In this document: positions 1 to 64,000 of the stretch, piece by piece
How the letters are laid out: the number at the start of each line of letters is the position of its first letter
Position numbering within the stretch: position 1 is the first letter of the stretch
From: Cognatundibacterium squillarum
Lineage (GTDB): Bacteria > Pseudomonadota > Gammaproteobacteria > Burkholderiales > Burkholderiaceae_D
Assembly (NCBI RefSeq): GCF_014652435.1
Contig: NZ_BMYU01000001.1
Location: 558,001-622,000 of the forward strand
Length of the DNA: 64,000 nucleotides
Direction of reading: 5' to 3'
The notes under the pieces: generated by a model
Database searches by the model: none
Told to the model about the DNA's origin: nothing
The model's input: the letters and a program-made list of their open reading frames with translations, nothing else
Position numbers and translations under genes: made by a program

Positions 1-1442
1 CTGACTACATCGCCCATCTGGCACGCGCCTATGAAGCAGAGCAAAGCCCTGCAGCAAAAGACGCGATTGCGCAGATTCTGACCAACTCCCGTATGTGCGC
101 AGAAGGCAAACGCCCTATCTGTCAGGATACCGGCATCGTCAACGTATTCATGAAAGTGGGTATGGGCGTGCGTCTGGAAGGTTTTTCCGGCTCTATCGTT
201 GACGCCGTCAACGAAGGTGTACGCCGCGCTTACAACTTTGCCGACAATAAACTGCGCGCCTCCATCGTAGCTGACCCGCAGTTTGACCGCAAAAATACCA
301 AAGACAACACACCGGCTGTGGTGCATGTGGAACTGGTTCCGGGTAACACAATCGATGTAAGTCTGGCAGCCAAAGGCGGCGGCTCTGAAAACAAAACCAA
401 ATTCGTGATGCTGAATCCTTCCGATTCGCTGGTCGACTGGGTACTGAAAACTGTACCGCTGATGGGCGCTGGCTGGTGTCCGCCAGGCATGCTGGGTATC
501 GGTATCGGTGGTACCGCTGAAAAAGCAATGCTGATGGCAAAAGAGTCCCTGATGGACGACATCGACATGTACGAGCTGAAACAGCGCGGCCCGCAAAACA
601 AACTGGAAGAACTGCGTATCGAACTGTGCGACAAAATCAACGCACTCGGTATCGGTGCACAAGGTCTGGGCGGCCTGACCACGGTGCTGGACGTGAAGAT
701 CAATATGTATCCGACTCACGCTGCATCCAAACCGGTTGCGATGATCCCGAACTGCGCAGCAACCCGCCATGCACACTTTGTACTGGATGGTTCCGGCCCT
801 TCTTACATCGAACCACCAAAACTGTCTGACTGGCCTGAAGTACACTGGACTCCGGATACAGAAAAATCCCAACGCGTCAATCTGGACACACTGACCAAGG
901 AAGAAGTCGCTTCCTGGAAACCGGGTCAGACCCTGCTGCTGAACGGTAAAATGCTGACTGGCCGTGACGCTGCACACAAACGCATTCAGGACATGCTGTC
1001 CAAAGGCGAAAAACTGCCGGTTGACTTCACTAACCGCATTATTTATTACGTTGGCCCGGTTGATCCTGTGCGTGATGAAGTGGTTGGTCCTGCAGGCCCG
1101 ACAACCGCCACCCGTATGGACAAATTCACTGGCATGATGCTGGAACAAACCGGCCTGATCGCGATGGTCGGTAAAGCAGAACGCGGCCCGACAGCGATTG
1201 AACAAATTCAGAAACACAAATCTGCGTATCTGATGGCAGTTGGCGGTGCAGCATATCTGGTTTCGAAAGCGATCAAATCTGCCAAAGTCGTCGGCTTTGA
1301 AGATCTCGGCATGGAAGCAATCTATGAATTTGATGTTCAGGACATGCCAGTAACCGTTGCAGTAGACTCTACCGGTACTTCTGTTCATCAGACCGGTCCG
1401 AAAGAATGGCAGGCTAAAATCGGTATCATTCCAATGAACTGA
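1..1442 (+). CDS. fumA: Fumarate hydratase class I (5' truncated by window edge)
   Basis: Catalyses fumarate to malate in the TCA cycle with an oxygen-sensitive [4Fe-4S] cluster in the cytosol. The frame is open from base 3 without a start, so about 480 residues of a roughly 510-residue enzyme are visible. Three cluster cysteines can be placed: in CQDTG, in WCPPG 119 residues later and in PNCAATRH 92 residues after that, close to the 105/224/318 spacing of E. coli FumA. The C-terminal beta domain (GPTTATRMDKF, MVGKAERG) is intact to the stop codon. A strong terminator follows. No sign of disruption; the 5' end is simply outside the window. Confidence 0.95.
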   Translation, partial: DYIAHLARAYEAEQSPAAKDAIAQILTNSRMCAEGKRPICQDTGIVNVFMKVGMGVRLEGFSGSIVDAVNEGVRRAYNFADNKLRASIVADPQFDRKNTKDNTPAVVHVELVPGNTIDVSLAAKGGGSENKTKFVMLNPSDSLVDWVLKTVPLMGAGWCPPGMLGIGIGGTAEKAMLMAKESLMDDIDMYELKQRGPQNKLEELRIELCDKINALGIGAQGLGGLTTVLDVKINMYPTHAASKPVAMIPNCAATRHAHFVLDGSGPSYIEPPKLSDWPEVHWTPDTEKSQRVNLDTLTKEEVASWKPGQTLLLNGKMLTGRDAAHKRIQDMLSKGEKLPVDFTNRIIYYVGPVDPVRDEVVGPAGPTTATRMDKFTGMMLEQTGLIAMVGKAERGPTAIEQIQKHKSAYLMAVGGAAYLVSKAIKSAKVVGFEDLGMEAIYEFDVQDMPVTVAVDSTGTSVHQTGPKEWQAKIGIIPMN

Positions 1443-1465
1443 TTTGATCTTTACTGATCAGACAG

Positions 1466-1496
1466 CTCCGGCATGCAATACATGCCGGAGTTTTTT
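1466..1496 (+). terminator. Rho-independent terminator of the fumarase gene
   Basis: A perfect 10-bp stem (ctccggcatg / catgccggag) with a 5-nt loop is followed by six T. It lies 24 bases after the fumarase stop and covers the first possible murI start codon, which argues for the later murI start. Confidence 0.9.
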
Positions 1497-1508
1497 ATTT
1501 CAAAACGT

Positions 1509-2336
1509 ATGAGTCAACTTCAAGCTGATGCGCCTGTTGGTATTTTTGATTCCGGCATTGGCGGCCTATCTGTAGTGCGCCATCTGCGCAAACAATTGCC
1601 ACAGGAATCTTTACTGTATTTTGCAGACTCCGCATACAATCCGTACGGTGATCGTGATACTGAATGGCTCGCAGCACGCAGCATCAGAATTGCTGAGTAT
1701 CTGTTTGCCCGTGGAGCAAAAGCACTGGTTGTTGCATGCAACACTGCTACCGCAGCCGCGATTCATGCAATCCGTTCCCAATTCCCGCATAAGATTGTCA
1801 TTGGGCTGGAACCTGGTTTAAAACCGGCTATCGCCGCCACAAATAATGGTCACATTGGCGTACTTGCAACCAGCGCAACCTTACGCAGTGAAAAGTTTGC
1901 TGCGCTATGCAAACAACTTGCAAAACCGGATTTACATTTTCATTTGCAAGCCTGTCCCGGACTTGCAGATCGGATCGAGCACGGGGAATTACAATCACCC
2001 CAGACACTAGACATGGTCCGGCATTATTTAGCACCACTGCTCGACGTGGGCTGCGATAGTCTGGTACTCGGCTGCACACACTATCCATTCGTTGCTGATC
2101 AGATTCTCAATTTGTGGCAACAACACTCCGGCAATACGCCGGCATTGATTGACACCGGGGAAGCGGTTATCCGCCATCTGCGAAATTTACTGAATCAGTC
2201 CAGACTCTTAAATCCAGCTACAAGTCCGCCCACTTTGTGCTGGCTCAGCACAGGACAGTCAGTATCTATCACTGAGGCACTACGTCACTTATTGCCAGAG
2301 GCTGACAGCAGTAACATGGAATCCGTATCACTCTGA
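1509..2336 (+). CDS. murI: Glutamate racemase MurI
   Basis: Interconverts L- and D-glutamate to supply D-Glu for peptidoglycan; cytosolic and cofactor-independent. The N-terminus shows GIFDSGIGG. Both catalytic cysteines are visible, in VACNTAT (about residue 72) and LGCTHYP (about residue 182). From the ATG at 1509 the protein has 275 residues, normal for the family. An in-frame ATG at 1473 lies inside the fumarase terminator hairpin, so I prefer 1509, although no clear Shine-Dalgarno precedes either. It is probably transcribed from its own promoter or by readthrough past the terminator. Confidence 0.93.
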   Translation: MSQLQADAPVGIFDSGIGGLSVVRHLRKQLPQESLLYFADSAYNPYGDRDTEWLAARSIRIAEYLFARGAKALVVACNTATAAAIHAIRSQFPHKIVIGLEPGLKPAIAATNNGHIGVLATSATLRSEKFAALCKQLAKPDLHFHLQACPGLADRIEHGELQSPQTLDMVRHYLAPLLDVGCDSLVLGCTHYPFVADQILNLWQQHSGNTPALIDTGEAVIRHLRNLLNQSRLLNPATSPPTLCWLSTGQSVSITEALRHLLPEADSSNMESVSL

Positions 2337-2376
2337 TTCAGACCAGATTTTCTGCCGGAATATTTAAGAATAAATA

Positions 2377-2403
2377 AAAATACCCCGCTGCGCGGGGTAT
2401 TTT
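2377..2403. terminator. Bidirectional terminator between murI and pilA
   Basis: A 9-bp GC-rich stem (ataccccgc / gcggggtat) with a 3-nt loop is flanked by A and T runs. It serves murI on the plus strand and the pilin genes on the minus strand. Confidence 0.88.
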
Positions 2404-2420
2404 CCTCCTAAAGTCGGGAG

Positions 2421-2876
2421 TTATTTGCAGGCAACCGGGCGAAATTTCAGTTCAACCGTACCACCATTGCAGCTCCATGTATTTCCACCGTCTGCGGTTT
2501 CCATGAAGATCGTTTTAGTATCTGCCTGACCGGACGTCATGGTTGCCGTGATTTTTCCAATCGGAAAACTACCATCAAGTGTATCCTTCAATTTCGAATA
2601 TTTACCGATCGTTGTTGCGGTCAATTCCGTTGCATTCGGAGCAACTGCAGCGGAAGTTGGCACTAATTTAGTCGGCCAAACATTCTTCTGGTAACCGTAT
2701 TCAGCCAACGGACCTTTTAATCCGCCCATCAGTTCAATTGCCTCCGAAACCTGTGCACGAGTGGTGTAGTCATTGTAAGCCGGAAGTGCAACTGCAGCCA
2801 GAATACCAATGATCGCAACAACAATCATCAATTCGATCAGCGTAAAGCCTCTTTGAACCTTTGCATTGATTTTCAT
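2421..2876 (-). CDS. pilA: Type IV pilin (PilA), second gene of tandem pair
   Basis: Structural subunit of type IV pili. The protein has 151 residues with a short basic leader ([10 protein letters not shown]) and the prepilin-peptidase site G/FTLIE, so mature pilin starts at residue 11 with Glu at mature position 5. The hydrophobic alpha-1 segment follows (residues 11-35). The C-terminal disulfide-loop cysteines are near residues 135 and 150. RBS CGGAG lies 7 bases before the ATG. By eye it differs from the upstream pilin at about 22 of 151 positions, mostly at residues 55-66 and around 95-115. No sigma-54 site is seen in its own 95-bp upstream gap, so it probably depends on the upstream promoter. 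Confidence 0.95.
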
Positions 2877-2971
2877 AACAAATCTCCGAATATTAACTAA
2901 TTAAAATATGGTTCGATTTCCTTCAGAAAAAACAAGAATTAAATCTTTCAGGAAATCACATGAAAAAATTA

Positions 2972-3427
2972 TTACTTACAAGCCACCGGACGAAATTTCA
3001 TTTCTACTGTTCCGCCGTTGCACGACCAGGTATTACCGCCATCTGCGGTTTCCATGAATACAGTCTTTGTATCCGCCTGACCAGAGGTCATCGTTGCTGT
3101 CATTTTTCCGATTGGGAAAGTACCGTCAATCGTATCTTTCAGCGTTGAATATTTACCTACCGTTGTAGCCGTTAACTCGGTAGCTGTCGGACCGACGGCA
3201 GCCGATGTCGGGACCAGCTTTGTAGGCCATGCCTTGGTTTCATAGGCAAACGATGCCAGTGGTTGCTTCAAACCACCCATCAGTTCGATCGCTTCAGATA
3301 CCTGAGCGCGTGTGGTGTAGTCGTTGTATGCGGGCAGCGCAACTGCCGCCAAAATGCCGATAATTGCGACAACAATCATCAGCTCGATCAGTGTGAAGCC
3401 TTTTTGAATTTGTGCTGCTACTTTCAT
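2972..3427 (-). CDS. pilA: Type IV pilin (PilA), first gene of tandem pair
   Basis: Structural subunit of type IV pili, processed by PilD and assembled at the inner membrane. It has 151 residues: leader [10 protein letters not shown], cleavage at G/FTLIE, hydrophobic helix to about residue 35, globular domain, and cysteines near positions 135 and 150. RBS GGAG precedes the ATG. A consensus sigma-54 promoter lies 46-60 bases upstream, as expected of pilA genes controlled by PilSR-RpoN. It is about 85% identical to the next gene, consistent with a recent tandem duplication. Confidence 0.95.
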
Positions 3428-3848
3428 TGTCTATCTCCAGTTTAGAACGGTTATCCCCCCGTCCAATTCAGAGCAACCCATGTGCCATGTTGATATTCCT
3501 TAAATAGGCATTGAATTCTGCGCAGCGATGACTGGACGCGTCAACACAATGACAATTAATGTTAATTTATGAAATATGCATATGCTAAGTGAATATTTCA
3601 GATTGAAATAACATTTTTTGTCAGATTCATATTAACCGAGGAAAGTTCAGCAGAAAATCAGTGACGTGTACTGACTGTATTTTTTCAAAGACTTGAATGC
3701 AGAACGGAGTAATTCACTCTGCAATGGCAGGCTCCCTGCACCCGATACCATACGGTCCAAGTCATCACAGAAAAAAGCCGCCTTCGTTCTGTAAAAGCCC
3801 CGTCACCAAGTGTCACCAAAGCATCGGCGCACATATACAAAAAGACAT
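3428..3848. other. Gene-free region upstream of pilA
   Basis: This stretch holds the sigma-54 promoter and, further upstream, AT-rich DNA at about 3540-3660 that could carry a PilR-type enhancer site; no specific site could be defined. Weak open frames here have no ribosome site or recognisable domain. The 3680-3848 part lies beyond the end of the ArgO-like gene and shows nothing recognisable. Confidence 0.5.
3473..3487 (-). promoter_or_regulatory. Sigma-54 (RpoN) promoter of pilA
   Basis: On the minus strand the sequence is TGGCACATGGGTTGC, an exact match to TGGCAC-N5-TTGC with the GG/GC elements 10 bases apart. It would start transcription near 3460, giving a leader of about 35 nt that contains the pilA RBS. 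Confidence 0.85.
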
Positions 3849-4463
3849 TCACACACCCTGTGTCAGCAGCATCAAAGCCATAGACCACATCGTCACCACA
3901 ATCAGTGCATCGACGATTTGCCATGCGCGGGGATGTGCGAATAGCGGTGCGAGTCTGCCTGCGCCGAAACCAATCAGGCTGAACCAGCCAAGGCTGGCTG
4001 CGCTGGCACCGGCGATAAACCACCAGCGCAAATCCGGTGGTTGCTGCGCACCAATGCCTCCCATCAGCAGAACCGTATCAAGATACACATGCGGATTCAG
4101 GACGGTAAACGCGGCAGCTTGCGCGAGTATGGCTGCGGTTGTGGCTGTTCCGGTAGCTGCCGCCACCGCCATTTGCTGCCCTCTTCTGACACGTTGCAAA
4201 GCTTGCCAGCCATAGATAATCAAAAAGCAGGCGCCGCCTGCGGCAAGTAACTGATTCAGTAGCGGACTGGCTTTCAGTGTTTGCGACAATCCAAGCACAC
4301 CACTGCTAATCAGCACAGCATCGGTTGCTGCACAGAAAATAACTACCGGCCAGATACTTTCACGGCGCAAGCCCTGACGTAAAACGAAAATATTCTGCGC
4401 CCCGATCGCTACGATCAGACTCAGACACACCATCAAACCCTGAAAAAATGCTGCCAGCATCAT
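3849..4463 (-). CDS. argO: LysE/ArgO family amino-acid exporter
   Basis: Predicted inner-membrane exporter of basic amino acids (arginine and perhaps lysine). It has 204 residues with about six hydrophobic segments. The N-terminal family motif GAQNIFVLRQGLRRE is at residues 21-35 and a conserved TDAVLI segment is near residue 48. It is transcribed away from an ArgP-like LysR regulator, the arrangement of argP/argO in enterobacteria, where ArgP activates the exporter when arginine is high. Substrate is inferred from family and context. Confidence 0.88.
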   Translation of the reverse strand: MMLAAFFQGLMVCLSLIVAIGAQNIFVLRQGLRRESIWPVVIFCAATDAVLISSGVLGLSQTLKASPLLNQLLAAGGACFLIIYGWQALQRVRRGQQMAVAAATGTATTAAILAQAAAFTVLNPHVYLDTVLLMGGIGAQQPPDLRWWFIAGASAASLGWFSLIGFGAGRLAPLFAHPRAWQIVDALIVVTMWSMALMLLTQGV

Positions 4464-4566
4464 GTCACCCTGTTTTCAAGCACTTTACGAAGAAGTCAGC
4501 AGCTTGCCTTCCGCACAAAATGAAGACAAACTATATTTACTTAATCAAATGTAGAAAAACTTAATC

Positions 4567-5469
4567 ATGTTTGACTATGAAGCCCTGGCGGCGCTGTCTG
4601 CTGTGATCAGAGAAGGCAGCTTTGAACGTGCGGCACGTGCCTTGCACGTTACGCCTTCGGCGGTGTCACAACGCATACGATTGCTGGAGGAGCGTGCCGG
4701 ATGTGCGCTGGTGGTGCGCGGGCAACCTTGCGAAGCCACGGAAACCGGTCGCCAGCTATGTCTGCATGCAGATCGCGTCCGGCTGCTGGAACTGGAATGT
4801 CAGCAAAACTTACCCGGACTGATGCTGGATCCGGAATCGCGCGCGACAATTTCGGTTGCCGTCAACGCAGACAGTATGGCCAGCTGGTTCGCGCCCGCGA
4901 TGGCGGCGTTTGCGGCGGTTTCTCCGGTATTGCTGCAAGTCTCAGTTGATAATCAGGATCACACCAGCCAGTGGCTGAAAAATGGTGAAGTGATGGCAGC
5001 GGTCACCAGTGCCCGGCAGGCTGCCGCCGGATGCAATAGTCTGCCGCTCGGCGCGATGCGTTACCGCGCTACAGCCAGTCCGGCGTTTATGGCGCGTTAC
5101 TTTGCGGACGGGGTGACTGCTGACAGCCTGAGAACAGCACCAAGCCTGCTGTTCAACCACAAAGACACCTTGCAGGACCTCTGGGTAGAAAGCCTGTGCG
5201 GCATTGCCATCCCCTTACAACGCCACACCCTGCCATCCAGCCACGCTTTTGTGAAAGCGACGGTGGCTGGCATGGGCTGGGGCATGAATCCGGATTTTCT
5301 GATCGAGCCATATCTGAACGATGGTTCTCTGGTTGAACTGGTGCCGGATACACCGCTGGATGTGCCGCTGTACTGGCAGACTGCGCGCGCTGCATCGCGC
5401 ATTCTCGACCAGTTCAGTCGTCACATTCTGGCGGCAGCAGAAACCGCACTGATGCCTCTGTCAGCATGA
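4567..5469 (+). CDS. argP: LysR regulator ArgP (IciA-like)
   Basis: Transcription factor of 300 residues. The N-terminal winged helix-turn-helix spans residues 1-60 (FDYEALAALSAVIREGSFERAA, then HVTPSAVSQRIRLLEE). The effector domain lies at about residues 90-290. The DNA-binding helix and the opening residues are those of ArgP. It diverges from the ArgO-like exporter across a 103-bp gap that must hold both promoters and its operator. Likely ligands are arginine and lysine, by analogy. Confidence 0.88.
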   Translation: MFDYEALAALSAVIREGSFERAARALHVTPSAVSQRIRLLEERAGCALVVRGQPCEATETGRQLCLHADRVRLLELECQQNLPGLMLDPESRATISVAVNADSMASWFAPAMAAFAAVSPVLLQVSVDNQDHTSQWLKNGEVMAAVTSARQAAAGCNSLPLGAMRYRATASPAFMARYFADGVTADSLRTAPSLLFNHKDTLQDLWVESLCGIAIPLQRHTLPSSHAFVKATVAGMGWGMNPDFLIEPYLNDGSLVELVPDTPLDVPLYWQTARAASRILDQFSRHILAAAETALMPLSA

Positions 5470-5525
5470 GCCTTCACCTGCATCGCTGAAGTGGCAAAAC
5501 CGCTGCCACATCCGGTACCAGCCAG

Positions 5526-6560
5526 TCATTCAGATGCAAAGCCGCTGATCACGATTTTGCCGATAGTTTGCTGGGTTTCAATCAAACGATGCGCTTCACG
5601 CAGGGTGGCGGCATTGAATGGCTGCATGACTTCGCTCAGTGTCGTGCGCAAACGGCCGCTGTCAACCAGCGCGGCTACTTCCGCCAGCAATGCGCCCTGT
5701 GCTGCGATATCTTCCGTACTGAACATCGAACGGGTGAACATGCTTTCCCAGTGCAGCGAAATGCTTTTGCGTTTCAGCGGCATCACATCCAGCACGTCGG
5801 CATCGTCAATTACTGCCAGCTGGCCTTGCGGCGTCAGGCATTCCACATACTGCGCCATGTAATCGGTGGTATGCGTCAGGCTGGCGATCATATCGACGCT
5901 GTTCAGGCCCAATGCCTGCAATTGCGGCAGCAGTGGCTGATGGTGATTAATCACATGATCCGCACCCAGTTCGCGGCACCATGCTGCTGAAGATTCACGG
6001 GACGCGGTGGCGATCACCGTCAGATCCGTCAACTGTTTTGCCAGTTGTATCATCATCGAGCCTACCCCGCCTGCACCACCGGTAACCAGCAATGTGCGCT
6101 GACGCGGCTTGCGTGGTTCAGCGTCTTTGCGCTGCACCTGCAGACGGTCGAACAGGATTTCCCATGCGGTGATGGTGGTCAGCGGCATCGCAGCAGCCTG
6201 CTCATCGCTGAGGCTTTGCGGCGCAACTGCAATCAGACGTGCGTCCACCGCCTGATATTGCGCATTGCTGCCCTGACGCGCCAGCGCACCGGCGTAATAC
6301 ACGCGCTGCCCCGGCTGAAATCCGCTGACTGCGCTGCCAGTCGTCACAATTTCACCGACTGCATCCCAGCCCGGAATCCGCACTTCTCCCGCTGCAGGCG
6401 CAGCCAGTCTGCGAATTTTGGTATCGACAGGATTGACGGCAATCGCACTGATTTTGACAAGCACATCGTGCGCTTCCGGCACCGGCAGCGGCAATTCCAG
6501 ATCGATCAGGGCTTCAGGGTGACTGACAGGTAAAGACTGACGAAATCCAACGGCTTTCAT
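5526..6560 (-). CDS. Zinc-type alcohol dehydrogenase / quinone oxidoreductase family protein
   Basis: Cytosolic NADPH-dependent reductase of the medium-chain superfamily, zeta-crystallin/quinone reductase branch. It has 344 residues: a GroES-like domain (PGWDAVGEI near 65) and a Rossmann fold with the nucleotide loop TGGAGGVGSM near residue 160. The clustered cysteines of zinc-binding alcohol dehydrogenases are absent, so it probably binds no catalytic zinc. RBS AAGGAAA precedes the ATG. It diverges from a LysR regulator that presumably controls it. The true substrate (quinone or enone) cannot be read from sequence. Confidence 0.88.
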   Translation of the reverse strand: MKAVGFRQSLPVSHPEALIDLELPLPVPEAHDVLVKISAIAVNPVDTKIRRLAAPAAGEVRIPGWDAVGEIVTTGSAVSGFQPGQRVYYAGALARQGSNAQYQAVDARLIAVAPQSLSDEQAAAMPLTTITAWEILFDRLQVQRKDAEPRKPRQRTLLVTGGAGGVGSMMIQLAKQLTDLTVIATASRESSAAWCRELGADHVINHHQPLLPQLQALGLNSVDMIASLTHTTDYMAQYVECLTPQGQLAVIDDADVLDVMPLKRKSISLHWESMFTRSMFSTEDIAAQGALLAEVAALVDSGRLRTTLSEVMQPFNAATLREAHRLIETQQTIGKIVISGFASE

Positions 6561-6648
6561 GATTTTCCTTTCGTGAACAAAATGTATGCGATGATTGTAG
6601 ACTTCAAAATATTTTTGATTAAGCCTGATAATTCCGAAAGACTTTCAA

Positions 6649-7566
6649 ATGAAAATTGAAAATATCAGCGATTTGCGGGTCTTGCTGGCGACTGCACGTC
6701 AGGGCTCGCTGAGTGCAGCAGCACGCGAGCTGGAAATCACACCAGCCGCAGCCAGCGCCATGCTGAAGCGGCTGGAACAGCAACTCGGCGCGCGCTTATT
6801 TGTGCGTTCCACCCGTGCATTGCGTTTAACCAGCGAAGGTGAACTGCTGCTGAACTACGCCAGACGGGCGCTGGAATTACTGGAAGAAGGCATTACGCAG
6901 GTTGGCGTTGGCACTACCCATCTGAGCGGTCATATCCGCGTCGCCGCGCCATCGGATTTGTCACGCCACTGGCTGCTGCCGTGGTTTGATCAGTTTATGG
7001 AAATGCATCCGCAAGTCAGCATTGCACTGACCGTCAGCGACAAATTGCAGGACTTGCACCGCGATGCACTGGATCTGGCGATACGCTACGGCGAGCTGGC
7101 AGATTCCGGTCTGGTCGCGCGTTTGCTGGCCGAAACGCAGCGCATTGCCTGCGCCAGCCCTGCCTATTTTGCCCGTCACGGCTACCCTTCTGATCCGGAT
7201 GACTTGCAGCGGCATGACTGCATCAGCCTGCATATTGCGGGACAGCGAGATACTTTATGGTGGTTTTCAAGGGCAACATCCGGCACAAAACCGGACATAC
7301 GCGAGGTGCGGATACAGCCGCGCCGCAGTGTGGATGATGGCGCGCTGGCGCATGACTGGGCGCTGGGCGGCAAAGGCATTACCTACAAATCGGCGCTGGA
7401 TATTCACGACGATCTGCAACAAGGCCGTTTGCTGCCCGCGCTGCCGGACTGGCAAGGCAAACCGTATCCACTGCACGCCTTGTATCCGGCCAATCGTTTT
7501 CTGCCGGCGCGCGTCAGAGCGCTGACCGACTTTCTGGCGCAGCAATTCGCTGCTTTACGCAGATAA
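6649..7566 (+). CDS. LysR-family transcriptional regulator
   Basis: A 305-residue regulator: winged helix at residues 1-62 (ISDLRVLLATARQGSLSAAA, ITPAAASAMLKRLEQQ) and substrate-binding domain to the end. It belongs to the CrgA/PtrR-like group that often controls adjacent quinone or aldehyde reductases. It is divergent from the oxidoreductase gene with an 88-bp gap. The ATG at 6649 has no strong Shine-Dalgarno but fits the family start exactly. The effector is unknown. Confidence 0.9.
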   Translation: MKIENISDLRVLLATARQGSLSAAARELEITPAAASAMLKRLEQQLGARLFVRSTRALRLTSEGELLLNYARRALELLEEGITQVGVGTTHLSGHIRVAAPSDLSRHWLLPWFDQFMEMHPQVSIALTVSDKLQDLHRDALDLAIRYGELADSGLVARLLAETQRIACASPAYFARHGYPSDPDDLQRHDCISLHIAGQRDTLWWFSRATSGTKPDIREVRIQPRRSVDDGALAHDWALGGKGITYKSALDIHDDLQQGRLLPALPDWQGKPYPLHALYPANRFLPARVRALTDFLAQQFAALRR

Positions 7567-7588
7567 ACTGGCCATTGCAGCGAGCCTG

Positions 7589-7690
7589 ATTGTGCAGACA
7601 TCGTCTTTACAAAATTTGTGAGCGCCAGACTTTCTGCCGACGACCAGCCGGCTGCTGTGCTGAACTCCGCATTCTCGCTTGTTTTGCACC
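7589..7690 (-). repeat. Dispersed intergenic repeat, copy A
   Basis: Member of a repeat family found at several intergenic sites in this window. The core at 7622-7673 matches copy B (10855-10906) at all but three of about 52 positions. Read on the minus strand it has the landmarks ATGCGG, TTCAGCACAGC, then GGTCGTCGGC, shared with copies D and E. It lies between two genes and does not encode a recognisable protein. Confidence 0.8.
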
Positions 7691-7739
7691 TTTTTTGATG
7701 ATTTCCCCCGCTTGCGCATCGCGTTTCAAGGTACAAGGA

Positions 7740-7770
7740 CTTGCCGGTACCTGAACACAGGTCCGGCAAG
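7740..7770. terminator. Hairpin downstream of the LysR gene
   Basis: Stem cttgccgg...cctg / cagg...ccggcaag around a 4-nt loop, with a 2-nt bulge. No long T run follows on either strand, so it is a possible terminator shared by the converging LysR and hydrolase genes. Confidence 0.45.
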
Positions 7771-7805
7771 CATTGCGCTGACAGGGGTGTCGTTGCGGTC
7801 GCAGA

Positions 7806-8759
7806 TCAGCGTGCAGACTCCGCCGCTAAATGACGCCTGAAGAATGGCAGCATCTGTTCCAGTACCTGCGCCACCGCTTCAGGCTGATCGTACAAATCAT
7901 AATGAGAGCAGTCAGGCACAATCAGCAATTGCTTATCACGCGATGCAGCCCGTCCATAAATCTCATGCGCATCCCGGTAAGCACCGAAGCCGCCCGGCTG
8001 ATCACCTGCCACCACTAACAAAGGCTGCGTCAGGAATTGTTCTGCAAACTGAAATGCATCCCATGCCACTGCCGCACCGTTAAATGACATCAGATTGCGG
8101 GTCTGTCCGTTTGCAGCTTGTCCGCGCGGTGTTTTGTAATATTCTGTCGCCTGCAATACATCGACATCCTGAATGCCGGCCTGTTGCGCTGCCTGCGGTG
8201 ATGCGGGCAGCAAATCCTGCTCCAGTCTGTCCGCACCGGCCGCTTCCGCACTGCGCTGTTGCGCGATTGCCTGCAGAGCAGCCAGCGGCTGAAACTGACT
8301 GAAGCCTTCACGCATTAAGCGCCCGAAATTCACACCGGTAATGGATGCCAGAGCGCGAATGCGGTGATCCGTCATAGCGGCCTGTATCGTATAGCCGCCA
8401 CCCCCGCAAATGCCGATCGCACCGATACGCTGCGCATCCACATACGACAGGCTTTGCAGATAATCGACAGCAAACCGGATATCCGATACCCGCAACGCCG
8501 GATCTTCCAGCCAGCGCGGTGCACCGCCACTCTCACCCTGAAAACTGGCGTCAAATGCGAGCACAATCATGCCCGCCCGCGCCAGTGCCGCACCATACAC
8601 ACTGCCCGACGTTTGCTCCTTACAACTGCCGATAGGATGGGTGCTGACGATGGCAGCATATTGTCTGGCAGGATCGAAATCCGGCGGCAGATACAAATGA
8701 CCGGCAGACATCCAGCCCAGATTCTGAAATTCCACTGTTTTCACTGTGTGCGTATTCAT
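7806..8759 (-). CDS. Alpha/beta hydrolase, dienelactone-hydrolase-like (paralogue 1)
   Basis: A 317-residue alpha/beta hydrolase of the DLH/xylan-esterase-like type. Visible motifs are the oxyanion-hole region (STHPIGSCKEQTSG, residues 39-52) and YAAIVSTHP. The usual serine nucleophile elbow reads GICGGGGY, so a cysteine replaces the serine, as in dienelactone hydrolases. The likely acid is in the VVAGDQPGG region and the catalytic His in VPDCSHYDLYD. It follows a paralogue with a 17-bp gap and is probably co-transcribed. Its physiological ester is unknown. Confidence 0.85.
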   Translation of the reverse strand: MNTHTVKTVEFQNLGWMSAGHLYLPPDFDPARQYAAIVSTHPIGSCKEQTSGSVYGAALARAGMIVLAFDASFQGESGGAPRWLEDPALRVSDIRFAVDYLQSLSYVDAQRIGAIGICGGGGYTIQAAMTDHRIRALASITGVNFGRLMREGFSQFQPLAALQAIAQQRSAEAAGADRLEQDLLPASPQAAQQAGIQDVDVLQATEYYKTPRGQAANGQTRNLMSFNGAAVAWDAFQFAEQFLTQPLLVVAGDQPGGFGAYRDAHEIYGRAASRDKQLLIVPDCSHYDLYDQPEAVAQVLEQMLPFFRRHLAAESAR

Positions 8760-8776
8760 GGCGGTTCCCGGTCTGC

Positions 8777-9691
8777 TTACAGTGTACGCTGGAAGAACGC
8801 GGTCAGGCTGCTGACTGCCTGCTCAACATACACAGGGACATCGTACAAAGACATATGATTGGCACCCGCGACGATATGCAATTGCTTATCCTCCGTGGCT
8901 GCACGCTGCATCAGATCCTCACTCATCCATTTGCTGCCGGCATCACTGCCCGCCACCATCAGCAAAGGCTGTGTCAGGAACAAATCAGCGAACTGATAGG
9001 CATCGTAAGTCACCAGCTGATTCAGACTGCGCACCGTCATCAGACTCGGGGAACGCGGATGGGCGCAACGCGCTGTGCGGTAGTATTCCCAGGCTTCACG
9101 CAGCTCAGCGTTTGGCGCATCTTCTGCGCTTAAAGGTGCCAGCGGCAGCGCGGCAGCCTCATCCTGACCTGCATGCTGTGTGCGACTGTCGGCACCCATT
9201 TTCAGCAGCGCCTGAGCGACGCTCACTGCCTGCGTGCTATCCCAGCCCTGACGGAACATTTGCCCGATATTCACAGCGCTGACCGTTGCCACCGCACGAA
9301 TACGCGGATCATTGATCGCCGCGTTCACGGTATAGCCACCGCCGGCGCAAATCCCCATAGCACCAATGCGCTGTGCATCGACATAAGGCAACGTGGTCAG
9401 ATAATCAATCACTGCACTGACGTCTTCAGTGCGAATCGCCGGATTTTCCAGCTGGCGCGGCATACCACCGCTTTCACCCTGATACGAGGCATCAAACGCC
9501 ACCGCAATCACGCCGGAGTCAGCCAGATGACGCGCATATAAGCCTGCAGTCTGCTCTTTCACGCCGCCACCCGGATGGGTCACAACCACGGCCGGATAAG
9601 TGCGGGCCGGATCGAATCCCTGCGGAAAGTAAATGTCTGCCGACATGGTGATAGCTTGTGCATTGCGGTTTTCAAAACGATGGTTTTCCAT
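8777..9691 (-). CDS. Alpha/beta hydrolase, dienelactone-hydrolase-like (paralogue 2)
   Basis: A 304-residue paralogue of the downstream gene, sharing the order of motifs: VVVTHPGGGVKEQTAG, FDASYQGESGG, nucleophile elbow GICAGGGY with cysteine in the serine position, and C-terminal GANHMSLYD with the catalytic His. The ATG at 9691 is chosen because AGGAG lies 7 bases upstream; a longer frame to 9733 lacks such a site. It is the first gene of a two-gene operon divergent from a LysR regulator. The tandem pair suggests duplication followed by substrate divergence. Confidence 0.87.
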   Translation of the reverse strand: MENHRFENRNAQAITMSADIYFPQGFDPARTYPAVVVTHPGGGVKEQTAGLYARHLADSGVIAVAFDASYQGESGGMPRQLENPAIRTEDVSAVIDYLTTLPYVDAQRIGAMGICAGGGYTVNAAINDPRIRAVATVSAVNIGQMFRQGWDSTQAVSVAQALLKMGADSRTQHAGQDEAAALPLAPLSAEDAPNAELREAWEYYRTARCAHPRSPSLMTVRSLNQLVTYDAYQFADLFLTQPLLMVAGSDAGSKWMSEDLMQRAATEDKQLHIVAGANHMSLYDVPVYVEQAVSSLTAFFQRTL

Positions 9692-9814
9692 GATCAATCT
9701 CCTGAACTGTGATGAAGCGCTGAAGTAGTGCAACAGGTCCCATCTTAGGCACTTGATTCGTTCAGATAAATCCCATTACCATGACATCACTGTTTAGCCA
9801 AACTTTACAATACC

Positions 9815-10774
9815 ATGATAGATCCGCATTTACTGCCTGCGCTGGCCTGGTTCGTCCGGGTGGCACAGCATCGCAGCTTTACCCGCGCTGCGCTGGAAAT
9901 GGATGTCTCACGGGCGGCGCTGTCACAGCAAGTCAAAGCGCTGGAACAACAACTGAAAGTGCGCTTACTGAACCGCACCACACGTGATATGTCGCTGACG
10001 GAAGAAGGCCAGCGCCTGTACGATGTACTGGCACCGGCATTCAGCCATATCGGGCAGGCAGTTGCCAGTGCCGGTGATCAGGGCAAAGAACCCGGCGGTT
10101 TGATACGCCTGACCACGTCGCGGCCGGCAGCACGCTTGCTGATTGAACCGCATCTCGGCGAATTTCTGCGCCGTTACCCCAAGCTCAGACTGGAACTGGA
10201 TTTAGATGACGGTATGTCGAATATCTTTGCAGAAGGCATGGATGCCGGCATCCGCCTCGGCGAAAGTCTGGACCCGAACGTGGTGGCAGTGCCGGTCACG
10301 CCGCCGCTGGAAATGGCCATCGTCGGTGCACCGGACTATCTGCAACGCGCCGGCATACCGCAAACACCACAGGATTTATCCGGACACAATTGCATCGCCT
10401 ACCGTTTCACCACCAGTGGCACACTGGATCGCTGGAGCTTTACCCAGCCGGACGAAAGCGCGCGCATAGTGCAACTCGAACCGCAGGGGAATGCCGTCTT
10501 TAATGATGATGACAGTATGTTGCGTGCAGCCTTGCAAGGCACAGGTTTAGTCCAGCATCTGGACTTATGCGTGCTGCCGTATCTGCAGTCCGGACAATTA
10601 CAGCGCGTACTGAGTAACTGGTGCAAGCCCTTCCCCGGCTTCTTTCTGTATCTGCCTTCCCGCGCACAGATGCCAGCCAAGATCCGCGCACTGATGGACT
10701 TTCTGATCGAAAAACGTCAGCTTTTAGAACAAGCACAAAGCGCATTACGCAAGAACGCACTGAAAACAGATTGA
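9815..10774 (+). CDS. LysR-family transcriptional regulator
   Basis: A 319-residue regulator with a winged helix at residues 1-65 (LPALAWFVRVAQHRSFTRAA, SRAALSQQVKALEQQLKVRLLNR split across the recognition helix) and an effector domain to about residue 300. It is divergent from the two hydrolase genes across about 120 bp, so it most likely controls them. The tail after residue 300 is charged and probably disordered. The ligand is unknown. Confidence 0.9.
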   Translation: MIDPHLLPALAWFVRVAQHRSFTRAALEMDVSRAALSQQVKALEQQLKVRLLNRTTRDMSLTEEGQRLYDVLAPAFSHIGQAVASAGDQGKEPGGLIRLTTSRPAARLLIEPHLGEFLRRYPKLRLELDLDDGMSNIFAEGMDAGIRLGESLDPNVVAVPVTPPLEMAIVGAPDYLQRAGIPQTPQDLSGHNCIAYRFTTSGTLDRWSFTQPDESARIVQLEPQGNAVFNDDDSMLRAALQGTGLVQHLDLCVLPYLQSGQLQRVLSNWCKPFPGFFLYLPSRAQMPAKIRALMDFLIEKRQLLEQAQSALRKNALKTD

Positions 10775-10821
10775 AATTACACTGCGCCAGTCGCCCGATA
10801 TCCACCTGAAAACTGCCCGCA

Positions 10822-10940
10822 ATTGTGCAAAATTCGTCATTATGGATTTTGCGAGCGCCGGACTTTCTGCCGACGACCAGCCGCTTGCTGTGCTGAACTC
10901 CGCATTTGAGGGGGTTACGGGCCTCTTTCAGGCATTTTCG
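10822..10940 (-). repeat. Dispersed intergenic repeat, copy B
   Basis: Second copy of the family, in the same orientation as copy A. Besides the 52-bp core it shares with copy C the outer blocks CGAAAATGCCT (minus strand) and AATGACGAATTTTGCA, so the unit extends well beyond the A/B core. A 7-bp-stem hairpin (agacctg / caggtct, 10941-10958) follows it. Confidence 0.8.
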
Positions 10941-11042
10941 AGACCTGCGATCAGGTCTGGACACGTTCAGACGGAACACCATGTAGCCGGTCCGGGTACT
11001 GCGATGTACTGAAGCGGCTGTGTTGTCTCAGCGATGCGCCTG

Positions 11043-11438
11043 TCAGCTTTCGATGACAATCACCGCCCACATCGCCAGCACCGCCAGAAAATTCAGCGTA
11101 AATACGATGCCGCGCAAGCGCACATTACTCGTCAGTATCTGCACGCCGCTGTGTAAGACTCTGCCTGTCACAAACAACCACGCCAGCACAGGCAGTGCAG
11201 CACTGCTCAGCGCCAGCAATTCGCTGAGCAGACAAGCCACGTAGAACAGCATTGGCCATTCAAACTGATTTTTCAGATTCGCACTGATGCGCGGCTCAAA
11301 TACGGCAAACGGATTCGAACCATGGGGATTTCGTCCCACACCCCATACTGCCGGTGCACGGGCGATGGTCAGCAATACATACAGGCTAGCGAGCAACAGT
11401 ACATGGACAAACATCGGTAACAATAATTCATGCAACAT
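11043..11438 (-). CDS. MAPEG-family membrane protein
   Basis: A 131-residue integral membrane protein with four hydrophobic segments, as in microsomal glutathione S-transferase homologues. The segment FEPRISANLKNQFEWPMLFY carries the charged pattern typical of bacterial MAPEG proteins (near residues 48-67). RBS AGGAAAG precedes the ATG. The family acts in glutathione conjugation or peroxide detoxification, but bacterial members of this size are mostly uncharacterised. Confidence 0.85.
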   Translation of the reverse strand: MLHELLLPMFVHVLLLASLYVLLTIARAPAVWGVGRNPHGSNPFAVFEPRISANLKNQFEWPMLFYVACLLSELLALSSAALPVLAWLFVTGRVLHSGVQILTSNVRLRGIVFTLNFLAVLAMWAVIVIES

Positions 11439-11570
11439 ACTCTTCTTTCCTGAGAGAGCGATCTGTCGGAGAAAATAACATTAACGTCAGATATTTACTT
11501 ACACGCAATTAACACAGTATTGACATGTCAACTGACATCTTCCGCAAATATTGCTTACAGAGTACAAACA

Positions 11571-11605
11571 AAAAAGCGGTGACAGAAAACTGTACACCGC
11601 TTTTT
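11571..11605. terminator. Bidirectional terminator after the aromatic aminotransferase
   Basis: An 11-bp stem (aaaaagcggtg / caccgcttttt) around a 13-nt loop. The A and T runs suit both strands. It terminates the aminotransferase on the minus strand 56 bases after its stop. Confidence 0.85.
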
Positions 11606-11660
11606 ACTTTGTCTGTACGGCAGCGTCATGCAATCCCCGCTGCCAGCAAACAGACTTGAT

Positions 11661-12854
11661 TTACTTCAGCACTGCTGCAATCGCGTTTGCTGCTGCTTCC
11701 ACGTTACCGCTGTTCAGACCAGCGATACACATACGGCCGGAGCGAACCAGATACAGGCCGAACTCTTCACGCAGGCGATCGCACTGTTCTGCGCTCAGGC
11801 CGGTGTAGCTGAACATACCGCGCTGTGTCAGGAAGTAAGAGAAATCGCGGCCCGGCACTTTGGCGCTCAGGACATCATGCAGTTTGCGGCGCATTAACTG
11901 AATGCGTTCGCGCATTTCTTTGACTTCTGCTTCCCACATCGGACGCAGTGTTGCATCGCTCAGCACTTGCGCCACCAGCTGACCACCGTGGATAGGCGGG
12001 TTGGAGTAATTGCGGCGAATCGTTGCTTTCATCTGACCCAGTACATTCACTGCCTGTGCTGCGTCCGGACACACTACGCTCAGTGCGCCGCAACGTTCGC
12101 CGTACAGGCTCATGCTCTTGGAGAAAGAATTCGCCACGAAGAAGCTCAGGCCCTGCTCTGCGAACAGACGGATCGCAAACGCATCTTCGTCGATACCGTC
12201 GCCGTAACCCTGATACGCCAGATCCATGAAAGGAATCAGTTCGCGTTCTTTGATCACAGGAACCAGCGCCTGCCATTGTTCTTTGCTCAGATCCACACCG
12301 GTCGGATTGTGGCAGCAAGCGTGCAGCAATACGATGCTGTGTTTGTCCGCCGCTTTCAGAGCTTCCAGCATGGCCTCAAATTTCAGGCCACCGGTGGCGC
12401 TGTCGTAGTAAGGATAGGTTTTGACGGTCATGCCGCAGCCTTCAAACACGGCGCGGTGGTTATCCCAGGTCGGATCGCTGACCAGCATTACAGATTGCGG
12501 GAAGTAACGCTTGATGAAATCGCCGCCGATTTTCAGGCCGCCGCTGGAACCCACGGTTTGCATGGTCACGACACGGCCTTCTTTGACTGCTGCACTGTCT
12601 GTACCGAACAGCAATTGCTGTACCGCGCTGCGGAAATTCGCTGCGCCTTCCATCGGCAGATAAGGACGCGCACCGGCATCATTCACCACTTTGTGCTCTG
12701 CAGCACGCACCGATGGCAGCATCGGAATCTTGCCGTTGTCGTCAAAGTAAATACCGATCGAAACGTTGATTTTGCCCGGGCGGGTATCTTTGCCGAATGC
12801 TTCGTTCAGAGACAAAATTGGATCGCCTGGGTAGGCTTCGACGTGCTGAAACAT
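11661..12854 (-). CDS. tyrB: Aromatic (tyrosine/aspartate) aminotransferase
   Basis: Cytosolic PLP enzyme of the class I aminotransferase family, 397 residues like E. coli TyrB and AspC. It transfers amino groups between 2-oxoglutarate and aromatic amino acids or aspartate. The PLP lysine is in NSFSKSMSLYGERCG (about residue 246). HACCHNPTGVDL (near 185) carries the cofactor-binding Asn, and the substrate-carboxylate Arg lies in SGRMCIAGLN near residue 374. RBS GGAG is well placed. The family call is firm; TyrB versus AspC specificity is less certain. Confidence 0.92.
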   Translation of the reverse strand: MFQHVEAYPGDPILSLNEAFGKDTRPGKINVSIGIYFDDNGKIPMLPSVRAAEHKVVNDAGARPYLPMEGAANFRSAVQQLLFGTDSAAVKEGRVVTMQTVGSSGGLKIGGDFIKRYFPQSVMLVSDPTWDNHRAVFEGCGMTVKTYPYYDSATGGLKFEAMLEALKAADKHSIVLLHACCHNPTGVDLSKEQWQALVPVIKERELIPFMDLAYQGYGDGIDEDAFAIRLFAEQGLSFFVANSFSKSMSLYGERCGALSVVCPDAAQAVNVLGQMKATIRRNYSNPPIHGGQLVAQVLSDATLRPMWEAEVKEMRERIQLMRRKLHDVLSAKVPGRDFSYFLTQRGMFSYTGLSAEQCDRLREEFGLYLVRSGRMCIAGLNSGNVEAAANAIAAVLK

Positions 12855-13455
12855 AGATGGACTCCAGAGTAAAAAATCATCGCCCTGCCACTGCAGACGT
12901 TTTTTGCAGCGCAGACAGAAAGCGCCATTTTGACATACTCCGCCTGCAAAACAGGATACACATGGTGTTTTTACGGGGGCTTTTCTGTGCGGATTCCCCT
13001 ACGCATTCACTGATTTTCTGAAAAATGAAAATCCATGCCGCAAAAAATTGATTAATCAGGAAAAAATATTTCACTTCCTGAAGCATTTGTTTTTCAACAA
13101 TATTATCTTTTTAAAATTATCGGACAGCTTCACCAAAATACTCTCCGCCACCCGCCCTCCCCCCGCAACAGTGCTGTTTTTTGCTACGCACCACATCCGG
13201 CTACCGTGACACGCAACGTTGCTCCCTATTCTCATCTGCGCTTTATACGACCTCATCAACGGACCGGACAATAAAACAACAGCATGAACCCATTGCTATG
13301 CAGCAATATTCAAAATTCATAATGCGTTTCGTTTCTGACGCTGATTAGCAATTGCCTCGCAATATTTAGAAACAACATAATTGGCATAATGCTTGCTAAT
13401 AATTCCTTCATTAACTATCTTAAAATTCCAATTTCATAACATCGGGGAGACAAAA
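12855..13455. other. Gene-free region with a possible repeat copy
   Basis: This 600-bp region lies between the aminotransferase promoter and the secreted-protein gene. It contains the possible repeat copy F, then AT-rich DNA with no credible gene. Short frames at 12877-13271 lack ribosome sites and domains. The promoter for the 13.4-16.8 kb gene group should lie at about 13350-13440. Confidence 0.5.
12900..13005 (-). repeat. Dispersed intergenic repeat, possible diverged copy F
   Basis: Shares ordered blocks with the reverse complement of copy C: GCGCCA followed by TTTT, AACAGG, GGTGTTTTT and TTTCTGTGCG. Spacing differs and identity is patchy, so membership is less certain than for the other copies. 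Confidence 0.45.
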
Positions 13456-14082
13456 ATGAAGAAAATTTCACATGCTGTGTTAATTTACATGTTAGCTGCC
13501 GCACAACCGGTGGCATTTACATTCGGGATACTGAGTTTCCACGATGACGCGCACGCTCAATCTGCAAACTCCACAGCCAGCCTGTCGCAAAAAGCGCAAA
13601 ACTACCAGCAAATGTGTAATGCCGCGGGTGGCTACTTTCAGACCGGCACGGTGAATTCCACAACGAACAATGATTATCCGCAAGTCACCAATTACACCTC
13701 CGGTAAGAAGCGTCAGGGCATCCCACTATCGCATACACATATTGAAATCACTTCCGCGATTGACGGCAATATTTACGATGTCGCGATCGATAACGTCTTC
13801 GCCACAGATTACGACCCGAACAGCTACGTGGTGCCGCCGTCCTATGTGAACGGTATTCAGGCGGGTGGCAATCTGTATCTGTGCAGCGGCAACCCGACCA
13901 AAGTGCCGTACACCGTTTCGGAATCCGTCGCCAGTGCGGGTTTCGACTGGGTGCATACCAACTGTGCAGCCAGCGGCTATTCCACTTCTTTCAAAAACGG
14001 CTTTATCTACAACGATCAGGGCGTGAATCTGACCAACAGTCAGACCTATTGCTACTTGTGGCCATCCAGCTCTTCTAACTGA
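13456..14082 (+). CDS. Secreted protein of unknown function
   Basis: I do not recognise this 208-residue protein. It has a long signal peptide ending near AHAQ/SA at about residue 35. The mature part has four or five cysteines, probably disulfide-bonded in the periplasm or outside, and is rich in Asn, Ser, Thr and Tyr. GGGGAG precedes the ATG at 13456, which fixes the start against a longer frame from 13393. It is the first of three same-strand genes spaced 41-43 bp apart, with a nucleoside hydrolase and a haem-motif protein. That suggests a common job, possibly extracellular nucleoside use, which is inference. Confidence 0.75.
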   Translation: MKKISHAVLIYMLAAAQPVAFTFGILSFHDDAHAQSANSTASLSQKAQNYQQMCNAAGGYFQTGTVNSTTNNDYPQVTNYTSGKKRQGIPLSHTHIEITSAIDGNIYDVAIDNVFATDYDPNSYVVPPSYVNGIQAGGNLYLCSGNPTKVPYTVSESVASAGFDWVHTNCAASGYSTSFKNGFIYNDQGVNLTNSQTYCYLWPSSSSN

Positions 14083-14123
14083 TTCACCCGTCCACTTTTA
14101 CATAGAGAGAACAGGAAATTCCG

Positions 14124-15161
14124 ATGAAACAACGTACAAAAGTCATTATCGATACGGATGTCGATTTCGATGATTACATGGCCATGGTCTACCTGATGCA
14201 AAACCCCGACATCGATGTCATCGCGATTGCGGTGACCGGTTGCGGCGCGGTGCATTTATCCAAAGGCGTGGATAACGTCGCCAATCTGCTCACATTATTC
14301 GGCGAACGCGCACTGAAAACACCGGTGCTGCGCGGTGCGCAGGCACCGTTAAGCTTCAGCAATGTGTTTCCGGCAGATGTGCGCAACGGTGCAGATCTGC
14401 ATTACGCAGCTGCTTTCCCCGGCGTAAATCCGTCTCCGGCGATTTACGAGGCTCAGAGCTGGCTGCATGACTTCTTCATGCATAACGATGAACCGGTAAC
14501 AGTGTTATCGATTGGCGGTGGCACCAACTTCGGCACGCTGTTCCGCAGCGCACAGCAAAACCCTGCCCTGCAAGCGAAACTGCTGAGCGGCATACAGCAA
14601 ATCGTGATGATGGGTGGAAATATCCTGCCACGCGATATTTCACCGGGTGCAGAAGGCAATATTGTTCCGACACTGGGCAATAACGTGATTTACCGGAACA
14701 CCGTGGCGGAGTGGAATATTTTTATCGATCCGCTGGGTGCGCAACTGATGTTTGCATCCGGTGTTCCGATGCGTCTTATCGCCCTGAATGCCACAAATGA
14801 TGTGCCGCTGGATCAGGATTTTGTGAATCAGCTCAACGATATCAATACACCGCAAGCGAAATTCCTGAGCGCCGTACTGGCGTATCCGGAAAACGCTGCC
14901 GGTATCGGCACGTATCTGTCATTCTGGGACCCGCTGGCTGCCTGCACGATTCAGGTGCCATCACTGGTCAGCACCCAGACTTTCCGTTTGCTGGTGTGTC
15001 AGGAACTGAACGAAGAAGACGATCAGAGCGCCAGCCTGATCGTGGATAACGAGCGCGGCGCCGCCATTGAAGTTGCCATTTCTGCTGACAAAAACGCGGT
15101 TTACACAGAATTTCTGCGCGTATTACGTCTGCGTCTGCCCGACACCTGCAGCAGCCAGTGA
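14124..15161 (+). CDS. Inosine-uridine-preferring nucleoside hydrolase family protein
   Basis: Cleaves the N-glycosidic bond of nucleosides to ribose and base. It has 345 residues. The calcium-binding N-terminal signature VIIDTDVDFDDYMAM (residues 7-21) is present with the DxDxxxDD pattern. The usual active-site His region is not obvious; DPLAACTIQ near residue 270 carries the second metal Asp. No signal peptide is visible, although both neighbours are exported. RBS AGGAA precedes the ATG. The substrate may be unusual because the family includes enzymes for modified nucleosides. Confidence 0.85.
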   Translation: MKQRTKVIIDTDVDFDDYMAMVYLMQNPDIDVIAIAVTGCGAVHLSKGVDNVANLLTLFGERALKTPVLRGAQAPLSFSNVFPADVRNGADLHYAAAFPGVNPSPAIYEAQSWLHDFFMHNDEPVTVLSIGGGTNFGTLFRSAQQNPALQAKLLSGIQQIVMMGGNILPRDISPGAEGNIVPTLGNNVIYRNTVAEWNIFIDPLGAQLMFASGVPMRLIALNATNDVPLDQDFVNQLNDINTPQAKFLSAVLAYPENAAGIGTYLSFWDPLAACTIQVPSLVSTQTFRLLVCQELNEEDDQSASLIVDNERGAAIEVAISADKNAVYTEFLRVLRLRLPDTCSSQ

Positions 15162-15204
15162 AGTAAAAAAGACCGTAATGACCAATCCCAAAAAGGACAA
15201 CACC

Positions 15205-16830
15205 ATGTTTAAACGATCTGTGAACACCGCCATGCAGGCCGGCATTATTGCGCTGCTGGGAATGTCAGCATCTGCTTATGCCGCCAAACCGGTTAACACT
15301 TGCAGCGGTACCTATCCTAGCTACTGGCAGGATGTCGCACCGAAATTTGCTGAAATGTGGAAAGGCCAGACCATTTCGAATGCACCGACAGGTGCTTATT
15401 CGGGCCCGATATTTAAATTGTCCGATGATTATCCGCGTCAGCCGGTAGATGACAAAGCCAATCAGCCGTGGCGCTCTGCCAAATTTGATCCGCTGTTCGA
15501 CCCTGCCACACCGCAGGATGTGAAAGCCAGACTGGCAAAAGAATACGGCTGGCTGGTGTACAACTACATTCTGGCAGGCAATATCAACCAGCCGGGCCAA
15601 TCCGATTTTGATGTCTGTGAAAATCCTGTGCGTCCGTGGTATCACATCGCATTCCAGACCTATGATCCTTTGAGTGGCCGCGAATTTATTCACGGCCTGA
15701 CCCGTGAAGCACCGGTTACTTTCTCGATCAAATCCGGCACCGGCACAGCGGCCACCACCATGTGGGCGGTTGCCGTCTATAACGCCACCGCGGCTTACAC
15801 ACTGGGCACCGTCTGGCAAAAAGACGGTACAGCAAAAATCCCGACCTCGAATATCCGCTTTCAGGAAGGCGCTGTGATCGGCAAACCGCTGTTCAATACC
15901 GCAACGCTGGATCAGTTGCCGGTGCTGGCAAATATGCCGCGCTGGAATGCGAATATTTCGGATCCGACTTTCTGCAATGCACCGCAGGGCGCTTCCATGG
16001 CGGAACAATCCGCTGCCTGTCCGCGTAATTACGCCGCGTGGAACGATGTCCGTTTGCTGCAGTTTGATATTTCGATTGCAGACAGCCGCGCCAAAGGCAC
16101 GGGCTGGGTTTACGGGACTTTCGTTGCCGACGGTCAGCGTAAAGCCAAAGTCAAAGATGAATGGCAGCGCGTGAGCCTGCTCGGCATGATGTGGGGTAAC
16201 GATACGCCGCCACCAGGCCAGCTGGCTTACAACTATCCGCCTAATCCGCGCAAAAACGGCTTTAAAGAAGAAGTGATTTTCTGGGATGTGGTGGATGAAC
16301 TGAATTCCTACGGCGGTACCGGTATGGTGCAGCGCATGGGACATCTGGGCTCCAATCATCGTCTGAATGGCCCTGCAGATAATGCCAACAGTTCCTGTAT
16401 GTCTTGCCACGGCACGGCGTCCGTACCGGATTCCACATTCACGACACCGCCACTGCTGGCAAAATTCACATCGAATATGACGTATCAGTCAGTTGCGCCG
16501 GTAAATGGTCTGAAAACGGTCGGTCTGGACCGCAGCGGCTCACCGGCAACCGTGAAAAACGATGTCAGCTTCAGTGAAATGGATGCCATTTATTTTGCGA
16601 ACGTGATGGCGGGTACATCATTCAATATGACAACACCATCCGGCAAAAATGTGATGGGTGAAGGCGTGCCGAATTATCCGAATCCTGCGCAGAAGCAATG
16701 GATTTCGCTGGATTATTCGCTGCAGCTGTCGATGTCGCTGACTCAGTGGATGCAGTGGAAGGCCGCCGAAGCTGCGCAGACGCCGCCGGAAAAACGTCAG
16801 TTCGTCAAAGCATTGCGCCGCACACAGTAA
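15205..16830 (+). CDS. Exported protein with a single c-type haem motif
   Basis: A 541-residue protein. The signal peptide ends at about residue 26 (SASAYA/AKP). A single CxxCH haem-attachment site, CMSCHG, lies at about residue 400, with Met residues downstream that could be the axial ligand. The rest (residues 30-390) resembles no domain I can name; repeated Trp, Tyr and Pro motifs suggest a beta-rich fold. The ATG at 15205 is chosen for its AAGGA site; the longer frame to 15067 overlaps the hydrolase gene. It is the last gene of the three-gene group and is followed by a strong terminator. A periplasmic electron-transfer or redox role is inference. Confidence 0.75.
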   Translation: MFKRSVNTAMQAGIIALLGMSASAYAAKPVNTCSGTYPSYWQDVAPKFAEMWKGQTISNAPTGAYSGPIFKLSDDYPRQPVDDKANQPWRSAKFDPLFDPATPQDVKARLAKEYGWLVYNYILAGNINQPGQSDFDVCENPVRPWYHIAFQTYDPLSGREFIHGLTREAPVTFSIKSGTGTAATTMWAVAVYNATAAYTLGTVWQKDGTAKIPTSNIRFQEGAVIGKPLFNTATLDQLPVLANMPRWNANISDPTFCNAPQGASMAEQSAACPRNYAAWNDVRLLQFDISIADSRAKGTGWVYGTFVADGQRKAKVKDEWQRVSLLGMMWGNDTPPPGQLAYNYPPNPRKNGFKEEVIFWDVVDELNSYGGTGMVQRMGHLGSNHRLNGPADNANSSCMSCHGTASVPDSTFTTPPLLAKFTSNMTYQSVAPVNGLKTVGLDRSGSPATVKNDVSFSEMDAIYFANVMAGTSFNMTTPSGKNVMGEGVPNYPNPAQKQWISLDYSLQLSMSLTQWMQWKAAEAAQTPPEKRQFVKALRRTQ

Positions 16831-16853
16831 TCGCTTTCTCAGCGCTTTACTGA

Positions 16854-16886
16854 AAAAACGCCGGACGTGTTCCGGCGTTTTTCTTT
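16854..16886 (+). terminator. Rho-independent terminator of the 13.4-16.8 kb operon
   Basis: A 12-bp stem (aaaaacgccgga / tccggcgttttt) with a 5-nt loop and a T-rich tail, 23 bases after the last stop codon. Confidence 0.9.
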
Positions 16887-16948
16887 TTGCTTGCGGGCAA
16901 TCTGCCAGCGACAGGTCGCCAGACGCAAGGTTGAAGTGCCTGAACGCC

Positions 16949-17069
16949 CGAAAATGCCTCAAATGCGGACTTTCGCACAGAAAAAACACCCTGTTTCGTT
17001 GTCGTCCGCGAAAACAGTGGCGCTCCGGCCTGCCTGTTTTCAGGCAAATGACGATTTCTGCAGAATCGG
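16949..17069 (+). repeat. Dispersed intergenic repeat, copy C
   Basis: Opposite orientation to copies A and B, same as D and E. Landmarks in order: CGAAAATGCCTC, AAATGCGGACTT, GCACAG, TTGTCGTCCGC, TGGCGCTCCGGC, AATGACGATTTCTGCA. It sits between the terminator of one operon and the terminator of the converging gene. Confidence 0.7.
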
Positions 17070-17083
17070 ACAAGCCTGATAAC

Positions 17084-17116
17084 AAAAAAGCTGCCCGGAA
17101 ACCGGACAGCTTTTTT
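17084..17116. terminator. Terminator next to repeat copy C
   Basis: A 15-bp stem with one mismatch (aaaaaagctgcccgg / ccggacagctttttt), a 3-nt loop and T runs on both strands. It can terminate the amidohydrolase gene on the minus strand, about 100 bases past its stop. Confidence 0.8.
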
Positions 17117-17217
17117 GTCTTATCAGCAGCGGTACGCAACACAAATGCTTGCCGCGTAGCTGCTTCAGCCTTGCAATGTAAAACGCTGTACAGCGCATTA
17201 CAGCCATTTACAGCGCA

Positions 17218-20200
17218 TTACTCATGGTTGTGATTGTGCGAATAATCGATCGCATCCACTGGTGCATTCGCGCCCTGCTTGCCTTCAAAGAAGAATGGCT
17301 TGCGTGGTTTGGCGCCTTTGCCTTGCGGATTCATGGTCGCGGTATCGTACAGGCGGCCATTAATCATCACGTGAGTTAAACGATCCGACTGACGGATATC
17401 TGCCACCGGATTGCCATCCACCACCATCAGGTCAGCCAGCTTACCGACTTCCAGCGAACCGACGTCTTTATCCAGTCCCAGATATTTTGCGCCATTCAGC
17501 GTGGCACTGCGGATGGCTTCCATCGGTGTCATACCGCCCATCACCAGTGTCCACATTTCCCAGTGTGCAGCCAGACCTTCACGCTGACCGTGTGCGCCCA
17601 GATTCACCGGCACACCGGCACGCTGCAGTTCGGTTGCCACTTTGGCGGCTTTGATCACGTTGAAATCTTCTTCCGGCGCAGTTTCGCGACGCACACTGCG
17701 CGGTTGCAGCACAGTGCGCGGCACGTATTTCGACAGAATCGGATGTTCCCAGACATTGGTGCGCGCATACCAGTAATGTTCGCCATCCAGACCGCCGTAA
17801 GCCACGCCCAGCGTCGGCGTGTAACCGACCGCCGTTTGCGACCACAACTGGCGCACATCATCATAGATATTCGCCACCGGCAACGCATGTTCAACACCGG
17901 TATGCCCGTCCACCACCATAGTCATATTGTGCTGGAACAGCGAACCGCCCTCCGGCACCACCATCATGCCTGTCTGACGCGCCGCTTCCAGAATTTGCTG
18001 ACGCTGTTCGCGGCGCGGCTGATTATAGCTTTTCACAGAAATCGCACCGGCAGCTTTCATACGCTTCAGGTGTGTCAGCGCATCATCGTAATTGTTTACC
18101 ACGGCGCTGAAATTACTCTTTGCACCGTAGAGTATCGTACCGGTCGAGAAAATACGCGGCGCCACCACCAGACCGGCTTTCTGCATTTCACTGTGAGTAA
18201 AAATCGTGCCGGTATCATTCGAAGGATCGTGAATCGTGGTCACACCAAACGCCAGCGAGGCATAATCAATCCAGCTTTGCTGCGGAATAATGCCGTCTTC
18301 ACCCATGCCGCCATGCCAGTGCACATCCACAATACCCGGCAAAATGGTTTTACCACTGACATCCACACGCTCCGCACCGGCTGGCACAGCGATGTCCGCT
18401 GCTTTGCCTATCGCTTTGATACGGTTGTTTTCAATCACGATGCGGCCCTGCTCGATGACCTCATCACCGCGCATGGTCACAATACGCGCACCATCCAGAA
18501 CTTTGATGCCGGTCGGCTTATCTGCCTGCATACGCAAACCGATTTCCAGTCCACGTTCAGGATTCGGCGCTGCTTTCGCATCGGCGGCCGCACCTGCCTG
18601 CCACGGGAACGCATCTTTCAGCTCACGGGTGAACAATTCATTCCCCAGCGCAAAATGCAGCTTGCGACCATCGCCGGACCAATGCAGATACTGACCGGCA
18701 TTCACATCTAACTGTTTTACCGGCAGCGCATCCATGTTTTTACCGATAGTGACGGGCTTACCGGCTTGAGGTAACGGCGTCACATACGCGTGGAATCGTT
18801 CACCGAAGGCCAGCCACTGACCATCCGGCGACAAGGCAAATTCACCGGCGAATTCACTCTTCGCGACCGGCGCTTCCTGATGGGACTGCAAATCGAGGCG
18901 CACTAAGGATGTGGTCCAGTCAACTTCACCACTGTATTTGGTACGGCTGACATACAGCACATCGGAGCGGTCTGCCCATTGCGGATTGTTTCCCTCTTCC
19001 GTGACCAGTTTCGCCTCGCCACTGCCGTCCGCCGCTGTCACATACACACCGGTTTCCATGCCATGCCATGGCGTCGTCAGGTAACCACCTTTAGATTTTA
19101 CGAAGCTGACCGATTTGCCATCCGGCGAGAATGCCGGTTGCAGATATTTACCCGGCGCTTTGGTGATTACCGTTTCCTTACCGCTGGAAACATCCAGCAC
19201 GCGCACACTGCCAAGTTGCTGATCATCCCAGGTCGTGAAAACCAGCTTTTTACCATCACGCGAAAAACGCGGGAAGTATTCAAAATGATCTGCCTGACGG
19301 GTTATGCGACGCGGTGTGCCATTTGGTAAATCACGCAGATACAAATGGCCCATCGCGGAGTACACCACTTTATCGCCCGCCGGTGACACATTCACCCAGC
19401 GCAACTGGTGCACTTCGAACTGATCCGGCGCGACTTCATGCGCAAAACGTAATGCAGGACGGACTTCGCGGCTGTCTTTGACGTGGAAGGCAATCTCTTT
19501 CGCGCCGCCTTTGAAAGGATCCACCCGCCAGATACGGCCTTTGGCCCAGACCACAATTTCCTTACTGCCCGGTGTCCATGCGAATGCCGGATACACGCCG
19601 TGAATTGCCCACGATTCCTGCATGTCACGTTCCAGCTCCGGCCATGCAGCACGCTCTTCACCGGTTTGCAAATCTTTCAGGAATAAAGTGGACTGATTAC
19701 GGATGCGGCGCACGAATGCCAGATAACGGCCATCCGGCGAAGGAACAGGACGTACCGCACCGCCCGGGCCACCGGCAACGGCTTTGACTTTACCGTCGCG
19801 CAAATCTTTGCGGAAAATCTGGTAAATCTGGTTGTTTGAATCCTTGTTGTATTCAAACGCCGTTCCGCCGGTGGTGTCCTGCGAGTAGTACACATAACGG
19901 CCATCCGGCGAAAATGCCGGTTCACCCAGATCTTTTTGCCAGCTCGGTTTTTCATTCAGCTGAATACCTGCACCGCCATTGACGTGGTACATCCAGATTT
20001 CACCGGAACCCAGCGAACGGGTGCCGCTGTAATGCTTGCGTGCGGCGATGTACTGACCATTCGGATGCCAGACCGGATTATTCAGCAAGCGGAAATCTTC
20101 TTTGGTGATCGCGCGCGCGTCGCTGCCATCGGCATTCATGACCCAGATATTGTCACCGCCGCCCGCATCCGACATAAATGCGATCTTTTTACCGTCCGGC

Positions 20201-20496
20201 GAAAATTTAGGCTGCATTTCCCACGCCACCGAATGCGTCAGCGCTTTCGCTTCCCCGCCCTCGGCAGGCATCAGATAGATATCACCGAGCAGATCAAAGG
20301 TGATCCATTTGCCATCCGGGCTGATATCCACACTCATCCAGGTGCCGGTACGGGTATCAATACCAACCGTTTTTGCCTCACCGGGTGGCTGATTCACATT
20401 CCATTTTGGTTTTTCAGCTGGCTTGCTGTCTGCTGCAACAGCGGGCATCGCAAACAAACTGGCAATCGCCAGTGAGATCAGGCTGGTTTTGAACAT
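17218..20496 (-). CDS. Exported TolB-propeller / amidohydrolase fusion protein
   Basis: A 1092-residue protein with a signal peptide (cleavage near VAA/DSK, residue 22). Residues 60-640 carry repeated SPDG motifs of a PD40/TolB-like beta-propeller. Residues about 700-1060 form an amidohydrolase domain. Metal ligands are visible in DVHWHGG and GVEHALP, with the conserved NGAKYLGL and ADLMVVDGNP near the end. Such periplasmic fusions are common in heterotrophic proteobacteria and are thought to hydrolyse peptides or cyclic amides; the substrate here is unknown. The ATG at 20496 has GGAG upstream, and the longer frame to 20616 adds no signal sequence. Confidence 0.88.
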   Translation of the reverse strand: MFKTSLISLAIASLFAMPAVAADSKPAEKPKWNVNQPPGEAKTVGIDTRTGTWMSVDISPDGKWITFDLLGDIYLMPAEGGEAKALTHSVAWEMQPKFSPDGKKIAFMSDAGGGDNIWVMNADGSDARAITKEDFRLLNNPVWHPNGQYIAARKHYSGTRSLGSGEIWMYHVNGGAGIQLNEKPSWQKDLGEPAFSPDGRYVYYSQDTTGGTAFEYNKDSNNQIYQIFRKDLRDGKVKAVAGGPGGAVRPVPSPDGRYLAFVRRIRNQSTLFLKDLQTGEERAAWPELERDMQESWAIHGVYPAFAWTPGSKEIVVWAKGRIWRVDPFKGGAKEIAFHVKDSREVRPALRFAHEVAPDQFEVHQLRWVNVSPAGDKVVYSAMGHLYLRDLPNGTPRRITRQADHFEYFPRFSRDGKKLVFTTWDDQQLGSVRVLDVSSGKETVITKAPGKYLQPAFSPDGKSVSFVKSKGGYLTTPWHGMETGVYVTAADGSGEAKLVTEEGNNPQWADRSDVLYVSRTKYSGEVDWTTSLVRLDLQSHQEAPVAKSEFAGEFALSPDGQWLAFGERFHAYVTPLPQAGKPVTIGKNMDALPVKQLDVNAGQYLHWSGDGRKLHFALGNELFTRELKDAFPWQAGAAADAKAAPNPERGLEIGLRMQADKPTGIKVLDGARIVTMRGDEVIEQGRIVIENNRIKAIGKAADIAVPAGAERVDVSGKTILPGIVDVHWHGGMGEDGIIPQQSWIDYASLAFGVTTIHDPSNDTGTIFTHSEMQKAGLVVAPRIFSTGTILYGAKSNFSAVVNNYDDALTHLKRMKAAGAISVKSYNQPRREQRQQILEAARQTGMMVVPEGGSLFQHNMTMVVDGHTGVEHALPVANIYDDVRQLWSQTAVGYTPTLGVAYGGLDGEHYWYARTNVWEHPILSKYVPRTVLQPRSVRRETAPEEDFNVIKAAKVATELQRAGVPVNLGAHGQREGLAAHWEMWTLVMGGMTPMEAIRSATLNGAKYLGLDKDVGSLEVGKLADLMVVDGNPVADIRQSDRLTHVMINGRLYDTATMNPQGKGAKPRKPFFFEGKQGANAPVDAIDYSHNHNHE

Positions 20497-21227
20497 GCTG
20501 CATTTTCTCCGTTGAATTTTTGTTTTGTAGCGCGGCAATCTTACTGACTGCCAGACGGTGCCGGACCAGCGCAGTTTCCGCACATTCACAGTGCAAAAAC
20601 ATCCCGCCGGTTGCACCTGATTTCGGTGTTTTATTCGGGTGCGGCGTTCAGACGAAAACCCGGAAGCAAAGTTCCTGAAAATTTTTTTGCATATCAGCGG
20701 TGTAAGCGTCTTTTCTGAGGCTTGGAAATACTATCCGGCACAATGAAGCGCCTTTCTGTGCATCTTTACACTATTTTCAAACACTGTTTTTCATATTTAT
20801 TTTGCATTATTGCTGCACCATTTTTGTGCAATCATAAAATGATGAAAATATGGTCAAAACCGGTGCAATTCTGTGTTTTGTGCAGTTTTACGCACCTAGA
20901 CGCCTTAATTACCAAAGCTTATATGGGTATTCGTGAAACTTATTTTGCATGAAAACCTTTTTTCACCTTGTCGCAAAAAACGAACAAAAAAACGACAATT
21001 TTTTATCAAATATTCATCGTTTTAAATAAATTTCGTCAGTTTTTGGAAACAAAACGTTACTATTAATTTTGGGGCGGAAATTTTTTCTCAGCGAGGGGGA
21101 TCTCGCGGGGGAGAAGAAGTAGCAAATCAGTTCCACCATCGTCTGAAAAGGCGAACAAAAGATGCAGGCAAGCCCTGTCAAATCCCGGCAAAACGTACGG
21201 GTTTTCTTATAACTGGAGAGTTAAAGA
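20497..21227. other. Gene-free, AT-rich regulatory region upstream of the TonB receptor
   Basis: About 730 bp separate the divergent amidohydrolase and TonB-receptor genes. The middle part (20740-21070) is AT-rich and holds an NtrC-like palindrome and other GTGCA half-sites. The last 150 bases look like an untranslated leader rich in GGGG and purines that ends in a good RBS. A possible 76-residue frame at 20722-20952 has no RBS or recognisable domain. Confidence 0.6.
20814..20830. promoter_or_regulatory. NtrC-like palindrome
   Basis: TGCACCATTTTTGTGCA has the 17-bp layout of NtrC sites (TGCAC-N7-GTGCA). Two further GTGCA-type half-sites follow within 70 bases. No sigma-54 promoter with correct spacing was found downstream, so nitrogen control is only a possibility. 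Confidence 0.35.
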
Positions 21228-24056
21228 ATGAAATTAACTAAAATTACTCTGGCGCTGGCAGCTATCGGTATGTCTACCGTTGCCTTCGCACAAGAGAAAA
21301 CTGAGACCACGGAGAAGATTCAGAAAGTTGAAGTGACTGGTACAAGTATTAAACGTACCAACACTGAAACAGCTTCCCCTGTTCAGGTGATCAAAGCCGA
21401 AGACATCAAACGTTCCGGCGCATCGAACATGACCGAACTGTTGCAGACTATCCCTGCAATCACTTCCGGTGGTCAGAATGACTTCACTTCCGGTAACGGT
21501 TTTGCTGCAGGTACGGCAACTGCATCCCTGCGTGGTATGGGCTCGGCATCGACCCTGACCCTGATCAACGGCCGCCGTATGGCAGCGACTGCAACTGCAG
21601 ATCCTAACTCTGGTCAGTCCACCCTGTACAACATCAACAACATCCCGATGTCCGCGATTGAGCGTATCGAAGTTGTGAAAGACGGTGCATCCGCTGTTTA
21701 CGGCTCTGACGCGATTGCCGGTGTTGTTAACATTATTCTGAAAAAAGAATACACAGGCTTCGAAGCAACTGCGACCGAAACTGGCGCAACCCAAGGCGGC
21801 TTCAAAAACCACAATATCTCTCTGTTCGGTGGCTGGGGCGATGTTGAAACAAACGGTTTCAATGTGATGGTTGGTCTGGATGCATCCAAGCGTCCTGGCA
21901 CCAAGTACACCAAAACCGGCGGTCTGAACATGAACGCGGTGAATCTGGGTAGCTTCTCCGGTGGTTCCCAAACCGACCCTGATTCTGCAATCACATACAC
22001 ACCAAACTTCTACCCTGAATCGGCAAAAGGCAGCGGCGCGTTCCTGACAACGTCCCCACTGACACCGACCAAGTGTCCTGCAAATCAGATCAGCACAACA
22101 TGGTTCGCCACTGGCAAACCAACTTGCGTAATGGATCTGAGCCAGTTCGGTTACCACACAACACCATCCAAATCTGCAAACCTGTTCTCACGTATCTCGT
22201 TTAACGTGAACAAAGACATTCAGGGTTATGTAGAGGCAAGCTACTCCCGTCTGGAAAATGACTTCCCAGGTGGCGGTGGTTTCGCAACATTGTCCAGCAG
22301 CCTGTCTACCTGGTTTGACCCGGCAGGTAACCGCCGTTCGTTCCGCTTCGTTATGCCAGCGAACCATCCTGACAATCCACTGTTCCAGGCAGATCCGAAT
22401 AACCAGCTGCGCGTTGTTACCGGCGCACGTCTGGCTGACATCGCTGCAGGCACATACGTTACTCAGGACACTTACCGTATCGTCGGTGGTCTGAGCGGCA
22501 CACACTTCGGCTGGGACTGGCAGTCTGGCGTTCTGCTGAACCAATCCAAACGTGATCAGCGTGAAACCGGTATGATCAATTCCGTCACTGCACAAGCAGC
22601 ACTGGAACAATACCGCTTCGGCGGCAGCAACAGCGCTGCTCTGCTGGCACAAATCAGCCCTGAAGCACTGTCTACCGGTAAAACAAAAGTTAACTCTGTT
22701 GACTTTAAAGCTTCCCGTGAATACGGTGCTTTGCCAGGTGGCGCAGTTGGTATCGCTGCTGGCGCTGAATTCCGTAAAGAATCCATCGATATGACACCTG
22801 ATGCCAACCTGGCAGCTGGTAACTTCGTTGGTCGCGGTGGTTCTTCTGCTACTGGTTCCCGCAATGTTTCTTCTCTGTTCACAGAGCTGAATCTGCCAGT
22901 ATGGAAAACTATCAATATCGAAGCAGCGGTTCGTTATGACCGTTACAGCGATTACGGTTCTTCCACAACACCAAAACTGGGCTTCAAATACACACCAATT
23001 CCGGAACTGAGCATCCGCGGTACTGTTGCTGAAGGCTTCCGTGCACCTGGCCTGACACAGATTTCCAAATCTAACGTGTCCAGCTTCCAGTCCATTTCCA
23101 CATGGCGCGACAACGTTCGCTGCCCGGGCGGTAAAGTGATCCCTGGTGCAACTGGCTACGAAAGCGCAAATGAATGTAACGCAGCTTCCAGCTCCGCAAC
23201 ACGTACTATTGCGTCCTTCATCGTTGCAAATCCGGATCTGAAACCAGAAACATCCCGCAGCAAAACGCTGGGGCTGGTATTTGCTCCGACAAACAGCCTG
23301 AGCGCAACACTGGATATCTATGAAATCAGCCGCAAAAACGAAGTTGATCGTCTGAGCTCTAACGACATCCTGCGTAAGCTGTACCAGGAAGGTAATACTT
23401 TCTACAACGACGTGGTATTCCGCAGCCCTGATCCTGCTACTCAGCTGAAAGATGCTGCCGGCAATCCGATCCCAGGCACTGGCACTATCGTTGGTGTAAA
23501 ACGTAAATACCTGAACCTGGGTGAAACCATCGTTAAAGGTGTGGATCTGGACATTACCTACAAAGCTAATCTCGGCTCTCTGGGTAAAGTAACAACCTCC
23601 CTGTTCGCTGGTTACAACGACAGCTACAAGTTCCAGCGTGAAGTCGGTAACCCATACGTTGACGAAGCAGGTACTGAAGTTGCTCCACGTCTGAAATCCC
23701 GTGTAAACGTCAGCTGGGAAAAAGGCGACTACACTGTGTTTGGCTCGATGAACTACACCAGCGATTACAGCCTGGCAAGCTTCAACACCACTACCGGTGT
23801 GAAGACTGAATGTCCGGCATCTGTATCCGTTGCTCCGTACACCATCACCAATCCAGGTTGCCGCGTTCCTGCAGACTACACGTTTGACTTCGGCGCAAGC
23901 TACAAAGGCTTCAAAAACCTGACTCTGCGTGCAACTATCCGTAATATGTTTGATCGTGCTGCACCATACGATCCATACTACACCTACTACAACACCGTTC
24001 TGGCTAACCCGAATGGTCGTCGTTTCTCTGTTTCCGCAAACTACAAATTCTTCTGA
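21228..24056 (+). CDS. TonB-dependent outer-membrane receptor
   Basis: A 942-residue receptor for energised uptake across the outer membrane. The signal peptide ends at AFA/QEK (residue 21). A TonB-box-like stretch (VEVTGTSIKR) follows. The plug domain lies at about 50-170 (PVQVIKAEDIKRSG, LTLINGRRM, VVKDGASAVYGSDAIAGVVNI). The beta-barrel runs to a C-terminal Phe (SANYKFF). It belongs to the large catabolic receptor group that lacks a SusD partner. It has a GGAG RBS. Its codon use is T-richer and more uniform than that of its neighbours, suggesting high expression. The substrate is unknown; the adjacent DUF5916 and amidohydrolase genes hint at peptides or glycans. Confidence 0.93.
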   Translation: MKLTKITLALAAIGMSTVAFAQEKTETTEKIQKVEVTGTSIKRTNTETASPVQVIKAEDIKRSGASNMTELLQTIPAITSGGQNDFTSGNGFAAGTATASLRGMGSASTLTLINGRRMAATATADPNSGQSTLYNINNIPMSAIERIEVVKDGASAVYGSDAIAGVVNIILKKEYTGFEATATETGATQGGFKNHNISLFGGWGDVETNGFNVMVGLDASKRPGTKYTKTGGLNMNAVNLGSFSGGSQTDPDSAITYTPNFYPESAKGSGAFLTTSPLTPTKCPANQISTTWFATGKPTCVMDLSQFGYHTTPSKSANLFSRISFNVNKDIQGYVEASYSRLENDFPGGGGFATLSSSLSTWFDPAGNRRSFRFVMPANHPDNPLFQADPNNQLRVVTGARLADIAAGTYVTQDTYRIVGGLSGTHFGWDWQSGVLLNQSKRDQRETGMINSVTAQAALEQYRFGGSNSAALLAQISPEALSTGKTKVNSVDFKASREYGALPGGAVGIAAGAEFRKESIDMTPDANLAAGNFVGRGGSSATGSRNVSSLFTELNLPVWKTINIEAAVRYDRYSDYGSSTTPKLGFKYTPIPELSIRGTVAEGFRAPGLTQISKSNVSSFQSISTWRDNVRCPGGKVIPGATGYESANECNAASSSATRTIASFIVANPDLKPETSRSKTLGLVFAPTNSLSATLDIYEISRKNEVDRLSSNDILRKLYQEGNTFYNDVVFRSPDPATQLKDAAGNPIPGTGTIVGVKRKYLNLGETIVKGVDLDITYKANLGSLGKVTTSLFAGYNDSYKFQREVGNPYVDEAGTEVAPRLKSRVNVSWEKGDYTVFGSMNYTSDYSLASFNTTTGVKTECPASVSVAPYTITNPGCRVPADYTFDFGASYKGFKNLTLRATIRNMFDRAAPYDPYYTYYNTVLANPNGRRFSVSANYKFF

Positions 24057-24081
24057 TTTGGCAGTTTAAAGACAGTGAGTT

Positions 24082-24112
24082 AAAAAGCCCGGTCTCTGAT
24101 CGGGCTTTTTTT
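24082..24112 (+). terminator. Terminator of the TonB receptor gene
   Basis: A 10-bp stem (aaaaagcccg / cgggcttttt) with a 9-nt loop and trailing T run, 26 bases after the stop. Confidence 0.9.
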
Positions 24113-24243
24113 ATATCCGGAGAAAATCGGGGTGAGAAGAAAATATCTCTGAAAACAGGGCACAACACCGGAACTTACATTTCCGTTTTACGATCAGAGC
24201 AGGCAAGCATCAACGATGCAGACGCACATTCCCAATATCAATA

Positions 24244-26496
24244 ATGACATTCAGAAAAAAAACCTTACTCGCCTGCCTGCTAACATCCGCTTTTTTCGGC
24301 ACGATGACTTCCGGGGCACACGCGCAAACACAAAGCTTTCAGGCGGTTCGCATTCCGGATAATGCCCCCAAAATCAATATCGACGGAAAACTGAATGATC
24401 CTTTATGGCAGTCAGCACCGGTGTCAGATACTTTTTATCAGACGCAACCCATCGATAAGCAAAAGGCGCATCTGAAAACTGAAGTCCGGATACTGTACGA
24501 CGACAAATATTTGTACGTGGGTATCCGTGCTTATGACAACGCGCCTGCAGATATTCGCGCCCCATTTGCGCGTCGGGACAAGGTCAGCATCGATCAGGAT
24601 TTTATTGCCCTTTATATCGATCCCAGCGGCGCACACAAAGCATCTCAGGTGTTTTACGTCAATGCCAGAGGTGCTGTCATGGATGGCATCTACAGTGATA
24701 TGACGGGCGACGATACTGCGCCGGATTACCAGTACGACGTCGCAACTGCAATTGACAACGAAGGCTGGACAGCAGAATACCGGATTCCGTTTTCGGAGAT
24801 TGCTTACAACAAAGATGCGACGCAACCCTGGAGCTTGCTGGTATTAAGGAATATGACCCGGGATCAGCGCTATCGCATGTACAGTGGTGGCGTAACACGT
24901 GCTGCCAGTTGCAATCTGTGCTTTTCTGATCCAGTGACTGGCTTACGCGACTTGCCGTCTGCAAGCAACTGGCATCTGACACCGCAACTGGTGGTGCGCC
25001 GTGCTGAAGACCGCAGCGGCGATCAGGTAACGCGCTCAGCGTCCAGCCGCGATCTGAGTCTGGATCTGAAATTCCGCCCGGATTCTTCAACTACCATCGA
25101 CGGCACGATCAAGCCGGACTTTTCTCAGATTGAACTCGACGCACCGCAATTATCCGGCAATACAAAATTCAGTATTTTTTCACCGGAAAAACGTCCGTTT
25201 TTCCTGGAAGGTGCGGATATTTTCAAAACACCGCTGAACGTTATCAGTACACGCAGCATCGCCAATCCTGATGCCGGTTTGCGATACACGAAAAGGGATG
25301 AGCAGAAAGATATCAGCGTTCTGGTCAGCCGGGATGCTGCAGGTGGCTTAGTATTACTTCCGAACAGTTACTACACCGGGCTGGCGACTTCAGTAACCCG
25401 TTCCGTTGCGACTGATGCACGTGTCAATTTTCGTTTCGGCAATATGTCTGCAGGTGCAGTACTGACGGATCGTAATTACGGTGACGGCCGCGGCTATAAC
25501 CGGGTATTCGGTCCGGATCTGGTATGGCAGGCAGATGAAAACGAGTTATTGCGTATTCAGTTACTTGGCAGTCAGACTACTGCTCAGGCAGGCACTGATG
25601 GCAATCTGCAATCCGGCAATACGACCAGCGGCTATGCCGCCTTTGCTGACTGGTACCGAGGCAATGATGCTTGGTCCTACTCGGCAACGTATAAAGACTT
25701 CAGCAAAAACTTCCGTGCGGACAATGGTTTTTTTGCCCAAACCGGATTCCGCAGTGTCAATGGTGAGCTTGTCAGAAAATGGGGCAAGTATCCCCCGCTG
25801 CATGAACTGAATACCTATTTACAGGCAGAATATAAGCTTGATGCCGATGGAAACCTGATGTCCCAAAGCTTTACACCCGGCATACGGATCGCAAGCCATT
25901 ACGACAGCAGCGCTTATTTTGCAGTCAGCCCTTCGGTGCGTTCGCGTATTCAACGGTTTGGTGAAGCGTATGACACACGTAAAATTCTGACGGGATTTGC
26001 TCTTAGTCCCGGACGCCATCTGGCGCGACTGACAATCGATATGACGTTCGGTGATACGATTGATGTCGATGCGAACCGTATTGGTCGTGGCGGCACACTT
26101 ACCGCAAGCGCCAAAATACGCGCACATGACAGACTGGAAATTGAACCAAGTTACGCAGTAAACTGGATAGATCATCCGGGCAATACAGCAATCAGCCAGA
26201 AAGGGCGTGCATTTACGGAAACAGCAATTCAGTTAAACACCATCGCACACTTCAGCAGCAAGGATACGTTGCGCTGGATTTACCAGGGCAGACATACCTC
26301 CCGCAACCCTTCCCTTTACAACTTCAGCGTGACACCGGACAGTCAGCGTCAGGTGAATTCCGTTGTATATACCCATACACAAGCGCTGGGCAAAGTAATT
26401 TATCTCGGCTGGACACAATCCACGGCGGAAGCAGCCATAACTTCGCCGCGCACAAAACAGCAGGAAATTTTTGCGAAATTTTCCTGGAGGATCTGA
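24244..26496 (+). CDS. CBM9-like / DUF5916 outer-membrane protein
   Basis: A 750-residue exported protein with a signal peptide to about residue 28 (GAHA/QTQ). Residues 35-210 match the CBM9-like carbohydrate-binding domain found in DUF5916 proteins (INIDGKLNDPLWQ, RYLYVGIRAYD-like strand, YRIPFSEIAYN). Residues 210-750 are a predicted beta-barrel with FSPEKRPFFLEGADIF near 315 and an aromatic C-terminus (FSWRI). These proteins commonly travel with TonB receptors and peptidases; their role is unproven. It has no good RBS and its own gap to the TonB gene, so it may be separately transcribed. Confidence 0.85.
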   Translation: MTFRKKTLLACLLTSAFFGTMTSGAHAQTQSFQAVRIPDNAPKINIDGKLNDPLWQSAPVSDTFYQTQPIDKQKAHLKTEVRILYDDKYLYVGIRAYDNAPADIRAPFARRDKVSIDQDFIALYIDPSGAHKASQVFYVNARGAVMDGIYSDMTGDDTAPDYQYDVATAIDNEGWTAEYRIPFSEIAYNKDATQPWSLLVLRNMTRDQRYRMYSGGVTRAASCNLCFSDPVTGLRDLPSASNWHLTPQLVVRRAEDRSGDQVTRSASSRDLSLDLKFRPDSSTTIDGTIKPDFSQIELDAPQLSGNTKFSIFSPEKRPFFLEGADIFKTPLNVISTRSIANPDAGLRYTKRDEQKDISVLVSRDAAGGLVLLPNSYYTGLATSVTRSVATDARVNFRFGNMSAGAVLTDRNYGDGRGYNRVFGPDLVWQADENELLRIQLLGSQTTAQAGTDGNLQSGNTTSGYAAFADWYRGNDAWSYSATYKDFSKNFRADNGFFAQTGFRSVNGELVRKWGKYPPLHELNTYLQAEYKLDADGNLMSQSFTPGIRIASHYDSSAYFAVSPSVRSRIQRFGEAYDTRKILTGFALSPGRHLARLTIDMTFGDTIDVDANRIGRGGTLTASAKIRAHDRLEIEPSYAVNWIDHPGNTAISQKGRAFTETAIQLNTIAHFSSKDTLRWIYQGRHTSRNPSLYNFSVTPDSQRQVNSVVYTHTQALGKVIYLGWTQSTAEAAITSPRTKQQEIFAKFSWRI

Positions 26497-26531
26497 TTGC
26501 ATATTCAGATCAATAGAAAACCGACAGAAAC

Positions 26532-26562
26532 AAAAACGGCCTCCTTACGGAAGCCGTTTTTT
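26532..26562. terminator. Bidirectional terminator between converging genes
   Basis: Stem aaaaacggc.tcc / gga.gccgttttt with a 4-nt loop, one internal mismatch and T runs both ways. It serves the DUF5916 gene and the hydroxyproline-type operon. Confidence 0.87.
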
Positions 26563-26577
26563 ATGAAACAAACAGAA

Positions 26578-28011
26578 TCAGCCAGCAAAGGTATAACTGG
26601 TTTTCATGGTCGTGAAGAATTCAACAGCAGCAGAGCCCTGTTCACGCGCACCGTAACTGGAGCCTTTGGTGCCGCCGAACGGCACATGGTAGTCCACACC
26701 GGCTGTCGGCACATTCACCATCACCATACCGGCACGTGCATGACGCTTGAAGTGTGTAGCATGCTTCAGAGATGTTGTGCAAATACCGGCTGTTAAGCCA
26801 AATTCCGTATCGTTTGCCAGTTGCAGCGCATGTTCATAATTCTTCGCCGGAATAACCGAAGCAACCGGGCCAAAGATTTCTTCACGTGCATGCACCATAG
26901 CCGGATCACAATCAGTAAACAGTGCAGGATTCAGGAAATAACCTTCTGTGTCGCGTTTCAGCAGATCACCGCCAAATGCCAGCGTGGCACCTTCGTTTTT
27001 CGCAATTTCGATATAGCGAAGATTCTGTTCCAGTTGCGACTGATCAGCAACCGGACCGATATCAATGCCAGCGTGCAATGCATGACCAACTTTAATTTGC
27101 GCGAGCTTGTCTTTCATTGCAGCGACAAATGCGTGATAAATGCCCTCTTCCACGATCAGGCGGGAAGATGCGGTACAACGCTGGCCGGTGGAATAGAAAG
27201 CACCCTGAATGGCGGCATTTACCGCAACATTCAGATCTGTATCCGCCAAAATCACCAGCGGATTTTTACCACCCATTTCCAGCTGCACTTTGGCACGGCG
27301 CGCTGCACACGCTGTCAGCACACGCGTACCCGTTGCAACGGATCCGGTAAAGCTGATTGCATCAACACGACGGTCATTCACCATCGCCTCACCGACAACA
27401 CGACCAGGGCCGGAAACCAGATTAAATACACCTGCAGGCAAACCGGAACGGCTGATAATTTCCGCCATTTCCCAAGAGCAGCCCGGTACCAGATCCGCCG
27501 GCTTCAACAACACGGTATTGCCGTAAGCCAGTGCCGGAGCGACTTTCCAAGCAGGAATCGCAATCGGGAAATTCCATGGCGCAATGATACCGACAGTACC
27601 AACTGGTTCACGGGTCACATCCACATCAAGACCGGGACGTACCGATGCCAGCTTGTCGCCACGAATGCGCAATGCTTCCTGCGCAAAAAATTTGAAAATG
27701 GCGGCTGCACGCCCGACTTCACCAATTGCCTCCGGCAAGGTCTTACCTTCTTCACGCGCCAGCAAAGTACCGAGCTCATTTTTGCGCTCATTGATTTCAG
27801 TACCGATTTTATCGAGGATATCGGCACGCAGCTGAACATTAGAATGTCGCCAGGATTCAGCAGCATTGCTGGCTGCAGCAATCGCCATCTCAACTTCGTT
27901 TGTTCCGGCGCTGGCATATTCGCCAACCACATCACTCAAATCAGAAGGGCTGCGCGTTGTGGTAACTTTTGCGCCTTCTAACCATTCACCATTAATAAAA
28001 AGTTTCTTCAT
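26578..28011 (-). CDS. Aldehyde dehydrogenase, probable 2-oxoglutarate semialdehyde dehydrogenase
   Basis: NAD(P)+-dependent oxidation of an aldehyde to an acid. It has 477 residues: the cofactor motif FTGSVATG near 230, catalytic Glu in LEMGGKNP near 250 and catalytic Cys in GQRCTAS near 285. It is the last gene of a five-gene operon whose other members match 4-hydroxyproline degradation, so the expected substrate is 2,5-dioxopentanoate, giving 2-oxoglutarate. The start overlaps the preceding stop by one base and has AAGGA upstream. The specificity is inferred from context. Confidence 0.87.
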   Translation of the reverse strand: MKKLFINGEWLEGAKVTTTRSPSDLSDVVGEYASAGTNEVEMAIAAASNAAESWRHSNVQLRADILDKIGTEINERKNELGTLLAREEGKTLPEAIGEVGRAAAIFKFFAQEALRIRGDKLASVRPGLDVDVTREPVGTVGIIAPWNFPIAIPAWKVAPALAYGNTVLLKPADLVPGCSWEMAEIISRSGLPAGVFNLVSGPGRVVGEAMVNDRRVDAISFTGSVATGTRVLTACAARRAKVQLEMGGKNPLVILADTDLNVAVNAAIQGAFYSTGQRCTASSRLIVEEGIYHAFVAAMKDKLAQIKVGHALHAGIDIGPVADQSQLEQNLRYIEIAKNEGATLAFGGDLLKRDTEGYFLNPALFTDCDPAMVHAREEIFGPVASVIPAKNYEHALQLANDTEFGLTAGICTTSLKHATHFKRHARAGMVMVNVPTAGVDYHVPFGGTKGSSYGAREQGSAAVEFFTTMKTSYTFAG

Positions 28012-29297
28012 TACTTAGCTTCCTTAAGAGAAGAGGCAGCAATCGCTGCAAGAGTTGATGTTCTGCATGGAAATACAGGCTGGCGTAATTCAGGTGCATC
28101 CCAGCCAAACATGGTTTGACAGGCTGCGCCACAGATTCGTCCCTGGCAGGCACCCATACCAGCGCGGGTAACCAGTTTTGCGGCGCGCCAGCTATCGTGC
28201 TGGCGTAATTCAGCAAGTGACACGTCTTCGCAACGGCAAACCAGTGTGGCATCAGAAGCGAGCTGACGCATCTCCTCAGACACCGCAAATGTCTCACGTA
28301 ACAAATGCATGAAGTGTTGAGCATGCTCACGCTTCGTTTCATCGTCCTGACTAACGACCTGATCACTTGCAGCCAGTCCGGCAATATGCCCTTCAGCAAT
28401 CGCCTTCTCAACACCACCAAAACCCGTGATTTCACCGGCGGCATAGATGTGGGGTGCAGAAGTACACTGACGCTCATCGTGCGTCACTACACCTGCAGCC
28501 ACATTACAGCCGAGTAAGCGTGCAATTTCTGTGTTAGGTATAATGCCAAAGCCACAAGCGAGCATATCAGCCTGCACTGTCATTAATTCCCCGCCACGCC
28601 GCAAGTGCACTTCCGTCAGCTGAGCGTCTCCAACCGCCTTTTCAATAAGGACATTGCTCAGGTAAGGTATTTTTTTCAGCGACCAGTACAGTGAGATTGC
28701 CTGTGTTGCTTTACTCCGGTGATGCAGACATAACTGCCACATAAACCGTGACAATGCTGAAAATGGCTGCGCTTCGGCAACCAGCAGTACTTCGGCACCG
28801 GCTTTATGCGCTGTTTCTGCGACTGCCAGCAATAGTGGCCCGGTTCCCGCGATCACAATACGCTTACCGCGCACATCCGCACCCGCCTTAATCAGGGCTT
28901 GCAAGCCGCCGGCGCCTGTTACTCCCGGCAATGTCCAGCCATCGAATGGCAGTAAGAGTTCTCGTCCGCCATTGCAAAGAATCAGTCGCTCATAGCGAAC
29001 ACTGACGACTTTATCAGCCAGTTCGAAAATTGCTTCATGCGTATGGTTGAAGGCGACCAGACGTGCACTGTGCAGCCACTGCACATTCAGCGCATTCTGA
29101 CAACGATCCCAGAAAATGCCTGCGCGTGTATCCGGCACTTTCTTTGGCCCGCCGCGCCAGATTTGCCCGCCGGGTACCGGATTATCGTCTGCGATCAGTA
29201 TCTGTTTACCGGAATTCAGTGCCGCACTTGCCGCTGCCAGCCCTGCCGGTCCGGCACCGATAATCAGAATGCCGGTTTGTAATTCCTGAAGCTTCAT
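28011..29297 (-). CDS. Flavin dehydrogenase subunit with C-terminal BFD-like cluster (HcnB/LhpE type)
   Basis: A 428-residue FAD/NAD-binding subunit with dinucleotide motif IIGAGPAGLAAASAAL at residues 12-27 and a second GTGPLLLAVAETA near 150. The C-terminal Fe-S domain shows CRCED and later GACQGRICGAAC, matching the BFD-like [2Fe-2S] domain. It is predicted to form a heterotrimer with the ferredoxin-like and oxidase-like subunits encoded upstream, the arrangement of hydrogen cyanide synthase HcnABC and of D-hydroxyproline dehydrogenase. The hydroxyproline function is favoured because the deaminase and semialdehyde dehydrogenase flank it. Confidence 0.87.
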   Translation of the reverse strand: MKLQELQTGILIIGAGPAGLAAASAALNSGKQILIADDNPVPGGQIWRGGPKKVPDTRAGIFWDRCQNALNVQWLHSARLVAFNHTHEAIFELADKVVSVRYERLILCNGGRELLLPFDGWTLPGVTGAGGLQALIKAGADVRGKRIVIAGTGPLLLAVAETAHKAGAEVLLVAEAQPFSALSRFMWQLCLHHRSKATQAISLYWSLKKIPYLSNVLIEKAVGDAQLTEVHLRRGGELMTVQADMLACGFGIIPNTEIARLLGCNVAAGVVTHDERQCTSAPHIYAAGEITGFGGVEKAIAEGHIAGLAASDQVVSQDDETKREHAQHFMHLLRETFAVSEEMRQLASDATLVCRCEDVSLAELRQHDSWRAAKLVTRAGMGACQGRICGAACQTMFGWDAPELRQPVFPCRTSTLAAIAASSLKEAK

Positions 29298-29560
29298 ACG
29301 GCTGCTTTCTTATCCGTCTGTATGACCATACCTGCTTCACACATCGTCTGACATGCAAGGCTGTGCGGATGCCCGTTGATCTGTACGCGGCATTCCTGAC
29401 AAATTCCCATACCACAAACAGCAAATCGCGCAGCACCAGCAACAGAACGACGCGTCAGCAGGGATTCTTCTTTCATCAGGAGCGCGGCTACACTAACACC
29501 TTGCTCTGCTTCAACTTGTTTGCCATTGACCCAGAGTCTGATCCGGTTTTTATCAGGCAT
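29294..29560 (-). CDS. Small [2Fe-2S] ferredoxin-like subunit (HcnA/LhpF type)
   Basis: An 88-residue subunit with a cluster-binding pattern CGMGICQEC followed by CQTMC, typical of the small subunit of HcnABC-type dehydrogenases. It overlaps the upstream oxidase gene by 8 bases and the downstream gene by 4 bases (ATGA), implying coupled translation. It passes electrons between the two flavin subunits. RBS GGGAG lies inside the preceding gene. Confidence 0.88.
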   Translation of the reverse strand: MPDKNRIRLWVNGKQVEAEQGVSVAALLMKEESLLTRRSVAGAARFAVCGMGICQECRVQINGHPHSLACQTMCEAGMVIQTDKKAAV

Positions 29561-30686
29561 AGTGCAATTTCTCCCGGGTTATGAAACGCGAAGGGTCATA
29601 AGGCTGCATATCAAGCGCAGTCGGTTTTCCCGACATCTGTGCCGCAAGCAAATGTGCTGTCGCGAATGCCGTTGTAACGCCCAGCCCTTCATGTCCGGCT
29701 GCGATCCAGATTCCAGTTTGTACCGGATGCTGTCCGATCACAGGATGTCCATCCGGCGAAGCCGGTCGCATCCCCGCCCAGGCACGGATAATCCGCATCT
29801 CTGCAAGACAAGGTAATAATTCGGTTGCCGATCGCAGCACTGCGCTCAGTGCGCGCGGGTCCAGCGCCGTATCTGTTTGCTGATCCTGCCTGCAGGAACC
29901 AATCAGCCATTGTCCGGTTGGTCTCGGCTGAACATTGGCAGCAACAGTCAGCGCATCTGCAGTCACCGCAGCCTGACCATAATTCATGCTGACCACCTGA
30001 TGCTGCAGCCGTCCCGGATAGCGATCCGTAATCGCGAGGTGCCCTTTGCGCGGGAAAATTCTGAAATCCGGTAATAAGCGACTGACACTGGTACCTGCAG
30101 CGACAACGATCTGTTCTGCATGTAAAGTGCTGCCATCACTGAGGATCACACCATCCTGATGCAAAGAGACGACGGCGCGTCCGAATTCGCACCTTCCCCC
30201 AGCTTTACGTAGCTGCTCTGTCAGATAGTGCGCAACTGCGGGCGGGTAAATGACTGCGTCGCCGGATACTCGCACACCGCCTGCCAAACCACTGCGCAGG
30301 CTGGGCTCCAGCCGGCGTAACTGGTCGCTGCTCACCAGTCCGGCGCGCCAGTGATGATGGTTCAGCCGTTCAGCACGGCGTGCTGCTTCTGCCAGTTGCT
30401 CTTCATTCTCAGCAACCCACAAAGTACCGCACTGACTGTAATCACCGACACCGGGATGCTCCCGAACGAAGTCCTGCCACAGATTCAGCGCGTACAGGCA
30501 CAGATTCAGTTCATCTTCAGATTCATCCAGCGCGACCAGATGTCCCATACCGGCAGCAGTCACACCGCTTCCGGGAGACTTTTCATCAACCAGTGTGACC
30601 CGGTAACCCTGTTGCTGCAAAGTGAAAGCGCAGGCCGATCCAACGATGCCTGCGCCTATCACCAGCACATCGGCTTTGTTGCCCAT
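29553..30686 (-). CDS. FAD-dependent D-amino-acid oxidase-like subunit (HcnC/LhpB type)
   Basis: A 377-residue flavoprotein of the DAO family. The FAD motif VIGAGIVGSACAFTLQQ lies at residues 9-25 and the second-half motif AGHEGLGVTTAFATAHLL near the C-terminus. This subunit binds the amino-acid substrate; in D-hydroxyproline dehydrogenase it makes 1-pyrroline-4-hydroxy-2-carboxylate. AGGTGAT precedes the ATG. Glycine (cyanide synthesis) is an alternative substrate for the family but is unlikely given the neighbouring deaminase. Confidence 0.87.
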   Translation of the reverse strand: MGNKADVLVIGAGIVGSACAFTLQQQGYRVTLVDEKSPGSGVTAAGMGHLVALDESEDELNLCLYALNLWQDFVREHPGVGDYSQCGTLWVAENEEQLAEAARRAERLNHHHWRAGLVSSDQLRRLEPSLRSGLAGGVRVSGDAVIYPPAVAHYLTEQLRKAGGRCEFGRAVVSLHQDGVILSDGSTLHAEQIVVAAGTSVSRLLPDFRIFPRKGHLAITDRYPGRLQHQVVSMNYGQAAVTADALTVAANVQPRPTGQWLIGSCRQDQQTDTALDPRALSAVLRSATELLPCLAEMRIIRAWAGMRPASPDGHPVIGQHPVQTGIWIAAGHEGLGVTTAFATAHLLAAQMSGKPTALDMQPYDPSRFITREKLHYA

Positions 30687-30707
30687 GTGTTGATCACCTA
30701 TCTCAGA

Positions 30708-31604
30708 TTATGCAAAGCTTGGCAGCTTAGGACGGTTCGCCAGAGCAGCTTTAACAACTGCTTCTGCACGTGTACGTGGCTCGCCTTCCAGCGGCATACG
30801 TGGCAAACGTACGCGTTCGTTAGAGTCGATCACCATGGCTTCAACCAGTTTGATGTTCTGAACCAGATATGTGGAAACGTCCAGATCCAGCAATGGACGG
30901 AACCAGCGGTAAATATCCAGCGCTTCAGCGTAACGGCCAGCCTGAACCAGGCGGTAGATTGCAACGGTTTCGTGCGGGAATGCCACCACCAGACCGGCAA
31001 CCCAGCCAATCGCACCGGCTGTCAGTGCTTCGAATGCCAGATTATCCACACCAGTGAAAACGTCATAGCGACGACCCAGACGATTGATGATTTCTGTTGT
31101 ACGGCGGATATCATCGGAAGATTCTTTCACCGCGACGAAACGCTTGTCGTCTGCCAGTTCTTCCAGCATATCGGTTGTCACATCAACACGGTAAGCAATA
31201 CGGTTGGAGTAAATCATGACTGGCAGATCTGCTGCTGCAGCGATTGCACGCAGATTAGCAATCGTTTCTTTTGCATTGGTGTGATAGATGGTGCTTGGTA
31301 CAACCATCAGACCGTCAGCGCCTGCTTTCGCGCCTTTTTCTGCCAGCGCACATGCATCGCGAGTGGATGCCTCAGCCACGGTCAGCAATGCAGGTTTTGC
31401 ACCGGTCACTTGCTTAGTGACTTTCAGAACTTCAATACGTTCATCATGCGACAGGAATGGGCCCTCACCCAGAGAACCGCAAGCGATCAGACCATCGCAG
31501 CCTGCATCCATCAGGAACTTGAAGCAACGCTCCATTTCGTTATAGTCCAGCTTGTCGTCGGCTGTGAATTTAGTCGTTACCGCAGGAATAACACCTTGCC
31601 ACAT
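30708..31604 (-). CDS. DHDPS-family lyase, probable 1-pyrroline-4-hydroxy-2-carboxylate deaminase
   Basis: A 298-residue (beta/alpha)8 enzyme of the dihydrodipicolinate synthase/N-acetylneuraminate lyase family. The Schiff-base lysine is in FVAVKESSDD (about residue 164). The usual YNNP-type Tyr motif reads IYSNRIAYRVD near 133, a variant seen outside true DapA. Gene order points to deamination of 1-pyrroline-4-hydroxy-2-carboxylate to 2-oxoglutarate semialdehyde. It is the first gene of the operon, with AAGGT before the ATG. Confidence 0.85.
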   Translation of the reverse strand: MWQGVIPAVTTKFTADDKLDYNEMERCFKFLMDAGCDGLIACGSLGEGPFLSHDERIEVLKVTKQVTGAKPALLTVAEASTRDACALAEKGAKAGADGLMVVPSTIYHTNAKETIANLRAIAAAADLPVMIYSNRIAYRVDVTTDMLEELADDKRFVAVKESSDDIRRTTEIINRLGRRYDVFTGVDNLAFEALTAGAIGWVAGLVVAFPHETVAIYRLVQAGRYAEALDIYRWFRPLLDLDVSTYLVQNIKLVEAMVIDSNERVRLPRMPLEGEPRTRAEAVVKAALANRPKLPSFA

Positions 31605-32179
31605 GATTTACCTTACTTTCTCCGGCTAGTCCGGTATCTGTTAAAAAGTTAAGAATTCACCGCAACAGTCCGGTGCACCGGCTATCCGGCACACCTGTTC
31701 CCGCTCGTGTCCGAGAGACTGATGCGGAACATTGCACAGTTTAAGCAGCCGTACGTAGCCCGTCTTGATAGTTGTAACCAGACAAAAAGCAGAATTCTGC
31801 ACAGTAAAATACTGCTGTTTTCAGGTAGCCAACAGAAGTTTTTGCTGCACGACTGCATTTCCATTGGGCAATTTCACCCTGATTTCGTGGTGTAAGCCGA
31901 TGAGAAATACCCGGTTTTCCGTATTTTTCCGGAAAAATATCGCCAGATTTGGAATTTACTTTGATATATCAGGATGGAAAACGAATTTATTTTATTTCTG
32001 CGTTAATTAAAAATCGGCTTCCGTCAGCTTAAATAAAGATGAAATCCGCACAGTAATTGTCGTTTTTTTATCAGCGGAGAAATCAATCGATGGCGAAATC
32101 TGCCACATCAGAAAGAAATTGCGAACAAACCCGTGTTTGCAGTTAACTGCACAAGCCAGCCAAAACCGCACAGACTGGC
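31605..32179. other. Gene-free region upstream of the hydroxyproline-type operon
   Basis: Holds the presumed promoter, an operator-like palindrome and AT-rich DNA at 31900-32060. Short frames at 31707-32010 have no ribosome site and no recognisable domain. No regulator gene of the operon lies here. Confidence 0.5.
31670..31681. promoter_or_regulatory. Palindrome upstream of the hydroxyproline-type operon
   Basis: CCGGTGCACCGG is a perfect 12-bp palindrome 66 bases before the first start codon of the operon. A candidate operator; the protein that would bind it is unknown. Confidence 0.4.
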
Positions 32180-33745
32180 TTACTCATGCATTTTCGGATA
32201 ACCGGTAATTTCCTGTATGGATTTGTACAGGGGTTGCAGACGACTGTACATTTTGCAATAGACTTTTTTGTACAGCGCATCATACATCTGATGATGATGT
32301 GCAATCGGTTCAAAGGTCCGGCCAATGCGGGTCATGGCTGCGATGGCACTATGAAAATCGCTGTAACACCCGACACCGACAGCCGCATTAATTGCCGCAC
32401 CGAGTCCGGACGTTTCATAGACGTGAGGTCTGGAAGTAGGCAGACCAAAAATATCCGCGGTCAGCTGCATCGCCGCATCGCTTTGCGAGCCGCCACCGGA
32501 TATCCGCAGACTGGTGACAGCAACGCCGCTGCGTTTTTCGATACGCTCTTTTCCTTCACGCAAGGCATAGGCCAGCCCTTCAAGAATGGCGCGATACATA
32601 TGCGCACGGTTATGAACATCACCGAACCCTATCATGGCACCTTTGGCTTCCGGCCCCGGGATTTTGATGCCCGGCGTCCAGTAAGGCTGTAGCATTAATC
32701 CCATTGCCCCCGGTGGTACGGAATTCACCAGTTCGTCGAACAGGCTTTCAGGCGATACACCCAGCTGTTCGGCTGCCAGACGCTCGTTTAAGCCGAATTG
32801 TTCCTTAAACCAGTTGACCATCCAGTAGCCACGGAAAATCTGCACTTCTGTGCTGTAAGCGCCCGGAATAGCCGCCGGATACGGCGGGATAAACGGTGTG
32901 ACTTCCACATATTTGCGGCTGGTTGTGTTGATCGTCGCCGTTGTGCCGTAGCTAAGACATCCGATATGCGGCGCTTCGCAACCTGCGCCAATCACTTCGC
33001 AGGCTTTATCTGCTGCTGCCGCAATCACCGGCGTACCTTCCAGCAGGCCGGTCATTGCAGCAGCACTGGCTGTGATCTTACCCAGCAGACTGCCCGGAGG
33101 AACCAGTTCCGGCAACATCTCTTCTTTTACCGCCAGCGCCTGCCATTTCCAGTCCCATTTGGGTGCCCAGCGCAAACCTTTGTAATCAAACGGAATATAG
33201 CCAACCTGCGAGCCGGAAGAATCACGAATACAACCGGTAAGACGATAGTTCAGGAAACCGGACAACAGCAGAAAGTGCGCGGTTTTATCCCAGATTTCCG
33301 GCTGCATGTGTTTGATCCAGTTCAGCTCGGCCTCACCCCGGAAAAAACGGATGGTATCAGCCACACCGGCAACCTTAAACGCGGCCAGCCACAGTGGATT
33401 GACGGGCGGATAGTGTTCGGTACGGCGCTGATCCAGCCATGTGATTGCGAGACGCAAAGGCTGCCCCTGCGCATCAAGATTCACTACAGTGCCGCGCTGC
33501 GTGGTCACCGAGACCGCTGCCACATGCTCCGGCCCCGCGGAAGATTGCGCCCATAGACGCTGGCAGGCGGTACACACTGCCTGCCAGTAACCGTCTGCAT
33601 CGTGCTCAGCCCAGCCGGGCTGCGCAGAAAAATAGGCTTCCAGATGCACCTGCGATTTGGCAACGATATTTCCGTGCACATCAAACAAAATTGCGCGTAC
33701 GCTCTGAGTGCCGTTATCGATGGCGAGCAGATACGTTGCCGACAT
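32180..33745 (-). CDS. FGGY-family carbohydrate kinase
   Basis: ATP-dependent polyol or sugar kinase of 521 residues. The N-terminal domain has the phosphate loop AIDNGTQSVRAILFD (residues 8-22) and PGWAEHDADGYW. The C-terminal domain has SYGTTATINTTS and SGGGSQSDAAMQ (residues near 410-420). It is related to glycerol kinase and xylulokinase but has neither exact signature. Its neighbours are a glycerol-3-phosphate dehydrogenase and an alkyl-DHAP-synthase-like flavoprotein, so glycerol or an alkylglycerol is a reasonable substrate by inference. GAGGGG precedes the ATG. Confidence 0.87.
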   Translation of the reverse strand: MSATYLLAIDNGTQSVRAILFDVHGNIVAKSQVHLEAYFSAQPGWAEHDADGYWQAVCTACQRLWAQSSAGPEHVAAVSVTTQRGTVVNLDAQGQPLRLAITWLDQRRTEHYPPVNPLWLAAFKVAGVADTIRFFRGEAELNWIKHMQPEIWDKTAHFLLLSGFLNYRLTGCIRDSSGSQVGYIPFDYKGLRWAPKWDWKWQALAVKEEMLPELVPPGSLLGKITASAAAMTGLLEGTPVIAAAADKACEVIGAGCEAPHIGCLSYGTTATINTTSRKYVEVTPFIPPYPAAIPGAYSTEVQIFRGYWMVNWFKEQFGLNERLAAEQLGVSPESLFDELVNSVPPGAMGLMLQPYWTPGIKIPGPEAKGAMIGFGDVHNRAHMYRAILEGLAYALREGKERIEKRSGVAVTSLRISGGGSQSDAAMQLTADIFGLPTSRPHVYETSGLGAAINAAVGVGCYSDFHSAIAAMTRIGRTFEPIAHHHQMYDALYKKVYCKMYSRLQPLYKSIQEITGYPKMHE

Positions 33746-33839
33746 AAGTCCCCTCGTTTCTTTTTTCTTTATCTTTATTTTTTATTTCAGCTTCGTTGAT
33801 GTGGCGCGACTGCATTTTTCCGGATGACTTCCGGATTGT

Positions 33840-35456
33840 TCAACTGTTCTGCAAGCAGACAGCAGGCAACTGATATGCATCGCGCCAGATCGCCAGATAG
33901 CGCTGCTGTTCGAACTGCCAGCGCTGATCATCCCAGCCCAGCGCAGTCTGACACAGGCCACGCAGCACTGACAAGTGAGCTTCACCACCCTGCGGCAGAA
34001 TCAGCCCGTAACGTGTGCGCCGCAGCAGCAAATCATCCAGATGATGCACGCTTTCATGTCTGGCACACCAGACCAGCTCAGCCCACAGAATCTGAGTACC
34101 GGCGACAAATGCCTCCGGCACATTACACCGGATACTTAGTATGTCCCGCGCCGCATTGCCGTAGTACCCGCACAAGCGCTGCCACAAATCAGCAGGGATC
34201 CCGGTAGGCGTGTTGATTTCGTTCAGCGGGCTGAATAACCGTTCATGCCCGACCGCCGCATCAGGTAATGGCAGAACGTCGGACAAACTATCCAGCGCCT
34301 CTTTTGCAATCAGGCGGAACGTCGTCAGCTTGCCGCCCGTCACCGTCAGCAAACCATTTTCCTGCCATAACACATGATCACGCGAGACTTGCGAAGGATC
34401 GGCGTGTCCGTCATCGACTACCGGCCTTACACCCGCATAGCAGGACAGCACATCGGCTGTGGTCAGCGCCAGCGAAGGAAATTGCCAGTGCAGAGCACGC
34501 ATCAGGTAATCCACTTCTTGCTTGCTGATGCGCGGTTCCTGATCAGCAGACTCCTGATGATCCAGATCCGTGGTCCCCACCAGCGTTACCCCTTCCCACG
34601 GATACAGAAAAACCGGACGGCCGTCATCCGGATGCAGCAGGCTGACCGCCTGCGCCACCGGCAAACGCCATGCCGGAAATAGTAAATGACTGCCGCGTAA
34701 CGGGCGCAGTTTCTGCGTATCCGGAAGCACTTTCCGCAACTGATCCGACCATGCGCCGCAGGCATTTATAACGATCTTTGCTCTGACTTCGACAATGTCG
34801 TCGCTGTCTGCAGCGCAAAGCGCAGCTCCGCAGACCTGATCACCGTCATATAACAAATGCTGCACTTTCAGATAATTCCGACACACTGCACCCAGTGCGC
34901 GTGCTTCCTGCAGTACCCGCAACACCAGTCGCACGTCATCGGTTTTCGCATCCAGATAGCACATACCGCCGTCCAGCCCTTCGGCGCGGATATGCGGCGC
35001 CAGCCAGCGGTATTCGGTCTGGTTATACTGATGGCGCGCATGGCTACCGGCCATTTTGTCGTAGATGGCCAGCCCCAGCGCAAACAGCCAGCGCGACGGG
35101 CCTTTACCGCGATAATGGCTGAACGCAAAACTCTGCGGCTGTACCAGCCCCGGCGCTTCATTCAGCAAGCGCTGACGTTCGCGCACTGAATCACGGGTGA
35201 GTTTCCACTGCCCTTCTTTCAGATAGCGCAGACCACCGTGTACCAGTTTGGATGAACGACTGGAGCTGCCCCAGGCGAAATCTTTTTGCTCTGCCAGCAA
35301 AACACGGTAACCGGCCCGCGCCGCTTCCAGCGCAATCCCCGCACCGGTAATACCGCCTCCGGCAATCAGAATATCCACTTCTGCCGGCAGTGTTTGCGCA
35401 CTCCCGTTATTTGCGATGCGCTGGCTGCGCCAGTCATGCTCACCGTTCACAGACAT
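33840..35456 (-). CDS. glpD: FAD-dependent glycerol-3-phosphate dehydrogenase (GlpD family)
   Basis: A 538-residue membrane-associated flavoenzyme that oxidises sn-glycerol 3-phosphate to DHAP and reduces quinone. The FAD motif IAGGGITGAGIALEAARAG lies at residues 30-48, with the family signature SSRSSKLVHGGLRYL near residue 70. The C-terminal DAO_C domain follows residue 390. It starts 4 bases after the upstream flavoprotein gene, with AAAGGAG inside that gene. Membership in this cluster rather than next to glpK/glpF suggests a dedicated paralogue that may accept an O-substituted glycerol phosphate. Confidence 0.9.
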   Translation of the reverse strand: MSVNGEHDWRSQRIANNGSAQTLPAEVDILIAGGGITGAGIALEAARAGYRVLLAEQKDFAWGSSSRSSKLVHGGLRYLKEGQWKLTRDSVRERQRLLNEAPGLVQPQSFAFSHYRGKGPSRWLFALGLAIYDKMAGSHARHQYNQTEYRWLAPHIRAEGLDGGMCYLDAKTDDVRLVLRVLQEARALGAVCRNYLKVQHLLYDGDQVCGAALCAADSDDIVEVRAKIVINACGAWSDQLRKVLPDTQKLRPLRGSHLLFPAWRLPVAQAVSLLHPDDGRPVFLYPWEGVTLVGTTDLDHQESADQEPRISKQEVDYLMRALHWQFPSLALTTADVLSCYAGVRPVVDDGHADPSQVSRDHVLWQENGLLTVTGGKLTTFRLIAKEALDSLSDVLPLPDAAVGHERLFSPLNEINTPTGIPADLWQRLCGYYGNAARDILSIRCNVPEAFVAGTQILWAELVWCARHESVHHLDDLLLRRTRYGLILPQGGEAHLSVLRGLCQTALGWDDQRWQFEQQRYLAIWRDAYQLPAVCLQNS

Positions 35457-35459
35457 ACT

Positions 35460-37064
35460 TCAGTCTCCTTTCGCCGCAACACATTTACCGGGATTCATCA
35501 TGTCCTGCGGATCAAAATGGCGGTAAAGACTGCGTATCACTTCCAGCCCCGCTTGCCCTTTTTCCACATGCAGATACGGGGCATGATCCAGCCCGACGCC
35601 ATGCTGATGGCTGATGGTGCCGCCAAATGTTGTGATCGCTTCGGATGCTGCGCGCTTCAATCGCTGCCAGCGCCGCAAATCCGTCTGATAATCGCCACTC
35701 AGACGGTACACAAACGTGGTGTACACACTCGCTCCCTGCGTGTACACATGCGACAAATGCGTATAGGTGTGAACAGCCTCGCCCTCTTCGGCGAATGCGC
35801 CACGCGCCGCCTGCTCCACTGCCTGCATCAGCGGCGTGATGCGCGACCAGTCAGTCGCCGTTTCCACCGTATCAATTGCGTATCCCATATCCCATAAGGT
35901 GTTACGCAGATACACATTGCGGAAGCGCCCGTGCTGCCACTTCTTCCCCAGCAAGGTCCCGAGTCCGATACCGCTGTGCTGACGCCAGACCTGTTTCGCC
36001 TGCTGCAAAGCCTGCCGCACCTGCAATGCACTGCCACTGGTACCGATAATCGCCATGCATTTCTGCTCCGCGCAACCACGCCAGCGCAGGTAACGCTCCA
36101 GCCACGTCACTTGCTGCACATGCCCTGCCAGTTTCAGGCTGGTTGCGGTTTCGGTTGCGTTCGACAGACGCAGCATGGATAAAGGAATTTGCTGCTGCGC
36201 CATTTGCCGCAGCGCCTGCCTTCCGCTTTCCCAGTCCGGAAAACATACAGCAATGAAACTTTCTTTTTCCGGCAAGCGCTGCACCCGTACGGTTACATCC
36301 GTCAGCACGCCGATGCGCCCTTCTGAGCCCAGCACGATTTCACGCAAATCCGTACCCGCAGCGGATGCCGGAAATGCGCGGATATCCAGCGAACCACCCG
36401 GCGTTTCCAGATGCCCGCCCGCAAACATGGCTTCGATGCGGCCATAACCCAGCGATTGCTGACCGGACGAACGCGTTACCACCCAGCCGCCCAGACTGGA
36501 ATATTCAAACGATTGCGGGAAATGCCCCAGCGTAAAGCCCCGCGCACGCAGTTGCGCTTCCAGATCCGGTCCCAGCACACCGGCACCGAAAGTTGCCAGT
36601 TGCGCTTCCGTATCCAGCGATTGCAATTGCATCATGCGCTGCATCACCAGCGTGATGACTGGCCGTGACGAAGCCTGCACATTCACATGACCCGCCACGC
36701 TGGTCCCTCCGCCGTAAGGAATCACCACACAACCTTGCTGCGCCGCCTGTTGCAGCACTGCGCGAACCTCTTCCCGACTTTCCGGAAACGCCACCGCATC
36801 CGGTGCCTGTGCAATCAGCCCGTAGCGTAATTGCAGCCAGTCGGGCAGGCTCTGCCCCAGACTGTAGCGGATACGCTGTGCCGGATTCGTCGTCCACAGT
36901 TTTGTGTCGTCCAGTCTTGACGCCGACAAGCGGGCAATCGCTGTGTTCAAATCCGCATTTGGACCATTTTTGGCCTCTCCGAGCACTTCCAGCAGGAATA
37001 GTTTTGCCTCCGGCGCCAGCGGCAGCTGAACCTGCTCATCCCCCCAACCATTCCATCTGCGCAT
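35460..37064 (-). CDS. Alkyl-DHAP-synthase-like FAD-binding oxidase
   Basis: A 534-residue flavoprotein of the vanillyl-alcohol-oxidase fold. The FAD loop YGGGTSVAGHV (residues about 130) and SSLGGWVVTRSSGQQS with YGRIE downstream match alkyldihydroxyacetonephosphate synthase more than glycolate or lactate oxidases. Near the C-terminus it has ISHQHGVGLDHA, where AGPS has SHHHGVG and glycolate oxidases have a GEHGIG-type motif. The ATG at 37064 is preceded by AAAGGA; the frame up to 37139 is unsupported. AGPS exchanges an acyl group for an alkyl group on DHAP; the reverse would release DHAP from ether lipids. Confidence 0.85.
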   Translation of the reverse strand: MRRWNGWGDEQVQLPLAPEAKLFLLEVLGEAKNGPNADLNTAIARLSASRLDDTKLWTTNPAQRIRYSLGQSLPDWLQLRYGLIAQAPDAVAFPESREEVRAVLQQAAQQGCVVIPYGGGTSVAGHVNVQASSRPVITLVMQRMMQLQSLDTEAQLATFGAGVLGPDLEAQLRARGFTLGHFPQSFEYSSLGGWVVTRSSGQQSLGYGRIEAMFAGGHLETPGGSLDIRAFPASAAGTDLREIVLGSEGRIGVLTDVTVRVQRLPEKESFIAVCFPDWESGRQALRQMAQQQIPLSMLRLSNATETATSLKLAGHVQQVTWLERYLRWRGCAEQKCMAIIGTSGSALQVRQALQQAKQVWRQHSGIGLGTLLGKKWQHGRFRNVYLRNTLWDMGYAIDTVETATDWSRITPLMQAVEQAARGAFAEEGEAVHTYTHLSHVYTQGASVYTTFVYRLSGDYQTDLRRWQRLKRAASEAITTFGGTISHQHGVGLDHAPYLHVEKGQAGLEVIRSLYRHFDPQDMMNPGKCVAAKGD

Positions 37065-37163
37065 GTTGTCTGTCCTTTTTTCCGTTTTCTGACAAGTTGC
37101 CGTAAGATTAGCGAGGTCCGTCAGGCGCGTATTGCGCACAGACGTCAGGATTTTTGCGAAAAC

Positions 37164-38207
37164 ATGCCAAACACCGATTTACGCCCTGCCACCGGTCCGT
37201 CCACTACTCACATTGTCAGCCTTGCATATCTGCAACCGCTGCAGGATGTGCTGCATGCCCGCAACAGTTCGCTCGAAAATCTGATGCAGCATGCGGGTCT
37301 GCGGCACAACGCCGCAGCGGATGTCATGCCCGCCGGCCACTATCTGCAATTACTCGATGCCGGTGCGGCGCTGTTCGATGATCCGTTTTTTGGTCTGCAT
37401 TGCGGAGAAAAGACGCGGCTTGGCGCCTATAACGTGTACGGGATGATCCTGATGAGCTGTCAGGATCTCGGGGAAGCACTGCATCAGACCATGCGCTATG
37501 AAGAACTGGCGCATGATCTGGGCAGATCTGAATTGCTGATCGACTGCGACTACGCCGAATACCGCTGGCACAGCCACTTTCCGCAAGCCAGCCGCCATCT
37601 GGCAGAAAGTGTGTTTGCGGGCATCCGCGTGTTTGCCGACTGGTTTGCAGGTCAGCCCTTGCCGCCCGGCGAATTACGCTTTCAACATACCGCGCCAACG
37701 GATTGCCGTGAGTATCTGCGGGTGTTCGGCGCGATGCCGGCATTTGAAGCGGATTGTCATGCCGTCCGTTTTCCCGCAGCACTTTTACGCTTACCGGTGC
37801 CGAATGCCGATCAGTCCATGGCCAGTATGCTGCGCCAGCACGCCGACACCCTGCTGCAGAAAAAACGTCAGCAAGCCTTACCGGACATTGTGCGGCAGCT
37901 GCGTCAGTTATTCGAACATCAGCTCAAAAGCGGCGAGCTGAAACTCATCGATGCTGCGGCATACCTGCAAATGAGTGCTCGCACACTGCAACGCAAACTG
38001 GCGGAAGCCGGCACCGGATTCCAGCAAGTGCTGGATCAGACCCGTTATGAGCTGGCTTGTGTGTATCTGGCAAATCAGGAGCTCAGCCTGACCGATATCG
38101 CCTTCCTGCTCGGCTATCAGGAACAAAGCAGCTTCCAGCACGCCTTCCGCAGCTGGAGCGGCATCACACCGGGGCAATACCGTCAGCGCCCACACAGGAC
38201 GACTTGA
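37164..38207 (+). CDS. AraC-family regulator of the FGGY/GlpD/AGPS-like cluster
   Basis: A 347-residue regulator. The N-terminal ligand domain (residues 15-210) is of the arabinose-binding-like type seen in OruR/ArgR-type AraC proteins. Two helix-turn-helix motifs occupy residues about 250-340 (AAYLQMSARTLQRKLAEAG and TDIAFLLGYQEQSSFQHAFRSWSG). It diverges from the flavoprotein gene across a 99-bp gap and is the likely activator of the three-gene cluster. The inducer is unknown. Confidence 0.9.
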   Translation: MPNTDLRPATGPSTTHIVSLAYLQPLQDVLHARNSSLENLMQHAGLRHNAAADVMPAGHYLQLLDAGAALFDDPFFGLHCGEKTRLGAYNVYGMILMSCQDLGEALHQTMRYEELAHDLGRSELLIDCDYAEYRWHSHFPQASRHLAESVFAGIRVFADWFAGQPLPPGELRFQHTAPTDCREYLRVFGAMPAFEADCHAVRFPAALLRLPVPNADQSMASMLRQHADTLLQKKRQQALPDIVRQLRQLFEHQLKSGELKLIDAAAYLQMSARTLQRKLAEAGTGFQQVLDQTRYELACVYLANQELSLTDIAFLLGYQEQSSFQHAFRSWSGITPGQYRQRPHRTT

Positions 38208-38344
38208 TCGCTATCTCTGCTTGCAACAAAAGAAAATGCACATTTATGTAATTTTTTGTAAGCAGTGGAAAGTAAATATTTAAATTAACAATACGAACTT
38301 CCAGACTTTCTAAAATGCGGCCTTTTTTCTGACAGGTCGCCTGC

Positions 38345-39103
38345 ATGTTGATCCGACGCGCTTTAAAGCTCCGTGCTGACGAAGTTAAGTCTGCCATTAC
38401 CCGCCTCGATACTCCACTACTAATCCAGAACAGTCCGGAATTCGCTGATTTTTGCGCGGACTGGAATTTACAAAATCTGCGGTCAATGACCGAAGATCAA
38501 CTGGTCAGTATCGTTACTGCGAACCGCGAACAAGAGGCAACCCGATTCCGGGAAGTCAGTCTGCATCAGTTCCTGAACAGCCTGCATCTGCGTCACCAAC
38601 AAGACTTTCGCTATTTGAAAGAATTTCCACTCAACGCATTGCATCACGAGTTACCCAAGGCACTGGCACAACACCGCTTTATTCCGAAATCCGGAATCGC
38701 CGGCAATGCATGGATAGGCAGCGGCCAGACAACAACCGGTACGCACTTCGATCTGTTCGATAACTTACTGTTTCAGGTCGATGGTAGCAAAGCAATCTGG
38801 CTCGCGCCACCTTACGCAATCTCCCGCCAGCAGTACTCCCGAAAATATGATCGTTTTGCACGACTTGCGACAACGCAACTGGCTGAGCTGCCGGACGCTG
38901 TCCGGATTGAAGTGCAGCGAGGTGATTTACTTTTCATCCCGCGCCGCTGGTGGCATCAGGTGCAAAACCTGACCCCTTCTTTCACCGTCAGCGGCTTCCA
39001 TTACAGCCGCACAGAAATACTGACACGTGCTGTTCCTGAATACCTGCGCCACGGTGCGCACTGCATAAACCCTTTACGAAGAGAGTGTACTTGCCATGTC
39101 TGA
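38345..39103 (+). CDS. JmjC/cupin-8-like protein, possible 2-oxoglutarate oxygenase
   Basis: A 252-residue protein with a cupin-like domain. The iron-binding triad is recognisable: THFD (H-x-D) near residue 139 and a distal His in RWWHQVQN near residue 202, with GDLLFIPRRWWHQ as the hallmark strand of JmjC/cupin-8 hydroxylases. It may hydroxylate a protein or small molecule using iron and 2-oxoglutarate. The C-terminus overlaps the next gene by 8 bases, implying linked expression. The target is unknown. Confidence 0.8.
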   Translation: MLIRRALKLRADEVKSAITRLDTPLLIQNSPEFADFCADWNLQNLRSMTEDQLVSIVTANREQEATRFREVSLHQFLNSLHLRHQQDFRYLKEFPLNALHHELPKALAQHRFIPKSGIAGNAWIGSGQTTTGTHFDLFDNLLFQVDGSKAIWLAPPYAISRQQYSRKYDRFARLATTQLAELPDAVRIEVQRGDLLFIPRRWWHQVQNLTPSFTVSGFHYSRTEILTRAVPEYLRHGAHCINPLRRECTCHV

Positions 39104-39776
39104 CTTAACCGTACGATTGCTAAGCAATGCGGATCTGGATGCCCTGTTAACCCTGGAACATAAGAAATGGGAGCCTTCCCAGTGTGCAAGCCGCGAAATG
39201 TTATCCGTTCGCCTGATGCATTTACCAAGAACCAGCTGGGGTGCATTTCGTGCCAATGGCGAACTGGTCGGCAGCCTGTTTGTGATGCGTAAATGCCGGC
39301 AGCGACTTGCTTTAAGCAAGAACTGGTACGAAACCACCCACGGCGGCATTGGTTTTCCGGAGGATGATGCACCCTATTGGTTCGGTATCAGCCTGACCTG
39401 TGACGATATTCATGCACAGTCTGCGTTGTTTGCCTTTGCCATGCAAAGCGCACTGGAACAAGGTATACGCTCGGTATTTCTGGGCTCACCGGTACCCGGT
39501 TTCGCAAAAGCACGTCAGCGGCAACCGGAATTAAGTCTGCAGGAATATGTCGCCCAGACCAGAACTGACAAACGCGGCGGTACCGCCGTACCGGCAGATC
39601 CTCAGCTTTACTACTATCACCAGCGCGGATTTAACCAGATTCTGGCTGCGCACGAAAATTACTTTGAACATGATGCAGCACTGAATTGCGCTGCGCTGCT
39701 GGAATACGTGCTTATCCCCGATCCGGCGGTTTCACAGAATCAAACCACCGAAATCCCCGGCAGAACCTGGATGTAA
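39096..39776 (+). CDS. GNAT-like acyltransferase
   Basis: A 226-residue protein whose first 120 residues fit the N-acetyltransferase fold (SDLTVRLLSNADLDALLTLE, WGAFRANGELVGSLFV). The C-terminal part DPQLYYYHQRGFNQIL (near 180) matches the last strands of the fold. The acetyl-CoA loop is poorly conserved, so the acyl donor is uncertain. It overlaps the JmjC-like gene by 8 bases, so both probably modify the same target. Confidence 0.7.
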   Translation: MSDLTVRLLSNADLDALLTLEHKKWEPSQCASREMLSVRLMHLPRTSWGAFRANGELVGSLFVMRKCRQRLALSKNWYETTHGGIGFPEDDAPYWFGISLTCDDIHAQSALFAFAMQSALEQGIRSVFLGSPVPGFAKARQRQPELSLQEYVAQTRTDKRGGTAVPADPQLYYYHQRGFNQILAAHENYFEHDAALNCAALLEYVLIPDPAVSQNQTTEIPGRTWM

Positions 39777-39824
39777 CCCCCCATACATAAAAGTTTAATC
39801 CATCGTATTTTTACCGAAAAAAAC

Positions 39825-39866
39825 AAAAAAGCATCGTTCTCCGGTCCGGAAAAACGGTGCTTTTTT
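39825..39866. terminator. Bidirectional terminator between GNAT and sensor-kinase genes
   Basis: A 13-bp stem with one wobble pair (aaaaagcatcgtt / aacggtgcttttt) around a 14-nt loop, with A and T runs on both sides. Confidence 0.85.
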
Positions 39867-39895
39867 CCTTGCGCCGCAGTATAGCGATGCCGATG

Positions 39896-42124
39896 TCAGT
39901 GTTGCGCTTCCGGCGCTATGGCAGGCAGTATCAGTGTGAAGCTGGTGCCTTTGCCGGGTTCGCTCTCTAAATGGATACGTCCACCCAGAATTTCTGTGAC
40001 CAGGTTGTACACGATATTCATCCCCAGTCCGGAACCGCCCTGTCCGAATTTGGTGGTAAAGAACGGGTCGAATACCTTACTCAGATGATCAGCAGCAATG
40101 CCATGACCATCATCACTGAAATGAATTTCAACCGCATTATCTGCATTCAGCCGGGTTTCCAGCTGCATCAGACCCGCACTGCGGCCTTCAAAGCCATGAC
40201 GGATGGCGTTTGCAATAAAATTGCTGATGATCTGCCCCAGCGCCCCCGGATAACTGTTCATACTGATCCCTTCAGCCAGCCTGGTTTCCAGCTTGTACGG
40301 TGTCTTCAGATACATCGACGAGTTGGTCAGTAAAATTTCCTGCAGCGTTTCTTTCAGATCGAACTGGCGACGCATATCGCTGGACTGGTCCACAGCAACA
40401 TGTTTAAAGCTGCGTATCAGCTCGGAGGCGCGCGCCAGAGATCGCATCAGCACATCGGCACCGAAATTCAGATTATCCAGCAACTGATTCAGCATGGAAC
40501 GTTTTAACTGGCCATTGTCCGCTTCGCGCCGGAAGCGCCTGATTTCATCCTGTAAAGTGCTGGTCACAGTCACACTGTTACCGATAGGCGTGTTCAGTTC
40601 GTGTGCAATTCCCGCAACCAGCGCGCCCAGTGAGGCCAGTTTTTCCTGCCGGATAACCTCTTCCTGCATCATCCGCACCGATTGCAGCGCCTGCGCCAGT
40701 TCGGCATTTGACTGTTCCAGATTACGCGTTCGTTTGGCGACACGGTCTTCCAGTTCGGCATTCAGTTCCAGCAGCTTCTGCTCAGCAGCCAACGCACGGG
40801 TGACATCCATCGGAGTAACAATGTAACGGGTTTCGTCACCAACAAATATTTCCCGTGCAGAAAGTAAACAGGTACGCACCGCGCCGTCGGCGCGGATCAG
40901 TTCAGCCTGAAACTGATCAAGCTGCTGATTTTCATTTAATTGTTTTACAAACTGTGTAAGTTGCTCAGGGTGCTTCCAGAAACCCGTCTGCCAGTCTGTC
41001 TGATCACCGGCAAGGACCGATTTGTTGTATCCGAATAAATCCACCCAGGCCTGATTCACGGTCTCGATTCTTCTGTGCCGTAAATCTACCAGCGACAAAG
41101 CCAGAGGAGAGTGCTCGAAAATTTCGGAAAATTTATATTCTGCCTGCCGCAATACCGCTTCTGATCGGCGCAATTTTGACAATTGACGACCGAGCAATGC
41201 CATCATCACCATCAACGCAACCAGCACCAGTCCGGTATACATCAGTTTGTGTTGCACCCGTTTTTCCCAGCCCGCCAGCATACTTTCGAAATCACGTCCG
41301 TATACCACAGTCACCGGGTAGTTTTTTATTTTACGGAAAACATATAAACGGCGAAATTCATCATCCAGCCAGCTGTCATCTTCAATCTCGCCCTCACTCC
41401 CCATCGCTGCCAGAAGCGTGGTTGCGTCCTGTGCAGCAATATCACGTCCGGCATAACGCGCTTCAAATGGCGAGCGGATAATGATAAATCCTGCATCTGC
41501 AATCAGCGCCAGCATCACATTATTTTCTACTGCAATACCGTTATATAAATCACCAAAATAAGAAAGACGAATATTGGCGCTGATGATACCAATCTTACGG
41601 TTATCGCTATCGTAAACATAACGAGACAGTGGCACCACTAGCTGGCTGTCATACGGGCTTTGATAAGGATGTCCGAACACAATACGGGTATAACTGGGAT
41701 TCAGCAAAAGAAACTGTATGTCATCACGTTCAGCAATATTCACGCTGTGCGCCGGAAAATCTGGCGACTCCACCCAGCTTTCGCCATTCGGATGAATAAA
41801 CTGCAGCGACTTCATAAAACGTGAATCCTGTAGTACGTTCTGACGCAGAACTCGCTGCACCAAACGCTCATCAATACTGACATCCGCAATCTGCTCCGCC
41901 ACCGCATCCAGCTTACGCGCACCGTCTTCAAATGTCTGCGTGACATGCTCCTCCAGAATCCGTATTGCCACGTGACCATTGGATTTTTCCGCATCAATAG
42001 TCTGTTTACGATCGTCGGTCAGACTCCAGTAAGTCTGCACCACAATCGCAAATGCCATGCCGATACCCAGCAGTAACAGGCTGAGTTTATGCGATACGGC
42101 GCCGGTATCCTGCGCGTCTTTCAT
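39896..42124 (-). CDS. Membrane sensor histidine kinase with Cache and PAS domains
   Basis: A 742-residue kinase. First transmembrane helix at residues 15-38, then a periplasmic double-Cache-like domain to about 295, a second helix (GLVLVALMVMMALLG, near 305-320), a PAS domain at 335-450 and a coiled coil (residues 455-500). The phosphorylated His is in AGIAHELNTP near 510. The ATPase domain has NFIANAIRHG, DDGHGIA and GGSGLGMNI. Translation starts inside the stop of the upstream binding-protein gene (ATGA) with AGGGAG. No response regulator is adjacent; the nearest is encoded at 50 kb. Confidence 0.9.
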   Translation of the reverse strand: MKDAQDTGAVSHKLSLLLLGIGMAFAIVVQTYWSLTDDRKQTIDAEKSNGHVAIRILEEHVTQTFEDGARKLDAVAEQIADVSIDERLVQRVLRQNVLQDSRFMKSLQFIHPNGESWVESPDFPAHSVNIAERDDIQFLLLNPSYTRIVFGHPYQSPYDSQLVVPLSRYVYDSDNRKIGIISANIRLSYFGDLYNGIAVENNVMLALIADAGFIIIRSPFEARYAGRDIAAQDATTLLAAMGSEGEIEDDSWLDDEFRRLYVFRKIKNYPVTVVYGRDFESMLAGWEKRVQHKLMYTGLVLVALMVMMALLGRQLSKLRRSEAVLRQAEYKFSEIFEHSPLALSLVDLRHRRIETVNQAWVDLFGYNKSVLAGDQTDWQTGFWKHPEQLTQFVKQLNENQQLDQFQAELIRADGAVRTCLLSAREIFVGDETRYIVTPMDVTRALAAEQKLLELNAELEDRVAKRTRNLEQSNAELAQALQSVRMMQEEVIRQEKLASLGALVAGIAHELNTPIGNSVTVTSTLQDEIRRFRREADNGQLKRSMLNQLLDNLNFGADVLMRSLARASELIRSFKHVAVDQSSDMRRQFDLKETLQEILLTNSSMYLKTPYKLETRLAEGISMNSYPGALGQIISNFIANAIRHGFEGRSAGLMQLETRLNADNAVEIHFSDDGHGIAADHLSKVFDPFFTTKFGQGGSGLGMNIVYNLVTEILGGRIHLESEPGKGTSFTLILPAIAPEAQH

Positions 42125-43854
42125 CGCAGTCTCCCTTCTTTCCACGCTTGCAGTAAGCGCTCATAGGGAATAGTTTCACCGGGTGGCTTTTCGTTGGGCA
42201 GTGCCTGCCACGGTGCACCTTTACCAGTCAGATAGCGATCTTTACCTTGCTTTGCATTTAACTTTGGTGTGCAGTGCATCATGCCGCGACGCTGCAACTG
42301 CCCCAGTACATCATCCATTTGCTGTGCCAGTTGCCCCATCGCCTTCGACGGAGACAATTTGCCGTCGACAGCCAGGCCAATGTTGCGCCACCACAGTTCT
42401 GCCATCTTCGGATAATCGGGCACATTTGTTCCGGTCGGCGTCCATGCGATACGTGCAGGGCCGCGGTAAAACTCAATCAGCCCGCCGAACTGATCTGCAT
42501 GTTCTGTGAAATAAGGATGCCGGATGTCTGACTCGCGGATGAAAGTCAGTCCAGTAATCGACTTTTTCAGGGAAACGGTACGGGATGTGACAAACTGCGC
42601 ATACAACCATGCAGCCGCCTTACGCCAGCGCGGCGTGGACTTCAGAAACGTCCAGCTTCCGACATCCTGATAACCATTCTGCATTCCTTGCTTCCAGTAT
42701 GCACCGTGCGGTGATGGTGCCATACGCCAGCGCGGTTTACCCGACGCATCAGTTACCGGCAAGCCGGGTTTATTCAGTGCAGCAGTAAATCCGGTATACC
42801 AGAAAATCTGCTGGGCAATTTGTCCCTGTCCCGGCACCGGACCTGCCTGCGTAAAATTCAATTGCTTTGCTTCCGGCGGTGCAAACCGGTTCAGCCAGTC
42901 CAGATAGCGGCTGAGTGCATAGATTGCTGCAGGAGAATCGGTTGCGCCACCGCGCTCCACCGAAGCAGCAACCGGCGTACACTGATCACCGGCAACACGA
43001 ATACCCCATTCGTCGACGGGCAATCCGTTTGGCAAACCCTTATCCGCGACACCTGCCATCGACAACCATGCATCCGTAAAACGCCATCCCAGTGAAGGGT
43101 CACGGGCACCATAATCCATATGGCCATAAACACGTTTTCCGTCGAGTTCCCGCACATGCACAGAAAAAAACTCTGCAATGTCTTCATAAGCGGACCAGTT
43201 TAAAGGCACACCTAAGGCGTACCCGTATTTTTCACGGAAACGCTGCTGTAAGTCTTCGCGAGCGAACCAGTCGGCACGGAACCAGTAGAGATTGGCAAAT
43301 TGCTGATCAGGTAACTGGTAAAGTTTTCCATCGGGACCTGTCGTAAACTTCAGGCCGATAAAATCTTTCAGATCCAGCGTTGGGCTGGTGAAATCACGTC
43401 CGTCTTCCTTCATATAGTCGGTCAGGGGTTCGACCAGACCATAGCGATAGTGTGTGCCGATTAAATCCGAATCTGTCACCCAGCCATCGTAAGGACTGTC
43501 CGGACTATCCATCGCTTGTCTGAATCTGCTGACCAGTGTGCCTTCCGGTACGATATCGTGTACGACGCGGATACCGGTGATTTCAAAAAACGCTTTTGCA
43601 AGCACTGCGGATTCGTAATGATGGGTTGCGAGATCTTCCGATATGACCCGAACCTCGCGAATGCCATTCAGACGCAGACGATCCGCTGCGAGCACAAACC
43701 AGCGCATTTCGCTGCGTTGCTGCTCAGCCGAAAGTGAAGATGGCTTAAATTCTTTTTGTATCCAGCGGTCCGCATCAGACTGCCCTGCCATTGCAGTAAC
43801 GCACATCAGCGATGTGCAGAGAATGGCTGTTACAGACCAACGGGTTAACCTCAT
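42121..43854 (-). CDS. GlpV-like periplasmic solute-binding protein
   Basis: A 577-residue binding protein resembling GlpV, the glycerol-binding protein of rhizobial-type glycerol ABC importers. Shared features are the unusual length, KEFKPSSLSAEQQ near the N-terminus, YDGWVTDSDLIGTHYRYG, LYQLPDQQFANLYWFR and DPSLGWRFTDAWLSMAG. The signal peptide ends near AMA/GQS. The ATG at 43854 is chosen because GGAG lies 8 bases upstream; a GTG nine bases further up would overlap that site. No permease or ATPase genes are nearby. It is followed directly by a sensor kinase, so it may act in sensing rather than transport. Confidence 0.83.
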   Translation of the reverse strand: MRLTRWSVTAILCTSLMCVTAMAGQSDADRWIQKEFKPSSLSAEQQRSEMRWFVLAADRLRLNGIREVRVISEDLATHHYESAVLAKAFFEITGIRVVHDIVPEGTLVSRFRQAMDSPDSPYDGWVTDSDLIGTHYRYGLVEPLTDYMKEDGRDFTSPTLDLKDFIGLKFTTGPDGKLYQLPDQQFANLYWFRADWFAREDLQQRFREKYGYALGVPLNWSAYEDIAEFFSVHVRELDGKRVYGHMDYGARDPSLGWRFTDAWLSMAGVADKGLPNGLPVDEWGIRVAGDQCTPVAASVERGGATDSPAAIYALSRYLDWLNRFAPPEAKQLNFTQAGPVPGQGQIAQQIFWYTGFTAALNKPGLPVTDASGKPRWRMAPSPHGAYWKQGMQNGYQDVGSWTFLKSTPRWRKAAAWLYAQFVTSRTVSLKKSITGLTFIRESDIRHPYFTEHADQFGGLIEFYRGPARIAWTPTGTNVPDYPKMAELWWRNIGLAVDGKLSPSKAMGQLAQQMDDVLGQLQRRGMMHCTPKLNAKQGKDRYLTGKGAPWQALPNEKPPGETIPYERLLQAWKEGRLR

Positions 43855-44095
43855 ACATTTCACTCCGGTACTGCAAAAGATGGTGATTTAGTTTGCAAAA
43901 CGAACCAGTATCCTGCGTCGGTACCGCGTAACAAAATCTGCAAATGACAATGCTTTCGAACCTTTATGCAAAAAACTATGCAATCGGGTAAGAAGTTTGT
44001 TAAGCCATTATAGGTATGACGCTTTAACAACCGCAAGCAAGTACAGACTGTGCAGGCAGTTGAATGCAGGGAATTTGGGAAACAACAAAATGAAA

Positions 44096-44116
44096 ACGGA
44101 GCCACAAGGGCTCCGT
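44096..44116 (-). terminator. Terminator hairpin downstream of impA
   Basis: An 8-bp stem (acggagcc / ggctccgt) with a 5-nt loop. Read on the minus strand it is followed by TTTTCA, so it could end ImpA-gene transcripts about 315 bases after the stop codon. Confidence 0.6.
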
Positions 44117-44166
44117 CTGAAATGCGGGACCGGCGACTACCGCAAAGCAGCAAGCACACCGGACTG

Positions 44167-44197
44167 CCGTCATACATATCGGTTGTATGTACAGCAG
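44167..44197. repeat. 31-bp direct repeat, copy 1
   Basis: Identical to 44333-44363. Each copy contains an inverted repeat TACATA-N7-TATGTA that resembles a dimeric regulator site. Confidence 0.75.
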
Positions 44198-44274
44198 TTG
44201 TTGCAAACTATATCACACGATCTCTAAATCAGCACAAGTAGCACCGAAAAACAGTAGCTTGTTTGCAACAACTG
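44195..44274. repeat. 14-bp perfect inverted repeat
   Basis: Arms CAGTTGTTGCAAAC (44195-44208) and GTTTGCAACAACTG (44261-44274) are perfectly complementary with 52 bases between. It could be an RNA structure or the ends of a tiny mobile element; no target-site duplication could be shown. Confidence 0.6.
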
Positions 44275-44332
44275 AATTTCCATCATTCCAAAACAAAACC
44301 GGCCAGCCGCTTGCGCGAACTGACCGGTACCA

Positions 44333-44363
44333 CCGTCATACATATCGGTTGTATGTACAGCAG
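44333..44363. repeat. 31-bp direct repeat, copy 2
   Basis: Second identical copy, 135 bases after the first. It lies about 70 bases downstream of the ImpA-like gene's stop codon. Confidence 0.75.
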
Positions 44364-44431
44364 ATGAGTGAACTTTATCAGATCAATACTACAAAATCAT
44401 GACATAAAACAAAGTTCATGCTTCCTGCCAC

Positions 44432-47200
44432 TCAGTACGGATACGCTGGTGTTTTTCCGTCGATATCTACCCAGACACCGGTTTGAACCTGATTACCCTT
44501 GCCCGGTGCAAGTGCATATAACCATAAAGGTGCAACCGGCAGTTTCAGATCAGATACCGAGTCCAGTGAACGCTGATCCAGCGGAATACCCCATGCTGCA
44601 AAGTACTGACGCATATCCTGACCGATAATCTGTGAACTCAGTACGTACAACAAATCGTGGTTCGTGATTGTGTTGTTCGCATACCGGCCCATTGCATACT
44701 TAGATGCATTTGCGGCCGTCCAGTCTTTTGCCACTAAGCGGTCACCCTTGGTCAGCAAAGTCAGATACTCCAGTGATGTATCGACCGTCGGCTTATCCAT
44801 TCCCAGTCGGAAACGGGTGTACAAGAAACCAAGCTGGAAATGCACTGCACGCATTGCGTTCTGGTTATCGCTGTTCCACAGGCGATTGCTCATTTCTGCC
44901 ACCAGATCGTTACCGGTTTTTCCGGTTGCCCGGCTTGCGCTCAGATAACCGTACAAACCTTTGTAATCGATGCGATCACCGCTGACATCTTCCCCGGACA
45001 CAGCGTAGTTACGCATGGCGGATGCTGTCGAGAGAATATTGTTATCGCACTCAACCACACAGCCTGCTGTACCCGGCGGCACAATATGGTGAACACGTTG
45101 CACGGTGTTATGGCCAAGTTCATGCCACCAGCCCCAGCCCGCCGCAATACCTGCAAATCCGTCAGACGGGTTACCGGAACACAGGAAACCGCAAGTTGCA
45201 ATCCAGCCGACAAAATGTTGTACGCCCGGCGCGCGGTGCATATCACCGTCGCACGTCCATCCGAGTTTGTCGCATACTGCTTTCACGTTTGCAGACATCG
45301 CCATATTGCTGTAACCGTTGGCAATATGGTTCGAATCGAAAATACGGGCGCGCAGATTATCCTGAATGTAGTCACGCGGGTCTTTGTTACCGATCACGCT
45401 AAGCGCATAAGCATTCGTCTGATGCACTTCACCACCGACAAATTTCGATGTCTGCCAGCCAAACACTTTAGACTTAATCACGGCGGATGCTGCATCAATC
45501 TCAGCCTGCGACATTTCTTTCGTGAAGTCAAAATGGCCGTACTTAGCGCCACCTTTAATCTGCAGCTTCACGACCTTGCCAGCTGCCAGTCCACTGTAAT
45601 TTAAATACAGCGGGCCACCAAACGGTGTCACGAATACATTATCTGTTGTCGCTGACAAAGGAATATTAGGTGAAACGGGTTTGCGCGGACGGCCATACTT
45701 TTTACCGTCTGACACCGGATTGCCCCACGTGCGCGCAAATCCTGACTGAATACCAAGCGAACCGCCTGCCGCATCAACGATACGTATCGCCACCGGTTTG
45801 CCGGGTACGGCTGCACGTCCGATGGCTGTGATACCGCTGCCTTGCGCAATCGTTACGTCGATACTTTCAAAGTCGGTGCTGACCGGCATAGCAGCCGCTT
45901 CTTTTGGCATAAAGTCGCCATAACCATTAGGCGCAATCGTAGTTTTTTCACGGTTAAAAACAACCCAGGAATCACTCGCGTAGGTACGCAAAAAATCCGG
46001 CGCTGTCGACTTTTGCTCTGGTGGCAACTGACCATATTTTGTGACTGACGGACGCCATAAATCTGCCCATAACACCAGCAACTTATGCAAATCCATCGTC
46101 GTTCCGCTGAACAAATTCAGACCCCTGCTCTGAATACCGTTGACCTCATTCATCATCAGCGTGACCGGATTCAGCGGCGTACTGTCCGCTGCAAAATCCC
46201 AGAGTAACTGATCCGTTTGCAATTTCTGTATTGTGCCAATCAGGCCCGCCATCTTATCCGCCCGGCCAATAGTATCTGCCGCAGTACGTGTATTCGAAAT
46301 TTTCAGATCATCCGCAGACGCAAAATAATTTCCCGGATACCCGCCAACATCAATACCCATCGCATTTGCGACTTTACGACCACCGCCGGATTCAATCCAG
46401 CTCGGCGCAAAATACACCACGACCTTACCCGCGTTCAGATACGTCTGAATCTGCGCACTCAGCCCCGCAACATCTTTTGTTCCGCCACCAAACACCATCA
46501 GGTCAGTATTTTGCCAACAAGTATTCGCCAGATCGGTCAGATCACAGCTGACTTCCTGCGCCTGCCAGCCGGATTTCTTAAAAAAGTTATTCACATTAGC
46601 GGCACCGTAGCCAGCTACCGTGAATTTAACGGTTGCCGGCATCGCACCATCAGGATTGCCGGTCACCAGCCAGGTCATCACACGCTGAAACAATGGCAAA
46701 TGCTGTTGCTGATTCGTCGAACCTGCCATCCATGACAACACATCCGCACCGTAAGCCAGCCCGCGTCCCTTGCCGACAACGGAAAATGCGGCCATACCGT
46801 TACCGCCATCAGCATCCAGAAAGCTGACTGCTGAAGTAGAGTTTTGCGGATAAATGGCAATGCTGTTGCCGGTATAAGTCAGTGACTGATCAAGATCCGC
46901 ACCGTTTTTTCGCAAAATGCTGCCCAGCAAAGCAACCTGCTGTTGCTGAACATTCCCGGCGATCACCAGGGCTTTTTGCAGCAAGCTCGGCTGTGCTGCA
47001 GCCGGATCCAGTCCGGAGGCATCACCAGTTTGCATCGCGGTTGCAATTTTTTCATCCAGAGTGGGCACTTTTGGCGGCGTAACGACACCGGTATTGCTGT
47101 CTCCACCCGAAGCTGAACCGGAACCACCTCCGCCACCACCACAAGCCGCGAGCAACACGGCTGCGGCAAGCAAGCTCAATTGTTTTTTTAACATTTGCAT
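44432..47200 (-). CDS. ImpA-family zinc metalloprotease (M60-like), lipoprotein
   Basis: A 922-residue protein, nearly the same length as ImpA of Pseudomonas aeruginosa, which cleaves O-glycoproteins such as mucins and CD43. The N-terminus is a lipoprotein signal with lipobox LLAAC at residues 16-20, followed by a glycine-rich linker. The zinc motif HELGH is in WWHELGHNTVQ near residue 700. An N-terminal domain (about 50-330) and a beta-rich middle precede the catalytic domain. It is expected at the outer membrane. A shared 320-bp gap with the divergent M29-like gene holds a palindromic motif repeated at two other sites. Confidence 0.88.
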   Translation of the reverse strand: MQMLKKQLSLLAAAVLLAACGGGGGGSGSASGGDSNTGVVTPPKVPTLDEKIATAMQTGDASGLDPAAAQPSLLQKALVIAGNVQQQQVALLGSILRKNGADLDQSLTYTGNSIAIYPQNSTSAVSFLDADGGNGMAAFSVVGKGRGLAYGADVLSWMAGSTNQQQHLPLFQRVMTWLVTGNPDGAMPATVKFTVAGYGAANVNNFFKKSGWQAQEVSCDLTDLANTCWQNTDLMVFGGGTKDVAGLSAQIQTYLNAGKVVVYFAPSWIESGGGRKVANAMGIDVGGYPGNYFASADDLKISNTRTAADTIGRADKMAGLIGTIQKLQTDQLLWDFAADSTPLNPVTLMMNEVNGIQSRGLNLFSGTTMDLHKLLVLWADLWRPSVTKYGQLPPEQKSTAPDFLRTYASDSWVVFNREKTTIAPNGYGDFMPKEAAAMPVSTDFESIDVTIAQGSGITAIGRAAVPGKPVAIRIVDAAGGSLGIQSGFARTWGNPVSDGKKYGRPRKPVSPNIPLSATTDNVFVTPFGGPLYLNYSGLAAGKVVKLQIKGGAKYGHFDFTKEMSQAEIDAASAVIKSKVFGWQTSKFVGGEVHQTNAYALSVIGNKDPRDYIQDNLRARIFDSNHIANGYSNMAMSANVKAVCDKLGWTCDGDMHRAPGVQHFVGWIATCGFLCSGNPSDGFAGIAAGWGWWHELGHNTVQRVHHIVPPGTAGCVVECDNNILSTASAMRNYAVSGEDVSGDRIDYKGLYGYLSASRATGKTGNDLVAEMSNRLWNSDNQNAMRAVHFQLGFLYTRFRLGMDKPTVDTSLEYLTLLTKGDRLVAKDWTAANASKYAMGRYANNTITNHDLLYVLSSQIIGQDMRQYFAAWGIPLDQRSLDSVSDLKLPVAPLWLYALAPGKGNQVQTGVWVDIDGKTPAYPY

Positions 47201-47518
47201 ACCAATCTGTTATCAGGTCATGAAATAGGGCTGACACCATGCCGGAAAAGGGTTCGTGCTTTACAGCAAGCCGGGGGAGCCTGAATCTCTCAATACAAAG
47301 TCAATTTTCTGTTAAGTGAACAGAAGTGCAATACACGGAACAGCAATTTCCGGATTCTGGCGTCAGCATGAAAAAGTTTACGCATGGCAATGGGTTTTGC
47401 CTATTGCACTTTGGTGCAACTCCACGAAATCCTGTATGTTGATGCAGCGCAGACCGGGGCGATCAGGCAGGGAAATTGGTAAAATGTAAGACTCGCTTTT
47501 GCACAAGAAATATTAAGC
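47201..47518. other. Divergent promoter region of the ImpA-like and M29-like genes
   Basis: 318 bp with no gene. It contains the first of three similar palindromic motifs. A TGGC...TTGC pair at 47385-47400 resembles a sigma-54 site but has 11 instead of 10 bases between the key dinucleotides. Confidence 0.5.
47397..47419. promoter_or_regulatory. Palindromic motif site 1 (TGCACTTTGGTGCA)
   Basis: TGCAC-TTTG-GTGCA preceded by TTGCCTAT. The same block recurs at 49872-49894 and its core at 49202-49215. All three lie in gaps around a two-component system locus, so a shared operator is likely. Confidence 0.6.
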
Positions 47519-48604
47519 ATGTCATCCATCACTGCCAACGACAATCCTTTCCTGACTGAATCAGCAACAGCGCACACTGCAGCAATCTTGCGACACGCAT
47601 TTCTGCATGATGCGCAGCAAGCTGCATTATTGATTTCTGACTATCGTTGTGAACTGACATGCATACTGACTGAAGCCTACAGACGCAATTTGCCGCAGGC
47701 AGCCGTCTTGCATTTTGATCAGTTAGCACCGCAACAAGTGCTTGATCATATTCTCGCATTACCCGCCGGCGCACTGGTGGTGCTGGTTCAGTCCACGCAT
47801 TTCCGGCTTGAAGCTTATCGCTTGCGGGTTGAATTATTTAAACGCGGATTAAAAGTGATTGAACATCCGCATCTGGAACGCATGCTGCCAGATGAAATAT
47901 CGACTTACATTGAGTCGCTGGCCTACGATCCGGATTACTACCGCAATACCGGTAAGGGTTTAAAGAAACTGATCGATTGCGCAAGGAGTGGCATTGTTGA
48001 CAGCGGCAACGGCGCACAATTATTTTTTGATGGCGGTTTTGAGCCAGCACGACTGAATGTGGGCGACTACAGTGGCATGCAAAATGTAGGCGGACAATTT
48101 CCCATCGGCGAAGTTTTTACCGAAGCGGTTGATCTGGAAAAAGTGCATGGCCGCGTCAACATTTTTATATTCGGCGACACCAACTTCCGCATCAATGAGC
48201 CGGAAACGCCGATCACTCTGATTGTTGAGTCCGGCAAAGTGACTGGCACAGAAAACAGTACACCGGAGTTTGATACGGTTCTGGAAAATATCCGCCGTGA
48301 TGAAGGTGGCATCGTCTGGGTTCGTGAACTCGGCTTCGGATTAAACCGTGCTTTCAGTGCGGAACGACGGGTTCGGGACATAGGCACCTATGAACGTATG
48401 TGCGGCATCCATTTGTCACTGGGCGCAAAACACGGCAGCTACGGCAAACCCCATATTAAACGCGGCGAAGGTCGCTATCATATTGATGTTTTTGCCATCA
48501 CAAAACAAGTATGGCTCGATCAGAATAATGTTTTTCAGAATGGTGCCTGGCAATTGCCATCAGAATCCGGCCTGAGCGAAGCCGTATTGTCCACTGAGGG
48601 CTGA
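47519..48604 (+). CDS. M29-like metallopeptidase (aminopeptidase T / NicX superfamily)
   Basis: A 361-residue protein. The second half carries the metal-ligand order of family M29 and the related 2,5-dihydroxypyridine dioxygenase NicX: Glu in PIGEVFTE (near 200), Glu in RELGFG (near 280), His in GIHLSLGAKH (near 309) and HID (near 333). The N-terminal 150 residues are less recognisable. It is likely cytosolic because there is no signal peptide. Its 3' end overlaps the converging small gene by 45 bp. Peptidase versus ring-opening oxygenase activity cannot be decided from sequence. Confidence 0.72.
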   Translation: MSSITANDNPFLTESATAHTAAILRHAFLHDAQQAALLISDYRCELTCILTEAYRRNLPQAAVLHFDQLAPQQVLDHILALPAGALVVLVQSTHFRLEAYRLRVELFKRGLKVIEHPHLERMLPDEISTYIESLAYDPDYYRNTGKGLKKLIDCARSGIVDSGNGAQLFFDGGFEPARLNVGDYSGMQNVGGQFPIGEVFTEAVDLEKVHGRVNIFIFGDTNFRINEPETPITLIVESGKVTGTENSTPEFDTVLENIRRDEGGIVWVRELGFGLNRAFSAERRVRDIGTYERMCGIHLSLGAKHGSYGKPHIKRGEGRYHIDVFAITKQVWLDQNNVFQNGAWQLPSESGLSEAVLSTEG

Positions 48605-49039
48605 CTGCAACTGTACCTGCCAGTCTGGCTGCGCCAGCATTTGAGACAATTGTCTTAACATGCGCAGCACATCCAGCTGGCGAGTTAGCACAGGCGCAAA
48701 TCCGAACTGCGCCATGTGTGTCAGATCAAAATCTACCTGAACACCACTCAGCATCAGTGCCTGCAGCATCAGATGCCCGTCTTCATGCAGTACAGCAAAT
48801 GCAGGCGCACCACTCTCCTGCTCAGGAAAAGCGATATCAAATTCCCCCTCCGGAAACCAGTCATGCAGGCGTTGCGCGAGCGCATGACGACTGAGCGCAT
48901 GTGGCTCCTGCGGGCAATACACCAGCACATATTCATGCGGCGCAATGAAGGGATGCGCGGACTCTACCGGCAATGCCGGCACCTGCTCTGGTTGCTGAGA
49001 CAACAAATAACTGACAACGGCTGCATCCAGCGTACTCAT
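48560..49039 (-). CDS. Conserved-looking protein of unknown function
   Basis: I do not recognise this 159-residue protein. It looks soluble and acidic, with no signal peptide or membrane segment. Alternating hydrophobic and charged residues suggest an alpha/beta fold; a weak resemblance to SseB-type N-terminal domains (APHEYVLVYCP, FAVLHEDGHL) was noted but not relied on. The ATG at 49039 has GGAAGGAAG immediately upstream. Its tail overlaps the converging M29-like gene by 45 bp. Confidence 0.65.
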   Translation of the reverse strand: MSTLDAAVVSYLLSQQPEQVPALPVESAHPFIAPHEYVLVYCPQEPHALSRHALAQRLHDWFPEGEFDIAFPEQESGAPAFAVLHEDGHLMLQALMLSGVQVDFDLTHMAQFGFAPVLTRQLDVLRMLRQLSQMLAQPDWQVQLQSALSGQYGFAQAGF

Positions 49040-49377
49040 CCGGCTTCCTTCCCGATTCGGGTTTAATCTGAACATCTGAAACACCGTAATTCGTTTTCGC
49101 CACATTTCCCGCCAGAGCGATTTCTCTGAACAGGACTCGCATTGCATGACGACATCTGGTGCACTATTCCGATTGTAGAAAACTTACGCTGTGCTTCATA
49201 TTGCACTTTGGTGCAGCCAGATGCATATCAGTACGAATTTATGAAGGGAATTGATGCTTTGCGTCGTCATTGGCGCACTGCTGCAAAGATGGCGAGCACC
49301 ACACGCAATTTTCAGCGTTCAGGTACACATAGGATGAAACGACTCTAGCTAAAAAACGCGGGAGAAGAAACGGAAAA
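49040..49377. other. Gene-free gap with motif site 2
   Basis: 338 bp. Contains the second palindromic motif and no convincing gene. Short frames in it lack ribosome sites. Confidence 0.5.
49202..49215. promoter_or_regulatory. Palindromic motif site 2 (TGCACTTTGGTGCA)
   Basis: Exact copy of the 14-base core of site 1. It lies 163 bases before the start of the small unknown gene transcribed on the minus strand, so it could control that gene. Confidence 0.55.
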
Positions 49378-49746
49378 TCAGCCGAGCGACTGAGCATCGC
49401 GCAGAGATTGCAACAGATTCAGCAATTCCGCCTTTTCGACCGGACGACGAATAACCGGCAATGCTAATCCGGGTACAGTACGTGGCAAGCGCGGCGCAAC
49501 CCGCTCATCCGCCATCAGTATCAAAGGAAAACGCTGTTGCAAAGCGCTGAGCCGCTCGCTGAGATCCGTTTGCGCCAGCATACGTTCGCTGACTTCCAGA
49601 ATAACGCAACCGGGATTGTTATTTTCTGCGTTGGCAAAGTCGGTCATCGCATCGTAGCACTGCACGGTATACGCGTAAGCCCCCAGTACCAGACTCAGGA
49701 CAGCCCGTTCGAAATCGTTACCGGAAATAATATGGGTTACAAACAC
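49378..49746 (-). CDS. Degenerate response-regulator receiver-like protein
   Basis: A 122-residue protein shaped like a single receiver domain: FVTHIISGNDFERAVLSLVLGAYAYTVQ in place of the first strand and helix, then CVILEVSER where the phospho-Asp strand normally reads LLLDVNMP, so Glu replaces Asp. PLILMADE stands for the Thr/Ser strand. VIRRPVEKAELL ends it with Pro after a basic residue, like the usual KP motif. The GTG at 49746 with upstream GAGG is preferred; a longer frame reaches 49842. It would act as a pseudo-receiver that cannot be phosphorylated normally. Encoded next to a true two-component system. Confidence 0.6.
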   Translation of the reverse strand: MFVTHIISGNDFERAVLSLVLGAYAYTVQCYDAMTDFANAENNNPGCVILEVSERMLAQTDLSERLSALQQRFPLILMADERVAPRLPRTVPGLALPVIRRPVEKAELLNLLQSLRDAQSLG

Positions 49747-49871
49747 AAGCGACTGCCTCAGAGAAACGCAAAATACTGCCGAAAACCTATCGTGCGCTGA
49801 AATCGCAGTACACAGCTTGATCCGGATCGTGATATTGCTCAAAACCCCAAGTATACGTAACTGAGTGGCTC

Positions 49872-49894
49872 TTGCCTATCGTACTTTGGTGCAA
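49872..49894. promoter_or_regulatory. Palindromic motif site 3 (YGYACTTTGGTGCA)
   Basis: Differs from site 1 at two bases (TATCGTAC instead of TATTGCAC) and shares the preceding TTGCCTAT. It lies 126 bases before the pseudo-receiver gene start and 71 bases after the response-regulator stop. Confidence 0.55.
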
Positions 49895-49964
49895 AAGTGC
49901 AAATGATTGAAAATAATCGTGTCTGAATTCGCCAGTAAATCTACAAAATTTGAAATAATTTTTT

Positions 49965-50603
49965 CTATTTAGGCACCTGATTCAGGTTCAGCACACCAAG
50001 TTGAGTTGCCTGTAAAACAAGTTCCGCCAGTGTATCTGCCTGCATTTTTTCCATCACACTGCTGCGGTGGGCTTTGATTGTCCGCTCCGAAGTCCCCAGC
50101 TCAAACGCTATTTGCTTGTTCAGCTTGCCACGAACAACCTGATGGAATACTTCCAGCTCACGTTCGGTCAGTTGTCCAAGCCGGTAACGCAAATCATCCA
50201 ACCTGATACGTTCAGCCCTTGCACTGGCACTGCGCTGATGCGCTGCATCCACCGCCCGCAGCAAATCTTCCTTTCGTACCGGCTTACTCAGAAAATCATC
50301 TGCGCCCGCTTTGATCGCCCGCACACTCATCGAGATGTCACCATAGGCAGTCAGAAAAATTACCGGCACCGGGCACTGACGGCGGTTCAGCGCTTCCTGT
50401 ACTTCAAGTCCGCTGAGACCGGGCATATTCACGTCCAGCAACAGACAGCTGACGACATCTTCCGGTTGCATCTGAAAGAAATGCGCACCGGATTCAAAGG
50501 TCTGAACACGATAGCCGCAGGCCTGCAGCAGAATGCTCAGACCGGAACGCACGGAGGCATCATCGTCAACCACGTACACAAGCGGTAAGGTTTGTTCACT
50601 CAT
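49965..50603 (-). CDS. FixJ/LuxR-type response regulator
   Basis: A 212-residue regulator. The receiver domain spans residues 8-122: acidic pocket VVDDDAS, phospho-Asp in LLLDVNMPG (near 55), Thr in FLTAYGD and Lys in LSKPVRKED. The LuxR helix-turn-helix lies at residues about 140-200 (LTERELEVFHQVVRGKLNKQ, RTIKAHRSSVMEKM). The ATG at 50603 overlaps the kinase gene's end by 8 bases, so the pair is translationally coupled. It is the best candidate to bind the three palindromic motifs nearby. A 59-residue upstream extension of the frame lies inside the kinase gene and is rejected. Confidence 0.92.
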   Translation of the reverse strand: MSEQTLPLVYVVDDDASVRSGLSILLQACGYRVQTFESGAHFFQMQPEDVVSCLLLDVNMPGLSGLEVQEALNRRQCPVPVIFLTAYGDISMSVRAIKAGADDFLSKPVRKEDLLRAVDAAHQRSASARAERIRLDDLRYRLGQLTERELEVFHQVVRGKLNKQIAFELGTSERTIKAHRSSVMEKMQADTLAELVLQATQLGVLNLNQVPK

Positions 50604-52449
50604 GATGTCCACGCAGTAAAGGAAGTTTGAAGCGCATAATGCCTCCACCGAGGCGATTTTCTGCCCAGATATGGCCACCGTGCGCCTGCACGATTGACGC
50701 GCTGATCCATAAACCCAGACCAACCCCTTCCGGTTTGGTCGTGAAGAAAGACTCAAAGACCCGTTCAACACCCTGATCAAAGCCAGTCCCGGTGTCTACC
50801 ACCGAAATCCTGACCTGATCACTGGCATACAGACTGGTCTCCAGCGTAATCACCCGCTCTTTTCCTTTTTTACGGTCAATGGCATCCATACTGTTCAGTA
50901 TCAGATTCACCAGTACCTGCTGTAACTGCACGATATTGATCGACACCAGCATCCCGTCCGGACCGAGGTTATCGCGAATCTGAATGCGCCGGACTTTGGC
51001 TTCGATTGACAGAAAATTCAATACCTTACGTACGAGCCAGTTAATATCAACCGGCGTCAGTTCGGTATCTGACTTCGTCAGTAAACCCTTCATATTCCGG
51101 ATCAGTTCATCGGCGCGTAAATTATCGCGGCGTATGTTCTGCAGGGTTTCGTGCAACAAATCGTAGGCCGGCGGTTCCCGCTTCAGAAAAATCATCGCTG
51201 CTTCGACATTCGATAAAATCGCTGCCAGCGGCTGCATTAATTCATGTCCGATCGCTTCGTTATAAATTGATGCAGTCATTTTGCGGTTCATTTGCGTAAT
51301 CTGACTGAGTACCTGCCGCGAAGCATCGACTGCACTGGAATGCAGACGGCGCTCAATCACCAGCGCGATCACTGCAATCAGCAGCAATAAGAATGTGGCG
51401 AAGGCTGCAATCAGATACCAGCGGTAGGCTTCCCAGATGGTCGGAGTGTAAAAGCGGCGCTGCGTACCTGCGGGCAGGCGCGAATCCGGTATTTGCCAGC
51501 GTTCGGCCTGATGGTTATCCAGCAGCGGAATAAAGCCGGAACTGATCAGATCATGCGAGCCTTCTTTTCCGGCTTTTGCTTTTAGTGCGAGTGCCGCTGT
51601 TTCCTTTGCCAGCTCAGAAAAATCAAAACTCAGCGCAACCAGCGGACCTTTCCCCAACTGTCCGGGCTCATCCACAATCACCGGATGCTGGGCCTGCGCC
51701 AGAACAGCTTGCAGCAAGTCTGCGCCGTATTGTCTGGCGCTGGCACGGTCAGCACTTTGCAAACCCTGAAAAATCACACTGCCTGCAGGCAGCTTACGAA
51801 TTTCCTCAAGTACATCGGCAAGCGGTAAATGCCGTAAATCCTGAATACTCAGTTCGTCGGACATTTGCAATGCCTGCTGTCGGAAGAAAGTCCGGTTGAG
51901 CTCACCGGGCGGCACGCTGCCTGTCAGCACCAGACGCTTTGTGCCGGGCAACAGGGTCTTCACAACATGCACCACATTGGAAAAGTTGGCGCGCAACACT
52001 TTACCGTTGAAATGCGGCGGCAGATTCATCTGGATAACATCCACATCACTGGCCAGCGAAAAAACCACCGGCGTTCCGGGCCACATCCATTTTTCGTATT
52101 GCAGACTAAAGCGCAAAGCTTGCTGGCCGGTCACGATAATCACATCCGGTGGTACATTTTTGTATTTGTCGCGGAACCAGCGCGCCAGATTCTGGCGATA
52201 GGTTTCATGCGGAAATTCCTGCAGATCAAGAGATTCGTGATACAGCGTGACGTTACCGGCCTCCTCCAGCGACTGATGCAGTTGCCCGTAAAACTCCTGC
52301 AAGCCCTGATCGCGGCGCGATTCCGGTGTCAGCAATAAAATACGTTTACCGTCCGCAGCGTGCACTGTCGGCAGATAACCTGCAACGACAAACGCCAGCA
52401 TCAGCCAGATCAGCGTATTCAAAAAACGATGCATTAAACGTACTGACAT
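50596..52449 (-). CDS. Sensor histidine kinase with periplasmic binding-protein-like sensor
   Basis: A 617-residue kinase. The signal/transmembrane segment is at residues 5-30. The periplasmic region to about 340 reads like an ABC-type substrate-binding fold (RILLLTPESRRDQGLQ, VIIVTGQQALRF, PVIVDEPGQLGKGPLVALS). A second transmembrane helix (AAFATFLLLLIAVIALVI) is near residue 350. The dimerisation His is in YNEAIGHELMQP near 400. The ATPase motifs are NLILNSMDAID, DTGTGFD and GVGLGLW. The ATG at 52449 is weakly supported; a TTG six bases earlier is possible. Operon with the FixJ-type regulator. Confidence 0.9.
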   Translation of the reverse strand: MSVRLMHRFLNTLIWLMLAFVVAGYLPTVHAADGKRILLLTPESRRDQGLQEFYGQLHQSLEEAGNVTLYHESLDLQEFPHETYRQNLARWFRDKYKNVPPDVIIVTGQQALRFSLQYEKWMWPGTPVVFSLASDVDVIQMNLPPHFNGKVLRANFSNVVHVVKTLLPGTKRLVLTGSVPPGELNRTFFRQQALQMSDELSIQDLRHLPLADVLEEIRKLPAGSVIFQGLQSADRASARQYGADLLQAVLAQAQHPVIVDEPGQLGKGPLVALSFDFSELAKETAALALKAKAGKEGSHDLISSGFIPLLDNHQAERWQIPDSRLPAGTQRRFYTPTIWEAYRWYLIAAFATFLLLLIAVIALVIERRLHSSAVDASRQVLSQITQMNRKMTASIYNEAIGHELMQPLAAILSNVEAAMIFLKREPPAYDLLHETLQNIRRDNLRADELIRNMKGLLTKSDTELTPVDINWLVRKVLNFLSIEAKVRRIQIRDNLGPDGMLVSINIVQLQQVLVNLILNSMDAIDRKKGKERVITLETSLYASDQVRISVVDTGTGFDQGVERVFESFFTTKPEGVGLGLWISASIVQAHGGHIWAENRLGGGIMRFKLPLLRGHHE

Positions 52450-52811
52450 ACGCAATCACTTCACGGAGCACACAGCATGTGCGGATTAAACAGATGGCGG
52501 GATACCGGCGTTTGAGGCTGAATGCACGCATTAAGCGGTGACGAAAACAGCATCGGCCCTTGCAGCGACACAAGGCTGGATAATTGCGTTAAAGCAATGA
52601 GATCGGAATTATCTTCGAAATCGCAACGATCAGCAAAATAATTTACCGATTAACGGCGGTCATTTCCATATTTTCAATTGCCAGACTGATTACAAATCCG
52701 CACAAAGCCAGTAAAACATGCATCGCATGAGGAAGTCTTCGGGTTTCGCAAGGGCTATAAGCGGAAATTCAGCTCCGTTCGCTGCTAGAATAACGCTCTT
52801 GTTCTATCTCT
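52450..52811. other. Gene-free divergent region between the kinase and metG
   Basis: 362 bp holding the promoters of both genes. It contains AT-rich stretches near 52600-52660 that suit a promoter. I see no gene, repeat of the window family or clear operator in it. Confidence 0.5.
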
Positions 52812-54881
52812 ATGATTGCGAATCCTATGACCAGAAAGTTGTTTGTCACTACCGCTCTCCCTTATGCCAACGCGCCCTTCCATCTGGGCCACATCATGGA
52901 ATACATCCAGGCAGATATCTGGGTGAGAAACCAACGAATGTCTGGCAGTGAAGTGCATTTCGTAGGGGCAGATGATGCGCACGGTGCGCCAATCATGATT
53001 GCTGCAGAAAAAGCCGGTCTGACACCACAGGAATTTGTCGGCCGCATCGCCGCAGGTCGTCAGCAGTACCTCGACGGATTCCATATCCGCTTTGATAACT
53101 GGCATTCCACCGACGGCCCGGAAAACCATGCGTTGTCACAAGACATTTACCGCAAACTGAAAGCTGCCGGTTTTATTATCAGCAAAACCATTGAACAGTT
53201 TTTTGATCCGGTCAAAAACATGTTCCTGCCGGACCGTTATATCAAAGGCGAATGCCCGAAATGCGGCGCAAAAGATCAGTACGGCGATTCCTGCGAAGTC
53301 TGCAGCGCCGTGTATGCACCGACTGAAGTCAAAAACCCGTACTCTGTACTGACAGGCGCTACGCCGGTTCTGAAATCCTCTGAACACTTTTTCTTCCAGT
53401 TATCCAATCCGCAATGCGTTGAGTTTCTGCGTAACTGGGCGCTGTCGGATAACCGTCTGCAGTCTGAAGTTGCGAATAAATGCCGCGAGTGGCTGGAAGG
53501 CGAAGGCGGTCTGGGTGACTGGGATATCAGCCGCGATGCGCCTTACTTCGGCATCGAAATTCCGGATGCACCGGGCAAGTATTTCTACGTCTGGCTGGAT
53601 GCGCCGGTCGGTTATCTGGCTTCGCTGAAAAATTATTTCGCGAAAACCGGTCGCGACTTCGATGCATTCATGGCTGACCCGCAAACCGAACAGATTCACT
53701 TCATCGGTAAAGACATTACCTATTTCCATACGCTGTTCTGGCCTGCGATGCTGAAATTCTCCGGTTACAAAACACCGGATTCCGTTTACGCGCACGGCTT
53801 CGTCACCGTTTCCGGTGAAAAAATGTCGAAGTCGCGCGGCACCGGTATTTCTCCGCTGCGCTATCTGGAAATCGGCATGAACCCGGAATGGCTGCGTTAT
53901 TACTTCGCTGCCAAGCTGAATGCAAAAGTCGAAGATCTGGATCTGAATCCTGAAGACTTCGTTGCCCGCGTCAATGCAGACCTGATCGGCAAATACATCA
54001 ACATCGCCAGCCGCGCATCCGGCTTCATCACCAAACGTTTTGACGGCGTGATCAATACCGCATGGGCAACTGACAGCGATGAATTCCTGAGCCATATCCG
54101 TGCCGCCGCCGGTGAAATCCGCGCGTTTTATGAAAACCGTGAATACGGTAAAGCGCTGCGCGCCACGATGGAACAGGCGGATTACATCAACGCTTATGTG
54201 GACGCCAACAAACCGTGGGAACTGGCAAAAAATGCCGATAACAATGCGCGCCTGCAGGAAGTTTGCAGCCGCTTGCTGGAAGCCTTCCGTATCCTGACAA
54301 TTTATCTGAAACCGGTACTGCCTGCGCTGGCAGCCAAAGTGGAAGCGCAACTGAATATCGGCGAACTGAGCTGGGCAGACGTGAACACGCCGATGGCAGA
54401 TCAGCACAAAGTCAATGCGTATGAGCATCTGATGCAGCGCGTTGATATCAAAGTCTTCGACGACCTGTTCGATCCGCCAGCACCGGCGGCTACTGCTGCA
54501 GCGGCAGAACCTGCAGCAGCAAGCATTGAACCGATTGCCGAAGAAATCAAAATTGACGACTTCGCCAAAGTCGATCTGCGTATCGCCAAAATCGTGAATT
54601 GCGAACACGTTGAAGGTTCCGACAAACTGCTGCGCCTGACACTGGATGTCGGCGAAGGCCGCACCCGCAATGTATTCTCCGGTATCAAATCCGCGTACCA
54701 GCCGGAACAACTGATCGGAAAATTCACTGTGATGGTGGCCAATCTGGCACCGCGTAAAATGAAGTTCGGCATGTCCGAAGGCATGGTACTGGCGGCATCC
54801 GCTGCGGATGAAAAAGCCAATCCGGGTCTGTACATTCTGGAACCGTGGGCTGGCGCCGAGCCAGGCATGCGCGTCCGTTAA
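52812..54881 (+). CDS. metG: Methionyl-tRNA synthetase MetG
   Basis: Charges tRNA-Met; cytosolic and essential. It has 689 residues, the long type with a C-terminal tRNA-binding domain. HLGH (class I HIGH) lies near residue 27, KMSKS near 338, and the zinc knuckle cysteines CPKCG and CEVC near 145-165. The alanine-rich linker (570-590) leads to the EMAP-II-like domain ([15 protein letters not shown], residues about 590-689). An ATG at 52827 would match the usual family start MTRKLFVT; neither start has a clear Shine-Dalgarno. The gene is intact. Confidence 0.96.
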
Positions 54882-54885
54882 GCGT

Positions 54886-55365
54886 ATGCCCGACCTTACG
54901 ATACGCGAAGCGGGTCAGACGGATGCGGCGTTAATCGCCGACCTGACCCGCCAGTGCTGGGCCAACAAAGTTGCGTCCAGCTCCAGCGGCCACCGTGAAA
55001 ATGCTGAACAGGTAGAAACAGAGCTCGCGCACGGCGGCGGATTCATCATGTATCTCGATGATGTTCCTGCCGGATCTGTGCGCTGGCTGCCGGTGGATAT
55101 GGATGCCAGTATCTGGGAAATGCGGCGCATGGGTGTCCTGCCCGCTTTCCGTGGTCAGGGTTACTCTGAGCACTTACTGGAAGCAGTGATTCTGGCCGCG
55201 CAGACCGCCGGCATTGAAGAACTGCGACTGGGTGTGCGCATTGATCAGCCCCGCCTGCTGGATTTATATGCTGCTTACGAATTTGAACTGGCACCTGAGC
55301 TGGACTATGCTCATGCTAACCCCGCCGAACCCAAACCTTATGTGATGCGCCGCTTTTTGCGCTGA
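54886..55365 (+). CDS. GNAT-family N-acetyltransferase
   Basis: A 159-residue acetyltransferase. The fold is clear: LTIREAGQTDAALIADL at the N-terminus, MRRMGVLPAFRGQGYSEHLLEAVI in the acetyl-CoA loop (near residues 80-103, with the Q/RxxGxG/A pattern as RGQGYS) and LYAAYEFEL near the end. It starts 4 bases after the metG stop and is followed by pepP, forming a short operon. The acceptor is unknown. Confidence 0.88.
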   Translation: MPDLTIREAGQTDAALIADLTRQCWANKVASSSSGHRENAEQVETELAHGGGFIMYLDDVPAGSVRWLPVDMDASIWEMRRMGVLPAFRGQGYSEHLLEAVILAAQTAGIEELRLGVRIDQPRLLDLYAAYEFELAPELDYAHANPAEPKPYVMRRFLR

Positions 55366-55391
55366 TCTCTCGCCCTCTCCGGAACTCTTTC

Positions 55392-57179
55392 ATGAAAACG
55401 ATACCAGAACGTTTATCCGCACTGCGTCAGGCGATGCAAGCGCAGCAGGTACATGCCTGCCTGATTCCTTCTGCTGATCCCCATTTATCCGAATATCTGC
55501 CGGAACGCTGGCAGGGTCGCGAGTATTTCACCGGTTTCACCGGCTCGGTCGGCACGCTGATCGTCACCGCTGACTTTGCCGGTTTGTGGGTGGACAGCCG
55601 CTACTGGAGTCAGGCAGAAACCGAACTGGCCGGCACCGGCATCACCATGATGAAAACCAATTCCGCAGCCGCTACCAGCTATATCGAATGGCTGGCACAA
55701 CATCTGGGCGCTGGTCAGGTGCTGAGCGTGGATGGCATGGTGCTCGGCCTCGCAACTGCCCGTATGCTGGAACGTCAGGCAGCGCAATCCGGCTTTATCC
55801 TGAAAACCGATACCGATGTGACCGACCTGATCTGGCACGACCGCGCCAGCCTGCCAACCGCAGCGGTCTACAGCCACATGGCGCCGTTCGCCGTGGTCAG
55901 CCGCGCGGAAAAACTGGCGCAAGTCCGTGGCCGCATGCAGGAACTCGGTGCGCAGCATCATTTGATTTCTACCGTGGACGATATTGCATGGCTGCTGAAT
56001 CTGCGCGGCGGCGATGTCAGCTACAACCCTGTATTCATTTCGCACCTGTTGCTGAATGCGGAACAAGGCACGCTGTTTATCGCCGAAGGCAAAGTACCGG
56101 GCCCGATTGCCGCCGAACTGGCTGCCGACGGCATTCAGATCGCTGCTTACAACAACACCATCGCCGCATTGTCCGCGCTGCCTGCTGACAGCAGCGTGCT
56201 GATTGATCCGCGCCGCGTGACATTTGGTCTGCGCTCCGCCATTCCGGCCAGCGCCAAAGTCATTGAAGCGATCAACCCTTCTGTCTTCTTCAAATCCCGT
56301 AAAACTGCCGGTGAAGCGCAGTTTATCCGTGAAGCGATGGAACAGGATGGCGCAGCCCTGTGTGAATTTTTCAGCTGGCTGGACAAAGCACTCGGACAAG
56401 AACGCATCACCGAAATCACGATTGATGAACAAATCTGCGCGGCACGTGCGCGTCAGCCTCACTTCATCAGCCCTAGCTTCGGCACCATCGCCGGCTTCAA
56501 TGCCAATGGCGCAATGCCGCACTACCGCGCCACACCGGCATCGCATGCTGTAATTGAAGGCGATGGCCTGCTGCTGATCGATTCCGGCGGCCAGTACTTG
56601 AACGGCACCACCGACATCACCCGCGTGGTGGCAATCGGCGAAGTCAGTCAGGCACAAAAGCGCGATTTCACACTGGTGCTGAAAGGCATGATCAACCTGT
56701 CCCGTGCTCACTTCCCGACCGGCACGCTGTCTCCGGCGCTGGATACGCTGGCGCGCATTCCGCTGTGGCAGGAAGGCATTAACTTCGGTCATGGCACCGG
56801 CCACGGCGTCGGTTATTTCCTGAACGTGCATGAAGGCCCGCAATCCATCAGCCCGACCATCGCCGAGCCACACATGGCACTGCTGCCGGGCATGGTGACT
56901 TCAAATGAACCGGGCATTTACCGTCCGGGACAATGGGGCGTGCGTATCGAAAACCTGATTATGACCGCCGATGCCGGCGACGAAGGCTTCGGCAGTTTCC
57001 TGAAATTCGAAACCCTGACCCTGTGCCCGATCGACACCCGCTGTCTGGATACCAGCCTGATGCGCGACGATGAAATCGCGTGGCTGAACGATTATCACGA
57101 CACCGTCCGCGCCCGCCTGTCCCCGCGCGTCAGCGGCAACGCCCTCGAATGGCTGCACCGCGCAACGCAACCGGTTTAA
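55392..57179 (+). CDS. pepP: Aminopeptidase P family protein (M24B)
   Basis: Removes N-terminal residues linked to proline; cytosolic, two metal ions. It has 595 residues, the long eukaryotic-like form with two N-terminal creatinase domains (1-310) and a pita-bread catalytic domain (310-540). Ligands are visible: Asp in LLIDSGGQYLNGTTDITR, His in FGHGTGHGVGYFLNVHEGP and Glu in TSNEPGIY, then the last Glu in VRIENLIM. It ends with a C-terminal extension. A terminator follows. The start at 55392 lacks a strong RBS but fits the family. Confidence 0.93.
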   Translation: MKTIPERLSALRQAMQAQQVHACLIPSADPHLSEYLPERWQGREYFTGFTGSVGTLIVTADFAGLWVDSRYWSQAETELAGTGITMMKTNSAAATSYIEWLAQHLGAGQVLSVDGMVLGLATARMLERQAAQSGFILKTDTDVTDLIWHDRASLPTAAVYSHMAPFAVVSRAEKLAQVRGRMQELGAQHHLISTVDDIAWLLNLRGGDVSYNPVFISHLLLNAEQGTLFIAEGKVPGPIAAELAADGIQIAAYNNTIAALSALPADSSVLIDPRRVTFGLRSAIPASAKVIEAINPSVFFKSRKTAGEAQFIREAMEQDGAALCEFFSWLDKALGQERITEITIDEQICAARARQPHFISPSFGTIAGFNANGAMPHYRATPASHAVIEGDGLLLIDSGGQYLNGTTDITRVVAIGEVSQAQKRDFTLVLKGMINLSRAHFPTGTLSPALDTLARIPLWQEGINFGHGTGHGVGYFLNVHEGPQSISPTIAEPHMALLPGMVTSNEPGIYRPGQWGVRIENLIMTADAGDEGFGSFLKFETLTLCPIDTRCLDTSLMRDDEIAWLNDYHDTVRARLSPRVSGNALEWLHRATQPV

Positions 57180-57211
57180 GGCAATACATTTCCGGCTTTG
57201 CGCTGAATGTG

Positions 57212-57239
57212 AAAAAGAGGAGCAATGCTCCTCTTTTTT
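57212..57239. terminator. Terminator after pepP
   Basis: A 13-bp stem (aaaaagaggagca / tgctcctcttttt) around a single-base centre, with A and T runs on both strands. It ends the metG-GNAT-pepP group and possibly the converging GumN-like gene. Confidence 0.88.
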
Positions 57240-57313
57240 ATTTTTACTCGATTCGGACTAATCAAGGCAATCAGTATTTATCATTTCAACAATCTTTCAT
57301 GCCGACTTGCCCA

Positions 57314-58273
57314 TCAATTTACCTTCGTGATTTTATATTTCTTATCCTTTAACATCTTCAACAACCCACTCTCCCCAACCAAATGATCAACCCCTACCGC
57401 AAACAATATTCCGCTCTTACCACTGGAAATTTTTTCAATCTTCTTTAAAAATCCTACGTTTCTCAAATTTACTACTTTTCCAACATAGAAATTCGAATAA
57501 AAATTATTTCTTCTCGAAAAATCACCAAGACTTTTCTCAGCCAAAGAAATATCTGAATTAGCCCAGGCTTCGAATAAGTCAATTCCTCGCTGGCGTATCA
57601 CTCCCTGCTCGACCAAATTAACATAATCTCTAAAATATCTAACCTGCTGATCTTCTGTCATTTTATTGAAGATATTTGCCTGAAAAGTAGCACCCTCCAG
57701 CTCATTAACAGTAATATTATTTTCCTTAGCCAAGACAATCAGCTGCTCTTCCGTTCCAAGTTCCAAATTCAAATTTTCACTATTAGGAATAGGGACAGCA
57801 TTTACCAAATACCATGGCTGCAATGACTCATACTCATCCTCAGAAAAAATCTCCATTTCACTCACGAGATTTTTTTTCAATAAATTATAATACTTTTCAC
57901 CAATTAGATTAACAAGTTTCTTACCACCTGCTTTTCGCTTGGAATTTAAATCTACCAAATCTATTGCCGAATCATCCATGATTACTTCCACGTAAATTCC
58001 GGATGATTTTTTTGCAGCATTAATAATATTCAACCCTATTTTTTGCCGATTTGAAATTCCTGCATGAATTGTACCCAACAAATAGAATCCTCTCTGATCT
58101 TTTTCAACAAAATATAAAAAACCATTCAAACTCACAGAAGAACTCTCCGGGACATCTGCAAATTTTACATTTTCAGCATAAGCAAGACTAAAAACTGAAT
58201 GCAAAACAAAAAAGGAAGCAAAAAATAATTTTACAATTTTTAGCCTTAAACTCAATATCATCTTCAAACCCAT
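57314..58273 (-). CDS. TraB/GumN-family protein
   Basis: A 319-residue exported protein with an N-terminal hydrophobic segment (LKIVKLFFASFFVLHSVFSLAYA), probably a cleaved signal. The family signature LLGTIHAGI lies near residue 65 and the closing motif GVDHLVGESGLL near 295. The TraB/GumN superfamily is proposed to contain a Tiki-like metallopeptidase fold, with GTIH as a ligand motif. The gene and its flank are visibly richer in A and T than neighbours, and Asn, Lys and Ile are enriched, which suggests transfer from a low-GC donor. Function is unknown. Confidence 0.82.
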   Translation of the reverse strand: MGLKMILSLRLKIVKLFFASFFVLHSVFSLAYAENVKFADVPESSSVSLNGFLYFVEKDQRGFYLLGTIHAGISNRQKIGLNIINAAKKSSGIYVEVIMDDSAIDLVDLNSKRKAGGKKLVNLIGEKYYNLLKKNLVSEMEIFSEDEYESLQPWYLVNAVPIPNSENLNLELGTEEQLIVLAKENNITVNELEGATFQANIFNKMTEDQQVRYFRDYVNLVEQGVIRQRGIDLFEAWANSDISLAEKSLGDFSRRNNFYSNFYVGKVVNLRNVGFLKKIEKISSGKSGILFAVGVDHLVGESGLLKMLKDKKYKITKVN

Positions 58274-58934
58274 TTAAATGACTTTTTTAGTTAGTTAAAA
58301 ACAAAAATGGGATCTATGAAAGCAGCACCATCATCAGCGCTATCACAGCAAACCATTTAAGTCACAGCCTTACAATCAATGGTTCAATACACAGGTACTG
58401 TGCACAAGTAAGCCTGCACTATCGATCATGGGCAATGTTATCTCTGTAACAAGCAAGGTAAACAATCCAGCCCCGTCCCTATTTAGCATACGCGATTTGT
58501 TAAAAACTGTTAACTATACAGGCAAAATTCTCAATTTTACTTAAATTATATTGATATGTTAGAAAGGATTACTCGTAGAAGATAATTCAACCTTGATTCA
58601 CACCCGAATAAAACAACTCTACACATAGTTACACTTGCAATTACTGAAATTTAATTAGGAGGCAACTACAAACATTCATCATTCTTTGCTTTGCACTGCG
58701 TGAAAATTAAAAAAGCATATTGATGCTCAATACTCCTTTCCATTCTCGGAGATAAGCAAACCTGACCTTCGCCCACTTTGCACAAAATGCCACCAGCACT
58801 GCGGCTGTTGTACGCAAGTTGCAAGTCACTGCAGGTCACTATGCAATTTGTATAAGTACCGATAGGATGCCGTTCAGATCTTTGCATTTTTTCATCAGTA
58901 CCTGAATTCGCACTCAGCGAAGGAGATGGTTCTA
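58274..58934. other. AT-rich gene-free region
   Basis: 660 bp of low-GC DNA beside the GumN-like gene. A 73-codon frame on the minus strand (58666-58887) has four or five cysteines but no strong RBS or family. No repeat, tRNA or integrase remnant was recognised. This looks like the rest of an acquired segment. Confidence 0.5.
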
Positions 58935-59093
58935 ATGAAGTCTGCCCTCAACACAGCATTTGGCACCATGGCTGGCACGGCCGTCTACAGCTGGCTGACC
59001 AGCAGCCCTGCCGAAATCGATCTCCAGCGTACGCTGTGGGTCGGTGTGATTACGATTTTACTTTTACGACTGTTTCAACTGATCAGGCACTGA
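58935..59093 (+). CDS. Small membrane protein (52 residues)
   Basis: A short gene with AGGAG 9 bases before its ATG. The 52-residue product has one clear hydrophobic helix (VGVITILLLRLFQLI, residues 36-50) preceded by a polar, charged stretch and a small-residue-rich N-terminus (ALNTAFGTMAG). It could be a single-pass inner-membrane protein. It is not recognisable by family. Confidence 0.55.
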   Translation: MKSALNTAFGTMAGTAVYSWLTSSPAEIDLQRTLWVGVITILLLRLFQLIRH

Positions 59094-59447
59094 GACTTCG
59101 CGCACTCCAGCGATGAGCGCAGCATCGTGCTTCGACAGATGGAACGCGCAAAGCACGCCAAAATCGCACCAAATCAGTGCAAAATGCGGGCTTCAGCACA
59201 GCTTTTTTAGCTTACCCCCTTGTCGTCGGCGATGGCTCTGGCTTTCCGGGGCATGGCTTTTTGAATGAATGCGGGTTTCTGCATAGTTATGGCTACTGCC
59301 AGAATGAAGTCCGGACGCCCGGCTGTGACAGGTAGCGCGTGGTGCCTGTTGCAGTGCATCTGCAATCCTTCATCAAATACCGCAGATGACGCGCAGGTGA
59401 CTGGTATTCCTCTTACAATCCCGCTCACCGGATCAACAGAAACGATC
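59094..59447. other. Intergenic region containing repeat copy D
   Basis: 354 bp between the small membrane gene and the HEAT-like gene. Apart from the repeat, nothing is recognisable. A frame running into the HEAT-like gene from 59265 begins inside the repeat and is not taken as the start. Confidence 0.55.
59160..59287 (+). repeat. Dispersed intergenic repeat, copy D (128 bp)
   Basis: Near-identical to copy E at 60183-60310, same length and orientation, with about a dozen substitutions by eye. Shares ATGCGG, CTTCAGCACAGC and TTGTCGTCGGC with the other copies. Lies just upstream of the HEAT-like gene. Confidence 0.9.
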
Positions 59448-60113
59448 ATGCTCAAAGCCGACAAATTACTGATCACACAACTGGCATCCGCCGAAGACAC
59501 TGAGCGCCAGCATGCGGCGCTGGCGTTACAGGCGCTGCCACGCGGACACTTTGAAGACCATCCGCCGTCGCGTAAATTCATTCTGGGCTTGCAGGCCGCG
59601 CTGCTGCTGGCGTATCAGACCAGTGCTTCTGAGCTGGTCAGGGACTGGTGCGTGCAACTGCTGGCGGATGCGCAAGTCATGGGGGCGGAAATGGAAGGCC
59701 TCGTCAAAGCGGCACTGCAGCCGGAATGCGCTTTTCTGAAAACCCTGCTGTACTACATTTCGCTGAACCCGCGCCGGTTTCAGGATTGCAAATCACAAAT
59801 TCTGCGCTTGTCGGCGCACCCTGACGAAGAAGTGCGCTGGCGTTGCGCGTATGTGCTGGAAATGCTGGTACTGGACTACGACAGCGACGCCGCCACTCTG
59901 CGCGGACTCTTCGCTGATAGTTGCGAAACAACCCGGACCTACGCCGTTCTGGCGTTCAAACGATTGCGCCGTCTGGAAGTGGAAGACATTTCAGCCTTGC
60001 AGGCGCTGATTCAGACGAATGCCGATGCTGCCAGCGCCCATGCGCAGGATTTGCTGGCAGGAAGAATTGACCCGTATTGCAGTGCCGATCCGCTGGCGCA
60101 CCAGCGCGGCTGA
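59448..60113 (+). CDS. HEAT-like helical repeat protein of unknown function
   Basis: A 221-residue protein that is mostly helical, with repeating hydrophobic patterns such as RQHAALALQALP, VRWRCAYVLEML and TRTYAVLAFKRLRR. This suggests HEAT/Armadillo-like units, which usually mediate protein binding. No signal or membrane segment. The ATG at 59448 fits a coherent start. The gene is bracketed by 128-bp direct repeats in the same orientation, so it sits on a segment that recombination could remove or duplicate. No function is claimed. Confidence 0.7.
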   Translation: MLKADKLLITQLASAEDTERQHAALALQALPRGHFEDHPPSRKFILGLQAALLLAYQTSASELVRDWCVQLLADAQVMGAEMEGLVKAALQPECAFLKTLLYYISLNPRRFQDCKSQILRLSAHPDEEVRWRCAYVLEMLVLDYDSDAATLRGLFADSCETTRTYAVLAFKRLRRLEVEDISALQALIQTNADAASAHAQDLLAGRIDPYCSADPLAHQRG

Positions 60114-60182
60114 CATCCGCCCGCGTTCTGAGGTGGCGGCTGGCATTTGCTGTCATCGTATCTGGCATCGTCTTTTATGACT

Positions 60183-60310
60183 AAAATCGCACCAATTCAG
60201 TGCAAAATGCGGACTTCAGCACAGCTTTTTTAGCCTGTCGCCTTGTCGTCGGCGATGGCTCTGGCTTTCGGGGGCATAGCTTTTTGAACGAATGCGGGTT
60301 TCTGCATAGT
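60183..60310 (+). repeat. Dispersed intergenic repeat, copy E (128 bp)
   Basis: Second member of the D/E pair, separated from D by 895 bases holding one gene. It abuts the 3' end of the YeiE-like gene at 60312. Confidence 0.9.
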
Positions 60311-60311
60311 C

Positions 60312-61226
60312 TCAGGTGTTGCTGGCGGGTGGTTGCCACTGGCGCAGGTACTGAAATAAGGCGGTGGCGGCTTTGGTGCGGCTTTTTTGCGGGTGCCAGA
60401 TGAGGTAAAGCTGCCGGTAAAGTATGCCGGTTGGCAGCTGCAATTCAGCCAGCGTGCCATTGTTCAGCATATCCGTGACAGCGATACGCGACAGGTAAGC
60501 GATACCCAGTCCGGCGGCAACGGCTTGCTTAATGGCTTCGGACTGCCCCAGTTCTGCCATGCGTGGCTGATCGCCGAGCAAGGGGCGGATTTGCTGTTCC
60601 CAGACTTCGCGGGTACCGGAGCCCGGTTCGCGCAGCAGCCATTGCGCCTGCTTCAGCGCTGCCAGCCGCTGACCGGGGCTCATGGCCAGCAGCGCATCTT
60701 CTTTGGCACAGACCAGCACCAGTTCTTCCCGCAGCCACGGCTCGCAAGCGAGTTCGGCTTGGTGACATTCCCCTTCGATCAGCCCGACGTCGGCGCGCAA
60801 GCCATGCACCAGCGCAATCACATCGGCAGTATTGCGAATCAGTAATTCAGGCAAGCCGGTTGTCAGTGCGGACGGCAGTTCGCGTCTGGCCTGCGCCAGC
60901 AGCGGCGGGCAATAGTAATTGCCGATGGTGGTGCTGGCGGCGAAGCGCACGCGTTGCCAGTTATTGCCTGCGCTGAAATCCTGTTGCAGGGTTTGCGCCT
61001 GATCGAGCAAGGGTTGCGCCTGCGCCTTCAAGGCCTCGCCTTCCGCATTCAGCGCAAGGCGTTTGCCGATACGCTCAAACACGCGGGTATCGAGCTGGTT
61101 TTCCAGTTCATGCAAACCCGCGCTGACCGCGGATTGCGACAATCCCAGCTGTTCCCCCGCTGCCGCCGTGCTGCCGTAGTCAGCAATCGCAATGAAAATC
61201 TCTAACTGTCTGAGCGTGATGCGCAT
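60312..61226 (-). CDS. yeiE: LysR-family regulator, YeiE-like
   Basis: A 304-residue regulator. The DNA-binding domain lies at residues 1-60 (ITLRQLEIFIAIADYGSTAAA, SQSAVSAGLHELENQLDTRVFER in part). The effector domain spans 90-295. It faces a YeiH-family gene, the arrangement known in enterobacteria, where YeiE responds to sulfite and affects yeiH. The substrate-domain residues needed to confirm sulfite binding were not judged. Confidence 0.85.
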   Translation of the reverse strand: MRITLRQLEIFIAIADYGSTAAAGEQLGLSQSAVSAGLHELENQLDTRVFERIGKRLALNAEGEALKAQAQPLLDQAQTLQQDFSAGNNWQRVRFAASTTIGNYYCPPLLAQARRELPSALTTGLPELLIRNTADVIALVHGLRADVGLIEGECHQAELACEPWLREELVLVCAKEDALLAMSPGQRLAALKQAQWLLREPGSGTREVWEQQIRPLLGDQPRMAELGQSEAIKQAVAAGLGIAYLSRIAVTDMLNNGTLAELQLPTGILYRQLYLIWHPQKSRTKAATALFQYLRQWQPPASNT

Positions 61227-61328
61227 AGGCTTAACCAGTTTTTTAGTTTGATTTGACTAGTTTAATCCGTTTTACAGCTTAATTGCGCAGGTTTAGGATG
61301 AAGGCATTGTTCTGACTGAGGTTTCATC

Positions 61329-62348
61329 ATGTTGTCGCGCATCTCCCCTGCCCGCATTCAGCCATTTTTGTCCGGTAGCGCACTGGCCTTGCTGGTGGCC
61401 TTACTGTCTTTGTGGCTGGTCAGTGCGTGGATACCGGCCAGCGCGGGAATCACGCCGCTGCATCTGAGCCTGATTGCCGGTTGCGTGCTTGCGCACAGTC
61501 TGCCGGCCAGCTGGCAATCACATTGTGCTGCGGGGCTGGGCTGGTCGCGCCAGACGCTGCTGCGGCTTGGGATTGCGCTGTATGGCTTGCAGGTCAGCTG
61601 GTCGGATCTGGCGGCACTCGGCCCTGCCACACTGCGCGATACGATACTGGTGGTGTTTTCAACAATCGGCCTCGCGGCATGGGCCGGCCCGCGCTTGCTG
61701 GGGCTGAACCGTCGTGAATCCTTACTGATCGGGGTTGGCAACGGCATTTGCGGTGCGGCGGCGATTATGGCGGCATCGGACACCCTGCGCGCGCGGCAAC
61801 AGGAAACACAGGCCGCAGTGGCAGGCGTGATGATCTTCGGGACGCTGAGTATGTTGCTGTATCCGTATCTGGCCAGCCTGCTGCATTTATCCCTGCACGG
61901 CACGGCAAGGGCGCTGGGCGGCACAATACAGGAGGTGGCGCAGGTGCTGGTGGCGGCGCGTCAGTTTGATGCAGACGCCCTGCCCGCCGCAATCGGCAGC
62001 AAAATGTTCCGCGTCATTCTGCTGACACCGGTGATCTTACTGCTGAACCGCAGCACGCCTGTCAGCGATGCAGACGGTGCGCGGACACAAAGCCGTCCGG
62101 CAGCCGTACCGTGGTTTATTCTGGCATTCATTGCTGTAATTACGATTCACCCGTTTTTGCAGCTGAGCGCCGGTACGCATACCGCGCTGATTAAAGCCGA
62201 TCAGTTGATGCTGACCATGGCGATGTTTGCACTGGGCATGCAAATGCAGATTCCGGCGCTGATCAGAGGCAGCCGCCGTACACTGGGTCTGGGTGCGATT
62301 TTATGGGTCTGGCTGACCATCTGCGCCGCGCTGATTGCGGGCATCTGA
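61329..62348 (+). CDS. yeiH: YeiH/UPF0324-family putative sulfate exporter
   Basis: An inner-membrane protein of 339 residues with about ten hydrophobic segments. The conserved GNGICGAAAIMAA lies near residue 140 and the second-half motif GGTIQEVAQVLVAARQF at 200-216. Proteins of this family are called putative sulfate exporters. RBS GAGG lies before the ATG. It is divergent from the YeiE-like regulator across 102 bp. Confidence 0.88.
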   Translation: MLSRISPARIQPFLSGSALALLVALLSLWLVSAWIPASAGITPLHLSLIAGCVLAHSLPASWQSHCAAGLGWSRQTLLRLGIALYGLQVSWSDLAALGPATLRDTILVVFSTIGLAAWAGPRLLGLNRRESLLIGVGNGICGAAAIMAASDTLRARQQETQAAVAGVMIFGTLSMLLYPYLASLLHLSLHGTARALGGTIQEVAQVLVAARQFDADALPAAIGSKMFRVILLTPVILLLNRSTPVSDADGARTQSRPAAVPWFILAFIAVITIHPFLQLSAGTHTALIKADQLMLTMAMFALGMQMQIPALIRGSRRTLGLGAILWVWLTICAALIAGI

Positions 62349-62360
62349 TTTCAGCAAATG

Positions 62361-62387
62361 CTGCGCTGAGCGTAGCGTTCAGCGCAG
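62361..62387. terminator. Hairpin between converging yeiH and PilZ genes
   Basis: A 12-bp stem with one wobble (ctgcgctgagcg / cgttcagcgcag) and a 3-nt loop. It overlaps the last codons of the PilZ gene and has no T run, so terminator function is uncertain. Confidence 0.4.
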
Positions 62388-63164
62388 ATGCGGCTTGTGG
62401 GCGCTTTCTGCCATTACCAGTTTACGCAAGCGGTTTGCCTGCGCTTCCGGCAGATCGACAATTTCAAAGCCCAGCTCCAGATTCTGACCGCGATGCACCT
62501 TGTTACGCAGGCGCGCACTGACCTGAAAACTCTGACCGTCTTTAATCATCAGGTCTGCCACACAGTGCTGGTCCATCATTTCAAAAAAATGCGACTCTTC
62601 CCGGACGCCAGCAACTAACCGGAAACCGCGCTCGCTGAAATCGCGTAACTGACAACGGAATTCACGCAGCTGCTGATCCAGTATCCTGACTGTGGAACGA
62701 CTGTCCGTGACGTAAATACGCAAATAACGCCGGAATTCAGACATCAGCAACTTGTCCGGCAGCTGAAAATGCCAGTGCAGTGCCGCATCGTTTTGCTCAC
62801 TTTGCAGCAGCGTGGTTTGCGCCAGATAATTTTTGATGCCGTCCGAAAACGCCATGTTCAACGCCTGACCATCAGCTGCCGGCATACCGGGTGCCTGACT
62901 GGCGGCAACCAGCACCGCGGATTCTGATGCATGCATTTGTATAAAATTACCGTGAAGTACGGTGATATTTTCATCCATCAGCAATCGCACGCCTGCACGT
63001 CTTTCACACAATGCACTGAAAATATCCCGCAGCGTTTCCTCCCCTGCAATGACAGGATCTGCGTCACGCGCAGTATTCGCCGTCAAATCTTGTCCCGTAC
63101 CTTTACCGGCATCCGGACTCTCCAAGGTCAGCACGGAATATATCCGTTTCCACCAGCCTGCCAT
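62379..63164 (-). CDS. YcgR-like PilZ-domain protein (c-di-GMP receptor)
   Basis: A 261-residue protein. The N-terminal YcgR-like domain covers residues about 50-140. The PilZ domain starts at RRYLRIY (near 148), with the RxxxR motif, and has DFSERG (DxSxxG) near residue 178, the two motifs that bind cyclic di-GMP. Such proteins act as brakes on flagellar or pilus motility, which fits a strain with type IV pili. The ATG at 63164 is preferred by its purine-rich leader and coherent start. It converges on yeiH. Confidence 0.85.
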   Translation of the reverse strand: MAGWWKRIYSVLTLESPDAGKGTGQDLTANTARDADPVIAGEETLRDIFSALCERRAGVRLLMDENITVLHGNFIQMHASESAVLVAASQAPGMPAADGQALNMAFSDGIKNYLAQTTLLQSEQNDAALHWHFQLPDKLLMSEFRRYLRIYVTDSRSTVRILDQQLREFRCQLRDFSERGFRLVAGVREESHFFEMMDQHCVADLMIKDGQSFQVSARLRNKVHRGQNLELGFEIVDLPEAQANRLRKLVMAESAHKPHLR

Positions 63165-63497
63165 TACCCTGCAACCTTTTTCTTCATTTTGTTTCCACTT
63201 CGCGTTTAGCGAAGCACCATGGTCCTGCTGTACTTTTATCAAAGCAGCGACACCATATCCTGTTCGCCTGTGCTCCGCAATCTTATGCACAGTTTTTCAA
63301 TCATCTGTCGCAATTTACGTAGTAATTTACGCATACTCCGGTGTCCCGCCGACGGCCGGGAATGCTTCATGCAGTCCTTTCGTATCAGGATGGCCGATAA
63401 TTTCAGTTGCGTTGTTAATTTCTGTTAATGTGATATTAAAGAGATAAAATGCAGTCAGCCTTGCAAAGCGTCGCGCAGACGCATTAGGAGAGAATAA
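63165..63497. other. Gene-free divergent region between PilZ and Hpt genes
   Basis: 333 bp containing the promoters of two divergent signalling genes. Short frames in it lack domains. A GC-rich GCGTCGCGCAGACGC hairpin lies just before the Hpt gene's RBS. Confidence 0.5.
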
Positions 63498-63824
63498 ATG
63501 ACTTCTGTCTTCGATTACACGCTCGCATTACAACACGCAGATCAGGAAATTGTACAAATTATGCGTGCGCCGTTTCTGGCGGCCTTACCCCAGTATATGC
63601 AGGAAATTGAATCAGCATTAGCAGAGCTGCGCCATGATGATTTACGCAGACATGCCCACACGCTGAAGGGTCTGGCAGGGAATTTTTCAGCTGAGCCTGT
63701 GGTTTTACTATGTCTTCAGCTTGAGGTGCTGGGGCAACAAAAACGCGCCGAACTGGGAATTGCGTCCATGCCTTTGCTGCGAAAAGAAGTAAGCGCGCTG
63801 GAGGCAGCCCTCAGCGCGACCTGA
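63498..63824 (+). CDS. Hpt-domain phosphotransfer protein
   Basis: A 108-residue, all-helical single-domain protein. The phosphoacceptor His is in RRHAHTLKGLAGNF (near residue 54), matching the HPt motif HxLKGxA. It relays phosphoryl groups between hybrid kinases and response regulators. RBS AGGAGA is 6-7 bases before the ATG. The partner kinase is not adjacent; the next gene codes for a PhoR-like kinase that does not normally use Hpt proteins. Confidence 0.88.
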   Translation: MTSVFDYTLALQHADQEIVQIMRAPFLAALPQYMQEIESALAELRHDDLRRHAHTLKGLAGNFSAEPVVLLCLQLEVLGQQKRAELGIASMPLLRKEVSALEAALSAT

Positions 63825-63843
63825 CTACTGCCGTTGCGGCGCA

Positions 63844-64000
63844 TTATCCCTGCGTGTGCGCCGCAGACAGCGGGAATTGCACGCTGAACTGACTGCCCAC
63901 ATCTGGTGTGGAATCAATCATCAGTTGCGCATGGTGACGCAGCAAAACATGCTTCACAATCGCCAGACCCAGACCGGTTCCCTGCGTTTCACGCGAACGG
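63844..64000 (-). CDS. phoR: PhoR-like sensor histidine kinase (C-terminal fragment, cut by window edge)
   Basis: Only the last 51 codons are visible. They form the end of an HATPase_c domain: GTGLGLAIVKHVLLRHHAQL, then DVGSQFSVQFP. This G2-box plus the HVLLRH stretch is typical of PhoR, the phosphate-regulon sensor of betaproteobacteria. Head and sensing domains lie outside the window. The phoB gene would be expected further to the right. Confidence 0.7.
   Translation of the reverse strand, partial: RSRETQGTGLGLAIVKHVLLRHHAQLMIDSTPDVGSQFSVQFPLSAAHTQG

Follow-up and report, generated by a model that had tools for sequence, protein, structure and literature searches.

The window analysed here is a 64,000-nt stretch of Cognatundibacterium squillarum (GCF_014652435.1, contig NZ_BMYU01000001.1, positions 558,001-622,000, forward strand), in which three reverse-strand genes lie opposite a divergent regulator, all four assigned with Pfam/NCBIfam models. 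The first encodes an AGPS-family flavoprotein (35460..37064; FAD_binding_4 and FAD-oxidase_C domains) of 534 aa when read from the ATG at 37064; the frame is open from a GTG at 37139 (559 aa), and we consider the ATG the more likely start because a 98%-identical protein (P0001) is 534 aa long. A GlpD-family FAD dehydrogenase (33840..35456; 538 aa; DAO and DAO_C domains) follows after 3 nt and an FGGY-family kinase (32180..33745; 521 aa; FGGY_N and FGGY_C domains) after a further 94 nt, whilst a GliR-like AraC-family regulator (37164..38207, forward strand; Arabinose_bd and HTH_18 domains) is divergently encoded. An earlier note on this DNA had described an operon of these three enzymes facing the AraC gene, and all four genes were recovered where it had placed them. 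The same gene order was found across many lineages, which excludes a chance arrangement.

The unstranded intergenic region between the AGPS-like and AraC genes (37065..37163) is the presumed location of the operon promoter; a promoter scan found no sigma-70-like site in this region, and GliR motif A occurs there only at three mismatches, with 243 matches at three or fewer mismatches spread throughout the window against 176 expected, an uninformative result. The gene set itself is already known from Pseudomonas aeruginosa, where PA3027 (gliR)/PA3026-PA3024(-PA3023) has been published with a proposed role in synthesis (PMC8151288). Likened via the published description and the NCBIfam model, that cluster and the window share gene order, a divergent AraC regulator and enzyme classes, but the window regulator, whose best NCBIfam match is GliR (NF050186), scores 211 bits, far short of the 570 required by the GliR model. 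A strain deleted for PA3026-PA3024 showed no phenotype when tried on citrate, on glycerol and on nine BIOLOG plates (PMC8151288), which we count against a breakdown role. The present analysis adds evidence from comparison in favour of breakdown, the role that the earlier note had suggested, with glycerol ethers as the substrate.

The flavoprotein belongs with AGPS

AGPS, the alkyl-DHAP synthase, builds ether lipids in animals. By sequence, the best solved relatives of the flavoprotein are the Dictyostelium AGPS (2uuu, E 2e-82) and the guinea pig AGPS (4bby, 1e-54), with the D-lactate dehydrogenase 8jdb (4e-26) ranking behind both, which places it nearer to AGPS than to hydroxyacid dehydrogenases. 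In alignment, R324, R412 and Y473 correspond to Dictyostelium R352, R447 and Y508, described in an excerpt of PMC3509576 as important for catalysis, and are invariant in 95/95 window-type rows. The triple His of guinea pig AGPS (615-617) is incomplete: in the window motif SHQHGVG (35592..35612, reverse strand; residues 510-516 of the 559-aa frame) the middle His is replaced, Q512 standing at the H616 position. All 95 window-type (Q-type) rows have Gln here, and every other AGPS-family row with a letter at this position has His. Compared with the Dictyostelium and guinea pig AGPS (ADPS), the window enzyme shares the family, both catalytic Arg, the Tyr and two of the three His, but differs in this Gln, in its phylogenetic placement (window-type flavoproteins form a separate 100/100 clade, apart from guinea-pig AGPS) and in its linkage to GlpD and a kinase instead of an acyltransferase.

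The HxGDGNxH motif is absent from the window flavoprotein and from the AGPS family as sampled (0/141 rows), but present in all three FAD-linked oxidases examined from the same genome (L002, L003 and L005), two of which also carry an EHGIG motif. A hydroxyacid dehydrogenase identity was rejected on this motif. The earlier note's claim that the C-terminal HQHGVG matches AGPS rather than glycolate oxidases is upheld as to kind, but fails as an exact match, SHQHGVG in the window standing against SHHHGVG in AGPS. In the literature searched we found no demonstration of net reversal of AGPS, which counts against a breakdown role.

The kinase and the GlpD-like dehydrogenase

The cluster kinase is not GlpK (171 bits against a TIGR01311 cut-off of 590); the model that it matches best is that of xylulokinase (251 bits), whilst an AI-2 kinase is the top solved relative, and both count against breakdown of glycerol ethers. 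The GlpK pocket is changed in nearly all cluster kinases: the Glu present in 30/30 GlpKs is replaced by G, A or S in 80/84 and the Phe is a gap in 82/84, whilst the pocket Asp is kept in 84/84. Both Glu and Phe, which we take to be glycerol-binding residues, are missing from the window kinase. A true GlpK is encoded elsewhere in all 35 module-bearing genomes tested, in contrast to the statement in PMC8151288 that identified strains outside Pseudomonas have no glpD or glpK.

The GlpD-like enzyme scores 299-300 bits against the GlpD model NF008899, below the cut-off of 360, and has the GlpD fold with conserved catalytic motifs. A separate true GlpD lies elsewhere in 21/35 of these genomes; in 11/35, C. 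squillarum included, the cluster gene is the sole GlpD-like match (E ≤ 1e-30), so that it could also serve plain glycerol. With GlpK-GlpD glycerol catabolism the window has in common a kinase followed by an FAD dehydrogenase leading to a DHAP-type product, but its kinase pocket is changed, a separate GlpK is present and a third enzyme is added. Ordinary glycerol or polyol catabolism, with the flavoprotein as a hydroxyacid dehydrogenase or accessory enzyme, would agree with the GlpD fold, the 11 genomes and an XylB/LsrK-like kinase, yet it must contend with GlpK elsewhere in every genome, a separate GlpD in most and the distribution of HxGDGNxH, and we consider it very improbable. That the cluster serves chiefly as a plain GlpK/GlpD glycerol operon was set aside on the GlpK found elsewhere, the GlpD counts and the changed pocket; a side role in glycerol use stays alive because of the 11 genomes.

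Neighbouring genes across lineages

Loci were tallied after 2/141 rows were dropped as identical, many of the remaining rows being close kin, such that the loci cannot be counted as independent. Searches for acyltransferase, FadR and SDR genes used phmmer with no more than two queries per target (two for the acyltransferase), and misses are possible. Within 6 kb of window-type loci, GlpD was found in 89/93 and an FGGY kinase in 79/93 (in L102 the kinase gene is 5.4 kb off and lies on the opposite strand), whilst a PlsC-type acyltransferase was detected near 0/93. The bacterial PlsC-AGPS clusters (L141, L142, L143 and L241) share the AGPS family with the window and group with guinea-pig AGPS (100/100), but differ in their SHHH motif, in PlsC (3/4; beside AGPS in L143 and L241, and sharing one open frame with it in L142) and, in some, in reductase genes (a fatty-acyl-reductase-like gene in L143, an SDR in L241); these clusters look biosynthetic.

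Ether-lipid biosynthesis was also proposed for the Pseudomonas genes (PMC8151288, section 2.5), drawn by the GliR authors as glycerol to G3P, DHAP, acyl-DHAP (via an acyltransferase encoded elsewhere) and alkyl-DHAP. AGPS family membership and the conserved catalytic residues agree with it, but the absence of a detected acyltransferase near window-type loci, set against 3/4 in the guinea-pig-AGPS-like group (a limited comparison, by two phmmer queries), argues otherwise, as does the redundancy of a second glycerol kinase where GlpK is encoded elsewhere in 35/35 genomes. GlpD-type enzymes, moreover, run in the oxidative direction, and on balance we give biosynthesis a low probability.

Other lineages pair AGPS with a different kinase. 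In a clade from another proteobacterial class a DAGK/YegS kinase lies directly upstream of AGPS in 8/9 loci, with GlpD near 7/9, and in two actinobacterial plasmid loci (L317 and L318; three of four plasmid matches were examined) AGPS and a DAGK-family lipid kinase occur with a divergent TetR gene and GlpD. These have the AGPS-like, GlpD and kinase genes in common with the window, but differ in the kinase family, the TetR regulator and a SHHHG or THHHA motif. The mycobacterial glpD1-TetR-flavoprotein-DAGK locus Rv2249c-Rv2252, likened to them by its listing in a table of PMC4564863, may be of the same kind. Pseudomonas-type loci L145, L105, L094 and L106 carry a YegS-like gene downstream (over the cut-off in L145), and FadR over the cut-off lies upstream in two Anaerolineae-type loci (L098 and L115); in the window itself no lipid-kinase match was found at E ≤ 1e-8. 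The joining of a lipid kinase to AGPS and GlpD in other lineages suggests a glycerolipid substrate.

The same logic of phosphorylation, oxidation and cleavage could act on another 1-O-substituted glycerol: a monoacylglycerol, an aryl or isoprenoid glycerol ether, or a glycosylglycerol. A kinase nearest XylB/LsrK with a pocket departing from that of GlpK would allow this, and AGPS itself uses acyl-DHAP, according to an excerpt of PMC3509576. FadR linkage and the DAGK/YegS kinases, however, point to fatty chains. Simple acylglycerols, for their part, would be cut more cheaply by esterases, which speaks against an acylglycerol, and we regard these other substrates as rather unlikely.

The earlier note had proposed comparing orthologous clusters for a linked fatty-alcohol or long-chain dehydrogenase, and the neighbours scanned offer only scattered cases: a GMC oxidoreductase in L093, an SDR in L136 and an SDR-like gene within 6 kb in 2/93 Q-type loci, with no recurring alcohol or aldehyde dehydrogenase among the proteins scanned (single representatives). 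This lack and several other patterns were counted against breakdown: Q-type loci L088 and L095 have neither GlpD nor an FGGY kinase; H-type loci L083, L089 and L140 lie with GlpD, two of the three also with FGGY; a distant AGPS-like group (L235 and L237) occurs with GlpD and FGGY, the L235 kinase being nearer to GlpK (380 bits, cut-off 498); and L319, the last of the three actinobacterial loci examined, lacks GlpD and kinase alike and falls in another part of the tree. Since the three H-type loci also adjoin GlpD, the Gln is not required for the module, and a strict rule by which Gln means catabolic fails.

A candidate route of glycerol-ether breakdown

Taken from sequence comparison, the best explanation is a module for breaking down 1-O-substituted glycerols, most probably 1-O-alkylglycerols (glycerol ethers) set free from ether lipids; we assign this reading a probability of slightly over one half. 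Gene content, conservation, residue patterns and phylogeny are established here; substrate, direction and acceptor are inferred. The kinase would phosphorylate the free sn-3 hydroxyl of a 1-O-alkylglycerol, and the GlpD-family enzyme would oxidise C2 to a ketone, giving alkyl-DHAP and passing electrons to quinone. The flavoprotein would then take the DHAP carbon onto FAD N5 and expel the alkyl chain as a fatty alcohol, releasing DHAP if the acceptor is water or acyl-DHAP if it is a fatty acid; DHAP could enter glycolysis and the fatty alcohol beta-oxidation. This order fits the comparison better than its rivals because no acyltransferase was detected near the 93 window-type loci, GlpK is encoded elsewhere in every genome tested, two other lineages have DAGK/YegS where the window has its FGGY kinase, and FadR adjoins some versions. 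The route sketched in the earlier note is thus partly supported: its comparative fit holds, whilst substrate, direction and last step are predicted.

More tentatively, bacteria may possess a widespread, monooxygenase-free cleavage of glycerol ethers via alkyl-DHAP, with DHAP parked on FAD N5 of an AGPS-family enzyme, kinases from at least two families, DAGK/YegS and FGGY, recruited to one step, the Gln-for-His change tuning the window clade for cleavage, and the actinobacterial glpD1-flavoprotein-DAGK genes serving the same pathway; we regard this combination as possible, with the odds somewhat against it. Alkylglycerol monooxygenase (AGMO), named as the only known alkylglycerol-breaking enzyme in an excerpt of PMC7911779, would share the proposed role of alkylglycerol breakdown, but is a tetrahydrobiopterin-dependent monooxygenase of unrelated chemistry, and no pterin-dependent monooxygenase gene was found when the cluster and its surroundings, nine proteins in all, were scanned. 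The literature searched, which left out most subscription journals and is no proof of absence, yielded no paper on a bacterial alkylglycerol pathway.

If true, a kinase-GlpD-AGPS pathway would explain ether-lipid consumption by many bacteria, and a family of flavoenzymes that form ether bonds would have been turned to breaking them. The reading is directly testable on two kinase families, one HxH motif position and three proteins. It would also give a function to the similar actinobacterial loci and to the published, unexplained Pseudomonas regulon, in which GliR raises the phospholipase C PlcA together with PA3026-PA3023 (PMC8151288), a pattern that we count in favour of breakdown.

Main reading and prior work

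The module of AGPS-family (alkyl-DHAP synthase) flavoprotein, GlpD-family dehydrogenase and kinase is read here as breaking down glycerol ethers by phosphorylation, GlpD oxidation and AGPS-type cleavage (probability roughly 0.53), and that it breaks down 1-O-substituted glycerols in general is distinctly more probable; if the mechanism is right, the AGPS family would here serve in a new role. All four genes lie where the earlier note placed them, by gene call and with Pfam and NCBIfam concordant: the AGPS-family flavoprotein at 35460-37139 (minus strand; start more likely at ATG 37064, given that P0001, a protein 98% identical, has 534 aa), the GlpD-family dehydrogenase at 33840-35456 (minus), the FGGY kinase at 32180-33745 (minus) and an AraC-type regulator at 37164-38207 (plus). 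The 4.19 Mb genome (G000; the window is C1:558001-622000) holds a single AGPS homologue, its other FAD-linked oxidases scoring at most 60 bits. The module is patchy: at the E ≤ 1e-60 level it occurs in 19 of the 60 relatives (own genome included), none of them among the 24 that lie outside the genus, and AGPS-family matches (E ≤ 1e-40 or 1e-50) occur in 10/274 and 12/369 genomes of the class, in overlapping samples, and in 16/299 of the phylum.

The operon itself is already known: PMC8151288 studied it in Pseudomonas aeruginosa, where PA3027 (the AraC regulator GliR) and PA3026-PA3024 are arranged in the same way. There, excess GliR raised PA3026-PA3023 and the phospholipase C PlcA (PA3464) more than 40-fold, and PA3342 also rose; the authors propose conversion of glycerol to alkylglycerone phosphate and saw no effect on growth when the operon was deleted. 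They further report that glpD and glpK homologues are missing from the strains they identified outside Pseudomonas, whereas in our genomes GlpK exceeds its curated cut-off in 35/35 (29 with the FGGY version of the module, six with a DAGK version) and GlpD in 21/35. A proteome study (PMC5491041) lists less PA3026 on C18 alkane than on C16 (0.5 and 0.57), from which we draw no inference.

Gene content of the compared loci

We compared the best 80 of at least 574 relative-encoding stretches (among at least 592 matched), 60 further genome regions and the window; an AGPS-family ORF was present in 141/141 loci, and 139 were kept after removal of two identical rows. Neighbours were counted within 6 kb on both strands, over many congeneric and so non-independent rows: among the 93 loci with window-type homologues (Q-type, motif xHQHG), 89 have GlpD, 79 an FGGY kinase (that of L102 on the opposite strand, 5.4 kb off), 47 a GliR-like AraC gene and seven a FadR-like gene, and no PlsC-type acyltransferase was found in that interval on either strand (0/93). 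Ten have GlpD and no kinase, several of these ending shortly past GlpD. Four lack GlpD. Two of these, L114 and L240, are short contigs; the other two, L088 and L095, are longer and have neither GlpD nor kinase within 6 kb. Within the same distance, SHHHG loci (n = 16) have GlpD in 10, FGGY in two and PlsC in three; xHHHA loci (n = 24) have no GlpD, no FGGY and one PlsC (L141); loci with other motifs (n = 6) have GlpD in three and FGGY in one (L237 too at a looser threshold). Q-type records with GlpD are labelled Pseudomonas, Marinobacter, Pseudovibrio, Anaerolineae, Eremiobacterota, Bacillota and Desulfococcaceae, several being metagenome-assembled genomes whose labels may be wrong.

The FadR-like genes lie upstream of AGPS (7/93), mostly in metagenome-assembled genomes labelled Anaerolineae or kin. 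Of three tested against the FadR equivalog (cut-off 189), L098 (214.6; Pfam FadR_C E 8e-41) and L115 (221.4) exceed it and L087 (175) falls under. Downstream of the kinase in eight P. fluorescens-type loci (L066, L069, L070, L072, L075, L076, L078, L079) lie a gene without Pfam match, DUF1302 and DUF1329, one representative of each cluster having been scanned with Pfam; the set possibly serves uptake of a hydrophobic substrate. A THHHAVG/THHHAIG clade of AGPS-like proteins, well supported in trees (L150, L213-L216, L218-L229, L231, L232, L238, L242-L244), yielded no match to GlpD, FGGY or PlsC in the 6-kb neighbourhood.

Direction of the AGPS-type step

Guinea-pig AGPS falls in a clade of five rows (support 100/100), four of them bacterial, and three of these four carry a PlsC-type acyltransferase, adjoining AGPS in L143 and L241 and sharing an open frame with it in L142. 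The remaining member, L230, comes from a contig of 5 kb. A fatty-acyl-reductase-like gene is also present in L143 and an SDR in L241, and outside the clade L141 has PlsC and an SDR; PlsC with a reductase or SDR is what ether-lipid synthesis requires. The window clade has a kinase and an oxidative GlpD where the acyltransferase is undetected. In L141 and L142 the AGPS homologue adjoins HMG-CoA reductase, with the acyltransferase beside it or in the same open frame, respectively; these loci possibly make ether lipids with isoprenoid chains.

Flavoprotein residues R324, R412 and Y473 correspond in the alignment to R352, R447 and Y508 of the Dictyostelium enzyme, residues that the review PMC3509576 reports as catalytically important, and to guinea-pig R419, R515 and Y578. 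By the same review, the AGPS reaction is ping-pong with the DHAP unit as an N5-flavin adduct, both fatty-acid oxygens are lost and the ether oxygen derives from the alcohol, so cleavage would fall at the C1-O bond. An FAD-held DHAP unit could equally come from alkyl-DHAP and then be discharged by water or fatty acid. Guinea-pig H616 corresponds to Gln512 in 95/95 Q-type rows and is His in every other row with a letter there; the change is a clade marker and not a requirement, since the H-type proteins of L083, L089 and L140 occur with GlpD, two of the three with FGGY too.

Kinase versions

A clade with SHHHGVG, whose genomes belong to a different class of this phylum (probably Alphaproteobacteria), has a DAGK/YegS-type lipid kinase directly upstream of AGPS in 8/9 loci (Pfam on three loci, phmmer on all) and GlpD near 7/9. 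Three of four actinobacterial plasmid matches were inspected: Streptomyces L317 and Tsukamurella L318 are annotated in the order GlpD, TetR, then a divergent FAD-binding oxidoreductase and lipid kinase, and L319, unannotated and with ORFs called by script, yielded no GlpD, DAGK or FGGY, its AGPS grouping with L141. In the tree, a single branch of moderate support (90/76) holds L317 and L318 together with the DAGK and window clades. Consecutive entries in a table of PMC4564863 are mycobacterial Rv2249c (glpD1), Rv2250c (regulator), Rv2251 (flavoprotein) and Rv2252 (diacylglycerol kinase), a possibly similar set. A YegS-like gene also lies 3' of the FGGY kinase in L145, where it exceeds the YegS cut-off, and in L105, L094 and L106, all three Pseudomonas by name. 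These lipid-kinase versions are most simply read as a sign that the substrate of the kinase step is a glycerolipid.

The window FGGY kinase is, by its score, not GlpK (171 bits, cut-off 590), and G000 has a true GlpK at C3:344421 (678 bits). We compared 84 cluster kinases (including those of L102 and L235, which possibly do not belong) with the 30 true GlpKs fetched, at pocket residues that we take to bind glycerol in E. coli GlpK: the Asp of GDQ and the pocket Trp are kept in 84/84, the Glu of QRET is G, A or S in 80, the Gln of GDQ is K in 79, and a two-residue gap falls at the Phe of YGTGCF in 82. The window kinase has xylulokinase as its best single model and an AI-2 kinase as its best solved relative, so its ligand cannot be read from sequence.

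Of 93 cluster copies of the GlpD-like enzyme 90 could be extracted, and the motifs HGGLRY, GxRP and GGK are each kept in 89 or all 90 of these. The module GlpD is the sole GlpD-like match (E ≤ 1e-30) in 11/35 genomes, G000 included, where ORFs around GlpK gave no such match, and may therefore also serve glycerol. As this concerns 11 genomes and not the window's alone, it slightly raises the weight of a plain-glycerol role, which we still consider improbable, and slightly lowers that of ethers. The earlier note proposed to seek a linked fatty-alcohol or long-chain dehydrogenase; no alcohol or aldehyde dehydrogenase recurs among the 50 neighbour proteins scanned, a sample including control loci of other groups. 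These two points and the next weigh against the glycerol-ether proposal; its underlying observation is confirmed and breakdown remains the best supported reading. GlpD, FGGY and an AGPS-like protein together need not always imply ethers, since a distant AGPS-like group (L233, L235, L237) has GlpD in all and FGGY in two, and the kinase of L235 scores closer to GlpK (380 bits, cut-off 498).

Minor observations

The GlpD gene of one genus relative (L133:10662-12283) is apparently broken into two ORFs. In the window, a JmjC/cupin_8 gene is followed by an end-overlapping gene for a 226-aa protein without Pfam or NCBIfam match (38345-39776, plus), and a Pyr_redox_2-type oxidoreductase, a DAO-family oxidase and a DHDPS-family gene are consecutive at 28011-31604 (minus), a row that resembles, and may be, a hydroxyproline-type catabolic set.
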